Positions 1 through 64,000 of a DNA stretch of 64,000 bases are shown in pieces (the stretch's first letter is position 1; each line of letters begins with the position of its first letter). The position numbers and the translations under genes were made by a program. This DNA is from a virus: positions 26,241-90,240 of the IMG/VR virus record IMGVR_UViG_3300025362_000005; one strand, given 5' to 3'. The notes beneath the pieces are model-generated. The model did no database searches and was not told where the DNA came from. It saw only the letters and a program-made list of their open reading frames with translations.

Positions 1-348
1 CTGAGCCAAATAAGCAGTTTCAGTATCACCACTTACAGCCATAACTTTTTGTTTATAGAACCCCACAAGAATACGACTCACGGCTTCACTCTTATTTTTA
101 TTCCATACCAGCACTCTTTTTCGCAGTAGTAGTGAAGCAGGGTTAATACGGGTAACTTCAGTTATTGAACGTACTGTCCAATCAGCCCTCCATTCATCAC
201 GTATCTCAGCATTTCTTTGAGAAGAAAATGTATATAGTTTTACTGATACTCCACGTCCATCATATTTACCAATTAGTCCTTTATAATAGCCTACAGCCCC
301 GTCACTTACTCTTTTATAAATTTGTCCCGTGAATAGTTTACTACTCAT
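1..348 (-). CDS. Hypothetical protein, 3' end beyond window
   Basis: Open frame of 116 codons from ATG at 348 running off the left edge with no stop. The start overlaps the stop of the upstream gene by ATGA, the coupling used throughout this operon. The protein begins MSSKLFTGQIYKRV and is basic with scattered aromatic residues. I do not recognise a family. Reality is supported by the overlap and the uninterrupted frame. Confidence 0.7.
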   Translation of the reverse strand, partial: MSSKLFTGQIYKRVSDGAVGYYKGLIGKYDGRGVSVKLYTFSSQRNAEIRDEWRADWTVRSITEVTRINPASLLLRKRVLVWNKNKSEAVSRILVGFYKQKVMAVSGDTETAYLAQ

Positions 349-1439
349 TTTAATGCCTTTATTGCCTCTTGTGCAACTACCACCATTGCTTGAGCATCAA
401 TAAGAGCTTTTTCAGCAATAGCTTTTTCTGGACTTATTACAGGAGTTGTTACAGGAGTTGTTACAGGAGAAGCAAACAACCATTCCTCACCATCAGTATC
501 CGTAAAATAACCCTCAGTAAATGAATGAATATCTTCTACACATTCACAGCTTTCTTCATCAAGAATATTATTTACATCAGATACCCAACAACTAATAACT
601 TCATCACGCGGAATAGCTTTCAACCAATCAGGAAAATCTTCTATTTTTGTGGTAGTATATGATGGGATTAGTTTAATGTTTGGAGGATTTTTCACTTCCA
701 CATACCCTGTGTCATCACGTTTTACCCATACAGTGCTTTTTTCTACTTTTTCAACCACTCCTGTATCTCCTTTACTTCCATTATACCCACCACTATCACC
801 ATCATTAGTGTACACTACTCTATCACCTTTCTTAAACACATCGTCCTCCTCTGTTATTAAATCAATTCTGAATTCATACATATTAAGTACTCGCCCTTTG
901 TCTGTTTTTATGTTCACAAATGGCATACCTTTATTACTACCTGTACCTACATCACCATCGTATTTTACAAATGTAGCCTTTTCACCCGCTTCAATAGCCC
1001 CGTACTTACAATTTATTACTACTCTGTCACCTGCTTTGAACCTCATAATTTCTCCTTTGTTATTAAATATTCTATGCATTAATTTCAATGAATCAAACAT
1101 GTTTTTGCCCACAGCTTTTATTTCTTGGGGTATAGTGCTTTGTACCCCTCCAATAAATTTAGACGCTATTTCACAATTCTTATATATGTCGGGAATAGGT
1201 AGGGGTTCATCTATTACAACATTTGTGTATGATTGTCCTTTCATGAGGGGTACTGCTTCAAACCATGATTCACGCACATGATTTTCATTTAGCCATTTAT
1301 TTGCATATTTTAATGATTCTTGATCGTTTTCACAACCCTTAGACAATGCATATAATGGACAATCATCACAGGCATAGCCATAATTATCACACGTGCCTTC
1401 CCTTGCTTTAATGTCTTCAACTATTTCTCTGTTTGTCAT
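345..1439 (-). CDS. Hypothetical protein with Cys cluster and two KOW/SH3-like segments
   Basis: 364 residues. Near the N-terminus (residues 17-36) four cysteines (C17, C24, C27, C36) could bind a metal. Two later segments, around residues 135-165 and 203-243, both begin F-K-x-GDRVV and look like small SH3/KOW beta-barrels as found in many phage proteins. A low-complexity PVTTPV stretch precedes an Ala-rich C-terminal helix. The start overlaps the stop of the upstream gene by ATGA. A nucleic-acid or protein binding role is only a guess. Confidence 0.75.
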   Translation of the reverse strand: MTNREIVEDIKAREGTCDNYGYACDDCPLYALSKGCENDQESLKYANKWLNENHVRESWFEAVPLMKGQSYTNVVIDEPLPIPDIYKNCEIASKFIGGVQSTIPQEIKAVGKNMFDSLKLMHRIFNNKGEIMRFKAGDRVVINCKYGAIEAGEKATFVKYDGDVGTGSNKGMPFVNIKTDKGRVLNMYEFRIDLITEEDDVFKKGDRVVYTNDGDSGGYNGSKGDTGVVEKVEKSTVWVKRDDTGYVEVKNPPNIKLIPSYTTTKIEDFPDWLKAIPRDEVISCWVSDVNNILDEESCECVEDIHSFTEGYFTDTDGEEWLFASPVTTPVTTPVISPEKAIAEKALIDAQAMVVVAQEAIKALK

Positions 1440-1636
1440 ATGTTCTCCCCCATAATATCATCGTAATATTTGGACACTGCTTTTCTTATATTGTAAGAAG
1501 GGTATCTCACCCTTATTGCCTTTGCTATTTTAGTCAGCTCTCTCTTACCTTTATCAGTAGTTAAATGCCCACAAAAGTTCTTAACAAAATCTTCTGTTGC
1601 ACCAACATCCTTATCAAACAATTCTTCTTTAGTCAT
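1436..1636 (-). CDS. Small hypothetical protein (66 aa)
   Basis: The start at 1636 (MTKEELFDKD) is chosen because a good ribosome binding site (GGAGAACA) lies just upstream; the longer frame to 1723 has none. Its stop overlaps the next start by ATGA. The protein is charged and predicted helical, with no recognised domain. Confidence 0.65.
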   Translation of the reverse strand: MTKEELFDKDVGATEDFVKNFCGHLTTDKGKRELTKIAKAIRVRYPSYNIRKAVSKYYDDIMGENI

Positions 1637-1649
1637 ATGTTCTCCTTGT

Positions 1650-1928
1650 TTAAAGTGGATAATTTCCCACTGTTTTTGGAATATGTAATGATTCTTTGAT
1701 TGAATAATGTACATAATCAGCATCAGTTACACAAGAAGAAGGTATAGAAGCACTCCTACTTTCAATACAACTCATGTCATTTACATCTTCTTGATAAATT
1801 GGCTTTACATCTGTCATTATTGTCATTATCCCTTTATTTATTTTTGAAAAACAAATATACATTCCTGTAAAATCAGCCCACTCCTGTAATGAGTGTTTTG
1901 TATATCCTAATTCTGGTAGTAATTTCAT
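1650..1928 (-). CDS. Hypothetical protein (92 aa)
   Basis: ATG at 1928 follows AAGGAGAAC and sits just downstream of a near-consensus promoter at 1953-1981, so it is probably the first gene of a sub-operon running to the left edge. It contains three cysteines and no recognisable family signature. Confidence 0.65.
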   Translation of the reverse strand: MKLLPELGYTKHSLQEWADFTGMYICFSKINKGIMTIMTDVKPIYQEDVNDMSCIESRSASIPSSCVTDADYVHYSIKESLHIPKTVGNYPL

Positions 1929-1952
1929 TGGTTCTCCTTGTAATCTAAATCA

Positions 1953-1981
1953 AGTATACTGTATCAGCCAAACTTTGTCAA
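1953..1981 (-). promoter_or_regulatory. sigma70-type promoter
   Basis: On the minus strand TTGACA (1976-1981), 17-bp spacer, TATACT (1953-1958). The -35 box lies inside the last codons of the upstream primase-like gene. It would drive the genes from 1928 leftward. Confidence 0.75.
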
Positions 1982-2845
1982 TAGCTGATTCATGTATTCT
2001 TGAGATTGTTTTTCACTTAGTTCTCCGGGGTCGTTTACGCCACACTCTGCTAGTAGGGTGTTATTGACAGATACTGAGCATCCCATCATGTCCAGCTCGA
2101 TTGCTAGTTTATTTGCTGATCTTTGGGCTGGTTTTTCGTTATCAAAAAGGATGATTGTGTGTTTGTCTAGTCTAGCAATTTCATAAGATTGGGCTTTGGT
2201 ATATGATGTACCGAACGTACATACGCTATTGTCTCCTAAACGCCAGACATCGGTTATACCCTCTACGATTACAATTACATTATTAAAAATATTGTCAATA
2301 TTATATAAAATCTCCTTATTATTCATTATGGCTGACTCTAAAGGACAGTTTTTGTAAAACTTTTGCCTAACGTCTCTTTCCTGAAAGGATACGATTTGAT
2401 GTTGGTAGTACACTGGTATTACTATTTTATAACCATCGCTACGCAAATCGTACTTGGTTTTGATGACCCCTGCATTAAACCCCCTACTTCTCAAGAAATC
2501 TCCGTGACTCTTTTTGATTGGTTTATTAGAAATTTTGAATTCTGATTTCTTTATAGTTTGGGCTTTATCAACATAGACAACGTCATCACTTGAATACTCA
2601 GCAATTATCTTATACGCTTCTTTAGCACTTACATTGAGTATATCTTGTATATAGTTGTTTAGTGAGTGCCACCCCGTTTTCCAGCTTGAAAGGTATCCCT
2701 TGCTTTTGTGAAAACCGAGGTGGTATGAGGTGTCATTTACAGCATAGATGTCCATCAGCCCAACATAGTTTTGAGAGATGTTCTTGCCTGTTAATGAGTA
2801 AAGAATTGAGTGGTCGTCACAGAATTGTACCATATCAAAGGCCAT
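1964..2845 (-). CDS. DnaG-like primase with Toprim domain, no Cys zinc ligands
   Basis: 293 residues. The C-terminal half carries a Toprim fold: IVIVEGITDV with the conserved E195-G196, then ILFDNEKPA with D235-N-E237 at the metal-binding DxD position. The N-terminal 70 residues resemble the layout of a primase CHC2 zinc finger (HLGFHKSKGYLSSWKTGWHS) but the cysteines are missing. Toprim primases make RNA primers or process nicks at the fork; here the likely role is phage DNA replication. No helicase domain is fused; the SNF2 protein lies upstream in the same direction. The start is ATG at 2845. Confidence 0.7.
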   Translation of the reverse strand: MAFDMVQFCDDHSILYSLTGKNISQNYVGLMDIYAVNDTSYHLGFHKSKGYLSSWKTGWHSLNNYIQDILNVSAKEAYKIIAEYSSDDVVYVDKAQTIKKSEFKISNKPIKKSHGDFLRSRGFNAGVIKTKYDLRSDGYKIVIPVYYQHQIVSFQERDVRQKFYKNCPLESAIMNNKEILYNIDNIFNNVIVIVEGITDVWRLGDNSVCTFGTSYTKAQSYEIARLDKHTIILFDNEKPAQRSANKLAIELDMMGCSVSVNNTLLAECGVNDPGELSEKQSQEYMNQLLTKFG

Positions 2846-3336
2846 AATTGTTCTTCCTATTTGTTTCTATTAGTAGTAACACTAGATGAGTAACTGATTC
2901 TCAACCAACCACACAGTATCTTTTATGATTTAAATTGAAGTAGTAACACTATACTATTGTATATTCATTACTATAGGTGTCCCAACACATAACGTGAATT
3001 AGTTACTTCCACATCCCAACCGTGCACACACAATATCGTTTATTTAACAACACTAGGGTTTTTCTTCTGGTATCTATACTAGCATTTTTATTTCTTAGGG
3101 TTCCCTAGTCTAATTGCCTACCCTATTCCACGTATTTCGTAACTGTGCTTACCCGTAACGATCAGGACATAAAAAAGACTATATATAGCCCCTTTGGGAA
3201 CTACCCCTGTCAACCAATAGTATAAAACTGACAAGAGGCTACATATAATCTCTATGACATACTATTTATTAACACAGGGTAGTTAATTCCTGATAACTAT
3301 ACTATATAACAATTATTAAATTTCATCAAGGTACCT
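2846..3336. other. 490-bp intergenic region, no gene found
   Basis: No convincing frame or RNA gene. It holds a 13-bp direct repeat (AGTAGTAACACTA at 2872 and 2939) and a minus-strand TTGACA (3208-3213) followed only at 20 bp by TATATA, a poorly spaced promoter. This is the largest gap within the left arm and lies beside an HNH gene, so it may be a scar of HNH insertion or a control region for the primase-like gene. Confidence 0.5.
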
Positions 3337-3822
3337 CTAGGGTCTCCACTTTTCACTGTAATCATCACTTTTCCCATCATTACAGCGTTTACATAAAATT
3401 TGCAAATTTTCTATATTATAGGAAAATTCTGATTCGGGGTGAGCACTGCGAGGTACAATGTGGTCTACAGTCAATTTAGCACCATCTTCAACCCCTCTTC
3501 CGCAAAGACAGCATTTACGACCATACTTAATAAACGCCTCCACCCGTAGCTTCTTCCACCTCTTACTTGAATAAAAGTCCGTTTTAGCCTTTGGTTTTGG
3601 CTTTGTCTCTACAGGTTTACACCCTTTAAAATTACTAACACTATTTATATGTGCCCATAAACAACTACACACATTTGATTTAAGCGCATGATTGCCTGTA
3701 AGATGTCTATAAATTTTTATAAGGGTTTTGTTGCTGACATTATTATTAGTTGTACATAACCCCTTCTTGAAAACCCAATTTACTATCATCTGACGCCGTT
3801 CTGCGGTTATTTTATGACTCAC
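3337..3822 (-). CDS. HNH endonuclease
   Basis: 161 residues. The C-terminal half is a classic HNH nuclease: FYSSKRWKKLR, then CCLCGR, LTVDHIVPRSAHP and NLQILCKRCNDGKSD. These give paired zinc cysteines and the His-Asn-His metal site. The N-terminus is basic. Free-standing HNH proteins in phages act as homing endonucleases or in packaging; here it is far from the terminase genes, so homing is more likely. It follows the NadR-like gene by 10 bp. Confidence 0.85.
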   Translation of the reverse strand: MSHKITAERRQMIVNWVFKKGLCTTNNNVSNKTLIKIYRHLTGNHALKSNVCSCLWAHINSVSNFKGCKPVETKPKPKAKTDFYSSKRWKKLRVEAFIKYGRKCCLCGRGVEDGAKLTVDHIVPRSAHPESEFSYNIENLQILCKRCNDGKSDDYSEKWRP

Positions 3823-3832
3823 ATATACCCCT

Positions 3833-4846
3833 TTAGTTAAATAACGTATCCACTATTTTCTTAGCACTTAACAACCTTTCTAAATATGTGCCTGTAATTA
3901 TATGACAAGGCATATGTCTCCTCGTGTACATATCTTTTAAAGTACGGTTATTTCGTTCTCTCTCAGCAACCTCTCCTTGGAATCTTAACCCATCATCTAC
4001 CCACGGCACATCTGGCTCTAAATATAATATGAGATCAAACTCTTGCTGATCAATAATGTTCTCAACCACCTTAGAGGTTCTGTCATGATACATTCCCAAA
4101 TAGTACTGTGTGATAACTGCATCAGAATCAACAAACAATATTTTATTGCTTTCATACGCTAATTTATTTTGTAGTAGTATATGTTCCATTGCTATTTGTG
4201 GAAACATTTCGGTTGTTAGATTGTTTTTATACCGCTTGCAGTAGTCACGTCCGACTTCATGACAGTAATTAGTGTAGTAAAGATTAGCAAGCTGTTTTGT
4301 TAACGTACTCTTACCACAGCTCTCTGTGCCCACAATAGCTACTTTTTTAGTAAAGAACTGCCGTGCTGATTTTGTTAAATACTCCCAATTACTGTATATA
4401 TCTTTTTTTATTTCCGTAGCACTTATGTTTACCGTGTCGCGCCTGCTATCAATTACAATGTGTTCAGCATTTGGGTAATACTGGGCAAAGAAAGGGGTAT
4501 AACTGTGTTCTGAACTAAATACATGAGTGATGGGTTCAACTATAATATTCCTTACATCCCTAGTACCATTTTCCCAATCGTATTCAGACTCATCAGCACT
4601 ACAGGTATCGACAATTTCCACTACTTCTATGTTTTCAAAATTATTTAGTTCTTCACTTATCCATGATTTTCTCGTACTACCCGAAATATACTTAATACCT
4701 GCTCGTTCACATAATGCCCGATCTCGTTTTATCGAAGAAATCAATACAACATATAGTTTATCCACAAAGTTGCTTGCGTACATTATAGCATATAAATGAC
4801 CAATATGGAAAGGCAGGAATTTACCACCGATAAAACCTGTTTTCAT
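3833..4846 (-). CDS. nadR: NadR-like NMN adenylyltransferase / ribosylnicotinamide kinase
   Basis: 337 residues and bifunctional by motif. Residues 8-18 (GKFLPFHIGHL) and 141-147 (ISATEIK) are the nucleotidyltransferase signatures that make NAD from NMN and ATP. Residues 173-181 (GTESCGKST) are the P-loop of the kinase that phosphorylates nicotinamide riboside to NMN. The N-terminal DNA-binding repressor domain of enterobacterial NadR is absent, so it should be purely catalytic. With the PnuC transporter upstream this makes a two-protein salvage route from imported nicotinamide riboside to NAD. The ATG overlaps the stop of the HNH gene as TAATG, and its ribosome binding site (GAGGAG) lies inside that gene. 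Confidence 0.9.
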   Translation of the reverse strand: MKTGFIGGKFLPFHIGHLYAIMYASNFVDKLYVVLISSIKRDRALCERAGIKYISGSTRKSWISEELNNFENIEVVEIVDTCSADESEYDWENGTRDVRNIIVEPITHVFSSEHSYTPFFAQYYPNAEHIVIDSRRDTVNISATEIKKDIYSNWEYLTKSARQFFTKKVAIVGTESCGKSTLTKQLANLYYTNYCHEVGRDYCKRYKNNLTTEMFPQIAMEHILLQNKLAYESNKILFVDSDAVITQYYLGMYHDRTSKVVENIIDQQEFDLILYLEPDVPWVDDGLRFQGEVAERERNNRTLKDMYTRRHMPCHIITGTYLERLLSAKKIVDTLFN

Positions 4847-5700
4847 TATTTACTCCTCTTTTTATTTTTACTTCTGCCCTGAGTATATTCTATAGGGCAT
4901 TCATATCGCATCACATCTTCTTTGCCGTTAGTAAACCATTTTTTCCCTTTATTTACACATGTTTGTCCTTTTAGAGCATTACTAATCTTTTTCTTGTGTT
5001 CTTCACTGTGTGGCTTACCTTTATTAGCTTTTAATAACGCTTCTTTTACCGAGTCAGGCATTGCATGCCCCTTTAAAGCATTACTTATTTTCTGTCTGAC
5101 ATCTTCTGGGGGGTTATTCCCATAAAGGTGGTGTTCCTTTCCCCTTTTATACTCTCTATTTTTTGCTCTAATTATTAAATTTTTTCTATGCTCTTTAGTA
5201 ATTAACCTTCCTAGAGTAAACCCATTAGGGCACCCTCCCTTAGTATATATATTCGTTATTCCATCATTATAATATTTCTTCCCTAAATTTGGATTGTCAT
5301 TTTCTATATACCAATTTCTTATTTTTTCAGAAGCCCTTTTCAATCTATCAGGGTCTCTATTCTCTTTTAGTCTTGACTTTGAAAACCCTTTTTTAAGACG
5401 CTCATATTCTTTGGAATTCCTTACACAATAATTATTCTGACCATCGTTTGCTAACCACCATAAAGACATAAACATCCCTATTCCCGGATATATTTTATCT
5501 AACAATTGATGACAGATATAGTGCTCTCGTGCTGTTAATAACGTAATATTTCCTTTTCTCTTTGCCCAAAGGGGAAACAATGATTTTGGTAAAATATGGT
5601 GTTTTTCATAGTAATTCCCCTCTTTCTTTTTAACCCCCCTTTCTTTTTTATTTTTAATCGAATTTCTTATTATAGAAATATAAATCTTCCTGTATTCCAT
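4846..5700 (-). CDS. HNH homing endonuclease with NUMOD3-type repeats
   Basis: 284 very basic residues. The N-terminal third has an HNH core (EKHHILPKSLFPLWAKRKGN, then LTAREHYICHQLL). The C-terminal half has repeated NUMOD3-type DNA-binding motifs (DVRQKISNALKGH; HKKKISNALKGQ). This architecture is typical of phage homing endonucleases. It sits between pnuC and nadR, splitting a functional pair, and its last codons supply the ribosome binding site of nadR. Confidence 0.9.
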   Translation of the reverse strand: MEYRKIYISIIRNSIKNKKERGVKKKEGNYYEKHHILPKSLFPLWAKRKGNITLLTAREHYICHQLLDKIYPGIGMFMSLWWLANDGQNNYCVRNSKEYERLKKGFSKSRLKENRDPDRLKRASEKIRNWYIENDNPNLGKKYYNDGITNIYTKGGCPNGFTLGRLITKEHRKNLIIRAKNREYKRGKEHHLYGNNPPEDVRQKISNALKGHAMPDSVKEALLKANKGKPHSEEHKKKISNALKGQTCVNKGKKWFTNGKEDVMRYECPIEYTQGRSKNKKRSK

Positions 5701-5752
5701 TCCCTCTCCTATACAAATTGTTTAGTTTGTATATATAATAATACAAAAACGT

Positions 5753-6514
5753 TTATTTACTAGACCCCTTCAGCCAATTAACATAACCATAGGTAGCATT
5801 TACTAAAAATGCAATCCACATTAATAAGATTCCTATTGCAAAAAGCCCACCTTCGTTTATAACTATGTTAGCCCACATATATACCGTTACCAAATCCACA
5901 ATTATCCACAAAATCCATTGCTCGGCATATAAATAAGCCATTAATATCATTGCAATAACAGATAACACGGTACTCATGGAGTCAAAATAAGGAGTTAGTC
6001 CCCCCATGGCTTTTAATATAACACCATACCCTATTACACCAATAATAGATACTATTCCCCATGTTACTGCACCACGTATACTCAGTCGCTTCATTACTAC
6101 CGTGTCTTTAGCTTCTACATTCTTTGGAGAAACCCACAAATACCATCCATAAAACTGCATAGGTAGAAAATAGAATGCGTTAAGCATAGCATCCCCATAT
6201 AATCGCCATAAATAAGCAGAATATGCATACGCAATTACATTTATTAACCCAAACACGTAATTACTTATACGTCCTTTGGCGACAAGTATTACACACCATA
6301 TACCTGTTATGCTTGAAACCAGTGCTACCCATGACGCAAGTGCATTTGTGGTATCCCATGTGAAAATAGATGCCACGAGTATAACTACTGTTGAAACACT
6401 TATCCACAGTTTTTCCCATAGTGTCCAATCACGGAAATAGTCTGCAACAGTTACCCCTTTCTGTGCACGGAAATAATTCTTGCTATTGTCTATAAAATTC
6501 CTACATACTTTCAT
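5753..6514 (-). CDS. pnuC: PnuC nicotinamide riboside transporter
   Basis: 253 residues with about seven hydrophobic segments. PnuC-type signatures are visible: GRISNYVFGLINVIAYAYSA, FYFLPMQFYGWYLW and AEQWILWIIVDLVTVYMW. The family facilitates diffusion of nicotinamide riboside across the inner membrane, where a kinase (here the NadR-like enzyme) traps it. About 50 N-terminal residues are hydrophilic. The gene is followed by an HNH gene and then nadR in the same direction. Confidence 0.92.
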   Translation of the reverse strand: MKVCRNFIDNSKNYFRAQKGVTVADYFRDWTLWEKLWISVSTVVILVASIFTWDTTNALASWVALVSSITGIWCVILVAKGRISNYVFGLINVIAYAYSAYLWRLYGDAMLNAFYFLPMQFYGWYLWVSPKNVEAKDTVVMKRLSIRGAVTWGIVSIIGVIGYGVILKAMGGLTPYFDSMSTVLSVIAMILMAYLYAEQWILWIIVDLVTVYMWANIVINEGGLFAIGILLMWIAFLVNATYGYVNWLKGSSK

Positions 6515-6532
6515 AATTTCTCCTATTATATT

Positions 6533-6841
6533 CTATCTAACAAAGTAAAACCCTATCCACGCCAATCCCCAAACTATAAATGGTTTCATTATTGCTTGTG
6601 CAAGTTTTTGCAAGTTTTCCTCTGTAGATTCATCAACATGTATTGCCTCTAGTTTACTAAACATCATTTGTATAGCCATGATAAAGAAAGTCACACCTAC
6701 TGCATACCAATATGTTATAAGAGGTGTGTTCACCCACAACACTATATAGTGATTGTATACCCACATTATAGGTAATGCCCATAACAGATATATAGAAAAT
6801 GCAAACAACGCCCCTACTACAAATTTACCAATTATTTTCAT
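6533..6841 (-). CDS. Small membrane protein (three TM segments)
   Basis: 102 residues with hydrophobic stretches at about 5-28, 41-61 and 85-100, separated by a charged loop at 62-80 (HVDESTEEN). It lies directly upstream of pnuC in the same direction and overlaps the upstream gene by ATGA. A link to pyridine uptake is possible from position only; the family is not recognised. Confidence 0.75.
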   Translation of the reverse strand: MKIIGKFVVGALFAFSIYLLWALPIMWVYNHYIVLWVNTPLITYWYAVGVTFFIMAIQMMFSKLEAIHVDESTEENLQKLAQAIMKPFIVWGLAWIGFYFVR

Positions 6842-7170
6842 TTTGTCTCCTTATTTAACAACTTTAATGCACTATTTAGACAATTTCTACACACTTTTAT
6901 TACTTTCTTACCGCCTCTTAACGCCACTAATGCGTCTGCATCTTTATGACACTCATCACAAAGGTAGTCTGTCCAACTATGGTTTCCAATAATGTCGTCT
7001 ATTTGTTTTCTATTAGGGGTTGCTCCTAATGCCACTAATTTATTATACACTGCTTCATCAGTTTTGATTATCCACCCCTCCCCTGTAAAATACATTGATT
7101 CCCATTGTTGTTTTTTAAACGTTTTTGCAATTATATTCAGCACACCTTCTTGCCTTGTTATTACATGCAT
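6838..7170 (-). CDS. Hypothetical zinc-ribbon protein
   Basis: 110 residues. A pair of CxxC knuckles (CDECHKD and CRNCLN), 24 residues apart, suggests one zinc ribbon at the C-terminus. The N-terminus has no recognised domain. The stop overlaps the next start by ATGA. Confidence 0.7.
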   Translation of the reverse strand: MHVITRQEGVLNIIAKTFKKQQWESMYFTGEGWIIKTDEAVYNKLVALGATPNRKQIDDIIGNHSWTDYLCDECHKDADALVALRGGKKVIKVCRNCLNSALKLLNKETK

Positions 7171-7171
7171 T

Positions 7172-7453
7172 TCAATCGTCCTTTTGATTATCAGACACTA
7201 CAAGGCATTCACCTTCTTCAAGAATACGTACATTTCCACAAACATCATTTTTATGTTCTGCAACAAACGCTTGATCTGCCCATTCGCCTATTTCAATCCA
7301 TCTGTATTTATCCCCTTTGTTTATAGGGGCTACATATTGTACTACCGTACCGCTGGGCATTCCACCTAGGGTTAATACCTCTGCTAACTGCCCATCTTTC
7401 ATTTCACTTAATGACACAATTTTGCTTTCTATTGATCTTTTCAATACTATCAT
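7172..7453 (-). CDS. Hypothetical protein (93 aa)
   Basis: A beta-rich, acidic protein (LAEVLTLGGMPSGTVVQYVAP, then YRWIEIGEWADQAFV). The start at ATG 7453 follows AGGAGGACGAG, and a promoter lies at 7474-7502, so this begins a transcription unit leading toward pnuC and nadR. Confidence 0.65.
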   Translation of the reverse strand: MIVLKRSIESKIVSLSEMKDGQLAEVLTLGGMPSGTVVQYVAPINKGDKYRWIEIGEWADQAFVAEHKNDVCGNVRILEEGECLVVSDNQKDD

Positions 7454-7473
7454 CTCGTCCTCCTATTTCTTTC

Positions 7474-7502
7474 AGTGTATACTATTTTCTATTTTTAGTC
7501 AA
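7474..7502 (-). promoter_or_regulatory. sigma70-type promoter
   Basis: Minus-strand TTGACT (7497-7502), 17-bp spacer, TACACT (7474-7479), overlapping the end of the helicase gene and placed just upstream of the gene starting at 7453. It would give the NAD-salvage cluster its own transcription start. Confidence 0.6.
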
Positions 7503-9035
7503 GTCCTTTACCAATTCTTTTAAGAAATTAATTTCATCTACTTCTTTACCGTCTATTATTTGCTCAACCATCTTTCTACTACGATCTAGTAAAGTCATTA
7601 TTCGTTGCTCAATAGAATTCCTTGCCATAAAAACAAACACGTTTACATTTGCTTCTTGTCCAATTCTCCACAACCTGTCTGTTGCTTGATCAAAAGTAGT
7701 GCTTGTCCAAGGCAATTGTACAAATCCCACATTTGAACAAACCGCTTGAAAACCATCTAAACCCGTTGCCATTGCCGCCGTATTCCCAATGATTAACTGC
7801 TTATCTCCTAGAAACTGTGCTTTGGCTTCGTCCTTCTGCTTTTGGCTCATGCCCCCATAGTATTTTACAGCAACATCTTTAAATGTTTCTTGTATATTTA
7901 CAACAATTTTCCTGTGATTAGCAAACAATACTAGCTTTTCACCAGTACTTAAAAAATCTGTTATCCAAGCAATCATAGCATCTCGTTTACCTAAATATGC
8001 AAGATACTGTAAATATGTCATAGATGCTTTGCTTTGTAGATAATTACCCTCTCCAAACACTTCCTTTATCGCTCGTTGTTTCTCTGTGTTATATTCTTCT
8101 AACACGGCTTTATCCATATCAAATAACAATGGAATCACTACTTTTGATGGCATGTCCATAGAATCTTCTTTTGTACGCCTTATCATAATATTAGCTAAAT
8201 GCTCACGTAGCTCCTCTACATTTGACAACCCCGTCACATCCCAGCCATTGCGACCTATCTTTCTATCGCAGTAACGTGCAGTAAAATGAAAATAATCAGT
8301 AAAAACTACAGGATTTAAAATATGGAGAATTGGGTAAAATTGCGCCGTGTGAGATGCTATGGGAGTTCCTGATAGCCCTAGTGTTCTGCCTATATTCATA
8401 GCTATAGCAGTGAAAGCCTTTGTACGCTGTGCTTTTGTATTACTTACAAACTGCACCTCATCCCCTACTAAAATGCTAGCATTTAATGTCTTCAGCACCT
8501 TTTCATGATAACTTAGTATTTCGTAGTTTATAATAATATACTTACAACGTGGGATGTTATAAGGCTTTTGTCCATAAACTATATGATAATCTGTGGAATC
8601 AACCCATTTAGTTATTTGATCACCCCACTGAGATTTTATCGAAGCTTGACAAACAATAATAGTGCATTCAGCTTTTAGAAAGTGTTTTACATACAACAAA
8701 GCAATAGCAGTCTTTCCCATGCCCATCGAAAAACTCAATAAGCAATTGCCCTCAGTATTATACAAAAACCGCAATGCCTCTAATTGTGCATTATACAAAT
8801 TAGGAGGCAAAGTCTTCAATATCTTATCAGGAATTGGTTTGATTTCTAACCTTTTTATCTGTTGTACAAACCCACGTTTTTGCAATACCAACCTATTCAT
8901 CTCAGTTTTTGGTATATTCCACGTCTTTGTTTTTGCCAGATATTTAGCATCTTCTAAAAAGTGAATGAGTTTCCCTATATCAGCCTTACGATGAACGGGT
9001 ACAAAATACCCATTAGTGTGTTCAATAAAACGCAC
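7482..9035 (-). CDS. SNF2-type DEAD/H-box helicase/translocase
   Basis: 517 residues, a compact two-lobe superfamily 2 ATPase. Motif I is SMGMGKTA (about 103-110), motif II is GDEVQF (191-196, DEVQ in place of DEAH), motif III is LSGTP (221-225), and motif VI is TDRLWRIGQ in the C-terminal lobe. The RIGQ form of motif VI marks the SNF2/SMARCAL1-like group, which move on or anneal double-stranded DNA. In phages such proteins are usually assigned to replication or recombination. It lies in the replication gene cluster and its stop abuts the next start. Confidence 0.9.
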   Translation of the reverse strand: MRFIEHTNGYFVPVHRKADIGKLIHFLEDAKYLAKTKTWNIPKTEMNRLVLQKRGFVQQIKRLEIKPIPDKILKTLPPNLYNAQLEALRFLYNTEGNCLLSFSMGMGKTAIALLYVKHFLKAECTIIVCQASIKSQWGDQITKWVDSTDYHIVYGQKPYNIPRCKYIIINYEILSYHEKVLKTLNASILVGDEVQFVSNTKAQRTKAFTAIAMNIGRTLGLSGTPIASHTAQFYPILHILNPVVFTDYFHFTARYCDRKIGRNGWDVTGLSNVEELREHLANIMIRRTKEDSMDMPSKVVIPLLFDMDKAVLEEYNTEKQRAIKEVFGEGNYLQSKASMTYLQYLAYLGKRDAMIAWITDFLSTGEKLVLFANHRKIVVNIQETFKDVAVKYYGGMSQKQKDEAKAQFLGDKQLIIGNTAAMATGLDGFQAVCSNVGFVQLPWTSTTFDQATDRLWRIGQEANVNVFVFMARNSIEQRIMTLLDRSRKMVEQIIDGKEVDEINFLKELVKDLTKNRK

Positions 9036-9406
9036 TAAGTGTTCTCTATAATAGTTTTCAACATATTCACAACAGTGTATGCATTGCAGTCATAGTTCTC
9101 ACTGTACTGTGTAATAATGTCATCTAAGGTTTTCTGGTTTTGTTCCTTACTAGCTACTGCTATTGTTGAACCCAACACAGCTATAGCAGTTTCCATATGC
9201 TGTTTAGACACATACCCTATAGTTATAGAAGGGGCGTCTGTAAACCTGTACGTGTAACTACTAAAGTTATCAATAGTATCCACATCAATAACCACATCTT
9301 TCATTTGTTTAGCAAACCAATCAACACTAGCTTTTATTGCACGGTCATCAAATGACGTATATACATCTGTGCTTTTTAACAAAAACTCTATGTATCGCTT
9401 TAGCAC
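9035..9406 (-). CDS. Hypothetical protein (123 aa)
   Basis: A longer frame starts at TTG 9427, but GTG at 9406 is preferred: AGAGG lies 7 nt upstream and it forms a TAGTG overlap with the preceding stop. The protein (MLKRYIEFLLKSTDVY) is alpha/beta with no recognised motif. It overlaps the helicase start by one base, which suggests co-translation. Confidence 0.65.
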   Translation of the reverse strand: MLKRYIEFLLKSTDVYTSFDDRAIKASVDWFAKQMKDVVIDVDTIDNFSSYTYRFTDAPSITIGYVSKQHMETAIAVLGSTIAVASKEQNQKTLDDIITQYSENYDCNAYTVVNMLKTIIENT

Positions 9407-9591
9407 TACACTACCTCTTTTAAACAAGTGTCTATAAATTCATAACACTCTTTACGGGTATCAAAACTCCCAAAATAATCTTTGCTTCGCCATATCTCCC
9501 ACTTGCTGTTCACCGGGTTTTTAAATACACGAAATCCATTGTGTGTATACTTCGTAAATGTTTGAATTTTAAAATCGTTTGAACCAATCAT
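9406..9591 (-). CDS. Small hypothetical protein (61 aa)
   Basis: The start is placed at ATG 9591 (MIGSNDFKIQTF), after AGAGGAG and in an ATGA overlap with the previous stop; an upstream in-frame ATG at 9618 has no such site. It is a small basic, aromatic protein (KWEIWRSKDYFGSF). Confidence 0.65.
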   Translation of the reverse strand: MIGSNDFKIQTFTKYTHNGFRVFKNPVNSKWEIWRSKDYFGSFDTRKECYEFIDTCLKEVV

Positions 9592-9962
9592 GTTGTCTCC
9601 TCTGGTATAGGTAGCCATTTAATAACATTTGTAGGTGAACCAAACTGAAAACTTGTGGGCTCAAAATAGCGTAGCCCCACCCATTCAATTATCTCATCAC
9701 TGTCTTCATCCTGACTGACACCACGCATTATGGCTATTACGTTACCCTTTACCTCTGGTTTATTTTCAACACTTCGCCATGTAACCATACCAAGCAATTC
9801 ATTTCGTTGGTTCTCATACAACTTACATCGTTTTGCCTTAGATATTCCCCAACGTTTTGTTATTGATAACATATCCTCATCACCACTTAGTTCTCGATAC
9901 TCTTTAAGTAGTTCTGCATCCAATGCTTCTTCTTGCACTTTAAATCGTTTTTGTGTATTCAT
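9588..9962 (-). CDS. DUF551-like protein
   Basis: 124 residues. The C-terminal half has the layout of the phage DUF551 family: VTWRSVENKPEVKGNVIAI, a variable middle, then a terminal VIKWLPIPEETT. Function of the family is unknown. The N-terminal half is charged and helical. It is coupled by ATGA on both sides. Confidence 0.6.
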   Translation of the reverse strand: MNTQKRFKVQEEALDAELLKEYRELSGDEDMLSITKRWGISKAKRCKLYENQRNELLGMVTWRSVENKPEVKGNVIAIMRGVSQDEDSDEIIEWVGLRYFEPTSFQFGSPTNVIKWLPIPEETT

Positions 9963-10102
9963 GAGGTCTCCTTATACTTCTTTTTATCTTTATACGGTAT
10001 TGCTTTCCAATCACTGCAACCATGCCCGCAATCATCATTGTGGAGTCCGTCATATCCGTGGTACTTTAACCATTGAACTAAAATACTTTTTGCTGTTATC
10101 AT
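9959..10102 (-). CDS. Small Cys/His protein (47 aa)
   Basis: ATG at 10102 follows AAGGAGAACCGGT. The 47 residues contain LKYHGYDGLHNDDCGHGCSD, which resembles a widespread small phage protein with a GYDGL...DCGCxxxD core and unknown function. It overlaps both neighbours by ATGA, which strongly supports it as a real gene. Confidence 0.75.
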   Translation of the reverse strand: MITAKSILVQWLKYHGYDGLHNDDCGHGCSDWKAIPYKDKKKYKETS

Positions 10103-10404
10103 ACCGGTTCTCCTTGTATGGCTTCTGCTATTATTATATCTATATCATCTTCCGAAATACCCTGCTCATTTTTATAGTAAGATAGTACGGATACAATCTT
10201 ATTCAACGCTGTCAGTAGTGCTTGATTTTCTGATCTTAACTCTTTTATCTGCCTTCTTAATGATGTTTCTACTGTTTTGAATAGAACTAAATCATTAGCC
10301 ATTGTTTCGCCAGTATGTACATATCTAGGTTTACAAAATCCGCAATATTCATGCTCAGCTAAATTAAGGTTTACTCCACATCCTAAACAATATTTCTCAC
10401 TCAT
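10099..10404 (-). CDS. Zinc-ribbon plus coiled-coil protein
   Basis: The start at 10404 (MSEKYCLGCG) follows GGAGGGGATGGA and forms an ATGA overlap with the previous stop. CLGC and CGFC at residues 6-28 form a zinc ribbon. Residues about 45-80 (LRRQIKELRSENQALLTALN) are a likely coiled coil, so it may be a dimer. Function is unknown. Confidence 0.7.
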   Translation of the reverse strand: MSEKYCLGCGVNLNLAEHEYCGFCKPRYVHTGETMANDLVLFKTVETSLRRQIKELRSENQALLTALNKIVSVLSYYKNEQGISEDDIDIIIAEAIQGEPV

Positions 10405-10646
10405 TCCATCCCCTCCAATGCTAAATATTCCGGTGTATAACAATGGTTTGTTTTTATCGGTTTGCCATCTTCGGTAATGCCCTTGTCATATTCTTTTGCT
10501 CTTAGTACTCTGATGTCGGCATAATCAACATTTGTATAACACGCATCAAGTGCAGTTATCCTTGTTATATGTCGTGCCTTGCTTGCTGTTTCTGCGTAAA
10601 CTATAGATACAACATCATCTAATTCTGTTCTAAATGCTCTTATCAT
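10401..10646 (-). CDS. Hypothetical protein (81 aa)
   Basis: ATG at 10646 (MIRAFRTELDD) is preferred over the GTG nine bases upstream because AAGGAG is 8 nt away. The protein is small and alpha/beta, with no recognised family. Its stop overlaps the next start by ATGA. Confidence 0.65.
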   Translation of the reverse strand: MIRAFRTELDDVVSIVYAETASKARHITRITALDACYTNVDYADIRVLRAKEYDKGITEDGKPIKTNHCYTPEYLALEGME

Positions 10647-10661
10647 CACATCCACTCCTTT

Positions 10662-10841
10662 TTATGGGTGTACCGACAAAACCGTTTTAATATCTTTTAC
10701 TTCGCCATCTTCCCAACATAGTTCATCGTGAGTCTCTTCAACCTCTTCAATAGTTCCCTCTTTATCTAGTAATACAATTGCAATTTCTGTAACGGTTCTT
10801 GTTATCTTTGCTTTTACTCTTCTTGGTTTCGGTTCATTCAT
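10662..10841 (-). CDS. Small hypothetical protein (59 aa)
   Basis: ATG at 10841 with AAGGAG upstream. It begins MNEPKPRRVKAKITRT, with a very acidic middle (EEVEETHDE). It overlaps the upstream stop by ATGA and is a real small gene by spacing and translational coupling. No family is recognised. Confidence 0.7.
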   Translation of the reverse strand: MNEPKPRRVKAKITRTVTEIAIVLLDKEGTIEEVEETHDELCWEDGEVKDIKTVLSVHP

Positions 10842-11155
10842 TTTTTATCTCCTTGTATGGCTTTTCTGGCTCGCTTGTTAATACATTTCAAGCATAAGCA
10901 TTTCTGAGATACATCTGCATAATGCATTGAGTCTTGAGACATCCCTTGAATAATTCCAGAGTTTAGATAGTCTTTCAACGCTTCCAGTAGTGCTTTCTCA
11001 ATAGGTCGTGTGTTCCAAACATTTATCGCTTCTTCCTCTGTGTTGAAACAATCGGTTGAAGCATTACACTTTGTGCATTCCATCCAAAAAACCACTATAT
11101 TATTTCTTTTTATTGGTTTACTTCCGCAAAATGGACAATTCTTTAATTCACTCAT
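10838..11155 (-). CDS. Lar-like restriction alleviation / zinc-ribbon protein
   Basis: 105 residues. The N-terminal 55 residues match the Lar family layout: LKNCPFCGS, a hydrophobic strand, CTKCNAST, then TEEEAINVWNTRP. Lar of the Rac prophage modulates type I restriction and modification; most family members are known only by this zinc ribbon. A second CLCLKC knuckle near the C-terminus is extra. An anti-restriction role here is inference from family only. Confidence 0.7.
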   Translation of the reverse strand: MSELKNCPFCGSKPIKRNNIVVFWMECTKCNASTDCFNTEEEAINVWNTRPIEKALLEALKDYLNSGIIQGMSQDSMHYADVSQKCLCLKCINKRARKAIQGDKK

Positions 11156-11430
11156 TCCATCCCCTCCAAATTGGTTGGTTGTATGGCTTTTTCTGCCAAA
11201 GCATACATTTCCATTGCTGTTTCCCTAGTTACACTTGCACAAGTATTTCCACAAATTAACATATAAAAGTTTAGTGCCGTTAGTAGTACTTGCTCTCTGA
11301 TATGTGCTCTTTCAATAATATCGGCTGCTTCATGTAGCTGTTTAAATAGAACCGTGGCCACCGGTTCTGACATTGCTAGAAAAACACATTTTGCAGACCT
11401 TCGCAATTCTTCTGTAACTGTATCACTCAT
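11152..11430 (-). CDS. Hypothetical helical protein (92 aa)
   Basis: ATG at 11430 (MSDTVTEELRRS) is chosen because GAGGGAG lies upstream and it forms TAATG with the previous stop. It is predicted mainly helical. The C-terminal MYALAEKAIQPTNLEGME resembles the ends of two neighbouring small genes (AIQGDKK, ALEGME), hinting at a shared small-gene lineage. Function is unknown. Confidence 0.65.
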   Translation of the reverse strand: MSDTVTEELRRSAKCVFLAMSEPVATVLFKQLHEAADIIERAHIREQVLLTALNFYMLICGNTCASVTRETAMEMYALAEKAIQPTNLEGME

Positions 11431-11660
11431 TACCAACTCCCTCTATTATTTATATGAGTGTAATGAAAGTAATCGTCAATCAGTTTTTGCCTTGTATCAT
11501 GTGTTATGTCTGCTCCACGTAATATATACAACCAACTGTTGAAATGTAATATACAACGCTCCATAGTGTGTAATTGCATACATATACATGCCTGTTCTGT
11601 GAATTGACTAATAGATTGACCTGCTTCTGCGTATAATAACGGTGTTGATGTAATTATCAT
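11430..11660 (-). CDS. Hypothetical protein (76 aa)
   Basis: ATG at 11660 after GGAGAATTAGG. The protein contains CICMQLHTMERC and no recognised motif. It is placed directly after the Thg1-like gene, in the same operon. Confidence 0.65.
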   Translation of the reverse strand: MIITSTPLLYAEAGQSISQFTEQACICMQLHTMERCILHFNSWLYILRGADITHDTRQKLIDDYFHYTHINNRGSW

Positions 11661-11661
11661 C

Positions 11662-12411
11662 CTAATTCTCCTCTGTATAATTTGCGTAAAACCCTATAAG
11701 CTCACGTGCTTCGGGAAAGAACAACTCATGGTCAACACACATACCCACTTTATCTACAGGTGTGTACAAATATGTACCGTTTTTCCACTGGGGCTCAAGT
11801 GTGTGCCAATCACTCCCTTTTTCAAAGCACATGTCAATCATTTGTTGTGTGTTTTTCTTATGAAGCTCGCCATGACTGAATAAACTTTGTGCCAACATCT
11901 GAATAGAATTACGCTTCCAGTCAATTTGTCGCCAGTAAAAGTAATTAGCTACTTCTTCACGTGGAATATTAAATACTCGTGCATCAAAAAGAGCAGGTGG
12001 AGGTAAAACGCCCTTTCCTACTATTTCTGGATGTGTTTTTATAAGTTGAGACTCTATATATCTAGTGAATTCAGTACTAGCAATAGCACTTGCTACAGAT
12101 ACCATTTTCTGTACATTGTAGTCAAACCACCCCTGTGACCCAAACTTTGTATAATCGCACAGCAGTAAACTTATTTCATCTGACTGCGTATAAGCTATGC
12201 GTGTGCCCTGTATTTGATTCATTAATACGCGAGTAGTATACGTCATAGCATCTTTTAATAAATCACTATAAGGTTTATCAAATCCACGTGTGTACGTGTG
12301 AAATGCCTTACCATCTAATCTCATGATAACGGGTGTACGTGCGGTTAAAAAGGTTTTAGCACGGTTCTCATAGTTGTTCTTCATTCTATTGCCTATGTCG
12401 TCTTTCTTCAT
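11662..12411 (-). CDS. Thg1-like tRNA(His) guanylyltransferase / 3'-5' RNA polymerase
   Basis: 249 residues from ATG 12411, which overlaps the previous stop by ATGA. The catalytic palm motifs are intact: MRLDGKAFHTYTRGF with D33, and YTQSDEISLLL with D78 and E79. These bind the two metals in Thg1 and its relatives. Eukaryotic Thg1 adds G-1 to tRNA(His); bacterial and phage Thg1-like proteins more often repair 5'-truncated tRNAs by templated 3'-5' synthesis. The likely role here is repair of damaged tRNA during infection; the substrate cannot be read from sequence. Confidence 0.88.
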   Translation of the reverse strand: MKKDDIGNRMKNNYENRAKTFLTARTPVIMRLDGKAFHTYTRGFDKPYSDLLKDAMTYTTRVLMNQIQGTRIAYTQSDEISLLLCDYTKFGSQGWFDYNVQKMVSVASAIASTEFTRYIESQLIKTHPEIVGKGVLPPPALFDARVFNIPREEVANYFYWRQIDWKRNSIQMLAQSLFSHGELHKKNTQQMIDMCFEKGSDWHTLEPQWKNGTYLYTPVDKVGMCVDHELFFPEARELIGFYANYTEEN

Positions 12412-13040
12412 AAAGCTATTCCCAGTGCAATACAAACTGCTAAATATATTGAACCCCCATGTGTGTTGCCCCTATGGTTTTCACTCATTTTGGGCATATC
12501 AGGGTGGTCGTTAAACCCATGCACATGTTCTTTATAAATTGTTGTTGCTTCATCACATTCACCTGTAATACCTTTTTCAGCAAATAAGGTTTTGAAATAC
12601 TCAATAAGCTTAGATGCTTCAACACAGCAAAACAGTTCATAATCTGCACCATCTAAGAAAGCTGGTTTAAATCCACCATGATCTTGTATAATCCTGTTCA
12701 TACGAATTTTAAGAGGAGTAGGTAGATTAGCGATATCAAGTAACCACATTTCTTTCGACAAATTATATTTATCAAGTTTCTGTTGTGCGTACTTGATTTT
12801 CCACTCTTTGCGTTCCCGTGCTATGTCTTCCTCAGTTTTCAGCATAATGATTAGCCCATCAAGCTTTACCCCCACAACATAACTAGCACCTTGAATCGCT
12901 AACTCTACTTCTTGCCCCTCACGCACTTCACCAATAAATTCAACACTAAATCTGGTACTGCTTGTGGTTGTAATACGCCATCTACTTCCTGATTTCGTAG
13001 CTTCTTTTACAAATCCTTCATTTCTCCAATTATATTTCAT
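12408..13040 (-). CDS. Hypothetical protein (210 aa)
   Basis: ATG at 13040 after GGAGATGGT. The N-terminal half is beta-rich (RITTTSSTRFSVEFIGEV); the middle is helical and charged; residues about 168-185 hold HVHGFNDHPDMPK, with clustered histidines. The end (GGSIYLAVCIALGIAL) is hydrophobic. Its stop overlaps the Thg1-like start by ATGA, so translation of the two is coupled and a related job is possible. No family is recognised. Confidence 0.7.
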   Translation of the reverse strand: MKYNWRNEGFVKEATKSGSRWRITTTSSTRFSVEFIGEVREGQEVELAIQGASYVVGVKLDGLIIMLKTEEDIARERKEWKIKYAQQKLDKYNLSKEMWLLDIANLPTPLKIRMNRIIQDHGGFKPAFLDGADYELFCCVEASKLIEYFKTLFAEKGITGECDEATTIYKEHVHGFNDHPDMPKMSENHRGNTHGGSIYLAVCIALGIAL

Positions 13041-13053
13041 ACCATCTCCTATT

Positions 13054-13353
13054 TTACTTAAATACGTGTACTAATTTCCATTTATCCATATAACCAAACA
13101 ATGTTTCAAGCCTTGTTGTGGCTTCATATACCCCATTTTCATCTGCAATAATCCATTCAGATTCCCCTGATGCAAACCTACAGAGTCCCACATAACTAGT
13201 AACAAGCGCTTTAATAATCTTATCATCTTTATCATGGTGTAAACTACGAGTGAAATCACGTTCCACCCAAATACTCGCTACATCATTCGCAATATCAGGT
13301 TCTATATCTGTTTCCCAAGGCCATGGAGTTAATAACCCAAATTTGTATTTCAT
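13054..13353 (-). CDS. Hypothetical protein (99 aa)
   Basis: ATG at 13353 after TAGGAGAAGTT. An acidic protein with many tryptophans (LTPWPWETDIEPDI; ESEWIIADENGVYEA). It is close to its neighbours in one operon. No family is recognised. Confidence 0.65.
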   Translation of the reverse strand: MKYKFGLLTPWPWETDIEPDIANDVASIWVERDFTRSLHHDKDDKIIKALVTSYVGLCRFASGESEWIIADENGVYEATTRLETLFGYMDKWKLVHVFK

Positions 13354-13369
13354 AACTTCTCCTACCTAT

Positions 13370-13591
13370 TTATGCCGTGCCTAATGGCATTCCTAGTTTA
13401 ATATAACAATTGGTACACCAAAACTTACCCGTCATTGCATTAAAAGTACCTTCCTCTTTAATAACATATTGACGCGGTGTGCAGTTGTTTTCTACTGCTT
13501 CAAGAATATATTCCATAATCTTATTAGGTGTCTTATCACATCTTTTACATCTAATATCTAATGTTGCTACCCATGCTTCTTTATCTGTCAT
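13370..13591 (-). CDS. Small zinc-ribbon protein (73 aa)
   Basis: CKRCDK near residue 15 and CTNC near residue 59 form a probable zinc ribbon. The start at ATG 13591 lies just after the upstream gene's stop, with GAGGTGG as ribosome binding site. Function is unknown. Confidence 0.65.
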   Translation of the reverse strand: MTDKEAWVATLDIRCKRCDKTPNKIMEYILEAVENNCTPRQYVIKEEGTFNAMTGKFWCTNCYIKLGMPLGTA

Positions 13592-13593
13592 AT

Positions 13594-13848
13594 TTACGCC
13601 ACCTCTACTAATTTATACTTCTTCACAAATGCCTCAAACTCTTCCCATACATACCAACCTGTAAGAGTACAGTTTTGAAAGTCCATTACACAAACAACAG
13701 GGAGAGTGTCGTCATGTATATAACACAAATAAGGAATGTCTACAAAGATTTTCCCGCTTTTATTACTTGCACGAATACTTAAAAACTGATCTTCTTTCTC
13801 TGTAATTAGTAAATCGTATGCCCTCTTTACCTTAGTTATTAAATCCAT
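13594..13848 (-). CDS. Hypothetical protein (84 aa)
   Basis: ATG at 13848 after AAGGAGAAATT and immediately downstream of the promoter at 13866-13894, so it opens a transcription unit that includes the Thg1-like gene. A small alpha/beta protein without recognised motifs. Confidence 0.65.
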   Translation of the reverse strand: MDLITKVKRAYDLLITEKEDQFLSIRASNKSGKIFVDIPYLCYIHDDTLPVVCVMDFQNCTLTGWYVWEEFEAFVKKYKLVEVA

Positions 13849-13865
13849 AATTTCTCCTTGTTAAT

Positions 13866-13894
13866 ACAATACTGCATATAACTAATTTTGTCAA
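13866..13894 (-). promoter_or_regulatory. sigma70-type promoter
   Basis: Minus-strand TTGACA (13889-13894), 17-bp spacer, TATTGT (13866-13871), in the gap after the initiator-like gene. It drives the operon from 13848 leftward. Confidence 0.72.
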
Positions 13895-13906
13895 CCCCAA
13901 TACCTA

Positions 13907-15301
13907 TTATTTATACAAATCATCAAAATCATCATCACCATACAGTTCTTCAGCATTATACACCACATGAGCCTCTTCATGTTTCTTTTTAACCACGTAT
14001 TTATCATTTACTCCATGGAGCTGACACACATGATTTACAAAATTGTCAAAAATAGTTCCGGTATCAAAAGAACTAGGATATAGTTCTGGTAAACGCTCTA
14101 TGTATGCTATCCACTGCTTTGTTACTTCCTTCTCACTAGTCGTATAAGGACTGCCACCTTGGGACTTAAATACAGCTATGAGCCTTAGTATCTCCTTTTG
14201 TGTATTAAGGGCTTTTACGTAGATTTGAGACAGTGTGTTGTCACTTGCATGGGGCATCCGTCTGTTAATGAGTTTACTTACAGCCTTTCTCATCACAGGA
14301 CTCAGGTAGTTGAAAAACACTGAGGGCACTACAGCATCACTTTTTGTTATTCCATGACGTGCAAGGTATAAAAATGTGCTATAACCATTTCTATTACAGA
14401 AGAAATCTTTTAAACTTTTAGGTGATTTTGCCTTGTCTCCGGTATGATCAGCATCAAGACTTTTATCAAATAAATCTATTATGTCAGTTATGTATACAAA
14501 ATCTATAGGCGCTTTATAAAGGTTTTTCAAATGATTATCAAGCATAAATGGTTTATTCAATTCAGGTTTATATGTTCCTTCAAGAATTTTATTAATTATT
14601 TCATTTGTTTGTTTATATAGTTTAGTGCTGTGATTCAAGTGCTTTACAACATTATTCTTTTTATTCCAGTATTTAATTATTTTATTATCAATACATATAT
14701 TCTTATTTATATCAAATAGATTTATATTATTTTTATCAGGTTTATCTTTTATTTTATTTTCAGATTTATTATCTTTATTTTCAGATTTATTTATGTTTTT
14801 ATTTAAATCATCCAGAGAGGACACATCTGCGACAGCAGGGTGTGCTATCAGGAAATTACTGTTTCCTGTCTTAAGAGAATCTACGTCAGTAGTATTCGAT
14901 ATAGGATAATCATTATTAATATAGTATTTATTATTCTCTGACAGGTTTTCAGACTTACGGGTTTCTGGTAAGTCGGCTTTCTTGCATGTTAAAGGCTGTG
15001 CAAAATCATATACTACATAATCCCATCCTGTAAACTGTTTAGTATCTTCACTTTTAACAGGGGTTTTTGTAACATAGCCCCTTTCTTCTAATTCCTTAAA
15101 AGCACTTCTTGTTGCTTCTCGTCCTTCTGTTGCACGGTTTTTTAGATCATATAACTTTATATTCCAATTAGGAGGAAGGGACATAAAATAAAAGTACAGT
15201 CCTTTGGCTCTGAATGATATTGTATTGTCTCTTAAGATAAGGTTTGGTGTTAATGTATAGTTTCCTGTAATAGTGATGCTTCTTGTAATGTTTCCACTCA
15301 T
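13907..15301 (-). CDS. Winged-helix replication initiator-like protein
   Basis: 464 residues. Residues about 20-95 form a winged helix of the kind seen in phage replisome organisers (SFRAKGLYFYFMSLPPNWNI, then TRSAFKELEERGYV). A low-complexity Asn/Lys/Asp linker (about 165-210) follows, then a helical C-terminal domain with an acidic tail (YGDDDFDDLYK). The layout suggests DNA binding at an origin plus recruitment of other replication proteins. It is coupled by ATGA to a second winged-helix gene. Low-complexity codons are AT-biased. Confidence 0.7.
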   Translation of the reverse strand: MSGNITRSITITGNYTLTPNLILRDNTISFRAKGLYFYFMSLPPNWNIKLYDLKNRATEGREATRSAFKELEERGYVTKTPVKSEDTKQFTGWDYVVYDFAQPLTCKKADLPETRKSENLSENNKYYINNDYPISNTTDVDSLKTGNSNFLIAHPAVADVSSLDDLNKNINKSENKDNKSENKIKDKPDKNNINLFDINKNICIDNKIIKYWNKKNNVVKHLNHSTKLYKQTNEIINKILEGTYKPELNKPFMLDNHLKNLYKAPIDFVYITDIIDLFDKSLDADHTGDKAKSPKSLKDFFCNRNGYSTFLYLARHGITKSDAVVPSVFFNYLSPVMRKAVSKLINRRMPHASDNTLSQIYVKALNTQKEILRLIAVFKSQGGSPYTTSEKEVTKQWIAYIERLPELYPSSFDTGTIFDNFVNHVCQLHGVNDKYVVKKKHEEAHVVYNAEELYGDDDFDDLYK

Positions 15302-15708
15302 GACAAATGCCTCATTCTCTTATTAAGTGTATTTGGTTTTAAGTAGTTTATAGTGTATCGTTTTTGGTCAATAAAAGGGTACACGCCTTTTTCTATATCT
15401 CCTCCATTCGTTATAAACATATCTCTTAAATAAATGAATCTTTTTTTTCTATTTTTATCTGTTTCAAAGGTAACAACACTTATAATAAGATTATGTTCTT
15501 CAAGGGTTCTGAGGCTTCGTTGTACAGTTCGTGTAGATACCCCTAAATTTTCTGCTATGTATTTGTTCGTTTTCCAAGTGTACCCCTCTTTGTAAGACAA
15601 TCCTGCTAAAATACCATAAAGTATTCTATCTGTTAAAGACAACGTGGTGTCGTGCATAACAAAATGGGGTACAACCATATAATAATTTTCCATTGCTGTA
15701 TTACTCAT
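15298..15708 (-). CDS. Winged-helix DNA-binding protein
   Basis: 136 residues. Residues 22-75 match a helix-turn-helix of the replication-initiator type (LTDRILYGILAGLSYKEGY, then TWKTNKYIAENLGVSTRTVQ and RSLRTLEEHNLI). The basic C-terminus may aid DNA binding. It overlaps both neighbours, so three winged-helix proteins are made together. Confidence 0.75.
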   Translation of the reverse strand: MSNTAMENYYMVVPHFVMHDTTLSLTDRILYGILAGLSYKEGYTWKTNKYIAENLGVSTRTVQRSLRTLEEHNLIISVVTFETDKNRKKRFIYLRDMFITNGGDIEKGVYPFIDQKRYTINYLKPNTLNKRMRHLS

Positions 15709-16030
15709 GGTGTACCCTCATATATTGTGTAAATTCATTAGTAAATGCATACCATTTTGTTTTATCTAGTGGGTGTTTATTATAATTATGTGCTAATAAT
15801 ATTTTGTCAGTAGATACTAACTCTTGTATAAGTCTACTTATTTTTTTAATGGACATATAGGGTATTAATCCAGACAGGGCTTTATATGTTGTCGCTGTCC
15901 AATACCGCCCATCATGAAGATTTTCTTTGTGTAACCTGTCTATTTGTAGACACAACTCAAATGTATTTATAATTACTGCTTTTTCTACTCCGTACTTTTC
16001 TGCTAGTTTTGTTGAGAAATAATGTATCAT
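15701..16030 (-). CDS. Winged-helix protein, replisome-organiser-like
   Basis: The start is set at ATG 16030 (MIHYFSTKLAEKYG) after AAGGAAAATTTTC rather than the longer frame to 16084. The protein has VEKAVIINTFELCLQ, DGRYWTATTYKALSGLIPY and KISRLIQELVSTDKILLAHN, the pattern of phage replication initiator N-terminal winged helices. It is the first gene after the promoter at 16179-16207. Confidence 0.7.
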   Translation of the reverse strand: MIHYFSTKLAEKYGVEKAVIINTFELCLQIDRLHKENLHDGRYWTATTYKALSGLIPYMSIKKISRLIQELVSTDKILLAHNYNKHPLDKTKWYAFTNEFTQYMRVHHE

Positions 16031-16178
16031 GAAAATTTTCCTTGCAAAAGAAAAGGGATAATGTATGCAGTGATCAAACCACACAATTTATAAGCTGTCC
16101 AACACAACAAGCTTCTTATAAATATTCATTATCCCTCTTCGTTTGTGTTGTATTTGCTGTTGATCAGTCAGTAACTAT

Positions 16179-16207
16179 ACTCTATACCAATTATTAGTTT
16201 TTGTCAA
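16179..16207 (-). promoter_or_regulatory. sigma70-type promoter
   Basis: Minus-strand TTGACA (16202-16207), 17-bp spacer, TAGAGT (16179-16184). It lies in a 130-bp gap upstream of the three initiator-like genes and has a long leader of about 145 nt. Confidence 0.7.
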
Positions 16208-16214
16208 GGTACTG

Positions 16215-16694
16215 TTATTCGTAGTTTCTTGTTCGTTTAAAAAACCGTTGAACCCTATAAGCTATGGTGTCAGTGAGGCCATATAACCCGTCAATATTAA
16301 AGTAGTTAAGGCGTTGCCAGTATAGTATATCACTATCATCATCCAATATTACATAGTCGTTAAATTCTGATGGAGTACACGGTAACATATCAGCATTATC
16401 ATGTAACCATTTATAGATAAGGTTGCCTCGTAGTACATGGAAAGGGATATTGTGTTTATCCGTCATTCCCACTATTTCACCGGTAAATCCTTTTGTCTCT
16501 AGTAACGCTTGTATTTCAATAATGGTGTCAAAACTCATTCTCCATGTAGATGTAATTACTACTTTTGCTTGTGTTACATCCATAAGTTTATTTAGTGTTG
16601 TCATACATCTAGGCAATATGGGGCGTACTTCTCTAGGGGTCTCAGTTGTACATGTGTTGAGTACCCCATCTATGTCTAAAAATATAAGTTTCAT
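16215..16694 (-). CDS. HAD-family phosphatase-like protein
   Basis: 159 residues with the HAD motif I FLDIDGVLNT (D7, D9), motif II VVITSTWR and motif IV YVILDDDSDI. This compact form matches the HAD domain first noted in multi-domain RNA-repair proteins, where it may trim phosphates at RNA ends. That link makes it a candidate partner of the Thg1-like protein, but other HAD substrates are equally possible. Coupled by ATGA to the gene upstream. Confidence 0.8.
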   Translation of the reverse strand: MKLIFLDIDGVLNTCTTETPREVRPILPRCMTTLNKLMDVTQAKVVITSTWRMSFDTIIEIQALLETKGFTGEIVGMTDKHNIPFHVLRGNLIYKWLHDNADMLPCTPSEFNDYVILDDDSDILYWQRLNYFNIDGLYGLTDTIAYRVQRFFKRTRNYE

Positions 16695-16834
16695 CCTTTA
16701 CTCCTGTTTGCAATAAATGCTTCTAAATTCTCATAAAATGATTTACTGTCTTTTGAAATACCAACAATACGTATTACTTCATCATATTCCATATCATAAT
16801 CATTTGCTGTTTGCCATATATTAAATTCTGCCAT
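16691..16834 (-). CDS. Small acidic protein (47 aa)
   Basis: ATG at 16834 after AGGAGAACTAAA. It reads MAEFNIWQTANDYDMEYDEV and ends in IANRSKG, with ATGA coupling to the HAD gene. The helical acidic N-terminus is its only clear feature. Confidence 0.7.
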   Translation of the reverse strand: MAEFNIWQTANDYDMEYDEVIRIVGISKDSKSFYENLEAFIANRSKG

Positions 16835-16835
16835 T

Positions 16836-17060
16836 TTAGTTCTCCTGTAAGCCAACAATAGTTTGTGCTAGTCGCAATGCTTGTCTTTTATTGGGGAACT
16901 CATTTAATTCATCTGCCAAGTCGTTAGCACGTTCAACATCTTCAAACTGTATTTGTATAAACTTACGTGTTTCAGCTATACGTGCGACTTCAAACCAACT
17001 AAACCCAATTACTACAAATTTATCATCCTGTAATTTTACTGCATATTTACGGTCACTCAT
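16836..17060 (-). CDS. Hypothetical protein (74 aa)
   Basis: ATG at 17060 with TAGGAGAAATAA-like sites in the previous gene's tail. It has beta strands (VKLQDDKFVVIGFSW) followed by an amphipathic helix (ERANDLADELNEFPNKRQAL). It overlaps the upstream gene by 8 bp. Confidence 0.65.
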   Translation of the reverse strand: MSDRKYAVKLQDDKFVVIGFSWFEVARIAETRKFIQIQFEDVERANDLADELNEFPNKRQALRLAQTIVGLQEN

Positions 17061-17496
17061 TTATTTCTCCTGTGTATTGATATTTGTATGCTCTATCTAC
17101 TTCACGTTGTTCCTCTAATATAGCTATTTTTATTTGCTTAATGATAAAGATAACAAGAGTCACAAGTAAATATATAATAAGCGATGCAACAGTGAGTAAA
17201 ATCACTAATGCAATTCCTAAATTTGTTTCATCTGCTAATGATGCAGAGCTGTATATAAAACCAGTGCTCCATGGCACAAAACTATTAGAAAGTAATTGTA
17301 CAAAGGTAATAGGGGTGTCTACAGCCCAAAAACTACCTCCAAAAGACGCTACTACCATACCTATTGAACCCAACAGGAAAGCGACTATCATCCCTACTAT
17401 AAGTATAACTATAATGAGTACTGCTATGGATAATAACACTACTACAAGTTTTTTTGTCAGATTCCATACTATTCTCGCAATTAATTTTAATCCCAT
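17053..17496 (-). CDS. Membrane protein (147 aa)
   Basis: Two long hydrophobic regions, about residues 17-52 and 93-120, separated by a polar loop, and a charged tail (EEQREVDRAYKYQ). Probably three to four membrane passes in the host inner membrane. No family is recognised; in an early region this could affect the host envelope or exclude other phages, which is a guess. Confidence 0.7.
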   Translation of the reverse strand: MGLKLIARIVWNLTKKLVVVLLSIAVLIIVILIVGMIVAFLLGSIGMVVASFGGSFWAVDTPITFVQLLSNSFVPWSTGFIYSSASLADETNLGIALVILLTVASLIIYLLVTLVIFIIKQIKIAILEEQREVDRAYKYQYTGEINE

Positions 17497-17744
17497 AACA
17501 TTTCCTCTCCCTTTTTATCAAAACAATGCCAAAAGGATTTCCCTAGTCTCGATATACTCCAAGTAAACATACTGCTAAAACTACCATCTAGCATATATTC
17601 TATGTAGCTCATAGTTCTTTTTTGTGCTATCATCTCATCAAACGCGTGTCCAAACAGCTTATAAGCATACCCACCATACCGTTTTACATATAATGCTCCT
17701 AAATCTGATACACTATACTTTTCAATAAATTCTTGTTTGTTCAT
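17487..17744 (-). CDS. Hypothetical protein (85 aa)
   Basis: ATG at 17744 after TAGGAGAAATT. A soluble, aromatic-rich protein (YVKRYGGYAYKLFGHAFDEM). It is the first gene after the promoter at 17780-17807 and overlaps the membrane-protein gene by 10 bp. Confidence 0.65.
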   Translation of the reverse strand: MNKQEFIEKYSVSDLGALYVKRYGGYAYKLFGHAFDEMIAQKRTMSYIEYMLDGSFSSMFTWSISRLGKSFWHCFDKKGEEMLWD

Positions 17745-17779
17745 AATTTCTCCTATTGTATATTACATTCTATGGTTCT

Positions 17780-17807
17780 ATTATACTGATATTTAAAAGT
17801 ATTACAA
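17780..17807 (-). promoter_or_regulatory. sigma70-type promoter
   Basis: Minus-strand TTGTAA (17802-17807), 16-bp spacer, consensus TATAAT (17780-17785), in the gap between genes at 17744 and 17856. Confidence 0.65.
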
Positions 17808-17855
17808 GTACTACAGTATAAAATTTGTCCTTCAGTTCGACTACTGCCACATAAT

Positions 17856-18011
17856 CTATACAGGGTGTCGCACGTGGTGCAAATACTCTTCTTGTCGGGC
17901 TTTGGCTTTTTCGTGATCACGAACCCCCTTTACATAATCTAATCGTATGTATACACAATATCCGAGTGGTACTCCAAAAACTGCTAATAATACTATGGTG
18001 ATTGCTATCAA
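17856..18011 (-). CDS. Small single-pass membrane protein (51 aa)
   Basis: A frame open to 18104 has no sensible start; TTG at 18011, shortly after AAGGAAG, gives MIAITIVLLAVFGVPLGYCV, one membrane helix, then a basic/acidic cytosolic tail (KGVRDHEKAKARQEEY). It lies just downstream of the pentapeptide-repeat gene. The start codon is uncertain. Confidence 0.55.
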   Translation of the reverse strand: MIAITIVLLAVFGVPLGYCVYIRLDYVKGVRDHEKAKARQEEYLHHVRHPV

Positions 18012-18027
18012 ATTTCTTCCTTTTTCA

Positions 18028-18792
18028 TTAATAACTCTCTGCTTCTGCTTTTGTAAGGAAAAAATGTATACCGCTTGAACACTCGTTCCACCTGTTTTTG
18101 TCAAAATCTTTTACCTCTACCGTTTCACCTTTTTTATAGGTAAAATTACTATTGTAATTTGATATGCCGACATCTGCACCAATTACTTCTAATACTTTTG
18201 CTTTTGAACATCTACATTTTCTTGACGTACCACTGCTTCTTTTTGCACTTGATGGTATTCTCAATTTTACGAGTACATTAGATGTACATTTTTTCCACGC
18301 ATCAAAGCTACCTGTTTCTGGACATTGTAATGCATAATGAGATGTACATTCATTTACTTTAATATTACTGAGATCAGCATACCTGAGATCAGCATACCTG
18401 AGATTAGCATACCTGAGATCAGCATCACTGAGATTAGCATACTTGAGATTAGCATCACTGAGATTAGCACCACTGAGATCAGCATACCTGAGATTAGCAT
18501 CACTGAGATTAGCACCACTGAGATCAGCATACCTGAGATCAGCATTACTGAGATTAGCATACCTGAGATCAGCATACCTGAGATTAGCATCACTGAGATT
18601 AGCACCACTGAGATCAGCATACCTGAGATCAGCATTACTGAGATTAGCATACCTGAGATTAGTATCACTGAGATTAGCACCACTGAGATTAGCATCACTG
18701 AGATCAGCACGTTTACCACTACTTCTATTTATTAGCCACATTTCGTGTTGTTTTAAAATAAGACTTAATTCTTTTTCTGTATACGTTTTCAT
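18028..18792 (-). CDS. Pentapeptide-repeat protein with DUF5758-like C-terminus
   Basis: 254 residues. Residues about 28-142 are some 23 pentapeptides of form A(D/N)LS/RxA, which fold into a right-handed quadrilateral beta-helix. The C-terminal 100 residues (CPETGSFDAWKKC, RSSGTSRKCRCSKAKVLEV, NRWNECSSGIHFFLTKAEA) match a domain usual in phage pentapeptide proteins. Some pentapeptide proteins mimic DNA and shield gyrase; whether this one does is unknown. The DNA is an exact-phase 15-bp tandem repeat. Confidence 0.88.
   Translation of the reverse strand: MKTYTEKELSLILKQHEMWLINRSSGKRADLSDANLSGANLSDTNLRYANLSNADLRYADLSGANLSDANLRYADLRYANLSNADLRYADLSGANLSDANLRYADLSGANLSDANLKYANLSDADLRYANLRYADLRYADLSNIKVNECTSHYALQCPETGSFDAWKKCTSNVLVKLRIPSSAKRSSGTSRKCRCSKAKVLEVIGADVGISNYNSNFTYKKGETVEVKDFDKNRWNECSSGIHFFLTKAEAESY
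18368..18712. repeat. 15-bp tandem repeat, about 23 units
   Basis: Unit CTGAGATCAGCATAC with a few variants (ATTAG, CATCA, CACCA), repeated about 23 times and encoding the pentapeptides of the minus-strand gene. Higher-order units of 75-90 bp recur, showing block duplication by slippage or unequal exchange. Confidence 0.95.
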
Positions 18793-18840
18793 AATTTCTC
18801 CTATTTCATATAGTTATAATTAACTATTACTAGCTTTAAT

Positions 18841-19005
18841 CTACTTTAAACCCTGTTCCTGTGCGAGAGTTGTTAGCCCATAATCAGTATAATTTCCATA
18901 AAATGTATATGCTCTGAAATTCTCCTCATACTGGAACACTTTTCATGTCCCATTATTGTACTCTACTCTAAACCCATTTTCTTCTAATAACTCAACTGTT
19001 TTCAT
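18841..19005 (-). pseudogene. Small gene interrupted by in-frame TGA
   Basis: ATG at 19005 overlaps the previous stop by ATGA and starts MKTVELLEENGFRVEYNNGT. Codon 21 (18943-18945) is TGA, then the same frame continues KVFQYEENFRAYTFYGNYTD to a TAG at 18841-18843. Aromatic, protein-like content continues past the stop, and TGA is one base from TGG (Trp). Either a recent nonsense mutation, a recoded stop, or a sequence error. TGA acts as a normal stop in many neighbouring genes, so the genetic code is not altered. Confidence 0.65.
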
Positions 19006-19142
19006 TTTGTTACCTCTTTTAGTGTCACTTCAAGATTATAATATTCTCTGCGTAGTGCTTCAGCACGTTCATGTGCATCATACAATCCAATAATTGTAGC
19101 CACTTTCTTATTATCTAAATAAATGTCATATGTTTTATTCAT
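19002..19142 (-). CDS. Small hypothetical protein (46 aa)
   Basis: ATG at 19142 is 8 nt after AAAGGGG. The product MNKTYDIYLDNKKVATIIGL continues to a charged helix (HERAEALRREYYNL). It overlaps the broken gene by ATGA and the upstream gene by 8 bp. Confidence 0.65.
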   Translation of the reverse strand: MNKTYDIYLDNKKVATIIGLYDAHERAEALRREYYNLEVTLKEVTK

Positions 19143-19272
19143 AATCATTACCCCTTTCTAGCTCATGTACTTTGTCCTCTAATACATCATTACTCCCCCA
19201 TACTGTAGTATGGCCATCAACACAATGGCGTTCAACCCACTTTGCTAAAATGTTTATTGCAAGTTCATCCAT
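19135..19272 (-). CDS. Small hypothetical protein (45 aa)
   Basis: ATG at 19272 after GGGAG. The product is MDELAINILAKWVERHCVDG, ending in LEDKVHELERGNDYE; helical and acidic. It shares bases with both neighbours, as is usual in this operon. Confidence 0.65.
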   Translation of the reverse strand: MDELAINILAKWVERHCVDGHTTVWGSNDVLEDKVHELERGNDYE

Positions 19273-19373
19273 TACCAACCACTCCCCTCTAAATCCTCTA
19301 TACATTCTTGTAGATAATCTACTTTTTCTTCTAACCCTTTAATCTCTTTTTCATATGCTTCATGAATTTCCAT
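19272..19373 (-). CDS. Very small coiled-coil protein (33 aa)
   Basis: The start at ATG 19373 (MEIHEAYEKEIKGLEEKVDY) has GGAA 9 nt upstream; an ATG at 19382 is possible. The frame stays open upstream to a TAA with a protein-like VRVVDLEMLA, so the gene may have lost its 5' part. Heptad spacing of hydrophobics suggests a coiled coil. TAATG coupling to the next gene. Confidence 0.5.
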   Translation of the reverse strand: MEIHEAYEKEIKGLEEKVDYLQECIEDLEGSGW

Positions 19374-19403
19374 AGCAAGCATTTCCAGATCAACAACTCT
19401 AAC

Positions 19404-19511
19404 TTATTTTAAGTTTAACACATCACAGCTACCCCACGTTACACTACTGCCATTATATGCGTTCCACTGTATCCACTGTCTTACACGTTTTACTGCTTTG
19501 TTTAAAATCAT
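19404..19511 (-). CDS. Very small basic protein (35 aa)
   Basis: ATG at 19511 overlaps the upstream stop by ATGA. The product MILNKAVKRVRQWIQWNAYN has a basic amphipathic helix rich in Trp. Supported by coupling only. Confidence 0.5.
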   Translation of the reverse strand: MILNKAVKRVRQWIQWNAYNGSSVTWGSCDVLNLK

Positions 19512-19708
19512 TTCGTTTTCTCCAAATAGTTTTTTGCAATTTTTACACATTCTGCATCCGTTTCTGAAGTATAAAGGGTAACATCACAATAAGCAGAGCA
19601 TGGACATTCATTCAGTGTGTCTTCTTCACACATCAAACCCGTTACTATCCCACTAAAACAATTACCATTTAATTCAATTAATAATTCTGCCTTTTCTTTT
19701 TTATTCAT
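19508..19708 (-). CDS. Small Cys-rich protein (66 aa)
   Basis: Six cysteines (C17, C27, C35, C37, C41 and C54; clearest in NECPCSAYCDVTLY) suggest a small metal-binding fold. ATG at 19708 follows AAGGAG and lies just downstream of an internal promoter at 19726-19754. Confidence 0.65.
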   Translation of the reverse strand: MNKKEKAELLIELNGNCFSGIVTGLMCEEDTLNECPCSAYCDVTLYTSETDAECVKIAKNYLEKTK

Positions 19709-19887
19709 TAATTACTCCTTACTACATAGTATCTTACTTTGCGATTATTGTCAAACATAACTCGTGCAATTACTTTGTTTTCACTATTTATATGCAGTAG
19801 CAGGTCGTGAGTAGCTTGTACGGGTTTATTAAAACAGTTACAGATGAAGGTTTGATAAGTTTTTTTGTTTACTTGTTTAAGACTCAT
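19708..19887 (-). CDS. Small hypothetical protein (59 aa)
   Basis: ATG at 19887 after GAGGTAC; product starts MSLKQVNKKTYQTFICNCFN and ends VRYYVVRSN. TAATG coupling to the next gene. Its 3' half contains a complete promoter for that gene. Confidence 0.65.
   Translation of the reverse strand: MSLKQVNKKTYQTFICNCFNKPVQATHDLLLHINSENKVIARVMFDNNRKVRYYVVRSN
19726..19754 (-). promoter_or_regulatory. sigma70-type promoter inside a gene
   Basis: Minus-strand TTGACA (19749-19754), 17-bp spacer, TACTAT (19726-19731), entirely within the coding sequence of the upstream 59-residue gene and 18 bp before the next start. Confidence 0.62.
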
Positions 19888-20164
19888 TTTGTACCTCTAA
19901 ATTTAATACAGTGATTAATGATCTGTGCTGTCCCACTGTGTATTGACTAAAACCTGTCGGTACTGGTTTATCCCATCCATTTCTTCGTGCTTCGCTTACT
20001 GAGCTAAACAAATTAGCGCGGTGCATTAAATGAGCTAGTACAAGTTTGTCAAAGGGATTATACACCATTGTTACTTGCCCATTGTCTACAGGAGATAAAA
20101 ACAAGTCTATGTCTGCTTGATTTGTACCCGTTTTAATAAAATTAATATCTATTCTACCATTCAT
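19877..20164 (-). CDS. Hypothetical protein (95 aa)
   Basis: ATG at 20164 (MNGRIDINFIKTG) follows TGGAGAAACAATC and forms ATGA with the previous stop; the longer frame to 20194 is less likely. Contains LAHLMHRANLFSSVSEARRNGW, a possible short helix-turn-helix, uncertain. Overlaps the next gene by 11 bp. Confidence 0.6.
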   Translation of the reverse strand: MNGRIDINFIKTGTNQADIDLFLSPVDNGQVTMVYNPFDKLVLAHLMHRANLFSSVSEARRNGWDKPVPTGFSQYTVGQHRSLITVLNLEVQNES

Positions 20165-20397
20165 GATTGTTTCTCCAATAAAGCTATAAGCCAAGTGACA
20201 AACTCCGGTTTATAAAATACGTGGTGTGCTTCACATATCCATACAGTTTGCGTAGCACTTTTATTTGTAGCTTCAAGATATTGTTGTGTATAAGATTCCA
20301 TATTATTAAAATCTCTGTCTTCTGTGTAAATCTCATAATCATTTTTGTTTAATGCTCTCATCAGTTCAATTACTTTGTTTTCCTGTTCTTTTGTCAT
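20161..20397 (-). CDS. Hypothetical protein (78 aa)
   Basis: ATG at 20397 after AGGAGTTTATC. An acidic helical N-terminus (KEQENKVIELMRALNKNDYE) and a Cys/His patch (ICEAHHVFY). No recognised family. Confidence 0.65.
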   Translation of the reverse strand: MTKEQENKVIELMRALNKNDYEIYTEDRDFNNMESYTQQYLEATNKSATQTVWICEAHHVFYKPEFVTWLIALLEKQS

Positions 20398-20406
20398 GAT
20401 AAACTC

Positions 20407-20631
20407 CTATATAACTTCTAATACATACCCAATTGATAATAATTCATTGTATAAACTATAATATTCTCGTGGTGATACGGTTTCTAGCTCAGTTATTAAA
20501 TTTACATCTGCACCTCCGTGTTGCCCTACGTGCTGATATGATTCTATAAAAATGTTATTAGTAATAACTTCTGGAAATAATGCTATGACATCACCTTCTG
20601 GAAATTTACGGAAACATACTTTTGTTTTCAT
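20407..20631 (-). CDS. Hypothetical protein (74 aa)
   Basis: ATG at 20631 (MKTKVCFRKFPEGDVIALFP) follows GGGAGAGAATT and overlaps the previous stop by ATGA. The segment CFRKFPEGDVIALFP with QHVGQHGGADVNLI resembles a small protein common in phages and conjugative elements of gut Firmicutes; function unknown. Confidence 0.7.
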   Translation of the reverse strand: MKTKVCFRKFPEGDVIALFPEVITNNIFIESYQHVGQHGGADVNLITELETVSPREYYSLYNELLSIGYVLEVI

Positions 20632-20810
20632 AATTCTCTCCCACACATAGGACAATAATTAATAGCAACTTTTACTTGTATGCTCCTATTAGAATTCAAT
20701 AACAACAAAGTAGAATCTAAGGTTATATTATAGCCACAGATATTTTCAAAGCTACTTAATATATCTTTATCTGCTACTGTTATTTCTGTACTATTACAAT
20801 ATTTACACAT
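20628..20810 (-). CDS. Small zinc-ribbon protein (60 aa)
   Basis: CKYCNS at the N-terminus and CPMCGREL at the very end form a zinc ribbon with a beta-strand insert between. The last codons include the ribosome binding site for the next gene. Confidence 0.7.
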   Translation of the reverse strand: MCKYCNSTEITVADKDILSSFENICGYNITLDSTLLLLNSNRSIQVKVAINYCPMCGREL

Positions 20811-20812
20811 AA

Positions 20813-21043
20813 TTATATCCTTTTTAAGTTGTTAAAATCTCTGATATTACCCTTACACCATTTTTCAGCAACACGCTCAATACTAGCTCTAATTATAGTT
20901 GACTTGCTCTCGTTGCCTATGTCAACTGCACCGCTAAGATATATATGGTTTAATTCTTCAATAATTTCATCACCTATATTTTTTAATCGTGCTGTATAAA
21001 TTTTCTGATCTTCTTCACAAATTCTGTCTGTAAATTTTGTCAT
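20813..21043 (-). CDS. Hypothetical protein (76 aa)
   Basis: ATG at 21043 after AGGAGTTTATC, the same 11-base leader as the gene starting at 20397. Helical and charged. No recognised family. Confidence 0.65.
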   Translation of the reverse strand: MTKFTDRICEEDQKIYTARLKNIGDEIIEELNHIYLSGAVDIGNESKSTIIRASIERVAEKWCKGNIRDFNNLKRI

Positions 21044-21101
21044 GATAAACTCCTCTGTTAATTTAATTAAAATATCCGTATAGTTACACTGTGCTAAGTT
21101 A

Positions 21102-21212
21102 TTAACACAGTGTATTAATATAGTTATTCAAACGGTAAATTAGGGCATGATAGCACCTCCTATTTAAATCACTTTGCAATCTATTTAGCATCATGTATTC
21201 AAATTTCTGCAT
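21102..21212 (-). CDS. Small protein, possibly truncated LPD11-like (36 aa)
   Basis: ATG at 21212 after AAGGGG. The first residues MQKFEYMMLNRLQSDLNR resemble the start of a widespread phage/element domain (FEYMxLxRLxxDCEYxLGxGNR), but what follows does not. The frame ends in a 9-bp inverted repeat near 21090-21119. Probably a truncated remnant. Confidence 0.4.
   Translation of the reverse strand: MQKFEYMMLNRLQSDLNRRCYHALIYRLNNYINTLC
21140..21161 (-). promoter_or_regulatory. Perfect Shine-Dalgarno before a two-codon ORF
   Basis: AGGAGGTG (minus, 21154-21161) lies 5 nt from ATG-CCC-TAA (21148-21140), the strongest ribosome binding site seen here, but the frame is only Met-Pro. It is either the leftover start of a lost gene or a true minigene. 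It lies inside the 36-residue frame. Confidence 0.4.
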
Positions 21213-21222
21213 AATATACCCC

Positions 21223-21657
21223 TTAATTATCGTAACTTAATACAATTGCTTTGGCTTCTCTCAATGCACTAAGCATCAACGGGTTTTTATTTACTTCTTC
21301 AATACTTATTCCCAAGCTATCAAGCGTGTCTGTCAAGTCATAAGTAACACAAAATTCGTGATTAGCTAATTCGTATGTGAACATATCCAACATATAACCT
21401 GTTCCAGTTTTATCATTTTCAATAGCTTGTGATTTTTCAGTGTGAAAACGTTCAAAAGTATCATGTATTACTTTGCTGTCGGTTTTTAAATAGAAACTTC
21501 CTGCAATACCACGTACCAATTTATCTTTGCAGTTTTCTGTTGTTAAATTCATTTCAGCAAGTGCTTTTTTGAATTGGTCATTATTAAAAGCGAAGTGCAT
21601 TGGTAGGGCGTTCATTTCTTTTTCTTGTCTGTTTCTTAATTCACTGTATTTATTCAT
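21223..21657 (-). CDS. DUF7659-like conserved phage protein
   Basis: 144 residues. MNKYSELRNRQEKEMNALPM, FAFNNDQFKKALAEMNL, MFTYELANHEFCVTYDLTDT and LDSLGISIEEVNKNP match a family I know from phages and conjugative elements of gut Clostridia. Its function is unknown; the resemblance supports a Firmicute host. Confidence 0.7.
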   Translation of the reverse strand: MNKYSELRNRQEKEMNALPMHFAFNNDQFKKALAEMNLTTENCKDKLVRGIAGSFYLKTDSKVIHDTFERFHTEKSQAIENDKTGTGYMLDMFTYELANHEFCVTYDLTDTLDSLGISIEEVNKNPLMLSALREAKAIVLSYDN

Positions 21658-21687
21658 TTGTTACTCCCTTAAATTTGTTTATACTCT

Positions 21688-21715
21688 ATTATAACATACT
21701 GACAACTGGTGTCAA
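21688..21715 (-). promoter_or_regulatory. Strong sigma70-type promoter
   Basis: Minus-strand TTGACA (21710-21715), 16-bp spacer, TATAAT (21688-21693): both hexamers are exact consensus. It drives the gene at 21657 and those downstream. Confidence 0.82.
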
Positions 21716-21720
21716 GCTTT

Positions 21721-22059
21721 TTATTCTCCAATATGCCATATCCTATAACTATCTTCATAATCGTGTAATTCAAGAGCTAAATTATAGTCAGTATAGTGTA
21801 CACCATGTAAGTCATTTTCAGCATAATCTGGTAGATTCACCCAACTACTATTAGTCATTATAAAATCACCTAAATAATATATGCTATGACTAGTTTTTAT
21901 AAACTTACCACATATTAATTCTGTGTCATCATCATCATAATCATAATTAGCAAACTCCTGTTGATAAATTTGCTCTGATTTTGTTAAGTCATCCCATGTA
22001 TAAAACTCAACAAATTTCCCGTTGCTAGTAGCTGATAAGTTATTAATATTTTTCTTCAT
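21721..22059 (-). CDS. Hypothetical acidic protein (112 aa)
   Basis: Very acidic, with DYDDDDTELICGKFI and many Asp/Tyr residues (YAENDLHGVHYTDYN). Overlaps the upstream gene by 17 bp. Strong negative charge is a feature of many phage inhibitors that mimic DNA, but nothing specific is recognised. Confidence 0.65.
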   Translation of the reverse strand: MKKNINNLSATSNGKFVEFYTWDDLTKSEQIYQQEFANYDYDDDDTELICGKFIKTSHSIYYLGDFIMTNSSWVNLPDYAENDLHGVHYTDYNLALELHDYEDSYRIWHIGE

Positions 22060-22411
22060 TTTCTGTGTCCTCTATATAATTCATCCATAATAAAGCTTGT
22101 AATGCTGTTTTATCACTAAGCATAACGGCCTTTCCAGCACTATCATCTTCATTCATAGCGCGTGAAGCTTCCCAAAAATCAATATATATTGACTTGTTAT
22201 CATCGTTATTTAATCCACTTTCAATAAGTTTATTACGGTATAAGTTACCAAGATAATCAGCAATGGCATATTTACTATGAGTAAACTCTAGCCATTCAAT
22301 TTCCCATGCTGTTAATTCATAATGACAATAACCACTTTCAAATTGTAAGTTATACATTTTTTCATCATCATGAAACATTTCTAATACTTCTTTACTTGTG
22401 TAAATTCTCAT
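22043..22411 (-). CDS. Hypothetical protein (122 aa)
   Basis: Acidic and aromatic (CHYELTAWEIEWLEFTHSKY). ATG at 22411 after AGGGAGTA. Paired with the next acidic gene by a 17-bp overlap. No recognised family. Confidence 0.65.
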   Translation of the reverse strand: MRIYTSKEVLEMFHDDEKMYNLQFESGYCHYELTAWEIEWLEFTHSKYAIADYLGNLYRNKLIESGLNNDDNKSIYIDFWEASRAMNEDDSAGKAVMLSDKTALQALLWMNYIEDTENEEKY

Positions 22412-22512
22412 TACATACTCCCTTTTAAATTTGTTTCTAAGCCATGAGGATTGCGTGTAAGCTCATAACTTTAGAAAGCTATAGAACTATACCACTAACT
22501 TGTTTAAATAGC

Positions 22513-22713
22513 TTACAGTTCGTTTATATAAAAATCTTCAGGTTTCTCATTCATAGTAACGTTATCAGCCCACGTCAGAAAACAACAACAACTATTATTG
22601 GGAGTACACTTAATCATGTAACCTGCTTTTCCGAGTATTACTTGATAGTTGTCATTTTTCCAGTGTACAATCATACCTTTATTTACTGCATCTTTAATTT
22701 CTTGTAAGTTCAT
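22513..22713 (-). CDS. Small hypothetical protein (66 aa)
   Basis: ATG at 22713 after AGAGGAG. MNLQEIKDAVNKGMIVHWKN followed by a beta-hairpin and a CCC cluster resembles small proteins common in gut-element operons (helix, then VHWKNxxYxV). Function unknown. Confidence 0.65.
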   Translation of the reverse strand: MNLQEIKDAVNKGMIVHWKNDNYQVILGKAGYMIKCTPNNSCCCFLTWADNVTMNEKPEDFYINEL

Positions 22714-22739
22714 TTGTTACTCCTCTAAATGTTTAAGTA

Positions 22740-22768
22740 ATTATAACATAGCACTAGGTACTAATCAA
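22740..22768 (-). promoter_or_regulatory. sigma70-type promoter
   Basis: Minus-strand TTGATT (22763-22768), 17-bp spacer, consensus TATAAT (22740-22745). It overlaps the last codons of the upstream gene and feeds the gene at 22713. Confidence 0.7.
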
Positions 22769-23024
22769 GAATTATTTCAATATTTTTATGGATTTGTTTC
22801 CATGTTATATGAGACTGCCAGTAATCGCGTAATGATGAGATATGAATAATTACAAAATTAGGGAATCCGCGTTTACTCATGCACTCTATAGTTGATTGCA
22901 TATGCTTTTGTATGTTTTCACGGCCATCTAATTGTAATATGTGACAACTACCGCATGGTGCAATATAAAAATGTTCTCCAGTTGTGTCTATTCTTTCATC
23001 TAATCCTACTGCGTAAGTTTTCAT
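22761..23024 (-). CDS. Hypothetical protein (87 aa)
   Basis: ATG at 23024 after AAGGAGTAAATA. Contains CGSCHILQL and a conserved-looking MSKRGFPNFVIIHISSLRDY. No family assigned. Confidence 0.65.
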   Translation of the reverse strand: MKTYAVGLDERIDTTGEHFYIAPCGSCHILQLDGRENIQKHMQSTIECMSKRGFPNFVIIHISSLRDYWQSHITWKQIHKNIEIILD

Positions 23025-23036
23025 TATTTACTCCTT

Positions 23037-23237
23037 TTATTTACATGCGTATGCTAGGATTGACGCATCAACCCCACAAAAAACACTTATTGAACCATCT
23101 GCGTATTCGAAACTAGTTGTTTCGTTTTCATAATCTTGTTTATAAGCATCAGCAATTTCAGAAGTTTCAATCAGTAATTCCGTGAAACTCATTCTTTTTT
23201 GACTGTATGCCAGTGTTGTCTGTTCTGCTCTGTTCAT
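23037..23237 (-). CDS. Hypothetical protein (66 aa)
   Basis: ATG at 23237, with AAGGAG upstream inside the leader. Acidic helical middle (IETSEIADAYKQDYENETT) and a beta-rich end (SISVFCGVDASILAYACK). Confidence 0.65.
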   Translation of the reverse strand: MNRAEQTTLAYSQKRMSFTELLIETSEIADAYKQDYENETTSFEYADGSISVFCGVDASILAYACK

Positions 23238-23238
23238 T

Positions 23239-23430
23239 TTATACGCTCCTTATTAGTGTAGTAATATTTATATGACCATTGTTGTAATCTTCTATTAAGT
23301 GTTGATGTTTTAAAGCAGTAATTATTTCATTAGGAGTCATAGCCATATTAAATAAGACATAACATTCATTCAATTTCAATTGATCATTTGCAATTGCATA
23401 CAAGTCATTAGCACTTTTATTTTCTTTCAT
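23239..23430 (-). CDS. Hypothetical protein (63 aa)
   Basis: ATG at 23430 after AAGGGGTTAC. Helical; no recognised motif. Separated by one base from the next gene start region. Confidence 0.6.
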   Translation of the reverse strand: MKENKSANDLYAIANDQLKLNECYVLFNMAMTPNEIITALKHQHLIEDYNNGHINITTLIRSV

Positions 23431-23442
23431 TTTGTAACCCCT

Positions 23443-23631
23443 TTATATATCATATTCGCAAGTAAATACTAGTAATACATATTTGTGTATAACCTCTTTA
23501 GGAATATCAACACAATAACTTTGTTTTATATTTGATACTATGCAAGGTATTAAATATTCTTTTAGCCATATGTCTTTAATTTCACTTGTTACATCTAGAA
23601 ATGCCTTTTTCATTTTCTCTATTGTTTCCAT
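23443..23631 (-). CDS. Hypothetical protein (62 aa)
   Basis: ATG at 23631 (METIEKMKKAFLDVTSEIKD) is preferred: AAGGAG lies 6 nt upstream, and the promoter at 23652-23680 would place its transcript start between the two candidate starts. Helical; function unknown. Confidence 0.62.
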   Translation of the reverse strand: METIEKMKKAFLDVTSEIKDIWLKEYLIPCIVSNIKQSYCVDIPKEVIHKYVLLVFTCEYDI

Positions 23632-23651
23632 TGTAAACTCCTTATTAATTA

Positions 23652-23680
23652 AGTATATCACAGTACTATGTACTATGCAA
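23652..23680 (-). promoter_or_regulatory. sigma70-type promoter
   Basis: Minus-strand TTGCAT (23675-23680), 17-bp spacer, TATACT (23652-23657). The -35 box lies within the last codons of the J-domain gene. Confidence 0.65.
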
Positions 23681-24110
23681 GCTTTAAATCTTTTTTAGTT
23701 TTAATCTTTTTATAACCATGCTTATTTTCTATGTCAATAAGTGTGCATTTACTATAAGTATTTCTTTTACGTGTTCCAGTATATACCCAAGCTTTATGCT
23801 TAGAACTAAACCAAAAACCTAAAGTCTTTAAATAGTCTTTGTCATTATATGCATTGAAACAGTAAACCCATGTTCCAATAATTTCTATAGTTATATCTAG
23901 CTTGATAATTTTAGAAAGTATAATCATGTAAGTGTCAGTAAATTCAGTAAAATGTTCATAAGAGTAGTTTTTTATAGCCGTTTCATATTGATTATTGAGT
24001 GTTTTAAAGTCTTCTGCATTCCCGCCAGTGTCGGGGTGCAGTTTTATGGATAGTGTTCTATAAGTTTTTTTAATATCCTCTATAGTACGGCAATTGCTAA
24101 AATAATTCAT
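23673..24110 (-). CDS. J-domain (DnaJ-like) protein
   Basis: 145 residues. The N-terminal 45 residues are a J domain with the essential HPD (H25-P26-D27) in TIEDIKKTYRTLSIKLHPDT. J domains stimulate the ATPase of Hsp70 chaperones such as host DnaK. The C-terminal 100 residues hold no Gly/Phe or zinc-finger region but a small beta-rich domain (TIEIIGTWVYCFN, FWFSSKHKAWVY) seen in similar short phage and plasmid proteins. Likely redirects host chaperone during replication or assembly (inference). Confidence 0.85.
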   Translation of the reverse strand: MNYFSNCRTIEDIKKTYRTLSIKLHPDTGGNAEDFKTLNNQYETAIKNYSYEHFTEFTDTYMIILSKIIKLDITIEIIGTWVYCFNAYNDKDYLKTLGFWFSSKHKAWVYTGTRKRNTYSKCTLIDIENKHGYKKIKTKKDLKLA

Positions 24111-24142
24111 AATAAACCCCTTAAATTGTTATAAGTAATTAT
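24107..24142 (-). repeat. Duplicated stop-to-start spacer, family C copy 1
   Basis: Minus-strand sequence from TAA (stop of the upstream gene) through AAGGGGTTTATT to ATG (24110) is repeated nearly exactly at 24296-24330. The two copies flank the 52-residue gene. Confidence 0.85.
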
Positions 24143-24297
24143 TGTGTTACTTTATTAAAAATGTATTGCTCATGTTCTGGTGTCAGTTTATAGCCATAAT
24201 CCTGTAAGTTATCGCTACAAGTAGTTATAAAACTTAATCCAAAACACAATGCGGTATCTATAGAATCGTCAATAATTATTTGCTCTTGTTTAGTCAT
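24139..24297 (-). CDS. Small hypothetical protein (52 aa)
   Basis: ATG at 24297 after AAGGGG. The product MTKQEQIIIDDSIDTALCFG continues to a stop at 24139. It is bracketed by two copies of the same spacer and driven by the perfect promoter at 24325-24353. Function unknown. Confidence 0.7.
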   Translation of the reverse strand: MTKQEQIIIDDSIDTALCFGLSFITTCSDNLQDYGYKLTPEHEQYIFNKVTQ

Positions 24298-24330
24298 AAT
24301 AAACCCCTTAAATTGTTATAAGTAATTATA
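24296..24330 (-). repeat. Duplicated stop-to-start spacer, family C copy 2
   Basis: Second copy of the spacer at 24107-24142. Here its 5' end coincides with the TATAAT box of a promoter, so the promoter is joined exactly to the repeated leader. Confidence 0.85.
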
Positions 24331-24353
24331 AACCCTAGTAGTTGGGTTGTCAA
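24325..24353 (-). promoter_or_regulatory. Consensus sigma70-type promoter
   Basis: Minus-strand TTGACA (24348-24353), exactly 17 bp, TATAAT (24325-24330): a perfect consensus and the strongest promoter in the window. It should drive the 52-residue gene, the J-domain gene and beyond. Confidence 0.88.
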
Positions 24354-24423
24354 GTAAAATGTACTGTATATAGTAAAATAAATAAAATAATGTAAGTAGT
24401 AAGTTTGTGCATATAAGTAAACC

Positions 24424-24657
24424 AGTAAGTTTTTATGTATTACTTACACTATGTAAGTATGATAAGTAACAGAAATAAATAATAAGAAATAAGGCAATAA
24501 GTAAGTTTTTATGTATTACTTACACTATGTAAGTATGATAAGTAACAGAAATAAATAATAAGAAATAAGGCAATAAGTAAGTTTTTGCGTGTATAATGGT
24601 CAATAAGTAAGTTTTTGCGTGTGCTTAAAATTATAAAGGTATACTATATAAGCAATA
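24424..24657. repeat. 76-bp direct repeat and iteron-like units
   Basis: A 76-bp unit (24424-24499) is repeated exactly at 24500-24575, followed by two shortened units at 24576 and 24606. Each begins AGTAAGTTTTT and ends CAATA. Inside are inverted halves (ACTTACACTATGTAAGT). The stretch is nearly pure A+T and has no gene. The layout fits an iteron-type origin or a regulator-binding array. Confidence 0.85.
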
Positions 24658-24691
24658 AGCTTTTGAGCGTGTAAGTTTTTGGGTAGCCTGC

Positions 24692-24717
24692 CAACCGTAC
24701 GTAATAGCGTACGGTTG
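24692..24717. repeat. Perfect 10-bp inverted repeat
   Basis: CAACCGTACG, 6-nt loop (TAATAG), CGTACGGTTG. It is GC-richer than its surroundings and has no T-run directly after it on either strand, so it looks more like a protein-binding site or structured DNA/RNA element than a terminator. Confidence 0.8.
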
Positions 24718-24765
24718 CTTAAAATTGCCCTTTTTGGGAGTATAGTCCTACTTTTAGCCTATTTA

Positions 24766-24823
24766 TAGCACTATTCTGTCAATTATGTGTAATAGTTTTA
24801 TTGACAGAATAGTGCTAGTTTTT
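24766..24823 (+). terminator. 18-bp perfect inverted repeat with T-run
   Basis: TAGCACTATTCTGTCAAT (24766-24783) and its exact complement (24800-24817) with a 16-nt loop, followed on the + strand by G and six T. It could stop rightward transcription or, being AT-rich and containing TTGACA in both arms, serve as an operator pair. It sits directly beyond the stop of the minus-strand gene at 24823. Confidence 0.55.
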
Positions 24824-25083
24824 TAATCTTCAATAAAATCTATAATATCCATATATGGATAGAGTGCCAAAAGCATGCAATCATCATAGCAGAAATTATC
24901 CTGGTTATATAATATTGTTACTTCCTGCATTAAATGTAAATATTCGTAGTCTTGCATAATAAAATTACTGTTGGTTACTGCTAAATAGTCAGCAGTAAAA
25001 TTGTTGTCAATTCTTTGGTTATTCTCTGCTAAGCTTAAACTCACATAAGTAATCATGGGTTGTTGTGCTTCTTTTAATGTCAT
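24823..25083 (-). CDS. Hypothetical acidic protein (86 aa)
   Basis: ATG at 25083 after AAGGAGCG, sharing the 5' leader CTCCTTCT...ATTATTATG style with the next two genes. Acidic (NFCYDDCMLLALYPYMDIID). No recognised family. Confidence 0.65.
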   Translation of the reverse strand: MTLKEAQQPMITYVSLSLAENNQRIDNNFTADYLAVTNSNFIMQDYEYLHLMQEVTILYNQDNFCYDDCMLLALYPYMDIIDFIED

Positions 25084-25098
25084 AATAATACGCTCCTT

Positions 25099-25473
25099 CT
25101 AAAATGTTTTTATAATAAACTCAGTTATTTGCTGTTTATGTACCTCATTCAAACACAACCTATATTTATTTACAGGGCTATTACAGTATGTTCTATCCAT
25201 ACTTGTTATAAACCAATCAGAGAAGTATTCCACCGTGAATTGTGTTGATTCAGGAATCCCACTATAGCGGTTAGGAAAGTGTTGTGCATGTACATCAACA
25301 ATTACTTTTATACCTTTCCAAGTACTTTTAGGTAGTAGTTTTGTAAGTTTTGACTCAATAGCTTCTATTGCAGATTGAATACTCATGGAATCAATTGTTC
25401 TGACTCTAGATTTTTTTTGAATTAAAGCAAGTTTTTCATTAATTTCTTGTGAGTTTGTTTTATTAATCTTCAT
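25099..25473 (-). CDS. Conserved phage/element protein (124 aa)
   Basis: Residues 60-95 (VIVDVHAQHFPNRYSGIPES, then TQFTVEYFSDWFITSM) resemble a small family seen in phages and conjugative elements of gut Firmicutes (VxxDYHAQxFPxxYxxIPESTQF). The N-terminus is a charged helix (EINEKLALIQKKSRVR). Function unknown. Its leader is family B copy 1. Confidence 0.7.
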   Translation of the reverse strand: MKINKTNSQEINEKLALIQKKSRVRTIDSMSIQSAIEAIESKLTKLLPKSTWKGIKVIVDVHAQHFPNRYSGIPESTQFTVEYFSDWFITSMDRTYCNSPVNKYRLCLNEVHKQQITEFIIKTF

Positions 25474-25568
25474 AATAATATGCTCCTTCTGGGAAAGTTT
25501 TTTAAAGCTATAATATAGCTGTACAACCCCACTATAGCGGTTATAATGGGGTAATATAGATATACTAT
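25471..25568 (-). repeat. Duplicated stop-to-start spacer, family B copy 1
   Basis: A 98-bp stretch from the TAG of one gene to the ATG of the next, nearly identical to 25994-26090 (one T inserted). It contains an imperfect palindrome CCCCATTATAACCGCTATAG...GGGG and the 15-bp AGCTATA-T-TATAGCT, both candidate operator or RNA hairpins, then AGAAGGAGCATATTATT and ATG. Confidence 0.92.
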
Positions 25569-25996
25569 AATAACAACATTAGTTTTTTTAGTACTTTCAT
25601 TGACGGCATGCCAAATGGATTCACATATAAGCGGGTTTTGTGTTGATGTATTATATCATTATTAAGTGTGTTTCTAAAATATGTCGTAAAATCACTTCTA
25701 TAGCCGTCAAGCTCAAGTGTGCTTTCAATAAATAGTATCTTATTCTCTTTATCGGGTGCATAGATGTTCATTACTGTAATATGTAAGTTATACCCAGTTT
25801 TGTTATTATGGGACAATAAACTAAAGAATTGCCGTTGCTCAATCCCTGTATCGTTATTAGGGGTGAATAAGTCGTCAAACATCGCAAGTATTTTTTTCTG
25901 TTTTTCTGTACAGAATTCAGTAAAAACCTCTTTACTACTGTGGTATAATTTTAAGCTGTTTACACTGTACTCCACTTTTAATTTAACATTTTTCAT
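25565..25996 (-). CDS. Hypothetical protein (143 aa)
   Basis: Beta-rich with basic and hydrophobic stretches (MKNVKLKVEYSVNSLKLYHS; YNLHITVMNIYAPDKENKIL). It is flanked by two copies of the same 97-bp spacer, so it may have been inserted or duplicated as a unit. It shows loose pattern similarity to the next gene (both have a Asn/Lys-rich beta layout), which could mean paralogy. Confidence 0.62.
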   Translation of the reverse strand: MKNVKLKVEYSVNSLKLYHSSKEVFTEFCTEKQKKILAMFDDLFTPNNDTGIEQRQFFSLLSHNNKTGYNLHITVMNIYAPDKENKILFIESTLELDGYRSDFTTYFRNTLNNDIIHQHKTRLYVNPFGMPSMKVLKKLMLLL

Positions 25997-26090
25997 AATA
26001 ATATGCTCCTTCTGGGAAAGTTTTTAAAGCTATAATATAGCTGTACAACCCCACTATAGCGGTTATAATGGGGTAATATAGATATACTAT
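25994..26090 (-). repeat. Duplicated stop-to-start spacer, family B copy 2
   Basis: Second copy of 25471-25568, differing by one T. It again runs exactly from a TAG stop codon to an ATG start codon. Confidence 0.92.
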
Positions 26091-26494
26091 TTTATACACT
26101 TGTCAATTATCTGTTTCAGTTTATTACATGTTAGAGCACAAGTAGTGTCTTTAAATAAAGTTGTTGACATATCTTGATTGTTGTCTTTAATGTCAGAAAC
26201 TACCCGTATAGTGTGGATTAATCGTGTACGGTCTTTTGAAACGTGTAGCCAGTATTCTATGTATACTCTATCTCCATTATTTACGTAATCATAGTTGATA
26301 GAAATATCCACTCCATGCACTTTAGGAATATCATCATATGATAGCTTGGGAGTAATATGCACTTCTCTATTCTCAGTATCATAATAAGAAGTAAAACACT
26401 CAACTAACTTAATGTACTTTGCTGATAATATCGTATACATAGTACCTTTACTGACTTTATCCATACTAATATAATAAGTAATATTTTTTTCCAT
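26087..26494 (-). CDS. Hypothetical protein (135 aa)
   Basis: ATG at 26494; a TGGAGTGAAAAA site lies upstream. Beta-rich (DISINYDYVNNGDRVYIEYW), with possible distant likeness to the 143-residue neighbour. Function unknown. Its upstream region is full of inverted repeats. Confidence 0.62.
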   Translation of the reverse strand: MEKNITYYISMDKVSKGTMYTILSAKYIKLVECFTSYYDTENREVHITPKLSYDDIPKVHGVDISINYDYVNNGDRVYIEYWLHVSKDRTRLIHTIRVVSDIKDNNQDMSTTLFKDTTCALTCNKLKQIIDKCIK

Positions 26495-26510
26495 TTTTTC
26501 ACTCCATTTG

Positions 26511-26652
26511 TTGAGGTAAACCTCAATTTGTATAAATGCTTATTAAGCATTTAGTTATCACAAGTTTATAAAATTATACACCATAGTTGGTACTGATAAT
26601 TTTATAAGCTGTTGCGTTATACCTCAAAATAGGGTTGCTAAATTGAGGTATA
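26511..26652. repeat. Cluster of inverted repeats with TTGAGGT boxes
   Basis: Within 140 bp: TTGAGGT-AA-ACCTCAA (26511-26526), AAATGCTT-ATT-AAGCATTT (26535-26553), TTATAAAATTAT with exact complement 18 nt away (26566-26577 and 26596-26607), and TATACCTCAA...TTGAGGTATA (26618-26627 and 26643-26652). The TTGAGGT box occurs four times. No gene lies here. Candidate operators of an early-gene regulator or leader RNA structure. Confidence 0.8.
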
Positions 26653-26684
26653 CATCGATATAGGTTATTTCTTGTTTAATCTAT

Positions 26685-26843
26685 TCATTTTATAGCCTCA
26701 ATTCTTTGCAATTCTACAAGCTCTTTTTTCCACTCAAGTAATAAATCATCTGCGTGGTACCCCGGGTGCGCATTATTAATTGTCGTCGTCAATTCTGCAA
26801 TACTTTTTTTCTTGTTATCGATTGCTCTTTTTATATCGTACAT
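26685..26843 (-). CDS. Small hypothetical protein (52 aa)
   Basis: ATG at 26843 after TGGAGTGATAAT. Product MYDIKRAIDNKKKSIAELTT, then HPGYHADDLLLEWKKELVEL: a two-helix, possibly coiled-coil protein. Its leader is family A copy 1. Confidence 0.7.
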   Translation of the reverse strand: MYDIKRAIDNKKKSIAELTTTINNAHPGYHADDLLLEWKKELVELQRIEAIK

Positions 26844-26900
26844 ATTATCACTCCATTAATTGAAATATAGGCCGATTATACACCGGCCGTTATAGTTATA
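26841..26900 (-). repeat. Duplicated stop-to-start spacer, family A copy 1
   Basis: A 60-bp stretch from the TAA of one gene to the ATG of the next, repeated at 27178-27236 with one indel. It carries CGGCCGGTG-TATAAT-CGGCC: a TATAAT box enclosed by a GGCCG/CGGCC inverted repeat, so a promoter overlapped by an operator is likely. Confidence 0.9.
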
Positions 26901-27180
26901 GTACTTCCCATGCTCCAGCGTTAAAATACTGAATGCTTGTCACTCCCAGATCGTACATGTAAAAATTAAGAGGCTGAAACGCGCGTTCGTTATTATAGTG
27001 ACTACACAAGCCGTACAGATAGACGTGGCCATCGTCATCTAATAACCTGAATCTATATATACATTGTTTCCTCATTTTAGCAGTCAATTCTTTTAATTCA
27101 GTACCCGTTTTACTCGTTCGTAGAAAAGTAAAACCATTGAATTCGCCATTGCAGATTACATCTTTCGTTATTATAAACAT
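26896..27180 (-). CDS. Hypothetical protein (94 aa)
   Basis: Beta-rich (MFIITKDVICNGEFNGFTFL; VYLYGLCSHYNNERAFQPLN). Bracketed by two copies of spacer family A. No recognised family. Confidence 0.65.
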   Translation of the reverse strand: MFIITKDVICNGEFNGFTFLRTSKTGTELKELTAKMRKQCIYRFRLLDDDGHVYLYGLCSHYNNERAFQPLNFYMYDLGVTSIQYFNAGAWEVL

Positions 27181-27236
27181 ATTATCACTCCATTAATTGA
27201 AATATGGCCGATTATACACCGGCCGTTATAGTTATA
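27178..27236 (-). repeat. Duplicated stop-to-start spacer, family A copy 2
   Basis: Second copy of 26841-26900, again from TAA (27232-27234) to ATG (27178-27180), including the TATAAT box inside the GGCCG inverted repeat. Confidence 0.9.
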
Positions 27237-27390
27237 ACCAATTAACAGCATAGGAACTGTTTCTATGTAGAATTCTGTCAATTTCTGTATTGACATTTTC
27301 TATTGTTGATAGTGTGCAGCTATAGTGGTTATTTATAAAAATACTATAACCTTTTCCGAATCGCGCAGAATCCTTGTAAATGTTTATCAT
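27232..27390 (-). CDS. Small hypothetical protein (52 aa), first leftward gene
   Basis: ATG at 27390 (MINIYKDSARFGKGYSIFIN) after AGGGAGTGATACC; the frame to 27447 lacks a site. It is the first gene of the leftward arm. Basic, beta-rich; it resembles loosely the small regulators that open early operons but no motif is decisive. Confidence 0.6.
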   Translation of the reverse strand: MINIYKDSARFGKGYSIFINNHYSCTLSTIENVNTEIDRILHRNSSYAVNWL

Positions 27391-27415
27391 GGTATCACTC
27401 CCTAAAATAAAATAA

Positions 27416-27468
27416 ATATACTGTACAGTATATAGAGTAGTACACAAATGTATACTTGTGTACTACTC
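27416..27468. promoter_or_regulatory. Two adjacent palindromes, probable operator
   Basis: An 18-bp perfect palindrome ATATACTGTACAGTATAT (27416-27433) abuts GAGTAGTACACAA (27435-27447), 8-nt spacer, TTGTGTACTACTC (27456-27468). They lie just upstream of the first leftward gene and contain a TATACT box, so a repressor or activator site over an early promoter is likely. Confidence 0.7.
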
Positions 27469-27483
27469 AATAAACTGGTTTAT

Positions 27484-27605
27484 AAAATCCACTCCAATGA
27501 TGCCATGCACGGCTGAAACCGCTGGCCTAGGCGGTGGATTCTGATGAACCCGCGAGCGATATACACGCTCGACTATGAACCGCACGGATAATTTAATATT
27601 TCCGT
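27484..27605. ncRNA. Candidate structured RNA (strand unknown)
   Basis: A GC-rich patch in very AT-rich surroundings. AATCCAC (27486-27492) pairs with GTGGATT (27534-27540), enclosing GCC/GGC (27502-27513) and CGC/GCG (520-533) hairpins; then CGAGCG/CGCTCG (27553-27571) and ACGGA/TCCGT (27584-27605). On the + strand CTGATGA follows the first stem, as in a hammerhead ribozyme, but the required NUH cleavage site and stem II are absent. Class unknown. Confidence 0.4.
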
Positions 27606-27751
27606 TACCCACCCTAAACTATCAAAAAACATTGACACTCGTCTATTAATTATAACATACATATGGTAAAAATAGGTAAAAAACTTTATTTATTTTACGA
27701 TAGATATGTATAAAATTAGCCAGTAACAACAGTATTCTATTGTATTTTATT

Positions 27752-27859
27752 GTATACAAAATATGGGAAATTGTATATATCAGTAGTTTATTGCATGGCG
27801 GGGTATACCGGGGTTACTCAGTGTATACAATGGTATACAAAATATGGGAAATTGTATAT
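27752..27859. repeat. 27-bp direct repeat and GTATACAA iterons
   Basis: A 27-bp sequence beginning GTATACAAAATATGGG occurs exactly at 27752-27778 and 27833-27859. Extra GTATACAA(TGG) boxes lie at 27823, 27864 and 27874. GTATAC is palindromic. Regular spacing of a short box suggests protein binding, as at iteron origins. Confidence 0.8.
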
Positions 27860-27901
27860 GATGGTATACAATGGTATACAAACAGAACCGGGTTGATGCG
27901 T

Positions 27902-27968
27902 GTACTAGTTGGGTAGTACACTAGTTGGGTAGTACACTAGTTGGGTAGTACACTAGTTGGGTAGTACA
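27902..27968. repeat. 16-bp tandem repeat (about four copies)
   Basis: Unit GTAGTACACTAGTTGG at 27913, 27929 and 27945, with partial units on both sides. The GTAGTACAC part matches one arm of the palindrome at 27435-27468, so the same protein could bind both places. Confidence 0.9.
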
Positions 27969-27977
27969 GTGGAACAG

Positions 27978-28034
27978 CCCCCCTACATAGACGTGAGTAC
28001 ACAACCACCCCCCTGTCCCTAGCCTAGCCCCCCC
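27978..28034 (-). other. Four C-tracts (G-quadruplex-prone on minus strand)
   Basis: Runs of C at 27978-27983, 28008-28013, 28017-28019 and 28028-28034 within 57 bp. The minus strand thus has four G-runs of 3-7, enough for a G-quadruplex, conspicuous in so AT-rich a genome. Confidence 0.6.
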
Positions 28035-28173
28035 AAACTGTCTCCATATTATTGTTCTTTACACCCCACTGTGGTATATATTTTTTTACACTTTTACCCA
28101 TAAGGTTCATTAAACCCATAGCCACATAAACGCTGTCATTCGCACGTAAATAAACTTGTTATACATTTATACT

Positions 28174-28336
28174 ACTTTCAATACTTATTGCACTACACCG
28201 CGTTCTCATGCGTCTCACAGTAATATGGAATACCTGTACTCCTTGGGTTCTTTACGCTACTATATAAATTTCCTCTACTACACGTAAAAGAAATAGATAA
28301 CGTATTACCCCACTTTCAATACTTATTGCACTACAC
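28174..28336. repeat. 25-bp direct repeat pair
   Basis: ACTTTCAATACTTATTGCAC plus CTACAC occurs at 28174-28198 and 28312-28336. Both copies are followed within 15 bp by a similar TC-rich stretch ending GTCTCA. They could be binding sites or relics of a duplicated leader ahead of the rightward operon. Confidence 0.8.
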
Positions 28337-28449
28337 GTAATCCTCGTGTGTCTCATCAAGTTCTACAGCCTTATCTAACACTATATATTATCAATACTAG
28401 TATCTTGTAAAGAAGTTGGTAAAGAGGTAGTATAAGGCAGGAGGAAACA

Positions 28450-28686
28450 ATGACAGAAGCAAAAAACACGAGCACAGATTACAATGAATGGTATAGCAAG
28501 GTTGAGAGCATAAATGAAAAGTTTACCTGTGATAAATGCGGTAAAAAGTGGCGTATGGTGGAATTAAGCCGAGTAGCTATTAATTGGGCAACACCTGAGA
28601 ATTGTGTAGACAGGGTGTATGAGTTATGTCCTAATTGTCAAAAAGCTGTATTTAATTTTATAGAGGTAAATTATGAAAATAAATGA
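28450..28686 (+). CDS. Zinc-ribbon protein, first rightward gene
   Basis: 78 residues, ATG after GGCAGGAGGAAACA. CDKCGKKW and CPNCQKAVF form a zinc ribbon. As first gene of the rightward arm, expressed with packaging genes; function unknown. Overlaps the next gene by 14 bp. A weak TTGTAA-17-TAGTAT lies at about 28407-28435. Confidence 0.75.
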   Translation: MTEAKNTSTDYNEWYSKVESINEKFTCDKCGKKWRMVELSRVAINWATPENCVDRVYELCPNCQKAVFNFIEVNYENK

Positions 28687-28951
28687 ATCAAACAAAGCTC
28701 CACAGCGATCACCATCATTGTTAGCAAACGAAGCCAAGTGGAAAACTATTTTTAAGAAACACATGGGGCATAGCTTAAGTGTAGACATACCACGAGTAGG
28801 TATTGACCCCTATCTTGATAACGGTACACTTATGTGCCTTACCTGTGATAAGGTGGGAAATGCAGAGATTGTGGTTGATGAAGTAATAGAAAGCAGTATT
28901 GCTTTTAAAACCCTGCCTATATACAGGTACAGCTTATGGAATGTGGTTTAA
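28673..28951 (+). CDS. Hypothetical protein (92 aa)
   Basis: Begins MKINESNKAPQRSPSLLANE; two cysteines in LMCLTCDKVGN. Overlaps the zinc-ribbon gene. No family recognised. Confidence 0.65.
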   Translation: MKINESNKAPQRSPSLLANEAKWKTIFKKHMGHSLSVDIPRVGIDPYLDNGTLMCLTCDKVGNAEIVVDEVIESSIAFKTLPIYRYSLWNVV

Positions 28952-29027
28952 TACCACTCAAATGAAAGCACTACGATCAGTGCTTGACACGATTATAGAA
29001 AATTCGGAAGGAGAAACAAATGGCTAA
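28941..29027 (+). CDS. Possible very small protein (28 aa)
   Basis: ATG at 28941 gives MWFNTTQMKALRSVLDTIIE up to a stop that overlaps the next gene. No clear ribosome binding site. Included because it fills the gap with overlaps on both sides. Confidence 0.3.
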   Translation: MWFNTTQMKALRSVLDTIIENSEGETNG

Positions 29028-29229
29028 AAGCACACAACCACGTATAGAAGTGGTTCAGCACGAGGAATTCGTGGTAAAGATTGGAGAGGATAAATTAAGG
29101 TTAAGTCGAGATGAAGCACTAAAGCTTTATAACGAGCTACAAACCGTATTGGCAATAGAAATAAAATGTGAAGAGGTAGAAATTACGCTAGACCCCGTTT
29201 GCCCTTGTATACCTTGGTATAGGCCATAA
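29020..29229 (+). CDS. Hypothetical protein (69 aa)
   Basis: ATG after GGAAGGAGAAACAA. Product has VVKIGEDKLRLSRDEALKLY, a strand-helix pattern, and a Cys/Pro-rich end (DPVCPCIPWYRP) like short phage proteins that end in a PWYxP tail. Function unknown. Confidence 0.65.
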   Translation: MAKSTQPRIEVVQHEEFVVKIGEDKLRLSRDEALKLYNELQTVLAIEIKCEEVEITLDPVCPCIPWYRP

Positions 29230-29364
29230 AACCCATATATAACTGTGTAAAAACAGGTGACATCAAACAGCATTTAAACCACCTGTATTGCAGTTATTGT
29301 CGGGGTACAAGTGAGAAAAGTAGTGACACCCACTTTTATGGGTATTACTGTGTAAGGAGAAAGA

Positions 29365-29721
29365 ATGAATTTCAGAATAAAGCTACCAATATTTAATGTA
29401 GACTGTGAATTTTATATAGGGGTTGAAAACATACCCACGTATTATAAAGCACTTGTTAAAGAAGGATATAAAGGTACACAGCCTGAAAACGTTGATAGCA
29501 AGGGACTCGCATGGGGCAGTTATGTTTACTTGAAAGACATGACTGATGACAGCAATATAGCACATGAGCTCGTGCATTTAGTGACAAATATACTAGAGGA
29601 CAGAGGAGTTGAGTGTGATGAAACTCGTGCATATATCACAGGATATATAACAGGAAAGTTTTATAAGAAAGCTAAAGAATTAAAAGAAAAGGAGAAGAAC
29701 GATGCCTACGTACAGTTATAA
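29365..29721 (+). CDS. HExxH metallopeptidase-like protein
   Basis: 118 residues; ATG after TAAGGAGAAAGA. Residues 67-71 are HELVH in NIAHELVHLVTNILEDRG, followed by CDETRAYITGYITG, where E86 could be the third zinc ligand. Similar short proteins are frequent in phages next to FmdB-like zinc ribbons. Protease activity and target are unproven. Preceded by a 135-bp gap with only small hairpins. Confidence 0.7.
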   Translation: MNFRIKLPIFNVDCEFYIGVENIPTYYKALVKEGYKGTQPENVDSKGLAWGSYVYLKDMTDDSNIAHELVHLVTNILEDRGVECDETRAYITGYITGKFYKKAKELKEKEKNDAYVQL

Positions 29722-29887
29722 ATGCCCAAATTGTGGCAAGATAATAGAAGAGTTTCACGCTATGAGTGACACCCCGGTTTTTGTTTGTGACACCTGTGGA
29801 AATAAATTTGTGAGAGTAGTCAGTGGAGGCACCGCTACACTCTATAAATCGAGTGGTTTTACAAAATACAATGGACGAAGCAATTAA
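29702..29887 (+). CDS. FmdB-like zinc-ribbon protein
   Basis: 61 residues. MPTYSYKCPNCGKIIEEFHA, then VFVCDTCGNKFVRVVSGGTA, is the FmdB-type zinc ribbon: YxYxCxxCG and CxxCG. The family is proposed to be regulatory; in phages it has no proven role. Overlaps the upstream gene by 20 bp. Confidence 0.8.
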   Translation: MPTYSYKCPNCGKIIEEFHAMSDTPVFVCDTCGNKFVRVVSGGTATLYKSSGFTKYNGRSN

Positions 29888-29959
29888 CAGGACATGAATA
29901 GGACAGCAAATCATGTATTTAGGCGTATAAAACAGCGTTAACAGGACATGAATAGGACA
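29884..29959 (+). repeat. 22-bp direct repeat spanning stop and start codons
   Basis: TTAACAGGACATGAATAGGA plus CA occurs at 29884-29905 and 29938-29959. Each copy contains a TAA stop and an ATG start; the first opens a 15-codon frame (29894-29941), the second a 35-codon frame. Another case of duplicated stop-to-start junctions. Confidence 0.8.
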
Positions 29960-30055
29960 ATAAACAGAAATGAGACAGATGACTCATTAAGTGGGTTAGT
30001 GAGCATATATGGGGCAAAGGGGAAACAGTGGAAACAAGTCTTACAAAAGAAATAA
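29948..30055 (+). CDS. Possible small protein (35 aa)
   Basis: ATG at 29948 within the second 22-bp repeat; AGGA is only 2 nt upstream. Product MNRTINRNETDDSLSGLVSI, then YGAKGKQWKQVLQKK. Overlaps the next gene start. Weakly supported. Confidence 0.35.
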   Translation: MNRTINRNETDDSLSGLVSIYGAKGKQWKQVLQKK

Positions 30056-30759
30056 AATACAAATTACTTGAACACTATAGAACCAAGCGTGATATGCGTG
30101 TGGCACAAGAATGTGGAAACATGGATGTACTCGCTATTAGCAAAGAAGGAATTAGTTATGAGTTTGAAGTAAAAATCAGTAAGAGTGATTTAGTAGCTGA
30201 TAAGAAAAAGACAAAACATAAACGAAGACACATGACACATTTCTTCTATTACGTGGTTACACAAGAGCTAGGGGAAACAGCGTTATTACAAGCAAGTGCA
30301 TTAAGCGATTCCTATGGAGTCATGACATATAACGGCACGGGGTTTGAAACGCTTAAACGGGCTAAAAAACGCAAGACAAGCGTAGATTTAGAGAATCTGT
30401 TATATGGACATATTAGTTATGCTTATTTACGTAACTACAAGAAGGTTTGCTTATATGAAACCGATAGAGAATTGTTTATTCCACACGGGGTTTCTAAAAG
30501 AGCGGAAACCGTTTACAGGAACTTATTGAAAACTTACTCCATAGACATTGTAGAGCTATTTCTCTATAATGTAGATAAAGATGTTATTACATACAACAAC
30601 AAATACACTATAGTGTTTAAAGAGAAATCATGCTATGTGGCACAAAAACTAGTACACTACAAAAAACCTGTGTATGGTGATAGTTGGGTGGAGACAGTAT
30701 TACAGGGGGTAGATAAATGGATAAACGACTCAAAAAAAGACATAGTATTCACGATGTAG
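30028..30759 (+). CDS. PD-(D/E)XK (MmcB-like) nuclease-fold protein
   Basis: 243 residues from GTG 30028 after AAGGGGAAACA. The N-terminal 110 residues fit the MmcB-like nuclease fold: NMDVLAISKEGISYEFEVKI gives D33 and E47-x-K49, then a basic loop (KKKTKHKRRH) and FFYYVVTQEL. Such proteins are tied to DNA repair or processing. The C-terminal half is unassigned. Overlaps the next gene by 43 bp. Confidence 0.7.
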   Translation: METSLTKEIKYKLLEHYRTKRDMRVAQECGNMDVLAISKEGISYEFEVKISKSDLVADKKKTKHKRRHMTHFFYYVVTQELGETALLQASALSDSYGVMTYNGTGFETLKRAKKRKTSVDLENLLYGHISYAYLRNYKKVCLYETDRELFIPHGVSKRAETVYRNLLKTYSIDIVELFLYNVDKDVITYNNKYTIVFKEKSCYVAQKLVHYKKPVYGDSWVETVLQGVDKWINDSKKDIVFTM

Positions 30760-31016
30760 CAGTGTTATGTAGAGTACAGGACTATATCGTTCGCGACTAT
30801 GAGCAAGGCGTTATAGACTCATTAGATTTTACTACATGGATGTCATTAGCGTCCTACTATGGCAGAGATATGCTACTCATTCCATTTTATATTCACAGTT
30901 TGGAAAGGGATTTGAGTGATATATATTTTATGCACTTACGGGCTGGTGAGCCGATACAGTTCAGTTGCCTACAGACTATGAAGGAAATGAAACAAATGAA
31001 GGAGACAGAATGTTAG
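30717..31016 (+). CDS. Hypothetical protein (99 aa)
   Basis: ATG after GGGGGTAGATAA inside the preceding gene. Helical; VQDYIVRDYEQGVIDSLDF could be part of a helix-turn-helix but is not decisive. Ends MKEMKQMKETEC, overlapping the next start. Function unknown. Confidence 0.6.
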   Translation: MDKRLKKRHSIHDVAVLCRVQDYIVRDYEQGVIDSLDFTTWMSLASYYGRDMLLIPFYIHSLERDLSDIYFMHLRAGEPIQFSCLQTMKEMKQMKETEC

Positions 31017-32251
31017 AAAATATTCCAAATTCAAGATTAAAAGAAGTGAGCGAGTATACAGAGACTTTTGGCATAGAGAAAGCTGAAATTTTCTTTGGTA
31101 TACTGCGTGATACTATTAAGCGATACATTAGATTGTATAAGAAGAGAATGGAAGAAGGAGAAAAAGTGGAAGGAATAGATGGAGTCAAAGAAGAGGTTGT
31201 TGAAAAAAACACTATTAAACAAACAGTGTTGTCATCAACCAAATTCACAAATGCTGAACAACTAGCAGAGTTTTGTAATATAGATTTGAGTATTTGGGAA
31301 GCATCTAAAATTGTAACCAATCAATGGGGTAAAACAGATCAACCTATGTGGCAGTTCAAGGTCATATGGAATAGAATCAAGGGACTCAGCCCACTGAATG
31401 TTGTTGAGTTACTGGAAAAAAACTTAGAGAAATATGATGCACCCGTACTTCCTGTGTATGAGCAAAAACAGGGAAATGTTACAATTGAGGTGGAAATTCC
31501 GGACATACATTTGGGGCGTTTATCGTGGCATCGCGAGACAGATCACGACTACAACTCAGAAATTGCGTATAACGAATGGATAAAAGCTCATCAGTATTTT
31601 TATAATCAAACATCCCATTTAGCAGTAGAGAAAATGGTGTGCGTTATTGGTTCAGATTTTTTTAATTGTGAAGGAGCATCGGGAGAGACTACAAAAGGTA
31701 CACGTCAAGTAGAAGATGGGAGATGGCAACGTAGTTTTGAAATAGGCTGTAGAGCCTCTGTAGATGCAATAGAGTTTTGGCGTTCAAAAGGGATGGCTGT
31801 AGAAATAAAGATTATTCCCGGAAATCACGATATGGAACGAATATATTATCTAGGAGCTTACTTAGTGGCTTGGTACAAAGACGTTGCTGAAGTTACAATA
31901 GACAACGCACCAACAGTAAGAAAGTATTTTGTATATGGACGTAACATGATCGGGTTCTCGCACGGACAAGCAGATTATAAACGATTACGTACTGTGTATC
32001 AATCAGAAATGAGAGAACATTTGTCCACATGTGACTGTATTGAATTTCATGTAGGGCATACACATCAAGAAAAAGTGGTAGAGGATTTTGGTAGTGTAAT
32101 TATACGTACTATTCCGTCATTGGCACAACATGGAAATTGGGAATATGAAATGGGGTATACAGGTAATAGACGAGCACAAGCATTTATATGGCATAAAACC
32201 AAGGGATTGATGAACATAGAGTATTACACGCCTGATTTTTTAGATAAATAG
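31010..32251 (+). CDS. Metallophosphoesterase (phage calcineurin-like)
   Basis: 413 residues; ATG 31010 (MLENIPNSRLKEV) after GAAGGAGACAGA rather than the earlier in-frame ATG. The C-terminal 270 residues are a calcineurin-like phosphoesterase: EIPDIHLGRL (DxH), VIGSDFFN, IIPGNHDMERI (GNHD), MIGFSHGQ and VGHTHQEK (GHTH). The N-terminal 130 residues are helical, possibly DNA binding. Such proteins are common beside phage terminase genes; role may be nucleic-acid end processing. Substrate unknown. Confidence 0.85.
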   Translation: MLENIPNSRLKEVSEYTETFGIEKAEIFFGILRDTIKRYIRLYKKRMEEGEKVEGIDGVKEEVVEKNTIKQTVLSSTKFTNAEQLAEFCNIDLSIWEASKIVTNQWGKTDQPMWQFKVIWNRIKGLSPLNVVELLEKNLEKYDAPVLPVYEQKQGNVTIEVEIPDIHLGRLSWHRETDHDYNSEIAYNEWIKAHQYFYNQTSHLAVEKMVCVIGSDFFNCEGASGETTKGTRQVEDGRWQRSFEIGCRASVDAIEFWRSKGMAVEIKIIPGNHDMERIYYLGAYLVAWYKDVAEVTIDNAPTVRKYFVYGRNMIGFSHGQADYKRLRTVYQSEMREHLSTCDCIEFHVGHTHQEKVVEDFGSVIIRTIPSLAQHGNWEYEMGYTGNRRAQAFIWHKTKGLMNIEYYTPDFLDK

Positions 32252-32259
32252 GAGAAGAA

Positions 32260-33153
32260 ATGAATGTACTGAGTTTATTTGATGGGATGAGTTGTGGGCA
32301 AATTGCGTTGGAAAGAGCAGGGGTTAAAGTAGATAATTATTATGCGAGTGAGATAAAAGCTCATGCGATTAAAGTAGCACAATATAACTACCCAAGTACG
32401 ATACAATTAGGGGATGTAACAAAACTAAATACTAGTCAGTTACCTAAAATTGATTTACTAATTGGGGGCAGCCCTTGCCAAGATTTTTCAAGGCTAAAAG
32501 TAGGGGATGATAGAAGTGGTTTACGCGGTAGTAAAAGTAATTTATTTTATGAGTATTTACGTATTTTAAAAGAAGTGCATCCTACATACTTTTTGTTGGA
32601 AAATGTGAAGATGAAAAGGGAACATAAAGAGGAGCTTGATAACTATTTAGGTGTACGTGGAATTAATATTAATAGTAATATGTTTTCGTTCCAAAACAGA
32701 GATAGATTTTATTGGACAAACATATCTATAGCACCTTATATAGATAAAAACATAAATTTTCAAGATTATAAGGACACTGATACGACTTATTGTTTTAATT
32801 TTAAAGCAAATAAAACTCCGAGTAGGGTGAGGATGTATGAGAAGCAGTGTCCAAATGTTACTTATAGAAAGAAGATAAATTGTGTAACATGTAAGCAGGA
32901 TAGGTGGAGTAATTCAGGATTAATTGATTTTGATGGATTTTGTAGGTATTTGACTACAAGGGAATTGGAATTAGCGCAAACAGTGCCTATAGGGTACACA
33001 AAATGTTTAAGTATGAGACAAGCGGAAAATGTATTGGGGGATGGATGGACAGTGGATGTCATAGCACATATTTTAAAAGGAATTGAACATCCTTATGAAT
33101 TGACAGATGAGGAAGAACAAAACAAGCCTTTATTCGATTTAGGGGACAAATAA
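32260..33153 (+). CDS. DNA (cytosine-5-)-methyltransferase
   Basis: 297 residues with C5-methyltransferase motifs: LFDGMSCGQIAL (motif I, SAM binding), GGSPCQDFS with catalytic C73 (motif IV), LLENVKM (motif VI), QNRDRFYW (motif VIII) and a C-terminal GDGWTVDVI (motif X). No restriction partner is seen, so it most likely protects phage DNA from host restriction, or marks it for packaging. The target sequence cannot be read from the protein. It lacks its own promoter and follows the phosphoesterase by 8 bp. Confidence 0.92.
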   Translation: MNVLSLFDGMSCGQIALERAGVKVDNYYASEIKAHAIKVAQYNYPSTIQLGDVTKLNTSQLPKIDLLIGGSPCQDFSRLKVGDDRSGLRGSKSNLFYEYLRILKEVHPTYFLLENVKMKREHKEELDNYLGVRGININSNMFSFQNRDRFYWTNISIAPYIDKNINFQDYKDTDTTYCFNFKANKTPSRVRMYEKQCPNVTYRKKINCVTCKQDRWSNSGLIDFDGFCRYLTTRELELAQTVPIGYTKCLSMRQAENVLGDGWTVDVIAHILKGIEHPYELTDEEEQNKPLFDLGDK

Positions 33154-33162
33154 TCACCTACA

Positions 33163-33191
33163 TTGCATTTAATTAATTTATAAGATAGAGT
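33163..33191 (+). promoter_or_regulatory. Putative promoter of packaging/structural genes
   Basis: TTGCAT (33163-33168), 17-bp spacer, TAGAGT (33186-33191), the same -10 variant as the minus-strand promoter at 16179. A TATAGT overlaps at 33191-33196. It is the only gap directly upstream of the terminase genes. Confidence 0.5.
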
Positions 33192-33219
33192 ATAGTAAAT
33201 AACAAGAAAGGAGAACAAA

Positions 33220-33507
33220 GTGATAGTAAAAATAGTAGGAAAAGTAAATGGTACTTATACAGAGAGGGTTGAGGACGATGTAAAACGGTATTTATTTGAA
33301 AATAGGTGTGACGAATTAGAGACCCTAGTATTCACTGGGCCGAGAGATGTTCCTTATTCACGTGTAACACTTATATTTAAGGATAAGGATGAAGACAAGG
33401 GAGACCCTCCTATTAGCATTTCTTTCAATGACAAAGTATTTTGTATGGAGGGCTCTAACGGGCGTACAATAGACATACTCAAATATGATGCTCGAAAGGA
33501 TTACTAA
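33220..33507 (+). CDS. Hypothetical protein (95 aa)
   Basis: GTG start after AAAGGAGAACAAA. Mixed alpha/beta and acidic (YERVEDDVKRYLFENR-like N-terminus; RVTLIFKDKDEDKGDPP). Directly upstream of the small terminase gene with a one-base overlap. Function unknown. Confidence 0.65.
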   Translation: MIVKIVGKVNGTYTERVEDDVKRYLFENRCDELETLVFTGPRDVPYSRVTLIFKDKDEDKGDPPISISFNDKVFCMEGSNGRTIDILKYDARKDY

Positions 33508-34148
33508 TGTCTGATGGGCAAGAAGTAATAACCAAATTAGAAAAAGACTCGACATGGTTTAAGACATTAAAGCCACAGGAAAAGCTGTATGTAGCATATG
33601 TATGCACAAATGGTGGGAGTGCTTTAAAGGCGGCGAAGAAAGCAGGTCGTAAAAGTGTGGGTGCATTGGCATCTAGTGAAGCAATCATGGAAGCCAAAAA
33701 GGAATTTATGACCGCGGTACTTGCTGACAGAGTTTCGGAACTAGAGTCAAAGATAACGCATGTACTATGGACACGAGCATTTTATAATCCATTTGATTTG
33801 ATTGATGAAATGGGACAGCCACTGACTGCGGATGGTTTCCCCTATGATTCTGATACCTTTAGTTTAAAAGAGTACAAAGAACGTATTGGGGATTTGGCGG
33901 TATGTATTGAAGGCGTGAAACGATTAATAAACCCACGGAGTCCTGATTCGATTATTATAACATTAGAACTAGCAGATAGACGACAGGCACTAAAAGAGCT
34001 AACAAATTACATTGGTATGAGCCATGAGGACACTGCTGAAAAAGGTAGTTCATTTGTGGTTAATGTAACTGTTGATACAGAGCATGTGAAAAAAGAGGCT
34101 TATAAAATAGCTGAGTATAAACCTGACCCTAAAGTTAAGGTTTTGTAG
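33507..34148 (+). CDS. Terminase small subunit
   Basis: 213 residues directly upstream of the large subunit. LKPQEKLYVAYVCTNGGSAL, then KAAKKAGRKSVGALASSEAI, is the helix-turn-helix region that recognises the packaging site; RAFYNPFDLIDEMGQP is a segment often present in terminase small subunits. The N-terminal acid-rich residues and C-terminal tail (EYKPDPKVKVL) would contact the motor. It should assemble as a ring on phage DNA. Confidence 0.8.
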   Translation: MSDGQEVITKLEKDSTWFKTLKPQEKLYVAYVCTNGGSALKAAKKAGRKSVGALASSEAIMEAKKEFMTAVLADRVSELESKITHVLWTRAFYNPFDLIDEMGQPLTADGFPYDSDTFSLKEYKERIGDLAVCIEGVKRLINPRSPDSIIITLELADRRQALKELTNYIGMSHEDTAEKGSSFVVNVTVDTEHVKKEAYKIAEYKPDPKVKVL

Positions 34149-34166
34149 AATATAAGGAATGAATGA

Positions 34167-37100
34167 ATGGCATTAGATATAAAATTACACCCAAAGCAAC
34201 TACTCGCACTCAACACACCTGCAACAGAAGTGTTATATGGCGGAGCTGTAGGCGGTGGAAAAGCATTAGATGTACATACACCTATACTCACTACGTGTGG
34301 TTGGAAAACTATGGAGACACTTGTTGTAGGGGACAGGGTATTTGATGAGTTGGGACTTCCTTGTAATGTAGTAGCTAAATCCAAAGTAGATAAAAAAAGT
34401 GCTACGTATGAAGTTGAGTTTGATGGCAACAAAGACAAAGTTGTGGCATGTGATGGACGACATCAGTGGAGCACGTTGACACGCACAGATAGAACAGCAA
34501 AGATTGAAAGGTTTCCCACTCCTAAAACCACGAATGAAATACGTCATAGTCTAACAGCAGAACGTGGTAAACGAAACAATCATTCTATACAGGTGACAGA
34601 ACCCCTACAGTTTGTGGAGAAATTACTTGACATAGACCCTTATATTTTAGGGGTATTTCTTGGTGGGGGCATGTATGATCGTAAAGCAAAGAAAGGTATG
34701 GTTATTACAAGCAAGTGTGCTTCAACAACAACCAATTTAGCTACGTATAAAGGTGGAAAATATTACGACAAAGAGCATTGGAAAGACTTACTAAAGATTG
34801 TGGGGTTATATGGATTAGAACCACGTGACCATTTTATACCCATAGATTATCAACTTGGTTCAGTAGCCCAACGCACAGAGTTACTTAAAGGTATGTTAGA
34901 TGTACGGGGCACTATTTACAGTGATAGTTTTAAGTATAAGCGTTCAGCGGGACAAGTAGAGATGTATACCGATGGGCAACAGCTCTGTAAAGATGTTCAT
35001 TTCATGTTGTTGTCACTGGGGCAAAAATCATGGATGTATGAACGAGAAGAGAATAATCGTAAAAGAAGACCAAGTTGTGCATGGCGTGTACGTGTATATG
35101 CTGATATGATATTGTTTAATAGTCGTGATAGGGCCACACAACAACGCCATAGCATGGGTAGTATTAGAACAGCTCGTCAACGACATTATATTTCTGATGT
35201 ACGTAAAGTAGAAAAACGTGCGGTACAATGTATACAGGTTGACAGTCCTTCTAATTGTTATCTTGCCGGTGAATATTTAATACCTACTCACAATAGTTAT
35301 TTAATGCGAGTAGCATCTATTGTTTGGGCTATGGAGGTACCGGGCATACAAATATATTTATTTAGATTAACACAGAAAGAATTGGATGACAATCACATGG
35401 TAGGTAGCGGTGGATATTACACCCTACTTCTTGATGCAGTTCATTCCAAATATGTGAAGATAAACAGCTCTAAAAACATTATACAATTTAGGAATGGAAA
35501 GCACAATAGTTTTATGGGTGGTTCTATAATTCATTTATGCCATTGTCAGCATGAGGATGATAAATACTTATACAAAGGTGCGGAGATGGATGTGCTGATG
35601 ATTGATGAAGCCACTCACTTTACCCATACAAAATATGAGTATTTGCGAACACGTGTTAGACGCCCCAAAGACAATCCACTTCCCGATGCAGTAATAAAAA
35701 AATACGGGGAAAAATACTTCCCACGTATATTGCTTGGAACTAATCCGGGCGGTATTTCACATTGTGTAAGATTTGGTAATGTATTGACAACAAAAGGGTT
35801 TGTACCTATACAAGATGTTGTTGTTGGTGATATGGTGTTATCTATGAACGCAGACACATTTGATATTGAACGAAACAAAGTAACAGAAACGTTTGAATAT
35901 GATTACACAGGAAACATTGTTCATATAGATAATAAAAAGATTAATATAGAGTGTACGCCGAATCATAGTATTGCTTACATACCTGACCCAAAGAAGAACA
36001 AGTATTTTAAGATGAAACCTTTTACTGAACTACCGAATCAAGCAAATGTTGTGAGAGCAGGGAACAAAATAAAAGGGGGGAGTAGGCGTAGAGTATTTAA
36101 AATTGCTGATGAATATCATTTAAAACAACAGAGGGCAAATCAGCCATTAAAGATAAAGTATAGAGACTACGCTGAATTAATGGGATGGGTATTATCAGAA
36201 GGATTCTTTGTTGCTGATAAAAAGTATGGGTCTCCACGATTTGCTATAGCGCAGAGTAAGAAGAATACACGGCTTATTATTGAGGACTTGCTAGATAGGT
36301 GTGGGTTTACTTATAATTATCATTCACAGGCGTACACAATGTACTCTTATGAGTGGGCACATTATATTAAGCAGTTTGGTAAATGTGAGGACAAATTTAT
36401 ACCACGTGAGTTACTTAATTCCACGGATATTGATGCTGTTTTTACATCGTTGATGTTAGGTGATGGTCATTGGATAACGGATGAAAGCGGAAATTACTCT
36501 ACTTACAGCACTAGGCTACGAGACGATGTTATGGAGCTGTGTGTTAAATTAGGATACACAGTACATTATACAATTCGTCAGCAAGAGGATAGAAGACTTC
36601 CTACACAAGTGGTACATTTTCACAAAACGAAACAACCTGTTACTGAAATATTTACGGGGAACAAACGATACAAAAATAGAAAAGAAGTTACAGTACATGA
36701 TAGTAACTGTTCTGAAGAGTACGTAGAAAACGAAAAGATTTATTGTATTGAAGTAGAAAATAACCATAACTTCTTCTTAGAACAGAATGGGCATGTATGG
36801 TTATCTGGCAATTCGTTTTGGAGACGAGAATTTGTAAAAATAGCTGAACCAATGACGATTACGCAGATGCCAAACACGAAAGGCGGTATGTTACGACAGT
36901 TTATACCCGCACAATTATCTGACAATCCTTCAATAGACAAAGAAGAGTATGAGGGCAAGGTAATGGGTGTCGGTAATGAAGCCACGGTACGTATGTTGCT
37001 TGAAGGTGATTGGGACGCAGTTGCAGGTGGAATGTTTGATGATGTATGGGATGAAACCGTGCATATGATACCGCCATTTGAAATTCCTTATACATGGTAT

Positions 37101-37793
37101 TGTGACCGATCTTTTGATTGGGGACACACAGACCCGTTTAGTGTTGGTTGGTGGGCTCAGTCAGATGGTAGTTCAGTAAAATTGGCTGACACCGTAGCAG
37201 AAGATGGTACAGTAGTAAAAGGAGAAACAGTAGTATTTCCAAAAGGTAGTTTATTTCGTATAGCAGAATGGTATGGATGGACAGGTGAAGAAAATATCGG
37301 CATAGGACTTACTGCCTATGAGATTGGGCAAGGTATTGCTAAAATGGAAAGAACAAATGATGTATTGAAAAACATTGAGAAGATAGTGCCGGGCCCCGGA
37401 GATCATCAGGTATGGAATAACAGCCCCAAGCAGGACTCTAGTTACCGTTCACTTATTCATGAATTAAACTCAGGGTATTATGGAAATGACCACTATATGC
37501 TGTTTGATATATTCACAAAAGCAGATCAAACAGCGGGTAGTCGTCCACGAGGATGGGACATATTAAGGACTCACTTGAAAAATTCTGTAAATTATCCTAA
37601 GATAGATAGACCATGTTTATTTGTGTTCAACACATGCCCTACACCAAATAGGATATTACCGACATTAATCAGACATGATAAGAAGATTGAGGATATCGCA
37701 GACCATCTTGAAGATCACGTTGCGGATGAAATAAGATATCGAGTACAGCACTCTGTACATGAAACAAAACGAATACCAACAAGGGTGGGTTAA
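34167..37793 (+). CDS. terL: Terminase large subunit with two inteins
   Basis: 1208-residue precursor. The extein parts join to about 514 residues. Walker A (EVLYGGAVGGGK, then S377) is split by intein 1 between Lys and Ser. Walker B is VLMIDEATH (about 476-484). GTNPGGISH (524-532) is split from SFWRREF by intein 2. The nuclease domain begins near WYCDRSFDWGHTDPF (977-991). Both interruptions sit at invariant ATPase residues, so packaging needs correct splicing. The start ATG 34167 gives a usual terminase N-terminus. Confidence 0.93.
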   Translation: MALDIKLHPKQLLALNTPATEVLYGGAVGGGKALDVHTPILTTCGWKTMETLVVGDRVFDELGLPCNVVAKSKVDKKSATYEVEFDGNKDKVVACDGRHQWSTLTRTDRTAKIERFPTPKTTNEIRHSLTAERGKRNNHSIQVTEPLQFVEKLLDIDPYILGVFLGGGMYDRKAKKGMVITSKCASTTTNLATYKGGKYYDKEHWKDLLKIVGLYGLEPRDHFIPIDYQLGSVAQRTELLKGMLDVRGTIYSDSFKYKRSAGQVEMYTDGQQLCKDVHFMLLSLGQKSWMYEREENNRKRRPSCAWRVRVYADMILFNSRDRATQQRHSMGSIRTARQRHYISDVRKVEKRAVQCIQVDSPSNCYLAGEYLIPTHNSYLMRVASIVWAMEVPGIQIYLFRLTQKELDDNHMVGSGGYYTLLLDAVHSKYVKINSSKNIIQFRNGKHNSFMGGSIIHLCHCQHEDDKYLYKGAEMDVLMIDEATHFTHTKYEYLRTRVRRPKDNPLPDAVIKKYGEKYFPRILLGTNPGGISHCVRFGNVLTTKGFVPIQDVVVGDMVLSMNADTFDIERNKVTETFEYDYTGNIVHIDNKKINIECTPNHSIAYIPDPKKNKYFKMKPFTELPNQANVVRAGNKIKGGSRRRVFKIADEYHLKQQRANQPLKIKYRDYAELMGWVLSEGFFVADKKYGSPRFAIAQSKKNTRLIIEDLLDRCGFTYNYHSQAYTMYSYEWAHYIKQFGKCEDKFIPRELLNSTDIDAVFTSLMLGDGHWITDESGNYSTYSTRLRDDVMELCVKLGYTVHYTIRQQEDRRLPTQVVHFHKTKQPVTEIFTGNKRYKNRKEVTVHDSNCSEEYVENEKIYCIEVENNHNFFLEQNGHVWLSGNSFWRREFVKIAEPMTITQMPNTKGGMLRQFIPAQLSDNPSIDKEEYEGKVMGVGNEATVRMLLEGDWDAVAGGMFDDVWDETVHMIPPFEIPYTWYCDRSFDWGHTDPFSVGWWAQSDGSSVKLADTVAEDGTVVKGETVVFPKGSLFRIAEWYGWTGEENIGIGLTAYEIGQGIAKMERTNDVLKNIEKIVPGPGDHQVWNNSPKQDSSYRSLIHELNSGYYGNDHYMLFDIFTKADQTAGSRPRGWDILRTHLKNSVNYPKIDRPCLFVFNTCPTPNRILPTLIRHDKKIEDIADHLEDHVADEIRYRVQHSVHETKRIPTRVG
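34263..35294 (+). other. Intein 1 (residues 33-376 of TerL), probable class 3
   Basis: 344 residues between K32 and S377. It begins ALDVHTPILTTCGWKTM and so lacks the usual Cys/Ser1. Block B is DGRHQW, block F has VQCIQVDSPSNCYLAG and block G is YLIPTHN followed by Ser. Trp in block B, Cys in block F and Thr in block G are the WCT set of class 3 inteins. The homing endonuclease motifs are degenerate: YILGVFLGGG and LLKGMLDVRG have lost the catalytic acids. Confidence 0.85.
35763..36812 (+). other. Intein 2 (residues 533-882 of TerL), with LAGLIDADG endonuclease
   Basis: 350 residues between H532 and S883. It begins CVRFGNVLTTKGFVPIQD (Cys1), has block B CTPNHSI, block F IYCIEVENNHNFFLEQNG and ends WLSGN before Ser; the penultimate residue is Gly instead of His. 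ELMGWVLSEG and FTSLMLGDG keep both catalytic acids, so the LAGLIDADG homing endonuclease is probably active. Confidence 0.88.
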
Positions 37794-37798
37794 TTATA

Positions 37799-39448
37799 GT
37801 GTTAGAATATACAAAAATTATAAATGATAAAGACGGAAATGAGTTTACCTATATAGATGGTATTGAAACCACGCATCCTGATTATGATGTATTTTCTCCT
37901 AGATGGAAAAAGGCGAGAGATGTTATTGCAGGTGAAGAGACGCTAAAAGGTACGGGTAATAGAGAGTACTATTTACCTCGTTTAAATGGGCACACAAATA
38001 CTACGCAAGGCAACGCTGACTACACATCATTTGTTGAATACGCGGAGTTGTTTAATGCAACAGGTAGATCGGTTGAAGCTTATCGTGGATTACTTAATCG
38101 TAAACTCCCTTTTATAAAACTTCCTTCAAAGGTAAAGGATTTAATAAAAGCATTTACTATTAAAGATGAATCAATATACACCTTTATGGAACAAATAGAA
38201 GTGGAAACTATTGTTACAAATCGTGTAGGGCTTTTTATAGATCATCCCTATGTAGACACTGAGAGAAAGCTGACAAAACATGAAGCACAATTTATGAACA
38301 TGAGCCCTTATGGCACTATGTATACAGCAGAGTCTATTATAAATTGGGAAGAGAAACGAGTGAACAACAGAATCATGACGAGTTTGGTTGTGTTGAAAGA
38401 AGAGGAATATGTACGAGTAGATTCTTTTGTGCCTGAGATAAAAATAACATACAGGGTATTAGAGCTTGATGCACAGGGATACTATAGACAGGTTATTATT
38501 GAGCCCTCAGTGATTGTTACTGATTTACAGAAACAGGGAATGACGAAGAATGTAATAAAAGACGTTATATACCCAAAGCAAGACGGGAAACTTATGACGT
38601 TTATTCCATTTTATCCCGTAACAGCACAAGGCGTGACATGGGAATTAAGCAAATCAGTTATTAGCGATTTAGTAAATGTAAATATAGCGCACTTTAGAAA
38701 TACAGCTTTTCATGAAAAGGCTATTATGTGGACAGCGAGCCCAACAGCGGTTTTTAGTGGATTACCTACAGATACTCAGAGTATTGGTATAGGTTCTACA
38801 GAGGCAGTTATTATAGCTCCCGGAGGCACAGCAAAGTATTTGGAGTATGAAGGACGTGGACTCGATGACATAAAGATAGCACTTGATAAGAAAGAACAGC
38901 AGATGGCTATACTTGGTGCGAAGATATTGGCAAATGAAGTGAATGGCATTGAGAGTGGTGAAGCCGCAATGATACATCGTGCAGGAGAGCAGGGTATATT
39001 AGCGGATATAGCAACCACTATTGGCACTGCAATGGAGAAACTTATTGAAGTCATTTGCGCTTGGCGTAAAGTAGATTTCACAGAAAACTCTATTGTTGTT
39101 GAAATCACCAAAGATTACACACCTGCTGTTATTGATGCAAACACTGTTATAGCACTTGGTAAAGAAGTAGCAGAAGGACGTTTGAGTTACGAGTCTTATG
39201 TGGGTGCAATGCAGAGAGGTGAAATTATACCGGCAACACGTGACGCAAAAGCAGAATTGAAATTAATAGCAAAGACGCATGAAGGAACAATACTTACGAA
39301 CACAGAACGTATTGAGTATTTGGAGAAGAAAGGTATGACGGGTATAATAAAAAGGGCAGAAGAGCTTGAAGAACAAGCTAATCCTGAACCCATAGAAGTA
39401 GCAGAACCGAAAGTAGAAGAAAGCGATGATAAAACTATGGAACTATAA
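37799..39448 (+). CDS. Portal protein (DUF4055-like)
   Basis: 549 residues from GTG 37799, right after terL. The protein has the layout of DUF4055 portal proteins: YYLPRLNGH near residue 58, YRGLLNRKLPFIKLPS, FIPFYPVTAQG, DLVNVNIAHFRN and NEVNGIESGEAAMIHRAG. The portal forms the dodecameric ring at one capsid vertex through which DNA enters. Its C-terminal 40 residues are acidic. Confidence 0.85.
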   Translation: MLEYTKIINDKDGNEFTYIDGIETTHPDYDVFSPRWKKARDVIAGEETLKGTGNREYYLPRLNGHTNTTQGNADYTSFVEYAELFNATGRSVEAYRGLLNRKLPFIKLPSKVKDLIKAFTIKDESIYTFMEQIEVETIVTNRVGLFIDHPYVDTERKLTKHEAQFMNMSPYGTMYTAESIINWEEKRVNNRIMTSLVVLKEEEYVRVDSFVPEIKITYRVLELDAQGYYRQVIIEPSVIVTDLQKQGMTKNVIKDVIYPKQDGKLMTFIPFYPVTAQGVTWELSKSVISDLVNVNIAHFRNTAFHEKAIMWTASPTAVFSGLPTDTQSIGIGSTEAVIIAPGGTAKYLEYEGRGLDDIKIALDKKEQQMAILGAKILANEVNGIESGEAAMIHRAGEQGILADIATTIGTAMEKLIEVICAWRKVDFTENSIVVEITKDYTPAVIDANTVIALGKEVAEGRLSYESYVGAMQRGEIIPATRDAKAELKLIAKTHEGTILTNTERIEYLEKKGMTGIIKRAEELEEQANPEPIEVAEPKVEESDDKTMEL

Positions 39449-39497
39449 ACCTATGGAATAGGCGAGTTTCAAGTAGAAGAAACCTTGAGGGTATAGA

Positions 39498-40376
39498 ATG
39501 AGTGATAATAGCGAAGTACAGAGTGTAGTAAAGTTTTTAATGAATGCCAAGACAATGTTTGACATAGCAAATACAAAACTACCTGAAGATGCAACCAAGA
39601 TTGATTTTGATCAGTTTGAAACCGATTTTTATAAGGCAAATGAAGGATTGCAGAAAAACAGAGATCAATTGAAGGCGGAGAAGCTAAAATTAGTAGATGA
39701 AGCAGATACAAACAAGACAGCAATGGATGCATTGACTAAAAAGTATAGCTCCATTGACGAAAACCTTCCCGACAAGTATAATAAGGCAATTGATGAATTA
39801 AGTGCACTAAAAGCTACCATGAAAGATGGTTCTTTTGATGTTGATGTCTTTAATCGCACGAAACAATCAGAGATTGATGGATTAAAAGCAGAGCATGAAA
39901 AGGCTTTAAGAGATGGTTTAGCGGAAAAGAATACAGAACTTAATTCTTTTAAGACTTCTTCAGATACGTTTAAAGGGTTGTACACAGAAACCTTGCGTAA
40001 AGAGGGTCTTATGGGTGAATTAGAGAGAATTAATGTGAATCCAGAGGACAGACCATTAATACAGAGGGCATATTTAGGCAGAGCCGAGGTGTCGAATGAA
40101 GGTGAAGACAAAAATAAATTTGATGTCTTCTATAAAAACGATAAAGGCGAATTACAATCAGGTGTAGAGTTTTGGGATAAATGGGCAACTGAAGAGAGCA
40201 ATCAGAAATATGTTTTGGCTGACGATAACAAGGGTGGGGGTGCTAATCCGAATAAAAGAACCTCTGTTGTCAATAGCACAGATAAATATGGAAAGACTCT
40301 TACAGAAGAAAATGCAACACTATCAACCAAAGACAAATTAACACTGATGGAGAAAATGTCGCCTGCAAAGAAATAA
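39498..40376 (+). CDS. Capsid scaffold-like protein
   Basis: 292 residues, highly charged and helical, with long coiled-coil stretches (NKAIDELSALKATMKDGSFD; LKAEHEKALRDGLAEKNTEL). Position between portal and capsid, charge and helix content fit a scaffolding protein that guides capsid assembly. No protease motif is visible. Confidence 0.75.
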   Translation: MSDNSEVQSVVKFLMNAKTMFDIANTKLPEDATKIDFDQFETDFYKANEGLQKNRDQLKAEKLKLVDEADTNKTAMDALTKKYSSIDENLPDKYNKAIDELSALKATMKDGSFDVDVFNRTKQSEIDGLKAEHEKALRDGLAEKNTELNSFKTSSDTFKGLYTETLRKEGLMGELERINVNPEDRPLIQRAYLGRAEVSNEGEDKNKFDVFYKNDKGELQSGVEFWDKWATEESNQKYVLADDNKGGGANPNKRTSVVNSTDKYGKTLTEENATLSTKDKLTLMEKMSPAKK

Positions 40377-40392
40377 TTTGGAGGAATAAATT

Positions 40393-41403
40393 ATGTCACA
40401 AGTAAGTGGAGTATCCCAAACGTGGAACAGTCCTCAGTATGAGGGACTTTTATGGACAGCAGATCAAGTACCGGGAAGAGCAAACAACTTGCCTTTCATG
40501 GGGATTCTTGGTGGATTAACAGGAGCAGATTACAGGATAGTACCTGATTTTGATTATGCAATGACGGCAGTATATGACTTTGCCGCCGCCGCACAGCCAG
40601 ATATTGATGAGACCGATTCGTTGACAGCAATTGCCGCTTCGTCTCCTGTTTTATCTCAGGTAAGAAATAGTTGTGGTATTGTACAGGAATCAGTAAACAT
40701 TTCGTACAAGAAACTATCAACGATGAGCAGAATTGCTACTGATATAGTAGCTAGTTCAGTAGGTTATTGGGCGAAAGAAAATACCCCAATTGAAGACGCA
40801 ATACAGTCAAGAAAATCTTATGTATTGAAAAAAATAGCTAGAGACTTGAATTATACATTTATGAATGGTGTATTTCAGGAATCAACAGGAGTAGATGTTT
40901 CAGGTATGACCGGTGGTGTAGTAGCCGCAACAAGTACTAATGCAACAGCCGCAGGTAGCATCGAATTAAATGAATCACTATTGCAGGCAATGTTTGCAGA
41001 CTGTGCAACTAATTCAGGTGGACAGACTTTTAATAGTTATCCCGTAATGTTTGTAACAGCTATTCAGAAATATAATATTTCAAAGATTTTTGGTTATCAG
41101 CCAACAAGTTGGAACATGGGTGGGGTTGCAATAGACACTATCTTAACTGACTTTGGCCCCGTAGGTGTTGTTTTTGAGTCAATGGTTCCCGCAGGTACTG
41201 TTGCACTTGTAGCAATGGATGCAGTTAGACCTGTATTCAACCCTGTTGTAACTGAAGATGGTAGTCAAGGACTAATGGTTTATAAAGATATGGCAGTACT
41301 CGGTGGTGGGTATCAGGGATTCTTTCAGGCACATATTGGAATCGACTATGCAAATGAATTGATGCATGGTAAGGTTACTGGTATTGCTCAGAGCAGAATA
41401 TAG
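40393..41403 (+). CDS. Major capsid protein
   Basis: 336 residues; ATG after TTTGGAGGAATAAATT, a strong site. Ala/Gly/Ser-rich, with FMGILGGLTGADYRIVPDFD, RIATDIVASSVGYWAKENTP, AIQKYNISKIFGYQ and VALVAMDAVRPVFNPVV, a layout like SU10/DUF5309-type HK97-fold capsid proteins. Position after the scaffold-like gene and a hairpin after its stop support very high expression. Confidence 0.85.
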   Translation: MSQVSGVSQTWNSPQYEGLLWTADQVPGRANNLPFMGILGGLTGADYRIVPDFDYAMTAVYDFAAAAQPDIDETDSLTAIAASSPVLSQVRNSCGIVQESVNISYKKLSTMSRIATDIVASSVGYWAKENTPIEDAIQSRKSYVLKKIARDLNYTFMNGVFQESTGVDVSGMTGGVVAATSTNATAAGSIELNESLLQAMFADCATNSGGQTFNSYPVMFVTAIQKYNISKIFGYQPTSWNMGGVAIDTILTDFGPVGVVFESMVPAGTVALVAMDAVRPVFNPVVTEDGSQGLMVYKDMAVLGGGYQGFFQAHIGIDYANELMHGKVTGIAQSRI

Positions 41404-41425
41404 CAACTAGTTAGATGGAACTAAC

Positions 41426-41443
41426 GTGGGGCGTTTGCCCCAC
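41426..41443 (+). terminator. Hairpin after the capsid gene
   Basis: GTGGGGC-GTTT-GCCCCAC, a perfect 7-bp GC-rich stem, followed by TTCATTT. A second small hairpin (GTTAG/CTAAC) precedes it. Too few T for a strong terminator; it more likely stabilises the capsid mRNA 3' end or partly attenuates read-through. Confidence 0.55.
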
Positions 41444-41463
41444 TTCATTTAAAGGAGACAATT

Positions 41464-42417
41464 ATGTATAAATCATATAGGGTAAAAAATGTTGCCCTCG
41501 GAACAGAATTAAAAAATAAATTTGGCGTTCGCACACAAGCGGATGGAACCATACCGAAAAACAGACTTATAGAGGAAGATGCAAGTGGTGATATTGTAGT
41601 AGGGGTATTAGACTCTATTAGAGCATTTGCGGCTAATGAAGATGTTGAACGTAGTGCTAATGATTTCTTTTTAGCAGAAATTGGGCCTGTTAATTTAACA
41701 GCGGGAACAGACCTCACCGCAGGGCAACGTTTCAAATGTGGAACAGCAGGAAAGGCGATAGCACTTCTTGATGCTCGATTAATTGACACCACTATAAAGA
41801 CACAGATTGGGGTAGCTTTTACAAACCAACCTGCAACGGATAACGTTGAGGTAGAGAGTTCAAGTGCATCAGACGTCACACAAACAGTCACGTTATATGG
41901 AACAGATTCATCTGATGCCTATATTACTGAGACATTGACACTAACAGGTACAACTCCTGTAGCAACTGCAAGTGCATTATGGAAAGCAGTATGCGGGATT
42001 TTATTGAGTGCAGCTTGTGTTGGTACAGTAACAGTTACTGAAGCTAGTGGTAGTGCAACTATTAAAGCGATTGCAATTGGGGATACATCAGCAGGTATTT
42101 ATGATATTACTGACGGGTATACTTACAACAAGAAAGCTGAGGTAAAAGGCAGTGGAGCAACAACGGGTCAGATAGTGTCATTTATAGAAGCAACAGATGG
42201 AGCAACAGCAAGTGGATTAGCGATACAGCTAAATGGTGCAACAGAAGTGTTGTATGGTACAGCAAGCTATAAAGTTACGAATTGGATGGTAGGAAATGTA
42301 GGGGCAGGGGTTACTCTTACGGTAGCGACTTCAAGTACTGAAGATGACCGTAAACTTTCTATTGGTACAGTATTGACGGGAGCAGATGCAGGGGATGACG
42401 CAGTCTGTTTTATATAA
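41464..42417 (+). CDS. Head decoration-like protein (DUF2190-like)
   Basis: 317 residues, Ala/Thr-rich and all-beta. The first 110 residues (LIEEDASGDIVVGVLDSIRA; LTAGQRFKCGTAGKAIALLD) resemble capsid decoration proteins of the DUF2190 type. The following 200 residues look like an added Ig-like or beta-sandwich domain (VTQTVTLYGTDSSDAYITET). Probably sits on the capsid surface. Confidence 0.65.
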   Translation: MYKSYRVKNVALGTELKNKFGVRTQADGTIPKNRLIEEDASGDIVVGVLDSIRAFAANEDVERSANDFFLAEIGPVNLTAGTDLTAGQRFKCGTAGKAIALLDARLIDTTIKTQIGVAFTNQPATDNVEVESSSASDVTQTVTLYGTDSSDAYITETLTLTGTTPVATASALWKAVCGILLSAACVGTVTVTEASGSATIKAIAIGDTSAGIYDITDGYTYNKKAEVKGSGATTGQIVSFIEATDGATASGLAIQLNGATEVLYGTASYKVTNWMVGNVGAGVTLTVATSSTEDDRKLSIGTVLTGADAGDDAVCFI

Positions 42418-42438
42418 AAGAAATAAGGAGAACTAGGT

Positions 42439-42984
42439 ATGATGTTTATTGGAGTAGGGAAAGTTTGGGACAGCAAGAGGAATGTTAATTTATGTAGTTT
42501 TGGGGTAAAAGGTGTATTAAACACTGAAGACCCTTATGTGATTCGGCGTTTACATGAACTAGGGTACGATGAAGCAAAAGAAGATGACATGGTTAATATT
42601 GAAATCTGTAATGGTATTCATGTGGATTGGAAAAACAAATATGATCTTGTTGTAGAAACGAACAGGGGATTGAAATCGGAAATGGTTGCTTTAAAGCAAG
42701 AGTATGCGGTGATGGAAAAACGCATAGCCGCTTTTGCAGAAGTAGTCGAAGTTCGGGCTGAAGAAAAACCAGACAAAGTTATTGCGGATTGGAGAGCTGA
42801 TTTTTATGATATTGGTGGCAACTATGTGACGCGGGATTATTTGAATACAAGTGGGGTGAGTGCATTAAACAAACTCAAAACTTTTATCAAATCGCAAACA
42901 GGTGATGCCGATTTAAGGGCGATGAAAAAAGATGAGGCTATCACTGAGGTAACAAAAATCCTTAAAGAAAAGGAATTAATTTAA
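42439..42984 (+). CDS. Hypothetical head protein (181 aa)
   Basis: ATG after AAGGAGAACTAGGT. A central coiled coil (SEMVALKQEYAVMEKRIAAF) and a C-terminal charged helix. Position between decoration and connector genes suggests a head or head-maturation role. N-terminus (FIGVGKVWDSKRNVNLCSFG) is unlike the rest. A terminator follows. Confidence 0.6.
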   Translation: MMFIGVGKVWDSKRNVNLCSFGVKGVLNTEDPYVIRRLHELGYDEAKEDDMVNIEICNGIHVDWKNKYDLVVETNRGLKSEMVALKQEYAVMEKRIAAFAEVVEVRAEEKPDKVIADWRADFYDIGGNYVTRDYLNTSGVSALNKLKTFIKSQTGDADLRAMKKDEAITEVTKILKEKELI

Positions 42985-42993
42985 TAATACATA

Positions 42994-43019
42994 GGGGGAT
43001 GATTCATCCTCCTTTTTTT
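42994..43019 (+). terminator. Rho-independent terminator
   Basis: GGGGGATG-ATT-CATCCTCC (one G-T pair) followed by seven T. It separates capsid-related genes from connector and tail genes, and may lower expression of the latter relative to the capsid. Confidence 0.82.
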
Positions 43020-43036
43020 ATAACAGGAGATAATAA

Positions 43037-43348
43037 ATGATGTACACACTACGTGAGAAAACGCTGTTAAATGCAGTGGTAGCAAATACAACAGGAACAG
43101 AAATAAATGTCAGTTTATATGGGGCATTAACGTTTCAGGTAATAGCAACAGGCGGAACAGTAGGTGGAGTGGTAACTGTTGAGTGTTCACTTGATGGAGA
43201 AAATTGGGTAACATATAAGACATGGACACTTGCATCAGCAGGGACAGAAATATACGGTATGGATGGGCAACCAATGAAATATGTAAGGGCTAGTGTTAGT
43301 AGTTTTACTGACGGGGCTTTTAGTGTATTGATGTTAGCACGAGAGTAA
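43037..43348 (+). CDS. Beta-sandwich structural protein (103 aa)
   Basis: ATG after AGGAGATAATAA. All-beta sequence (GGVVTVECSLDGENWVTYKT; KYVRASVSSFTDGAFSVLML) typical of small phage structural or decoration proteins. Exact role unknown. Confidence 0.65.
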   Translation: MMYTLREKTLLNAVVANTTGTEINVSLYGALTFQVIATGGTVGGVVTVECSLDGENWVTYKTWTLASAGTEIYGMDGQPMKYVRASVSSFTDGAFSVLMLARE

Positions 43349-43360
43349 AAGGAGCCTATA

Positions 43361-43885
43361 ATGAGTTTTTTGCCAGATGACGGTACAGGAAAAGTTGATA
43401 GTACATCTTATGTTTCTTTAGCGTACGCAAATACGTACGCGGACTCTTTTTTCGATGAAACGAGTTGGCTTCTATGGGACGCACTTGCTGATAGTAGCAA
43501 AGAAAGGTACTTGAATAGAGCTACCCTTTATATTAATACCACATACACATTTGTAGGTGATAGAAGTAGTTCTACACAGAGTTTGGAGTGGCCACGGGAC
43601 GATGCGTTCGACTCTGAGGGTGATGCAGTAACGGGTATTCCTTCAGCTATTAAACAAGCTACGGTTTTAGCTTCAAAAAGATTGTTAAACAGCACAGAAT
43701 TGAGTCCCGACTTAGAACGTGGTGGAAATATTATAAGTGAGAAGGTAGACGTGATCACGATTGTATACTCACAAGGAGCATCAAGTTACACCAAGTTTAC
43801 TGAGATAGAGAATTTACTTCGTACATCGGGGCTGATTGAGGCTAATAGAAATTCTATAGTCAATGCTCGCTTAACACTGAGGTAG
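43361..43885 (+). CDS. Head-tail adaptor (DnaT-like connector family)
   Basis: 174 residues. SYVSLAYANTYADSFFDETS with a helical C-terminal half (AIKQATVLASKRLLNSTEL) matches phage connector proteins often labelled DnaT-like. It would bind the portal ring. Position after the capsid block and before the head-closure gene fits. Confidence 0.75.
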   Translation: MSFLPDDGTGKVDSTSYVSLAYANTYADSFFDETSWLLWDALADSSKERYLNRATLYINTTYTFVGDRSSSTQSLEWPRDDAFDSEGDAVTGIPSAIKQATVLASKRLLNSTELSPDLERGGNIISEKVDVITIVYSQGASSYTKFTEIENLLRTSGLIEANRNSIVNARLTLR

Positions 43886-43887
43886 CC

Positions 43888-44280
43888 ATGGATTATGATG
43901 CACTAAAAACAAGAGTAAACAACTTAATAAAACGAAACACTAGTTTAACAATTAGTTTTACTAGACCTGCGTCTACTACGGCTGTGAAACAATATGACCC
44001 TGCTTCCGATACTTTTAAATGGTACACTAGTGGGGTAGAGGTGTCAGAGCCTACAGACACTACTTACACAGGGTACGTAATTGAAACTTATACGAGTGAG
44101 TATTTCAAAGCCAAGGGTTATGTACGTGAATCAGATCGTACATTTATTACTAATGGCGTACCGCGTATAAATAGAAATGAGGTTGTTACTATTGATGGCA
44201 TTACATATACGGCTTATAGAGTAGCAACAGTGAATCCCGGTGGCACAGATGTATTATATAGAATTAGTGTGAGGGTATAA
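43888..44280 (+). CDS. Head closure-like protein
   Basis: 130 residues, beta-rich with a helical start (MDYDALKTRVNNLIKRNTSL) and VVTIDGITYTAYRVATVNPG, the pattern of stopper/head-closure proteins. Position in the connector cassette is the main evidence. It starts two bases after the previous stop. Confidence 0.65.
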   Translation: MDYDALKTRVNNLIKRNTSLTISFTRPASTTAVKQYDPASDTFKWYTSGVEVSEPTDTTYTGYVIETYTSEYFKAKGYVRESDRTFITNGVPRINRNEVVTIDGITYTAYRVATVNPGGTDVLYRISVRV

Positions 44281-44283
44281 TTT

Positions 44284-44829
44284 ATGGGTAGTTTTAGGCA
44301 TCCCGGAAGCAAGGGAGAAGCGTTTAGTAAACAGGCAACACTCAGTGTTGAAGGTATGCTAGGCACCATGAATAAGGTTATACAAGAAACTACTATTGAG
44401 TTATATGCTAGGGCAGTAATAAAGACACCTATTAAAGAAACTGATGCAATTAATTCATGGGGGGTTTCAGTTAATACTCCTGATGGGGCTAATAAATTAA
44501 TGGTGTTGGACAACAATGAAAAAGAAAGTGTTATTCAGCAGATTAGTTCAGTGATTAAAGACACTAAATTAAGGGATAATTACTTTTTGAAAAATGATAT
44601 TTATTATATACTTTTATTAGAAAATGGTGGCTATGATGGTATACCTATTCATAGAAATGACCCTTATCCCCCTTGGTATCCTGAGAGCAGGTATCCACGA
44701 CCTTTTACACTATTGACATCAGGTAGAGGGGGCCCAATATCTAAAAAGGCACCAAAGGGTATGGTTAAAGTGACAATGTTAGAATCTGATGATGTTTTTA
44801 GAGACATGAGTACAAAATACGGGGAGTAA
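44284..44829 (+). CDS. Tail completion protein (HK97 gp10-like)
   Basis: 181 residues. An N-terminal helix (MLGTMNKVIQETTIELYARA) then VIKTPIKETDAINSWGVSVN and LENGGYDGIPIHRNDP resemble HK97 gp10-type connector/tail completion proteins, which have a helix, a TPxxTGxLRxSW segment and a beta-sheet. Order of genes supports this. Confidence 0.7.
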   Translation: MGSFRHPGSKGEAFSKQATLSVEGMLGTMNKVIQETTIELYARAVIKTPIKETDAINSWGVSVNTPDGANKLMVLDNNEKESVIQQISSVIKDTKLRDNYFLKNDIYYILLLENGGYDGIPIHRNDPYPPWYPESRYPRPFTLLTSGRGGPISKKAPKGMVKVTMLESDDVFRDMSTKYGE

Positions 44830-44832
44830 ATA

Positions 44833-45255
44833 GTGGCAAATACGGCACAGAATGATATAATTACGGTAATGCAGACACCACTCGCATCGCTATCTACAAT
44901 TAGTGCAAGTGATGTAGCATATATAAATGATGAGTACTCTCCGACAAGAGGCACGGCGTGGTTACAGACGTGGATGTTTTTCACTGAATCAACACAGGCA
45001 TCATTAGGGACAACAGGACAGCAACGGTATGATGGATATATGCAGATAGATGTGAGTGTGCCTGTAGGAAATGGTCGCACTGATGTGAACCCAATACTAG
45101 CAGAGTTGATGACAGCGTATAAAAGAGGCACTACATTGACAAATGTTAATATAAGTGTAGAATGTAAACGTGCTTGGGAGAGTACGCCATATAGTGGTGA
45201 AGGTTGGTATGTCGTGCCCCTCAATGTTAGGTGGTACGCCTACACTAGTATTTAG
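44833..45255 (+). CDS. Tail terminator protein, with recoded 3' end
   Basis: 140 residues from GTG. Position and size, and RYDGYMQIDVSVPVGNGRTD, then GEGWYVVPLNVRWYAY, match tail terminator proteins that cap the tail tube. The last 30 codons (45163-45252) also occur after the TnpB gene at 46517-46609: same protein, 16 silent base changes. So this 3' end was probably acquired together with TnpB. Confidence 0.8.
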   Translation: MANTAQNDIITVMQTPLASLSTISASDVAYINDEYSPTRGTAWLQTWMFFTESTQASLGTTGQQRYDGYMQIDVSVPVGNGRTDVNPILAELMTAYKRGTTLTNVNISVECKRAWESTPYSGEGWYVVPLNVRWYAYTSI

Positions 45256-45272
45256 TTAAGGAGTTTGAGGTA

Positions 45273-46490
45273 ATGAATAAAGGGTACAGAGTTAGATTAT
45301 ACCCAAACAAACAACAAGAATCTCAAATAAACATAAATACAAACTGTTCTAGGTTTATATACAATGCTATGTTAGCAGAGCATATTGAGGTATACAACCA
45401 ATTACAGGATGACAAAGAAGAATTGTATGCCTATAAGTATAAAAAAGCAAGTGAATATAAAGTAGATTTTCCTTGGTTAAAAGAAGCATCCTCATGGGCA
45501 TTAAGTGAGTCGTGTAGGAATTTAAGTAGAGCATATGCAAACTTTTATCGTAATATAAAACAAGGAAAGAAAGGCGGGTTCCCTAAATTTAAAAGCAAAA
45601 AGGCAGTAAAGTGGAGTTATACAGAAGCCCAACAGAGAGGTGGTATTCGTATTTTAAATAATAAAATTCATTTACTTAAAATGGGGTGGGTAACTTTCAG
45701 GGGATTATCCAAAGACTTCCAAGGAATAATAAAATCTGTTACCGTTACTAAAACAAGAACTAATAAATATTTTGCTTCTATTTTAGTCGAGTGTGGTGAT
45801 GTAAAAAGAGAAAGAGTTTCTGATAATGTTGTAGGAATTGATTTAGGGCTAAAAGAATTGGCAGTTTGTAGTAATGGAGAATTTATCACTGGCATAAAAG
45901 ACAGAATGGCAGAGATAGAGAATAAAATAAAACAACAAAATCGCCATTTATCAAGAAAGAAATTAGGTAGTAATAGGTATGAAAAATGTAAATTACAATT
46001 AAATAAATTGTGGGAATATAGAAACAATTATTTGAGTCATTTTCAATGGCATTTAGTGAATAAACTTTGTAGTGAAAACCAAGCTATAGGGTTAGAGACT
46101 TTGAATGTTATAGGAATGAGAAAGAATAGAAAATTATCACATGCTATTCAAAATATTAATTGGGGGAGTCTAGTTAGCAAATTGGAAGAAAAGGCTAAAG
46201 AGTATAATACTGTTGTGTATAAAATTGACAGATGGTTTCCATCAACTAAATTATGTAGTAGTTGTGGTGCATTGCATGAAATGCGTTTAAGTGATAGAAT
46301 ATACTCATGTGGTTGCGGTAATGAAATAGACAGGGATTTGAATGCGGGTATTAACATTCGTAATGAAATGTTAGATAATATATCGTTGAAGAACAGCGAT
46401 TACAGACGTGGAGAGACAGTAAAACCAGTGAGACTAGATTATGAAAGCGATGGTAGTTTTGTTGAAGCGTTAACTATGAAAATTGCATAA
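45273..46490 (+). CDS. tnpB: TnpB RNA-guided nuclease
   Basis: 405 residues with N-terminal YRVRLYPNKQQE, typical of TnpB. The RuvC active site is complete: GIDLG (D190), GLETLNVIGM (E275) and IDRDLNAGINI (D355), with a zinc ribbon C328-x2-C331...C346-x-C348. TnpB cuts DNA with a guide from an omega RNA that overlaps its own 3' end. No TnpA transposase is nearby, so it lacks its own transposition partner. ATG follows AAGGAGTTTGAGGTA, 15 bp after the tail terminator stop. Confidence 0.95.
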   Translation: MNKGYRVRLYPNKQQESQININTNCSRFIYNAMLAEHIEVYNQLQDDKEELYAYKYKKASEYKVDFPWLKEASSWALSESCRNLSRAYANFYRNIKQGKKGGFPKFKSKKAVKWSYTEAQQRGGIRILNNKIHLLKMGWVTFRGLSKDFQGIIKSVTVTKTRTNKYFASILVECGDVKRERVSDNVVGIDLGLKELAVCSNGEFITGIKDRMAEIENKIKQQNRHLSRKKLGSNRYEKCKLQLNKLWEYRNNYLSHFQWHLVNKLCSENQAIGLETLNVIGMRKNRKLSHAIQNINWGSLVSKLEEKAKEYNTVVYKIDRWFPSTKLCSSCGALHEMRLSDRIYSCGCGNEIDRDLNAGINIRNEMLDNISLKNSDYRRGETVKPVRLDYESDGSFVEALTMKIA

Positions 46491-46516
46491 AGTATTTAGG
46501 CAATAAGAATGGATTT

Positions 46517-46609
46517 TGTAAGAGGGCGTGGGAAAGTACACCATATAGTGGTGAAGGTTGGTATGTTGTGCCGCTCAATGTTAGGTGGTACGCATATACA
46601 TCAATATAA
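46517..46609 (+). pseudogene. Displaced 3' fragment of the tail terminator gene
   Basis: 93 bp coding CKRAWESTPYSGEGWYVVPL and ten further residues to a stop, without a start codon. All 30 residues equal those at the end of the intact gene at 44833-45255, yet 16 of 93 bases differ, all silently. It is the original gene tail, cut off by the TnpB insertion. Confidence 0.9.
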
Positions 46610-46633
46610 AAATTTTAGCTTTGGAGGCATAAA

Positions 46634-47602
46634 ATGAGTGAGTTTAGTTCAGGGTCACAGAGAGACCTATATTATAAAGAAGAGACAGTATATGGTGTAG
46701 TTGAAGGTGGAGTAGCTACAGGATTTACTGAAATACGAAATACTGAGGATTCTATCAGTTTAGTGCGTGATAATTTCGTATCAGATGAGAGACGCGGTGA
46801 CAGAGGTATCCACGACATGAGGTTGGGAAATAAACAGCCCGCAGGGGATATCGGGTTTGAGTTTAGTTATGAGGCATTTGATGACTTTTTAGAAGGTGCA
46901 CTTTGTAGTGATTGGGGGGCAACTACTGCTAATGTATTGGAGAAGGGTGTTGTTTTTCATTCTTATTCAGTGGTAAAAGCTTTTTCTGATATTTTAGAGT
47001 ATCAGTTGTATCCCGGTGGTGTAGTAAACACTATGTCTTTGGATATTAATCCAAATGCGATGGTAACGGGTTCATTTGGCATGATTTTTCAAGATATGTC
47101 TAATGGTACGGGGGTTTATGTAGATACCCCTGCGGCTTCAACTACCAACACACCTTTCGATGGTTTCACAGGTACAATAGAAGAGGGTACAGAAGCAGGG
47201 ACAACAATAGCAGTTGTTTCTTCACTGAGTCTGAGTTTAGACAATGGATTTGAACGAAATTTTGTATTAATGAGTAATAAGAATCCACAGGTCACATGGG
47301 GAAAATCAAATGTAACAGGCAGTATGGTATTATATTTTGAAGACACCGATGAGTATGATAAATTTGTAAATGAAACAGAATCAGGCTTAACAATTACTTT
47401 AGAGGATTTACATACAGGAACATCAGGTAATAAATATAAAATTAGGCTTCCACGTATCAAATATACGAGTGCAGATGCTCCGGTAAACAGTGATGGTTCA
47501 GTTATGATTACTATGAATTTTCAAGCACTTGATGATGAATCAGTAGCTGACGGTGGGATAGCAACAAACATACAGATTACACGTATTGTTGCAGTAGCAT
47601 AG
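46634..47602 (+). CDS. Major tail tube protein 1
   Basis: 322 residues. MSEFSSGSQRDLYYKEETVY and LVRDNFVSDERRGDRGIHDM, plus TSADAPVNSDGSVMITMNFQ, are the layout of siphovirus tail tube proteins. ATG after TTTGGAGGCATAAA. A second, longer paralogue follows 10 bp downstream. Confidence 0.85.
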   Translation: MSEFSSGSQRDLYYKEETVYGVVEGGVATGFTEIRNTEDSISLVRDNFVSDERRGDRGIHDMRLGNKQPAGDIGFEFSYEAFDDFLEGALCSDWGATTANVLEKGVVFHSYSVVKAFSDILEYQLYPGGVVNTMSLDINPNAMVTGSFGMIFQDMSNGTGVYVDTPAASTTNTPFDGFTGTIEEGTEAGTTIAVVSSLSLSLDNGFERNFVLMSNKNPQVTWGKSNVTGSMVLYFEDTDEYDKFVNETESGLTITLEDLHTGTSGNKYKIRLPRIKYTSADAPVNSDGSVMITMNFQALDDESVADGGIATNIQITRIVAVA

Positions 47603-47612
47603 GGGGTAGAGC

Positions 47613-49049
47613 ATGAGCGATTTTAGTTCAGGGTCACAAAGAGACCTATTTTACACATTAGAAGATAGCTTTGGTTCAGGGCCTAGTGTTCTGAATATGG
47701 CTGAGATAAGGAATACTGAAGACTCCATTAGTTTAGTACGAGACAATTTTGTTTCTGATGAACGGCGTGGTGACAGAGGTATTCATGATATGCGGTTAGG
47801 CAATAAACAGCCTGCCGGTGACATGGGATTTGAATTAAGTTTTGATGAATATGATAGATTGATGCCATTAGCACTTTGTAGCGATTTATCTGCAAATGGT
47901 ATTACTACTACGAATATGACAGCAACGTATATAGATGCACCTACAGGAGTTATGACTTCAACAGGTGAAACATTTGTAACAAAGGGATTTGAAGTAGGGG
48001 ATAAAGTAGTTACAACGGGTTGGAGTGATGGTGGAAACAATGGCACATTTACTATAAATGCAGTTACTGAAGAGACTATGACGCTTTCACCTATTACCGG
48101 TTTAGTAACAGTGGCAGTAGGAGATGCAGAAGCAACAGTAGATTTAGCGGCATGGAGTCCATGGACAGCACCTTATACTGATTTATCGGTATCGGTAGTA
48201 GCTACGATAACAGTAAATACATTTGTAAGAGCAAGTGGTAGTTGGATAACAGACGGCGTAAGAGTTGGGGATGCAATAACAACCACAACTTTTGATGTTG
48301 AAGCAGGAAACAATTTAACTACTTATGTAACTGCTTTATCAGCATTGACTATGACGGTAGCAGGAGCACTTACAACTGCTATTGCAGATGTAGGGGTTTT
48401 CAACACAACTGCAAGAGAAATCAAGAAAGGAACAACGGTAAGAAGTTTAGTTCTTGAAAAGGCCTTTACAGACATAGCGGAATATCAGAAATACACGGGT
48501 GGGATTGTAAACACGTTGTCATTAGACATCAATCCAAACGCAATTGTAACAGGCTCCTTTGGGATGCTTTTCAAAGATGCGGTAAACAGTACATCAGCAT
48601 ACCATAGTGGAACCCCTGTAGCAACAAGCACCAACAGACCTTTTGATGGATTTAGTGGGTATATAAATGAAGCAAATGCCGCAAACGCACTTGCAAGTGG
48701 ATTAAGCATTAGTTTAGACAATGGATTTGAACGAAACTTTGTATTAATGGCAAATACTTGTCCACAAATGACAAGTGGTAAATCAAACGTAACAGGGAGT
48801 ATAACTTATTACTTTCCTGATCAGACGCTTTACAACAAGTTTGTTAATGAAACAGAATCTAGTTTAGAGGTACGACTAGTAGATGATGACTTAGAAGGAT
48901 TTATTGTTACATTACCAAGAATCAAATACACCAGTGCGGATACACCAATCAACAGTGATGGAGCTGTTATAAACACAATGAATTTTCAAGCACTTGATGA
49001 CTCAACAGAAGCATCAAACATAATTATTAGGAGACAACCTACGGCATAG
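47613..49049 (+). CDS. Major tail tube protein 2, paralogue with inserted beta domains
   Basis: 478 residues. N-terminus SSGSQRDLFY...NTEDSISLVRDNFVSDERRG and the C-terminal half (DINPNAIVTGSFGMLFKDA; KYTSADTPINSDGAVI) closely match tube protein 1. Between them about residues 92-265 are an insertion of two similar beta modules (TFVTKGFEVGDKVVTTGWSD; SWITDGVRVGDAITTTTFDV) that would project from the tube surface. May form part of the tube, or a decorated variant. Confidence 0.85.
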   Translation: MSDFSSGSQRDLFYTLEDSFGSGPSVLNMAEIRNTEDSISLVRDNFVSDERRGDRGIHDMRLGNKQPAGDMGFELSFDEYDRLMPLALCSDLSANGITTTNMTATYIDAPTGVMTSTGETFVTKGFEVGDKVVTTGWSDGGNNGTFTINAVTEETMTLSPITGLVTVAVGDAEATVDLAAWSPWTAPYTDLSVSVVATITVNTFVRASGSWITDGVRVGDAITTTTFDVEAGNNLTTYVTALSALTMTVAGALTTAIADVGVFNTTAREIKKGTTVRSLVLEKAFTDIAEYQKYTGGIVNTLSLDINPNAIVTGSFGMLFKDAVNSTSAYHSGTPVATSTNRPFDGFSGYINEANAANALASGLSISLDNGFERNFVLMANTCPQMTSGKSNVTGSITYYFPDQTLYNKFVNETESSLEVRLVDDDLEGFIVTLPRIKYTSADTPINSDGAVINTMNFQALDDSTEASNIIIRRQPTA

Positions 49050-49085
49050 TTTGTGGGTATAGATATTAAACAATAGGAGAAACAG

Positions 49086-49478
49086 ATGGTAGATTTAAGT
49101 GGATTTTCGGTAAAAGAATTATCGAACGAAGGCGTAGAATTTAAACTTATGGACGACTTTGGCATAATTGTCGAAGCAGGTGAAGAGGTTCCAATTGACT
49201 TCGTTCTATATGGAGCTGATGCAAAGAAAGTTTCAAAAGCACGAGCTGTATACAATGCTGTGTTAGAGATTAAGAATGTCAAACCACACAAGAAAGAAGC
49301 GGCATCGATGGTATTTATCGGCGCATGTGTAAAATCATGGACTGATTTCAAATATGCAGGTGGAGATGTGGTAAATGGTGATGTGAATGCGTTAACAGCA
49401 TTTTTAGAAGATTGCCCGATGTTCAGAGATCAGATTATCGAATTTGTATTTGAGCGTGAACATTTTTTAGCTCGCTGA
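49086..49478 (+). CDS. Tail assembly chaperone, short form (G-like)
   Basis: 130 residues; ATG after AGGAGAAACAG. Position between tail tube and tape measure, acid-rich N-terminus (MVDLSGFSVKELSNEGVEFK) and the -1 slippery site at its end identify the G-like chaperone that coats the tape measure during tail assembly. Confidence 0.82.
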   Translation: MVDLSGFSVKELSNEGVEFKLMDDFGIIVEAGEEVPIDFVLYGADAKKVSKARAVYNAVLEIKNVKPHKKEAASMVFIGACVKSWTDFKYAGGDVVNGDVNALTAFLEDCPMFRDQIIEFVFEREHFLAR

Positions 49479-49501
49479 GACAGCAATTACACGAGGCTGT
49501 C
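49463..49501 (+). promoter_or_regulatory. Programmed -1 frameshift signal
   Basis: Slippery T-TTT-TTA (49463-49469) in the zero frame, 9 nt before a stem GACAGC (49479-49484) / GCTGTC (49496-49501). The loop contains CGAG (49492-49495), which can pair with CTCG (49471-49474) and make a pseudoknot. Slippage avoids the TGA at 49476 and enters the T-like frame. Confidence 0.88.
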
Positions 49502-49810
49502 GATGCAAAAATAGAACTAACGTACCCAAGAAAAGACGGTACTATAGCATATGATCATCTTATACAGGTAGAAAAATCAACAGGGAAACGGGATACTTTA
49601 TTAGATAAGGTATCCCCTCCTATATGCTATGCAGATATTTGGGAAATGTATTGGAGAATTAGGAGAGGGGAGGCTTTGCAATGTAGTGAAATACTTGCAT
49701 ATAGAACCTTAACGGATGAAGAAATAGGAAGGTATGAGACAAATTTGTTGTTGATGATAGATGGTTTCGTTGCTTCTAAAATAGAAGAGAAACGAAAATC
49801 CTCTAGTTAA
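49469..49810 (+). CDS. Tail assembly chaperone, frameshift extension (T-like)
   Basis: -1 frame with no own start, beginning SSLRQQLHEAVDAKIELTYP after slippage and ending EEKRKSSS at TAA 49808-49810. It contains ICYADIWEMYWRIRRGEALQ, a typical T-domain Trp-rich segment. Made as the G-T fusion (about 244 residues), at low ratio to G as in lambda. Confidence 0.88.
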   Translation, partial: SSLRQQLHEAVDAKIELTYPRKDGTIAYDHLIQVEKSTGKRDTLLDKVSPPICYADIWEMYWRIRRGEALQCSEILAYRTLTDEEIGRYETNLLLMIDGFVASKIEEKRKSSS

Positions 49811-49824
49811 ATAAAGGGTAGGTT

Positions 49825-52800
49825 ATGGCTGAAGAGAGAAATGTTCTCATATTTGAGATAAAAAAAGTTGGTGTTGACGCCGCCAATAAAGCTTTAAAAG
49901 AATACGTAAAACTCTCTAAAGAAGCAGATGCTGTTAAGAACAAATCTTCTGATGGTGGTAAGACTCCTTTTACTAAAGCCGCTTCAGAAGCAGGACAATA
50001 CGGTTCTGCACTAGAAAAATTAAATTCAATTCAAAAAACCTCTATGAGCATTGAAGAAAAGCTTGCAGGTGTAAAAGCTTCATATATTTCTAAGATACAT
50101 GAATATAATGCGGCAATAAAGAAAGGTGTTGGTGTTGCAGAGAGTCAGCTCATACAATCACAAAAACACAATGAGCATTTAAAAGGGCAAGTTGCGAGAA
50201 TAGATAATGTACGTTCAGCAGAGATACTATTGCAGAATACTTTCAAAGCAGGACTTCAGGTATTCCAAGAACATAGTGATGCTATTACTCTAATGAATCA
50301 GCGTATTGACAGTTTAAATCCCGGTGTAAAACGGCTTACTGAAGTGTGGCATGCAAAAACAGCAAATGAGCTATTAGGGGCTAAAGCTACACGAGAAGCA
50401 GATATGGCAATTGGTATGCTTGAAAAGACACTCAAAGGGACTACCGATGCGTTAAAACGTCAAGAGATTCAAGAAAAGATAGCTATATTAACACAAAAGA
50501 AAGCAACCGCAGGGGTGTTACAGAACGTACAGGCACAAAAACTGTGGAGAGATCAAGAAGCTAGTAAAACTCGTATTATTACACAGGCTAATGATGTATT
50601 GAAGAAATACAACTTAACCCTGAGAACAATGGATAAAGAGTTAAAAGTAGCTAAAGATGGTGTTGCTAAACTCACAGTTATGTTTCGACAAGAGAATAGT
50701 ATTATTGATGGAGCTAGTAGTGTTTTAGCAACATATGATAAGCGCTTGATAAAAGTACGTACTGCTATTAGTAAAAGCACTGATGCACTTAAAACAGAGG
50801 CACTAGCATTAAGAGAAAAGGCACTTGTTGAAGCACGTGGGAACACAGTATTAGCTAAAAGAACAGCACTAATGAAACTCGCAAACACAAAGGAAAAACA
50901 AAGTGAGCTTTTGTTAAAAGATGCTAGTGTAGCTATTGTTACTTATAATGATAAAATAAAGAAACTTGTCAAAAGTATCCAAGACGAGCATAATGTGATA
51001 AAGAAAGTCACAACCGCTAACAAGGCATTAAGACAAGCTCGTATTGAAGGGGCAAATTTAGCTAAATACTATGCTACTGAGCTTGATAAAGTTGAGAAAG
51101 AATTAAAACAGAACATGAGCGCGGAAAAACGTTTGGCAGTGGAAATGAGGCAACGAGCACTTCAGGAAGCTAAACTAAATGCAGGAGTAGCAAGTACTAG
51201 TGGGTTGTTAAAGATAAAACGTATGCGACTTGATGCACTGTCTAAGAGTTTTAATACCGCTAGTCAGGCAATGAGGCGTTTTGGGCGAATTATGATACGA
51301 TATGTGACAACTACTATGGTAGCGGCATTGGCTCAAGGGGTAAGGTTTGCGGCAAACATTGAAGCACAAACAGTACGATTTGGTGTATTGACAGGTAGTT
51401 TGGAAAAAGGTTCTCGATTGTTCCAAGAGATAATAGCATTTAGTGCAAAGACACCATTTTTGTTACCTCAGTTAGATCAAGCCGCACAGGTATTGTTAGC
51501 GTTTGGTTCACCGTTAAAAGATGTAATGAATGAATTGCGGATGTTAGGTGATGTAGCACAGGGTGATGCTCAGAAACTAGAGCGTATCGCCACATCTTTT
51601 GGTAAAGTACGAGCTCGTGGAACCGCACATATGAGAGAGTTAAATCGTTTCATCATGAGTGGTGTACCTATTATTAGTGAGTTGAATAAGCAGTTTGGTT
51701 TAACTGGAAATACATTATTCACTATGATACAAAAGAATCAAATTAGTTTTGATAATATCAATAAAGCTTTTAAGAGTATGACCGCAGAGGGTGGTAAATT
51801 TTATAAGATGACTGAAAATGTGGCTAAAACATTGGAAGGTCGTTTTAGCACCGCCGTGGATAATATGAATTTGAATCTAGCACGACTTGTTGAAGACTTC
51901 ACTCCTAAATTAAAGAGATTACTTGAACAGTTTATCGATTGGTCACAGGCGTTTAGAACGTTGGATAAAGATGCACGTAAAGCACTTGTAACTACTATGG
52001 CAATAACTGCGGCTATAGGGCCTGCGTCAATAGCAATAGCGGGTGCGGTTAAACTAATCGGTAATGCTATGGCGGGAAATTGGGCGGGAGTAGTCATTGC
52101 AGGTATAGCTCTAATCGCCTCTTTTGTTGGTTGGGCGGTACTGAGTAAGAAAATGGGGGATATAAGTGCCAAGGCACTTGCTCTCAAAGAAAGCACAGAA
52201 AAACTAGCAAAGGCACAAGGATTCCAAACGAATATGATTCCCGGATTAACTGAGGAAATGTATGATTTGGCAAAAGCTTATGACGCTTATGGAATGGCGA
52301 TGGCACAAGCGAATGAAAGAGTAGCAATAAAGAAAAAGATAGACTCAGGGGATGTACTTACTACGCAATTGAGGGGTGCCTTTAATTTAATTCGAGACAT
52401 GGAAGATTTTAATATAACTGTTGGTATAAACTATAAGTGGTATGATTTTAATGCAAAAGGGTACTTAGCAGGCTCTCTAAAGAAATATTTAGGGGAACTA
52501 CAAGAAACTATTCCTGAATCAGAAACTATAATTTCACAAGCAATTAGCGAGGTATTGGGAACAAATAGAAGTCTTGAGTCTCTGAGTACATCTGACTTAG
52601 AGATGTTTACTATAGCAGATTGGAAGGCTTTGGGTGCTAAACTCTCTACAATAGTGGGCAAAGACTTAGATGAATTTAAGGGAATTATTGAAAAGAATTT
52701 AAAAGCGAGATTTGATTATATTGGTACAGATGCTTGGATGAGAGAACTACTTGGTATTTCTCCTGAAGACGCACTAAATGATTGGGGATTAGCAGTCTCT

Positions 52801-55800
52801 GAGGGGCTTTCAAAGATAACAGGGGATGTAGATACTGGTCTTATAGATTTAGCCTCAGGGATTAGTAGGACACAACAGTTACTTACTTCCTTACCTGAGA
52901 TGTTAAAAGCAACTATTAAAGGGTTAAGAAGTGGGGAAATAAAAGAGTCTGTTTGGAAAACCGATTTTGTGGGGGCATTAAGTATTGAAGACGCGGTTTA
53001 CCAAGCAAAACAGGCTACAGAAAAAGCAGTAACAGATTACAGTAATTACTTACGTGACATATTTTCTATGCGTTTATTTCAAATACAAGATGAGAGCATG
53101 ATTGACAATTATATATCTTCTATATTAGGGATTACTGATGAGAAAGATATAAAGAAACAGTTACAAACACAGCTAGATGGATATGCAGATGAATTTAAGA
53201 ATATTGGGTTAACCACGCAGGAATTAATGGTTCTTGATACAGGGGGCAAGTTAGAAAATGAGTTAAAGCAAGACCTTGTAGATAAAGTTATGGCTTCTGC
53301 TAAAGTAGCTAACGATGAATTAAAGACGTTGTTAAAAGCAGAAGAAAAGATAGATTTGTTCAAAGCTTTCTTTGATAATGATATAGATTCATTTATTAAC
53401 AATATGCAGATCGATGCTCTTGCAGAGGAGTTATATAAGGAACTTAGCTCTATGGATTTTGTAAATGCTGACCCACTTAGTGAGGGCTTTGCAGAGGCAA
53501 TTACTATGGGATTTGAGAACATGGATTTGACATCAGCACAACAGAAACTTGTGGATAGAATAGATACCTTATACAAAGAGGCTCAGTTTGATACTAATGC
53601 ATTATTTGAAAATATTTTTGGGACATCCAAGGATTGGGACACATATTTAGATGAAATAGCATATGAGGCAACACTACAGGATTTTAAAACACAGTTTATG
53701 AAGGTATCTAGGATGCTTCAAATATCTCCGCTAACACTCATGACGAGTATTAAAACAGAGGGTGGGGTAGATGTAGAATCTTTGTTAAAGAACAATCCCG
53801 TACTTACAGTAGATACAGAGGGGACTGCTGAGATAGGAAATACCCTTGGGGCTTTTGTGCTTGAGGCAGGGGATGTTATTGCTAACGCTAGTATAGAAGC
53901 GGGTAATACGATTGCTACTGCTATCATGACCGCTGTGAATGGAACACAAAAGACGAGTAACTATGCAGTTGACGAATCTAAGATGATACAAGTGGCAGGT
54001 GCAGGGGATATGGCATGGCTACCTGATTACTTTGCAGAAGGTAATAATAGTACTTCTGATATCTCTCTTGATACGCTGTTTCCTACTGATGTTCTTGATG
54101 AAGAAGTAACAACAGCAATCGAAGAAGCAATGGGAGGTACTTCTACGTTTTTGTCAAAGGTTGTAGATAAAGTAGTTTCTTTCTTTTTAGGAATCAAGAA
54201 TAAAGTAGAAGCTTTAGATTTATCAAGTTTTGATATTGATAAACAACTTGCGGAGCAAGGTGATGGCTTATTTAGTGATTGGAGTGCATGGAGTATAGGG
54301 TACAGGGATAATTTCTTTAAAAAGATAAAAGATTTCTTTTTAGGAATCAAGACTAAATTAGAATCTATGAAGATAACAGAAGCAGATATTTCTCTTGATA
54401 CAATGATTCCTACGGATGTTTCTGAGAAAGAGTTAACAACAGCAATTGACGAAGCAATGGGAGGTACTTCTGCGGTTTTGTCAAAGGTTGTAGATAAGGT
54501 AATCACTTTCTTTTCAGGGATCGAGACTGAAGTAGAAGATATAGATTTATCGGGATTTGATATTGACAAGCAACTTGCGGAGCAAGGTGATGGCTTATTT
54601 AGTGATTGGAGTGCATGGAGTATAGGGTACAGAGATGATTTCTTTAAAAAGATAAAAGATTTCTTTTTAGGAGCAAGGACTGTAGTAGAAGATATAGATT
54701 TATCAGGATATGATACGGTTTCTGATGAAGAGTTAACAACAGCAATTGACGAAGCAATGGGAGGTATTTCTGTACCTGACGGAATATTAGCGTTTATCAC
54801 TGCAAGTTACGAGAAGATTAGTGGTATTAATAAGAGACTAGAGAACACCGCAACTGCTGTTGACAGTATTGATACAATTGCTTTAGATAATCAGGTAGAG
54901 ATGCTAGGTGCTACATCGACTAAATTGTATGACGCTATGCAAGTGGCTATGGATAGTGCAGTTATTGCCTCAGACGGAAGTCTTGGTTTTGTTGAGGATG
55001 TCGGGTTATTGTTTGGTACTATGGGTGATGATGTGTTAGAGTTACGTCAGAAGACATTAGATGTACTTACTTCATCTGCACAGTTACTTGCAGACGCTAT
55101 TAAGGCTGTAGAACTTGCCACAGGGATTGATTTAGGAATGACCGCCCTTGATTTTTCGGGAATTAACATAACTGATATTGACTTTGCTGATAAGATTAAT
55201 ACTTTATTGGAAGAGGTTAATACCGGATTTACTACACTTAGTGTTAAAATTAGTGAAATGGATGAGGAAAAGCAACAACTCGCATATACGGCATTAGCTG
55301 GGTTTGTTGACCAATACAATGCAATAATGACACAGATAAGTGAATTGCAAAATGAATTTCCTGATGTGGTAAAGGTTCCTATGGCGGGGGCACTCCCTGC
55401 TACAGAGACTACTGCGTTAGCTGAAATAGCAACTAGCATGGGAGACCTTCTTTCCCCTAGTATAACCCCACTAATTACTGCAATAGAAGAGAATACAGCG
55501 GCTCTATTAGGAAATGGGACAGGTGGGGGTGGAGCAACAGTTACTCCTCTTACTCCTGAGCAAATACTAGAACAATTAGCCATCGCAGAAGATTTACTTC
55601 TACAGTCTCGTGTAGCGACATTAGGGGACTTTGGTAAAGGGGCTTATGAATGGTTAGAAAAGTTAAATGTAAGTGAAAAGGAAGCTCTTGCAGGGGCTGA
55701 ACTACTCCAAGGTGTATATGAAGACATAGGTCAGGTACTTGCACAAAGCCTAACTCCTGCGTTAGAAGAGATGGGGCAAGCGTGGGCAGAGGGAAATGGA

Positions 55801-56319
55801 GGATTGGGTGATAGTTTATCTAGTGTTATGTCGGCAATGACAGACGCCCTCCCCGGATTACTTATCAATGCAGGATTAAGAGGGCTGATAGATAGCGGTT
55901 GGACTAATCCTGTTGCATGGTCGATGTTAGCCGTAGGGGGAATTGGTGCAATTATTTCAGGAGCTGTAAGTGGAGCCGGTGGAGAAACCCCAATAACAGG
56001 CGGCGCATCAACAATAGGGCTGGCAAAAGGTGGAATAGTAAACAGCCCACAACTTGCTATGATAGGCGAAGGCGGAGAACCTGAAGCAGTTGTACCATTA
56101 AGCAGAGCAAATGATTTTGGATTTGGTGGTGGAAATGTAAACATAGTAGTGAATAACAACTCGAATGTTGAAGTAGAAACACAAGAAACAACCGGTGCTG
56201 ATGGGTCTAGACAGATAGAATTTATGATATATGACACAATGAAAAAGGGCATGAATAGTGGAGAACTTGACAGCTCTATGGGTAGTAATTTTGGTATTAG
56301 TAGACAGGGTAGGAGATAA
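49825..56319 (+). CDS. Tape measure protein
   Basis: 2164 residues. N-terminal 450 residues are a long coiled coil. About 490-700 is a tape-measure core (RFGVLTGSLEKGSRLFQEII; RARGTAHMRELNRFIMSGVP; EGRFSTAVDNMNLNLARLVE), followed by hydrophobic helices near 710-765 (ITAAIGPASIAIAGAVKLIG). About 1413-1650 is a tandem repeat. Near the C-terminus a membrane-like segment and LAKGGIVNSPQLAMIGEGGE, the usual tape-measure ending. Length sets tail length; at about 0.15 nm per residue this predicts a tail near 300 nm. Confidence 0.93.
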   Translation: MAEERNVLIFEIKKVGVDAANKALKEYVKLSKEADAVKNKSSDGGKTPFTKAASEAGQYGSALEKLNSIQKTSMSIEEKLAGVKASYISKIHEYNAAIKKGVGVAESQLIQSQKHNEHLKGQVARIDNVRSAEILLQNTFKAGLQVFQEHSDAITLMNQRIDSLNPGVKRLTEVWHAKTANELLGAKATREADMAIGMLEKTLKGTTDALKRQEIQEKIAILTQKKATAGVLQNVQAQKLWRDQEASKTRIITQANDVLKKYNLTLRTMDKELKVAKDGVAKLTVMFRQENSIIDGASSVLATYDKRLIKVRTAISKSTDALKTEALALREKALVEARGNTVLAKRTALMKLANTKEKQSELLLKDASVAIVTYNDKIKKLVKSIQDEHNVIKKVTTANKALRQARIEGANLAKYYATELDKVEKELKQNMSAEKRLAVEMRQRALQEAKLNAGVASTSGLLKIKRMRLDALSKSFNTASQAMRRFGRIMIRYVTTTMVAALAQGVRFAANIEAQTVRFGVLTGSLEKGSRLFQEIIAFSAKTPFLLPQLDQAAQVLLAFGSPLKDVMNELRMLGDVAQGDAQKLERIATSFGKVRARGTAHMRELNRFIMSGVPIISELNKQFGLTGNTLFTMIQKNQISFDNINKAFKSMTAEGGKFYKMTENVAKTLEGRFSTAVDNMNLNLARLVEDFTPKLKRLLEQFIDWSQAFRTLDKDARKALVTTMAITAAIGPASIAIAGAVKLIGNAMAGNWAGVVIAGIALIASFVGWAVLSKKMGDISAKALALKESTEKLAKAQGFQTNMIPGLTEEMYDLAKAYDAYGMAMAQANERVAIKKKIDSGDVLTTQLRGAFNLIRDMEDFNITVGINYKWYDFNAKGYLAGSLKKYLGELQETIPESETIISQAISEVLGTNRSLESLSTSDLEMFTIADWKALGAKLSTIVGKDLDEFKGIIEKNLKARFDYIGTDAWMRELLGISPEDALNDWGLAVSEGLSKITGDVDTGLIDLASGISRTQQLLTSLPEMLKATIKGLRSGEIKESVWKTDFVGALSIEDAVYQAKQATEKAVTDYSNYLRDIFSMRLFQIQDESMIDNYISSILGITDEKDIKKQLQTQLDGYADEFKNIGLTTQELMVLDTGGKLENELKQDLVDKVMASAKVANDELKTLLKAEEKIDLFKAFFDNDIDSFINNMQIDALAEELYKELSSMDFVNADPLSEGFAEAITMGFENMDLTSAQQKLVDRIDTLYKEAQFDTNALFENIFGTSKDWDTYLDEIAYEATLQDFKTQFMKVSRMLQISPLTLMTSIKTEGGVDVESLLKNNPVLTVDTEGTAEIGNTLGAFVLEAGDVIANASIEAGNTIATAIMTAVNGTQKTSNYAVDESKMIQVAGAGDMAWLPDYFAEGNNSTSDISLDTLFPTDVLDEEVTTAIEEAMGGTSTFLSKVVDKVVSFFLGIKNKVEALDLSSFDIDKQLAEQGDGLFSDWSAWSIGYRDNFFKKIKDFFLGIKTKLESMKITEADISLDTMIPTDVSEKELTTAIDEAMGGTSAVLSKVVDKVITFFSGIETEVEDIDLSGFDIDKQLAEQGDGLFSDWSAWSIGYRDDFFKKIKDFFLGARTVVEDIDLSGYDTVSDEELTTAIDEAMGGISVPDGILAFITASYEKISGINKRLENTATAVDSIDTIALDNQVEMLGATSTKLYDAMQVAMDSAVIASDGSLGFVEDVGLLFGTMGDDVLELRQKTLDVLTSSAQLLADAIKAVELATGIDLGMTALDFSGINITDIDFADKINTLLEEVNTGFTTLSVKISEMDEEKQQLAYTALAGFVDQYNAIMTQISELQNEFPDVVKVPMAGALPATETTALAEIATSMGDLLSPSITPLITAIEENTAALLGNGTGGGGATVTPLTPEQILEQLAIAEDLLLQSRVATLGDFGKGAYEWLEKLNVSEKEALAGAELLQGVYEDIGQVLAQSLTPALEEMGQAWAEGNGGLGDSLSSVMSAMTDALPGLLINAGLRGLIDSGWTNPVAWSMLAVGGIGAIISGAVSGAGGETPITGGASTIGLAKGGIVNSPQLAMIGEGGEPEAVVPLSRANDFGFGGGNVNIVVNNNSNVEVETQETTGADGSRQIEFMIYDTMKKGMNSGELDSSMGSNFGISRQGRR
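54061..54770 (+). repeat. 327-bp tandem repeat inside tape measure gene
   Basis: Two full units of 109 codons start at 54061 and 54388, followed by a partial third near 54721. Each codes for TTAIxEAMGG, a SKVVDKV helix, QLAEQGDGLFSDWSAWSIGY and FFKKIKDFFLG. DNA copies are highly alike, so the duplication is young and would lengthen the tail. Confidence 0.9.
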
Positions 56320-56321
56320 AT

Positions 56322-56678
56322 ATGAGTGCATGGCCAGCAACATTACCACAGTATGTTAATCAAGGTGGGTACAGTGAGATAAGAGCAAAGGCAAAATTAG
56401 AAACAGAGATGGATAGCGGACCTGTTGTTATGAGGAACTTATTCAATGCAGTACCTACTACATTTAATATAGTGATGACAATGAGTACGGCGCAAGTAGC
56501 AACATTAGAGGATTTCTACGGTGCTACTACATATAATGGTACAGCACAGTTTACTTGGATACACCCTCGTACAGGGGTATACCCAACTACTATGCGATTT
56601 ATAGGCAATCCTCCTAAGATTAGTTATAAATCATATGATTATTATAATGTGAGTTTTACAGTGGAGATAACCGCATGA
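56322..56678 (+). CDS. Minor tail protein (118 aa)
   Basis: ATG after GTAGGAGATAAAT. MSAWPATLPQYVNQGGYSEI and KISYKSYDYYNVSFTVEITA resemble tail-tip proteins upstream of DUF1833 genes (distal tail or M-like). Overlaps the next gene by ATGA. Confidence 0.65.
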   Translation: MSAWPATLPQYVNQGGYSEIRAKAKLETEMDSGPVVMRNLFNAVPTTFNIVMTMSTAQVATLEDFYGATTYNGTAQFTWIHPRTGVYPTTMRFIGNPPKISYKSYDYYNVSFTVEITA

Positions 56679-57373
56679 GAACTTTAAGCACTGATTTTAA
56701 AACAGATGCAAATGGACAACAGATTTCCACAGTATTTTTCACATTACTTACTATAGGATATGTAACAGGTACAGGCAGTGCTAGTTGCTCAGTAGATGAT
56801 AGTACAAAGGTTGTTACCACAACTACAGCCAATTGGGTTACACTAGGAATAGTAGCGGGAGACACTATTACTTTTACGGGGTTTAGCAACGCGGCAAACA
56901 ACGATACATTTGTAGTAACGCTTGTTACAGCAACAGAGCTTACATTAGGGAATTCTACTACGCTTGTTACCGAGGGGTCAGCCACGATTGGGTATTCCTT
57001 TAAAACAATATTAAGGATAGTGAATAACCACGCATCAGTAACTTCAAACAGCAATGTATTTAGTGCTTTTGCATTTCAGTTTACTATGCCACAGGAAGGC
57101 GAAGGACGGCGTTCAGCTAAACTAGTAATAGACAATGTAGATCGTAGTCTATCTGCTTTTGTGTTAGATGCAGGACTTGTTGACATGACGGTAACAGAAC
57201 AACTTATACGTTCAAGCGCGTTAGACACCATAGAGATTGAACGTTCATACATATTACGTGATGTAACAATTACTCGTAAGGTTATCAGTGGTGAACTTAT
57301 TTACCAACAGTATTTACATGATGCATTTCCTAAATTAGTGAAAACACCTGCATTATTTCCCGGTGTATTCTAG
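56675..57373 (+). CDS. DUF1833-like tail tip protein (L-like) with inserted beta module
   Basis: 232 residues. The C-terminal 130 residues (FAFQFTMPQEGEGRRSAKLV; LRDVTITRKVISGELIYQQY; LHDAFPKLVKTPALFPGVF) fit DUF1833. Residues about 26-106 are an inserted beta module (WVTLGIVAGDTITFTGFSNA; NNDTFVVTLVTATELTL) like those in tube protein 2. TAGTG coupling to the NlpC/P60 gene. Confidence 0.8.
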   Translation: MRTLSTDFKTDANGQQISTVFFTLLTIGYVTGTGSASCSVDDSTKVVTTTTANWVTLGIVAGDTITFTGFSNAANNDTFVVTLVTATELTLGNSTTLVTEGSATIGYSFKTILRIVNNHASVTSNSNVFSAFAFQFTMPQEGEGRRSAKLVIDNVDRSLSAFVLDAGLVDMTVTEQLIRSSALDTIEIERSYILRDVTITRKVISGELIYQQYLHDAFPKLVKTPALFPGVF

Positions 57374-57768
57374 TGGATTTCATAAAATATATAGGTATCC
57401 CATATAAACTAGGTGGGCGTAGTTTTGAAGCATGTGATTGCTATGGACTCGTATACTTGTTTTTATTGTCTCAGGGGTATACATTGCCTTTATATGACAT
57501 AAGCTATACAATGGATGATAGAGAACATTTAATAGATGTGAACCAACCATTATTATGTGGCAAACAAGTGGACATACCTACTAGTAATGCCGTGTGTTTA
57601 TTTTATAGAGGGCTACATCCTGTACATATGGGTGTTTGTACCAATAACGGAATATTACATACTACAGAAAGTTACAATAGTGTGTTTGAGCCATTAACAT
57701 CTATGTATTTATCAAGATATAGGAAGAAAGAATTTTACTTGATAGATGACGTGTACAGAGGAGCATAG
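57373..57768 (+). CDS. NlpC/P60 tail tip peptidase
   Basis: 131 residues from GTG. GIPYKLGGRSFEACDCYGLV has the catalytic Cys (C23) in the DCYGL motif; HPVHMGVC carries the His (H85). Family members are cysteine peptidases that cut peptidoglycan peptides; in lambda-like tails the K protein has this domain. Likely helps local cell-wall opening at DNA entry. Confidence 0.88.
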   Translation: MDFIKYIGIPYKLGGRSFEACDCYGLVYLFLLSQGYTLPLYDISYTMDDREHLIDVNQPLLCGKQVDIPTSNAVCLFYRGLHPVHMGVCTNNGILHTTESYNSVFEPLTSMYLSRYRKKEFYLIDDVYRGA

Positions 57769-57769
57769 C

Positions 57770-60700
57770 GTGATAACAGTTACTATACAGCCAAATCCCT
57801 TTAAACAAGAAAAGTTTGTACGACAGTATGATGTGGGGCAATCTATTGCTGAAATCTATGATGCACAGAATATGGATGTATGTATAGCGTCTTGTCTTAT
57901 TTTTATTAATGACATTTCTATTATCGATTACACACTTATACCAAAAGATGGGGATATTGTTGTTATAAAAGCGTTGCCTGAAGGTGAGGGAGATGGTGCT
58001 TTTATAGGTGGGCTTGCAGGAGCAGGGGCTATCCTTGGTATCGCCGCTACAGTACTTACTGGTGGTGCGGCACTATTTTGGATAGGGGGTATGGCACTAG
58101 TTGGTGGGCTTATCGGATTGGGTATAACTGCGGTTATACCTGATGAAGTTATAAAAGAGTACTCACTTACTGCAAAAACAAATGATAGTGAGCAACATAA
58201 AATTGTACCAGTATTATATGGAAAAAGTAAATTCACTCCGAGCTATGGGGGTAATGACTACACCACTAAGGTAGATACTGATGTGATTGTAGACGAAAAA
58301 GCGGTACAGGATACTTATTTACATCAGCTCTATGTATTAGGGTATCATCCCACTGTTATTGAAAACATAAAAATAGATGACAATGTGCTCGCGGAAACAA
58401 CTACTATCAGTGCAAGTGTTGCTTTTAATTCAGGTGGTACTATGACGGCTGTAGGTGCGTTTGACACAGCTTCTAAAATGTATGACAATGCTTATATATC
58501 TGTAGTAGGTAGTGTTGAGAACGACAGACAATACACCGTAGATTCTTTTACTGATGACGTATTAACCGTGACTCCGATTGAAGGGGCATCAATGTCTACT
58601 GAAGGGGCTGTAGCAGTTGTTATATCCTTTCTTATAGTAGATGGTGCTAATTGTGTATATGATGATGTAAATGTACAACTAGTAGCTGATGGTGTTTTAG
58701 GTACTGCCATCAATCCCACTAAAACAAATTATCCTTTTCAAACACGACAAACAAGCATAAATAAAGTATGTAGATATAATTCTTATCAGTACTACACTAC
58801 TCCTGACAATATAGCAAGTATTGATTTAGACATGGGTTTTCTGAGTGGGTTGGGGCGATTAAAAAGCAGTAGTAATGACAAACTGTTTAAAGTCAAGGTA
58901 CGGTTCACTATCGAAGCCAAACGTGCGGGGGATGATGATACTGCGTGGGTAGAAATATTACGTACAAAAAACTACAAAGGCGCAACAACAGAGCCTTACA
59001 CATTTACAGAAACCCTTGCTCTTGCTGACAAGTTTGGTGAAACTCGTGGGCAATATAGTATTCGTATAAATAAATTTAAAGTACAGTCTCAGTACATTAC
59101 TTGGTTGGGTGCAAAAAGTTGGAAAGAACTGAGCACAGGTAGCGAGGATGTAAAAGCAGGACTAGTGTTAGACACGCTTACCTTAATTTCTGCTAAAACC
59201 AACATGGTGGATGAAGATGGAGTTAAGATTTCTCCTATAGACACTACTATAGGTGCAGACTTATTGTTATTAGTATTGAAAATAAGAGCTACGAACCAAC
59301 TCAGCGGTGCAATAAACACATTAACGGTAGAAGGAAATCGTTGGATTAGTGATTATGATGCTGGCACCTCTACATGGATAGTACGTGAAACAAGCAATCC
59401 CGCATCTATATTTGTAGATGTACTTACCAACACTAAACTAGCACAGCATCCCACAACATACAACAGTATTTATTTTGATACCACAAGCATAGAAACGTGG
59501 CATGATTGGTGTGATGCCTCTTATGAAGCAACATACGGCACAACTACTCGTGATTTTCAATACATGTGCAATGGAGTACTTTTTGACAGCACTACGGTTG
59601 CAGACGAACTACAAAGAATAACAAGTGTAGGGCAGTCAACATATGGCTTAATTGATGGACGTTACCAAATACAGCAGTTAGTTGCTAAACCCACTCCTGT
59701 ACAAATGTTTACATCTCGTAATATAGTCAAAGACAGTTACAGTGCTACCCGTACTTTTAATGATATACCCGACAATGTACAAGTGAGTTTTGTAAATGAA
59801 TCCACAGGGTATTTAATTGATACCGTAAACACAAATAGCAGTCCCACCACAACACAGAGTATAAATTATCAATACGTGACAGATTATGGACAAGCATACG
59901 CTCTTGCTAAATTTGTAGAAAACAGCTTCCAAGCCCAAGTAGTGGGTTATCGTTTCAGTGCAGGTATAGATGCGTTAGTGGCTACAAAAGGTGATAGGGT
60001 GCTATTACAGCATGACGCTACCTTAACAGCCCTCAGTAGTGGACGCATTACTGCTTTAATAACAGATGCAGGTGGACTGCTTACAAGTATTACTGTGGAT
60101 GAACCCGTGTTAATGACAACCGGCACAGATTATGGAATCACTATTAGAACCCCTAGTAATTTATTAGATTATGATGTGGTTACAGATGACGGATACCAAA
60201 CTACTATAGATATTAAAGCGCCTTCTGATTACTCATCTTACACACCTCATGGAATAGCAGTAGGGGATTTATTCTCATACGGATTGACAGGTAGTGAAAC
60301 CGAAGACCTAGTTATTACAGATATTCAATATGATAGTCGTATGCAAGCAAATATTACCTGTGCGGCGTATATAGCATCTATTTATGATATAGCCTCAATA
60401 ACGGTTTACGAGTCAAAAACTACAAAAGCTAGTAGTGATCAAAGCAGATCGTTGAGTGTGCTTAATGATGTACACGCGAATGTAGATGAAACACTAGATA
60501 AAATAATAGCTGTACAAAACACACCTGATAAACAAATGTTTCAAACACGTCCATCCACTCCTTATAGCCAAGGAGATGTTTGGCTTCAAGGTGCGGGGAT
60601 GTATGACTGTGTTGTTGATAAAATAGATTCAGAGGTTTTTGCTCAATCTGATTGGCGAGCCCGTGCTACAAACACTTTTGAGGTGTTGAACAAAGATACT

Positions 60701-61717
60701 TTCAATGAACCCACACCGAGTCACAGATGGGCTATGGTGCCCGGTGATGCACTGCCTTATAATTTATTGACAACAACTACGCATTCAGTGACTTCCGGTG
60801 ATGGAACCAAGGCTAATTTCTTAATTGATGCCACTCCGGCTACAGCTTGGGATGGCACTACTACGCTAGAGGCAGTTACTGTTGAGGCTACGGGTGCATC
60901 GAATATTGTTACTAAAGGGAATTTTACAAGTGCCTACGCTGTTGGCAGGTACGCTTTGTCAGGTTACATGGGAATCACGTATACAAATTTGGTTGATACC
61001 CCAAGCGTACCCGTTACTCAAGATATCAATTTAACAGATACTGAAGTGTATGTCATTGCCTGCCATCGTGGAACTATTTCTGCCGCAGGATATGCGGGTA
61101 CAGCTAGTGAAGGTAGCCCTCTAACAATAACAGCTACTGCTACAGCGACGGTAGAATTCACAATATCCGCTGATTGCCTATTTCCAAGCGTAACGAACAC
61201 GTTATTTTTAGTACCGTATGTAGATGGAGTATTTGCAAATCATAGTGATAGTAGTATAACAGTATCGGGTACAACCCTGACTGTTACGACAAATATAGTA
61301 AATATTCCAAGTGATGCGTCCTACGGTGGCGTGTTTGCGGTTGTCGGCGACATTAATAATTATATTAGCGTTTATATGGCCTATAATGAGATTTACATTG
61401 ATATAATGGCTGATGGAAATCAAATTATAGATACTATAGCTACGGCAACAACAGGTACAGTTGTGTTTGAACTAGACTGGACAACAGGGGTAATCATTTC
61501 AGTTAATTATTCGCCCGCCGAATTCTTGGAGTACGGAGATATTTACGGCTGGGATGAGGGAGATGGGTCTATAAACGGCTATGGTTTCGATGATAGCTAC
61601 ATTGGTTATGGAGATGGAAATTTGAATTTTACAACTTTGCTTACAGCTCTCACGCTGGGCTTAGATTATGCAGGTACTAAATATTTTAATAATGTTGTTA
61701 GTGAAGTCGAGAACTAG
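57770..61717 (+). CDS. J-like central tail hub / host specificity protein
   Basis: 1315 residues from GTG 57770 (AGAGGAGCATAGC upstream); the longer frame to 57746 lacks a site. N-terminus MITVTIQPNPFKQEKFVRQY, YDVGQSIAEIYDAQNMDV and a Gly/Ala-rich hydrophobic stretch (IGGLAGAGAILGIAATVLTG) match the fused I/J-type tail tip proteins. Residues about 210-290 hold a beta module; later segments are Thr/Ser-rich fibronectin-like. It should form the tail tip and carry receptor-binding parts at the C-terminus (Gly/Tyr-rich GDIYGWDEGDGSINGYGFDD). Confidence 0.85.
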   Translation: MITVTIQPNPFKQEKFVRQYDVGQSIAEIYDAQNMDVCIASCLIFINDISIIDYTLIPKDGDIVVIKALPEGEGDGAFIGGLAGAGAILGIAATVLTGGAALFWIGGMALVGGLIGLGITAVIPDEVIKEYSLTAKTNDSEQHKIVPVLYGKSKFTPSYGGNDYTTKVDTDVIVDEKAVQDTYLHQLYVLGYHPTVIENIKIDDNVLAETTTISASVAFNSGGTMTAVGAFDTASKMYDNAYISVVGSVENDRQYTVDSFTDDVLTVTPIEGASMSTEGAVAVVISFLIVDGANCVYDDVNVQLVADGVLGTAINPTKTNYPFQTRQTSINKVCRYNSYQYYTTPDNIASIDLDMGFLSGLGRLKSSSNDKLFKVKVRFTIEAKRAGDDDTAWVEILRTKNYKGATTEPYTFTETLALADKFGETRGQYSIRINKFKVQSQYITWLGAKSWKELSTGSEDVKAGLVLDTLTLISAKTNMVDEDGVKISPIDTTIGADLLLLVLKIRATNQLSGAINTLTVEGNRWISDYDAGTSTWIVRETSNPASIFVDVLTNTKLAQHPTTYNSIYFDTTSIETWHDWCDASYEATYGTTTRDFQYMCNGVLFDSTTVADELQRITSVGQSTYGLIDGRYQIQQLVAKPTPVQMFTSRNIVKDSYSATRTFNDIPDNVQVSFVNESTGYLIDTVNTNSSPTTTQSINYQYVTDYGQAYALAKFVENSFQAQVVGYRFSAGIDALVATKGDRVLLQHDATLTALSSGRITALITDAGGLLTSITVDEPVLMTTGTDYGITIRTPSNLLDYDVVTDDGYQTTIDIKAPSDYSSYTPHGIAVGDLFSYGLTGSETEDLVITDIQYDSRMQANITCAAYIASIYDIASITVYESKTTKASSDQSRSLSVLNDVHANVDETLDKIIAVQNTPDKQMFQTRPSTPYSQGDVWLQGAGMYDCVVDKIDSEVFAQSDWRARATNTFEVLNKDTFNEPTPSHRWAMVPGDALPYNLLTTTTHSVTSGDGTKANFLIDATPATAWDGTTTLEAVTVEATGASNIVTKGNFTSAYAVGRYALSGYMGITYTNLVDTPSVPVTQDINLTDTEVYVIACHRGTISAAGYAGTASEGSPLTITATATATVEFTISADCLFPSVTNTLFLVPYVDGVFANHSDSSITVSGTTLTVTTNIVNIPSDASYGGVFAVVGDINNYISVYMAYNEIYIDIMADGNQIIDTIATATTGTVVFELDWTTGVIISVNYSPAEFLEYGDIYGWDEGDGSINGYGFDDSYIGYGDGNLNFTTLLTALTLGLDYAGTKYFNNVVSEVEN

Positions 61718-61725
61718 GAGATAAT

Positions 61726-62742
61726 ATGCATAAACTAGAACAAAGAATTCCTTTTGAAGTGGCTAAAAAACATGTTGATGACTTATTTTCTGCTACTGAA
61801 TTAGCGTGTATGTATCATGTTTCTGCACAGTATATTAGAACATTATTTGTGGGGTATGGGTTACGATTTAATCGTATGACAGATAAGAAACAGACTATAG
61901 CTCTTATGGGACGGCGATTTGGTAAATTACTTGTACTTAAACGTACAAAAACAGATAGTCCGTGTCTCTATTATGAGTGTATTTGTGATTGTGGTACTGT
62001 AAAGGCAATTAAATCATATCATTTACTAAATGGTAGTGTTACACATTGTGGCTGTAGTAGGGAGCCAAAACTCAAGCCACTTTTAGTGGAGGCGTATAGG
62101 AAGAGGGCACTAGTACATGTGGGAGAGAAATTAGGTAGACTTACTATTACTGGTATAGAACATGCTACTAATAAGGATGGGACAGGTAAGTGGAGTATGG
62201 TATGTCTGTGTGATTGTGGAGGTACTGTTTCTGTTGAGTATTATAAATTGAAATCAGGGTGGACTTCATCATGTGGTTGTATATTAAAAGAAATTATGAG
62301 TAAAAAAGGAGCACCTCCTTTAAGTATGTATGGGAATAAACGCAAATGGTATTTTATCCAAGATGGCAGAGAAGTGCGTTGTAGAAGTGGTTTTGAGGTG
62401 TTGTATGCAAATTATTTATCAGAAAATAATATTCCTTTTTTGTATGAGCCCACCACCTTTAAAATTACACCCACTTCTCGCTATACTCCTGATTTTTATA
62501 GAATAAAAGATAATACTTATGTTGAAATAAAAGGGGCGTTTTTAATAGGTAAAAACGGTATGGGACAAAAAGAAAAAATAGCTATTTTTAGAAAAACACA
62601 TAAGCTTGAATTGCTATTTTGGGATGACATTGTGTCTGTTTGTGAATTAAACCACAGATGCTATAAAACTTATTTCTGCCATGCAAAGAAAGCCAATATA
62701 TCAATAGAGCACTACCTAGCAAAGAAATTATATATATGTTAG
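61726..62742 (+). CDS. Homing endonuclease: two zinc modules plus PD-(D/E)XK domain
   Basis: 338 resid. N-terminal ATELACMYHVSAQYIRTLFV is a helix-turn-helix. Two similar zinc modules follow: ECICDCGTVKAI...THCGC (about 84-110) and VCLCDCGGTVSV...SSCGC (159-185). The C-terminus is an endonuclease of the Vsr/EDxHD-like PD-(D/E)XK kind: RSGFEVLYANYL (E224), SRYTPDFYRI (D256), YVEIKG (E267, K269). Inserted between the J-like gene and a small tail gene. Homing is the likely role. Confidence 0.82.
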   Translation: MHKLEQRIPFEVAKKHVDDLFSATELACMYHVSAQYIRTLFVGYGLRFNRMTDKKQTIALMGRRFGKLLVLKRTKTDSPCLYYECICDCGTVKAIKSYHLLNGSVTHCGCSREPKLKPLLVEAYRKRALVHVGEKLGRLTITGIEHATNKDGTGKWSMVCLCDCGGTVSVEYYKLKSGWTSSCGCILKEIMSKKGAPPLSMYGNKRKWYFIQDGREVRCRSGFEVLYANYLSENNIPFLYEPTTFKITPTSRYTPDFYRIKDNTYVEIKGAFLIGKNGMGQKEKIAIFRKTHKLELLFWDDIVSVCELNHRCYKTYFCHAKKANISIEHYLAKKLYIC

Positions 62743-62761
62743 TGTACAGAGAGGTGATACA

Positions 62762-62947
62762 ATGAGCACAGTAGTGAGAAGTATAACAACAGAAAGTGTA
62801 TCTGTAGCAGGTATTACTTTTGATAATATGAGTACAATTTTTGGAACGGAACAAACCTACGGGTGGGACACGAGCGAATATGGTGTGGACAGTATAGCAT
62901 ACGGTTTCGTGTCATATGAACTTTCTGAGGGAGAACCAACAGTATGA
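62762..62947 (+). CDS. Small tail-associated protein (61 aa)
   Basis: ATG after AGAGAGGTGATACA. Tyr/Ser/Glu-rich (QTYGWDTSEYGVDSIAYGFV) and resembling in composition the Gly/Tyr-rich end of the J-like protein (EYGDIYGWDEGDGSINGYGF). It overlaps the next gene by ATGA. It may have been continuous with the tail tip module before the endonuclease inserted. Confidence 0.6.
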   Translation: MSTVVRSITTESVSVAGITFDNMSTIFGTEQTYGWDTSEYGVDSIAYGFVSYELSEGEPTV

Positions 62948-63267
62948 TAAGCGATTTTACGAGAAAAACAACGGTCACTTTTGATGGAACGGTAACAGTA
63001 GATGGTGTAGCCACGGCTCTCTCAGTTCTCGATGTTGTTACCCTCATCGTAAAGACTAATTATGATGACACAGACGCAGAGGCTATAATAACAAAGGTAG
63101 CAACGCACTTAGAGGCAACAGGTGGTGTGAGGTTTTCATTAACAGTAGCTGATACTACAGTGGATGCAGGTGATTTTCATTCACAGATAAAATGGGTTCA
63201 TAATGAAACTGATGTGTATATATTAGAGACGACAAGAATCACCATTAGTAAAAGAATTTTTGATTAA
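62944..63267 (+). CDS. Baseplate/tail protein, BppU-like N-terminal type
   Basis: 107 residues. ISDFTRKTTVTFDGTVTVDG, LDVVTLIVKTNYDD and GDFHSQIKWVHNETDVYILE resemble small beta proteins at phage baseplates (BppU N-terminal-like). Role uncertain; position supports tail adhesion. Confidence 0.65.
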   Translation: MISDFTRKTTVTFDGTVTVDGVATALSVLDVVTLIVKTNYDDTDAEAIITKVATHLEATGGVRFSLTVADTTVDAGDFHSQIKWVHNETDVYILETTRITISKRIFD

Positions 63268-63310
63268 TATAAATAAGAACAGTAATTCGTTACTGTATAA
63301 GGAGCTATAG

Positions 63311-64000
63311 ATGATAAAAAAATATTCGGAGAACCCAACCGAGACTACAGTACCTACCCTAGCATCAACAGAATATATGGGGTATGAGACTGCCGCTGAT
63401 GGAATGACTAAAATAAAGGCATCTGTAATTGGTGCAAAGATAGTGCTAGATAATCTAATAAACAATGTAACCGCAGGTGGGACTAGTAAGGCACTTACAG
63501 CCGAGATGGGGTTGCAACTCGAAACAGAAACAATAGCACTCGCCACAGAACTAATCCGTGTATACGACAACACGCTAACACTTGTATCATTAGCAGTTAC
63601 AACTACTGACCCCGGTGGGCACTCCGCAAATCGAGCATGGATAGCCACAGAAGCTGGAACATATACTGATTTTGGTTCACTTGTATGTACTGTTGGTCAA
63701 ATCATAGTAGATGATGGAGCGGCTTATACAGCAAATGATGTAGACGCTAGGATTGTTGTTAATGAAGCAAATGTTGATATTCTCAAAGGGGTTGGCTGGA
63801 CGGATGAAACAGTCAAAGGGAATGCAGATGATATTTTAGACCTCGAAACACGCATAACAGCAATAGAACAAACACTGCCGACACTTGGTATAAAATTTGA
63901 GTCACTTCCTGCTGTTACATCCGGCACTCGAATGGCAGGTGCATCAAGTTTGACATTCAGAGTTAACTCAGGCTCAATGGATTTAGACGCTTACCCTGCA
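63311..64000 (+). CDS. Tail fibre protein, 3' end beyond window
   Basis: Open from ATG 63311 (AAGGAGCTATAG upstream) to the window end, 230 codons. SALTAEMGLQLE-like repeats (GGTSKALTAEMGLQLETETI), short coiled-coil segments (DILDLETRITAIEQTLPTLG) and Thr/Ala-rich strands are typical of tail fibres. C-terminal receptor-binding part is missing. Confidence 0.75.
   Translation, partial: MIKKYSENPTETTVPTLASTEYMGYETAADGMTKIKASVIGAKIVLDNLINNVTAGGTSKALTAEMGLQLETETIALATELIRVYDNTLTLVSLAVTTTDPGGHSANRAWIATEAGTYTDFGSLVCTVGQIIVDDGAAYTANDVDARIVVNEANVDILKGVGWTDETVKGNADDILDLETRITAIEQTLPTLGIKFESLPAVTSGTRMAGASSLTFRVNSGSMDLDAYPA

What the first reader, a model, noticed from the sequence alone, without database searches (positions are those of the whole stretch)
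45163..46609. TnpB behind a recoded copy of the tail-terminator gene end: homing-like insertion
The last 30 codons plus stop of the tail terminator gene occur twice: intact at 45163-45255 and displaced beyond TnpB at 46517-46609. All 30 residues are identical but 16 of 93 bases differ, every change silent. A simple transposition would not do this. It fits acquisition of TnpB together with the gene end of a related phage by repair of a cut in the recipient gene, as homing endonucleases do. If the omega RNA guide reads the downstream fragment, about five mismatches in the first 20 bases of the recoded copy would spare the host copy while uninterrupted relatives would be cut. The complete RuvC site and the absence of TnpA support a homing role. 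The guide position is my hypothesis.
Basis: partly seen in the sequence, partly recalled or inferred. Interest (0 to 1): 0.88.

Follow-up and report, generated by a model that had tools for sequence, protein, structure and literature searches.

The report
RNA-guided homing element in phage tail gene
A phage carries an RNA-guided DNA-cutting gene (tnpB) between a working tail gene whose end is spelled differently and the old, displaced end of the same gene; the layout suggests a natural gene drive that can cut relatives lacking it while sparing its own rewritten copy, and similar layouts occur in other, unrelated phage genes.

Summary
A second phage (L005), 99.7% identical downstream, carries an 84%-identical version of the cassette. 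The two versions agree up to the predicted omega-RNA end and diverge from there, as scaffold and guide should. Read as guide, the displaced end mismatches the phage's own copy at 4 of the first 12 bases and the empty site at one; paired mismatches there abolish cutting by ISDra2 TnpB (PMC10097598). The same layout occurs at unrelated genes in L145 (with its own empty site in L149), L123 and L143, and less clearly in L029 and L148: about 5-6 of 166 phage tnpB loci. I read it as an RNA-guided counterpart of yeast WHO elements and fungal mitochondrial mobile ORFs. Cleavage and homing are inferred. L005's own guide is unexplained.

The parts
44833..45255 (+). Tail-terminator gene, complete (140 aa, GTG start)
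   Evidence: PF13554 E=2.8e-13; phrog_179 E=9e-21
45163..45255 (+). Recoded (donor-type) 3' end of the tail terminator; expected to resist the element's own guide
   Evidence: 16/93 silent differences from the displaced copy; identity to the empty-site relative L003 falls from 72/78 left of the junction to 17/24 right of it
45158..45163 (+). Candidate TAM side of the target (..GTAGAAT), same bases in empty relative L003, GAC in L005
   Evidence: TAM identity not tested
45273..46490 (+). tnpB, 405 aa; RuvC residues D190, E275, D355 and zinc-ribbon Cys conserved; under purifying selection (dN/dS 0.15 against L005)
46370..46516 (+). Predicted omega-RNA scaffold overlapping the 3' end of tnpB; terminal hairpin about 46474-46512
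   Evidence: same fold in window and L005; synonymous difference 0.11 in the last 45 codons against 0.47 for the whole gene; conserved up to ..GAATRGATTTT then divergent
46517..46537 (+). Predicted guide: start of the displaced target. 46517 T is shared with the scaffold; numbering used here starts at 46518
   Evidence: boundary from window/L005 comparison; mismatches 4/16 to own intact copy, 1/16 to L003
46517..46609 (+). Displaced native 3' end of the tail terminator (remnant, no longer joined to a gene; right-hand homology arm)
46634..47602 (+). Next gene of the late operon, tail tube protein (flank; directly follows the tail terminator in L003)
   Evidence: PF18906 E=1.5e-45

Best explanation
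The unit [recoded gene end + tnpB + omega-RNA scaffold + displaced native gene end] is an RNA-guided homing element of the WHO/mobile-ORF type. The displaced fragment does two jobs: its first ~16 bases are the guide, and the whole fragment is the right homology arm. In a mixed infection TnpB cuts the uninterrupted allele in its guide-matching stretch; repair from the element-bearing genome copies in tnpB with the recoded gene end. The recipient's gene is restored with an end that no longer matches the guide, and its old end is pushed behind tnpB. Shown: the anatomy, the empty site, the scaffold/guide boundary, intact RuvC residues, purifying selection on tnpB, two diverged cassettes in near-identical backbones, and recurrence at other genes. 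Inferred: transcription and processing of the guide, cleavage, and repair-driven transfer.
For: Empty site L003/L004 colinear at the exact junction. Guide vs own copy: mismatches at positions 5, 6, 8, 11 of the first 12; vs L003 only position 8. ISDra2 TnpB needs ~12 TAM-proximal pairs (PMC10097598). L005: same backbone (99.7% over 2.7 kb right, 28/29 left) but an 84%-identical cassette, as if the cassette is exchanged as a unit. Scaffold conserved, downstream divergent; synonymous changes suppressed at the 3' end. No TnpA or left end found. Same architecture in L145 (empty site L149), L123, L143; anchored match at the scaffold end scores 50 (window), 30 (L145), 26 (L123) against a null maximum of 15.
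Against: No cleavage, RNA or transfer data. TAM unknown. L005's guide (GGCAGTAGAGTGTAGGTGACAG) has no target in the window, in L005's own record or (as a codon-degenerate pattern) in viral contigs, so how that version entered this backbone is unexplained. Mismatches are not significantly concentrated in the 12-base zone across the five cases tested (13/60 vs 23/157, P=0.15), so the recoding may be ordinary allelic divergence that happens to protect. The L003 match has one mismatch in the 12-base zone. In L123 and L148 the protected copy differs by only one base in that zone.
Confidence: 0.7

Rival explanations
1. Passive scar: an IS605-type tnpB element first transposed into the gene (right end next to a TAM); the broken gene was then rescued by ordinary recombination with a diverged relative, which also removed the left end. 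TnpB is only a passenger and does not drive transfer.
For: Explains why the remnant starts exactly at the scaffold end and why no left-end hairpin remains. Ordinary clean insertions exist: 80B against SEP1. Mismatches not concentrated in the guide zone.
Against: Does not predict that two diverged cassettes occupy the same site in near-identical backbones with boundaries at the cassette ends, nor lasting purifying selection on tnpB and the omega-RNA region without mobility. It may still describe how such elements first arise.
Confidence: 0.22
2. In-place duplication of the gene end during tnpB insertion, followed by drift or selection for escape in one copy.
For: Amino-acid identity of the two copies.
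Against: The displaced copy is cut off from its gene, yet all 16 differences are silent and spread over the 93 bases. Drift would give mostly non-silent changes in the displaced copy; selection for escape would hit mainly the first ~16 bases.
Confidence: 0.04
3. Assembly chimera of co-occurring strains.
For: Metagenomic contig; no independent contig spans both copies.
Against: The right half is repeated in contig L006 (99.98%); L005, a separate contig, has the intact end, tnpB and a degenerate remnant together; the layout recurs in L145, L123 and L143.
Confidence: 0.03

Closest known systems
WHO elements of Torulaspora/Lachancea yeasts at FBA1 (Coughlan et al. 2020, PMC7282813)
   Same: Endonuclease gene between a full-length, cleavage-resistant host gene with a donor 3' end and a displaced fragment of the old 3' end; the fragment is the homology arm; an essential gene is the host; no splicing.
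   Different: LAGLIDADG protein endonuclease in yeast chromosomes, cleavage shown experimentally. Here the nuclease is RNA-guided and the displaced fragment also supplies the guide; host is a phage; in other loci the cut gene lies in either orientation.
Fungal mitochondrial mobile ORFs (Allomyces atp6; Glomus atp6, atp9, cox2, nad3; PMC3630166)
   Same: Foreign, recoded C-terminus fused to the resident gene, endonuclease ORF, then displaced native C-terminus.
   Different: LAGLIDADG or GIY-YIG nucleases, mitochondrial, no RNA guide.
IS200/IS605 TnpB and its guide RNA (ISDra2, PMC8612924) and TnpB gene drive of IS elements in plasmids (PMC11870625)
   Same: TnpB fold and active site, scaffold from the 3' end of tnpB, guide from the downstream flank, cutting of sites that lack the element.
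   Different: Those carry left and right ends and are moved by TnpA, and protect themselves by interrupting the target. Here no TnpA or left end was found and protection would come from a recoded intact target gene.
Phage homing endonuclease genes at exchange boundaries (survey in PMC10448857)
   Same: Nuclease-driven marker exchange between co-infecting phages.
   Different: That study's text mentions no TnpB-type (RuvC, IS605, RNA-guided) nuclease; protein-only recognition.

Membership tests
TnpB (OMEGA) RNA-guided nuclease | OrfB_IS605 / Cas12f1-like TNB domains | tested here: met
   PF12323, PF01385, PF07282 above cut-off; ISDra2 TnpB structures 8bf8/8h1j E=2.6e-59
TnpB (OMEGA) RNA-guided nuclease | Complete RuvC catalytic triad (not a nuclease-dead TldR) | tested here: met
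   D190, E275, D355 invariant among 17 phage TnpBs; aligned with the PDB sequence
TnpB (OMEGA) RNA-guided nuclease | Omega RNA from the tnpB 3' end with guide taken from the downstream flank | tested here: inconclusive
   Conserved fold, suppressed synonymous change, scaffold/guide boundary; no RNA data; folding z-scores modest (-0.95, -1.88); no Rfam hit
Autonomous IS200/IS605 transposon | TnpA and palindromic left end | tested here: not met
   No Y1 transposase or serine resolvase in the 90-kb record (record may be incomplete); 17 nt between gene stop and tnpB; no left-end hairpin by the scan used, whereas L150 and L147 have one
WHO / mobile-ORF homing element | Nuclease gene between an intact gene with a diverged end and a displaced native end | tested here: met
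WHO / mobile-ORF homing element | Empty alleles exist and resemble the displaced end | tested here: met
   L003/L004 (clear over the first 24 bases, weaker over all 93); L149 for L145
WHO / mobile-ORF homing element | LAGLIDADG or GIY-YIG endonuclease | tested here: not met
   Nuclease is TnpB: works like, but is not a member of, those families
WHO / mobile-ORF homing element | Nuclease cuts the empty allele but not the resident allele | not testable with these tools
   Only guide/target mismatches could be counted
Group I/II intron or intein | Insert removed by splicing to restore the gene | tested here: not met
   The gene is intact upstream of the insert with its own stop; no Rfam match over 44700-47400

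The most novel reading that the evidence does not exclude
Phages repeatedly evolve natural RNA-guided 'home-and-rescue' gene drives: a TnpB whose guide is the displaced piece of a phage gene, carried with a recoded, cut-resistant replacement of that piece. This would be a class of homing element combining the WHO/mobile-ORF layout with self-programmed RNA guidance, able to be retargeted at each new insertion and independent of its own transposase.
Probability: 0.5. Interest if true: 0.9.

Novelty: new variant of a known kind. Interest (0 to 1): 0.8.

Why it matters
TnpB is known to help transposons persist and to drive insertion sequences through plasmids. Here it appears to work without a transposase, as a phage homing nuclease with a built-in recoded rescue of the gene it targets, the idea behind engineered 'home-and-rescue' gene drives (PMC7968924, title and abstract only). 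It would give tnpB genes in phages a reason to be kept, explain mosaic ends of some phage genes, and offer a way to watch an RNA-guided nuclease acquire a target outside CRISPR. I found no paper describing it in the open-access library searched; most subscription papers are not held there.

Tried and rejected
Simple duplication plus drift: rejected on 16/16 silent changes. Tandem paralogues before insertion: rejected, since L003 (and L149 for L145) have one copy. Translation of the displaced copy: I saw no in-frame start or joined gene, though this was read by eye. Survey hits rejected as a different thing: L122/L133 (non-coding repeats around tnpB), L080 (long repeat away from the guide), L160 (two HesB-like genes, not at the guide), L140 and L249 (weak or distant similarity, not at the guide). 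Staphylococcus phage 80B, with tnpB 14 nt after a gene, proved a clean insertion against SEP1 with no duplication. Pattern searches for more copies of the scaffold and for the L005 guide target found only known contigs. The genome-contig scan with TnpB found nothing. An attempt to find L149's own empty site in L145's record gave only scattered flanks. Standalone omega-RNA copies in G006/G007 showed no recoded duplicates. A protein search for the L123 gene found no phage relatives. Mismatch enrichment in the 12-base zone was tested and not significant.

Full report
What is there. The window is part of a 90,240-base virus record. In its late operon the tail-terminator gene (44833-45255; PF13554, phrog_179) is followed after 17 bases by tnpB (45273-46490) and then the tail tube gene. 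The last 30 codons and stop of the tail terminator recur at 46517-46609. All residues are identical; 16 of 93 bases differ and every change is silent. The displaced copy has no gene in front of it. About one random change in five would be silent, so the two ends most likely diverged while both were read as protein, that is in different phages.

Empty site. Two viral contigs (L003, L004; 89% identical protein) have one tail terminator and no tnpB in their records. They match the window up to the gene end, and again from 46517 on, joining at L003:4331. Left of this junction the window is 72/78 identical to L003. Right of it the intact end is 17/24 and the displaced end 21/24. The intact gene therefore looks like a chimera whose 3' end came from elsewhere, and the displaced piece is the better candidate for the native end. 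Over all 93 bases the difference is smaller (69 against 75 matches), so this rests mainly on the first bases.

A second version of the cassette. L005 comes from a nearly identical backbone: 99.7% over 2.7 kb to the right, 28/29 immediately left. It carries the same arrangement with a TnpB 81% identical in protein, a gene end differing at 14/93 bases, and a conserved scaffold. The two cassettes are alike up to ..GGCAATAAGAATRGATTTTG and then unlike. That is the expected boundary of omega-RNA scaffold and guide. Independent signs of the RNA: the same predicted fold in both (z-scores modest), and synonymous difference of 0.11 in the last 45 codons against 0.47 for the whole gene. tnpB as a whole is under purifying selection (dN/dS 0.15) and keeps D190, E275, D355 and the zinc ribbon.

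Who would be cut. With the guide starting at 46518, the phage's own intact copy mismatches at positions 5, 6, 8 and 11 of the first 12 (5 of 20). The empty site L003 mismatches only at 8 within the first 16. For ISDra2 TnpB, double mismatches within positions 1-12 abolish cleavage (PMC10097598), so by that rule the own copy is safe and a close empty relative may be cuttable. L005's intact end has two mismatches to the window's guide and a change next to the target (GAAT to GACT).

Is it general? I compared the two sides of 166 non-redundant phage tnpB loci at the protein level; 1,650 mismatched locus pairs gave a null maximum of 66. After inspection, the same architecture is present in the window (177), L143 (123), L145 (96), L029 (83) and L123 (68). 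In L145 and L143 the gene runs against tnpB, so its start rather than its end is displaced. What is constant is the geometry: intact diverged copy on the tnpB 5' side, remnant beginning at the scaffold end (..TTCAC in these). In L145 an empty site exists in L149, and the remnant runs on into the native flank. In L123 the remnant contains the start of the next gene (MTSKLSWKK...), so it is the native piece. A test anchored at the scaffold end gives 50 (window), 30 (L145) and 26 (L123) against a null maximum of 15. L148 is a looser variant: the guide matches 17/18 bases of the start of a long ORF about 105 nt downstream. It looks like a tail sheath to me, but no Pfam family matched. L029's copies are similar mainly in protein. 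L150 and L147, close relatives of the L145 element, keep a left-end hairpin; none of the recoded cases does. That contrast is suggestive only, since just 39 of 91 right-end-bearing loci have one.

How it most likely works. A TnpB element sits in a phage gene; a diverged gene end from a relative restores the gene on the tnpB side and is not matched by the guide. The unit then spreads by cutting uninterrupted alleles in mixed infections, with repair from the element-bearing copy (inferred). This is the mechanism proposed for yeast WHO elements (PMC7282813) and the layout reported in fungal mitochondria (PMC3630166), with one addition: the displaced fragment also programmes the nuclease. TnpB driving IS elements through plasmids is documented (PMC11870625), but there the target is protected by interruption, not recoding.

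What does not fit. L005's guide matches nothing searched. Its remnant could be the degenerate end of another tail-terminator allele (..GSRVxVTVSWYAYTSI; compare ..VPVNIGWYAY in Roseobacter phage CRP-6), which is a guess. Mismatches are not significantly enriched in the guide zone over the five cases (P=0.15). Nothing here shows cleavage or transfer.

Verdict. It works like a WHO/mobile-ORF homing element but is not a member, because its nuclease is TnpB. I call it a new variant of a known kind.

Noticed in passing
L235-L242 (records G006 and G007): Two related phages carry 5 and 4 standalone omega-RNA scaffold copies (mostly about 140 nt, one only 34 nt), each followed by a different sequence, besides 2 and 1 tnpB genes: possibly a multi-guide set or non-autonomous elements.
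   Followed up: partly
L005:1387-1420: The L005 cassette has a guide unlike the window's and no target found; a TAG interrupts what looks like the end of another tail-terminator allele.
   Followed up: partly
46634-47602 and 47613-49049: Two tandem paralogous tail-tube-like genes with similar starts.
   Followed up: no
L249 (Staphylococcus phage 80B) against L257/L258 (SEP1): Clean tnpB insertion near a gene end with an empty site in SEP1 and only a 5-base overlap; SEP1 has an 82% identical tnpB elsewhere. A useful contrast in isolated phages.
   Followed up: partly
L148:3683-3870: tnpB lies before a long ORF (at least 749 codons) whose start matches the guide at 17/18 bases; sheath-like by eye but no Pfam match.
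   Followed up: partly
L122 and L133: tnpB flanked on both sides by about 180-190 nt repeats, 86-87% identical, with promoter-like content, in Lactobacillus phages.
   Followed up: no
L160: tnpB between two diverged HesB-like genes.
   Followed up: no
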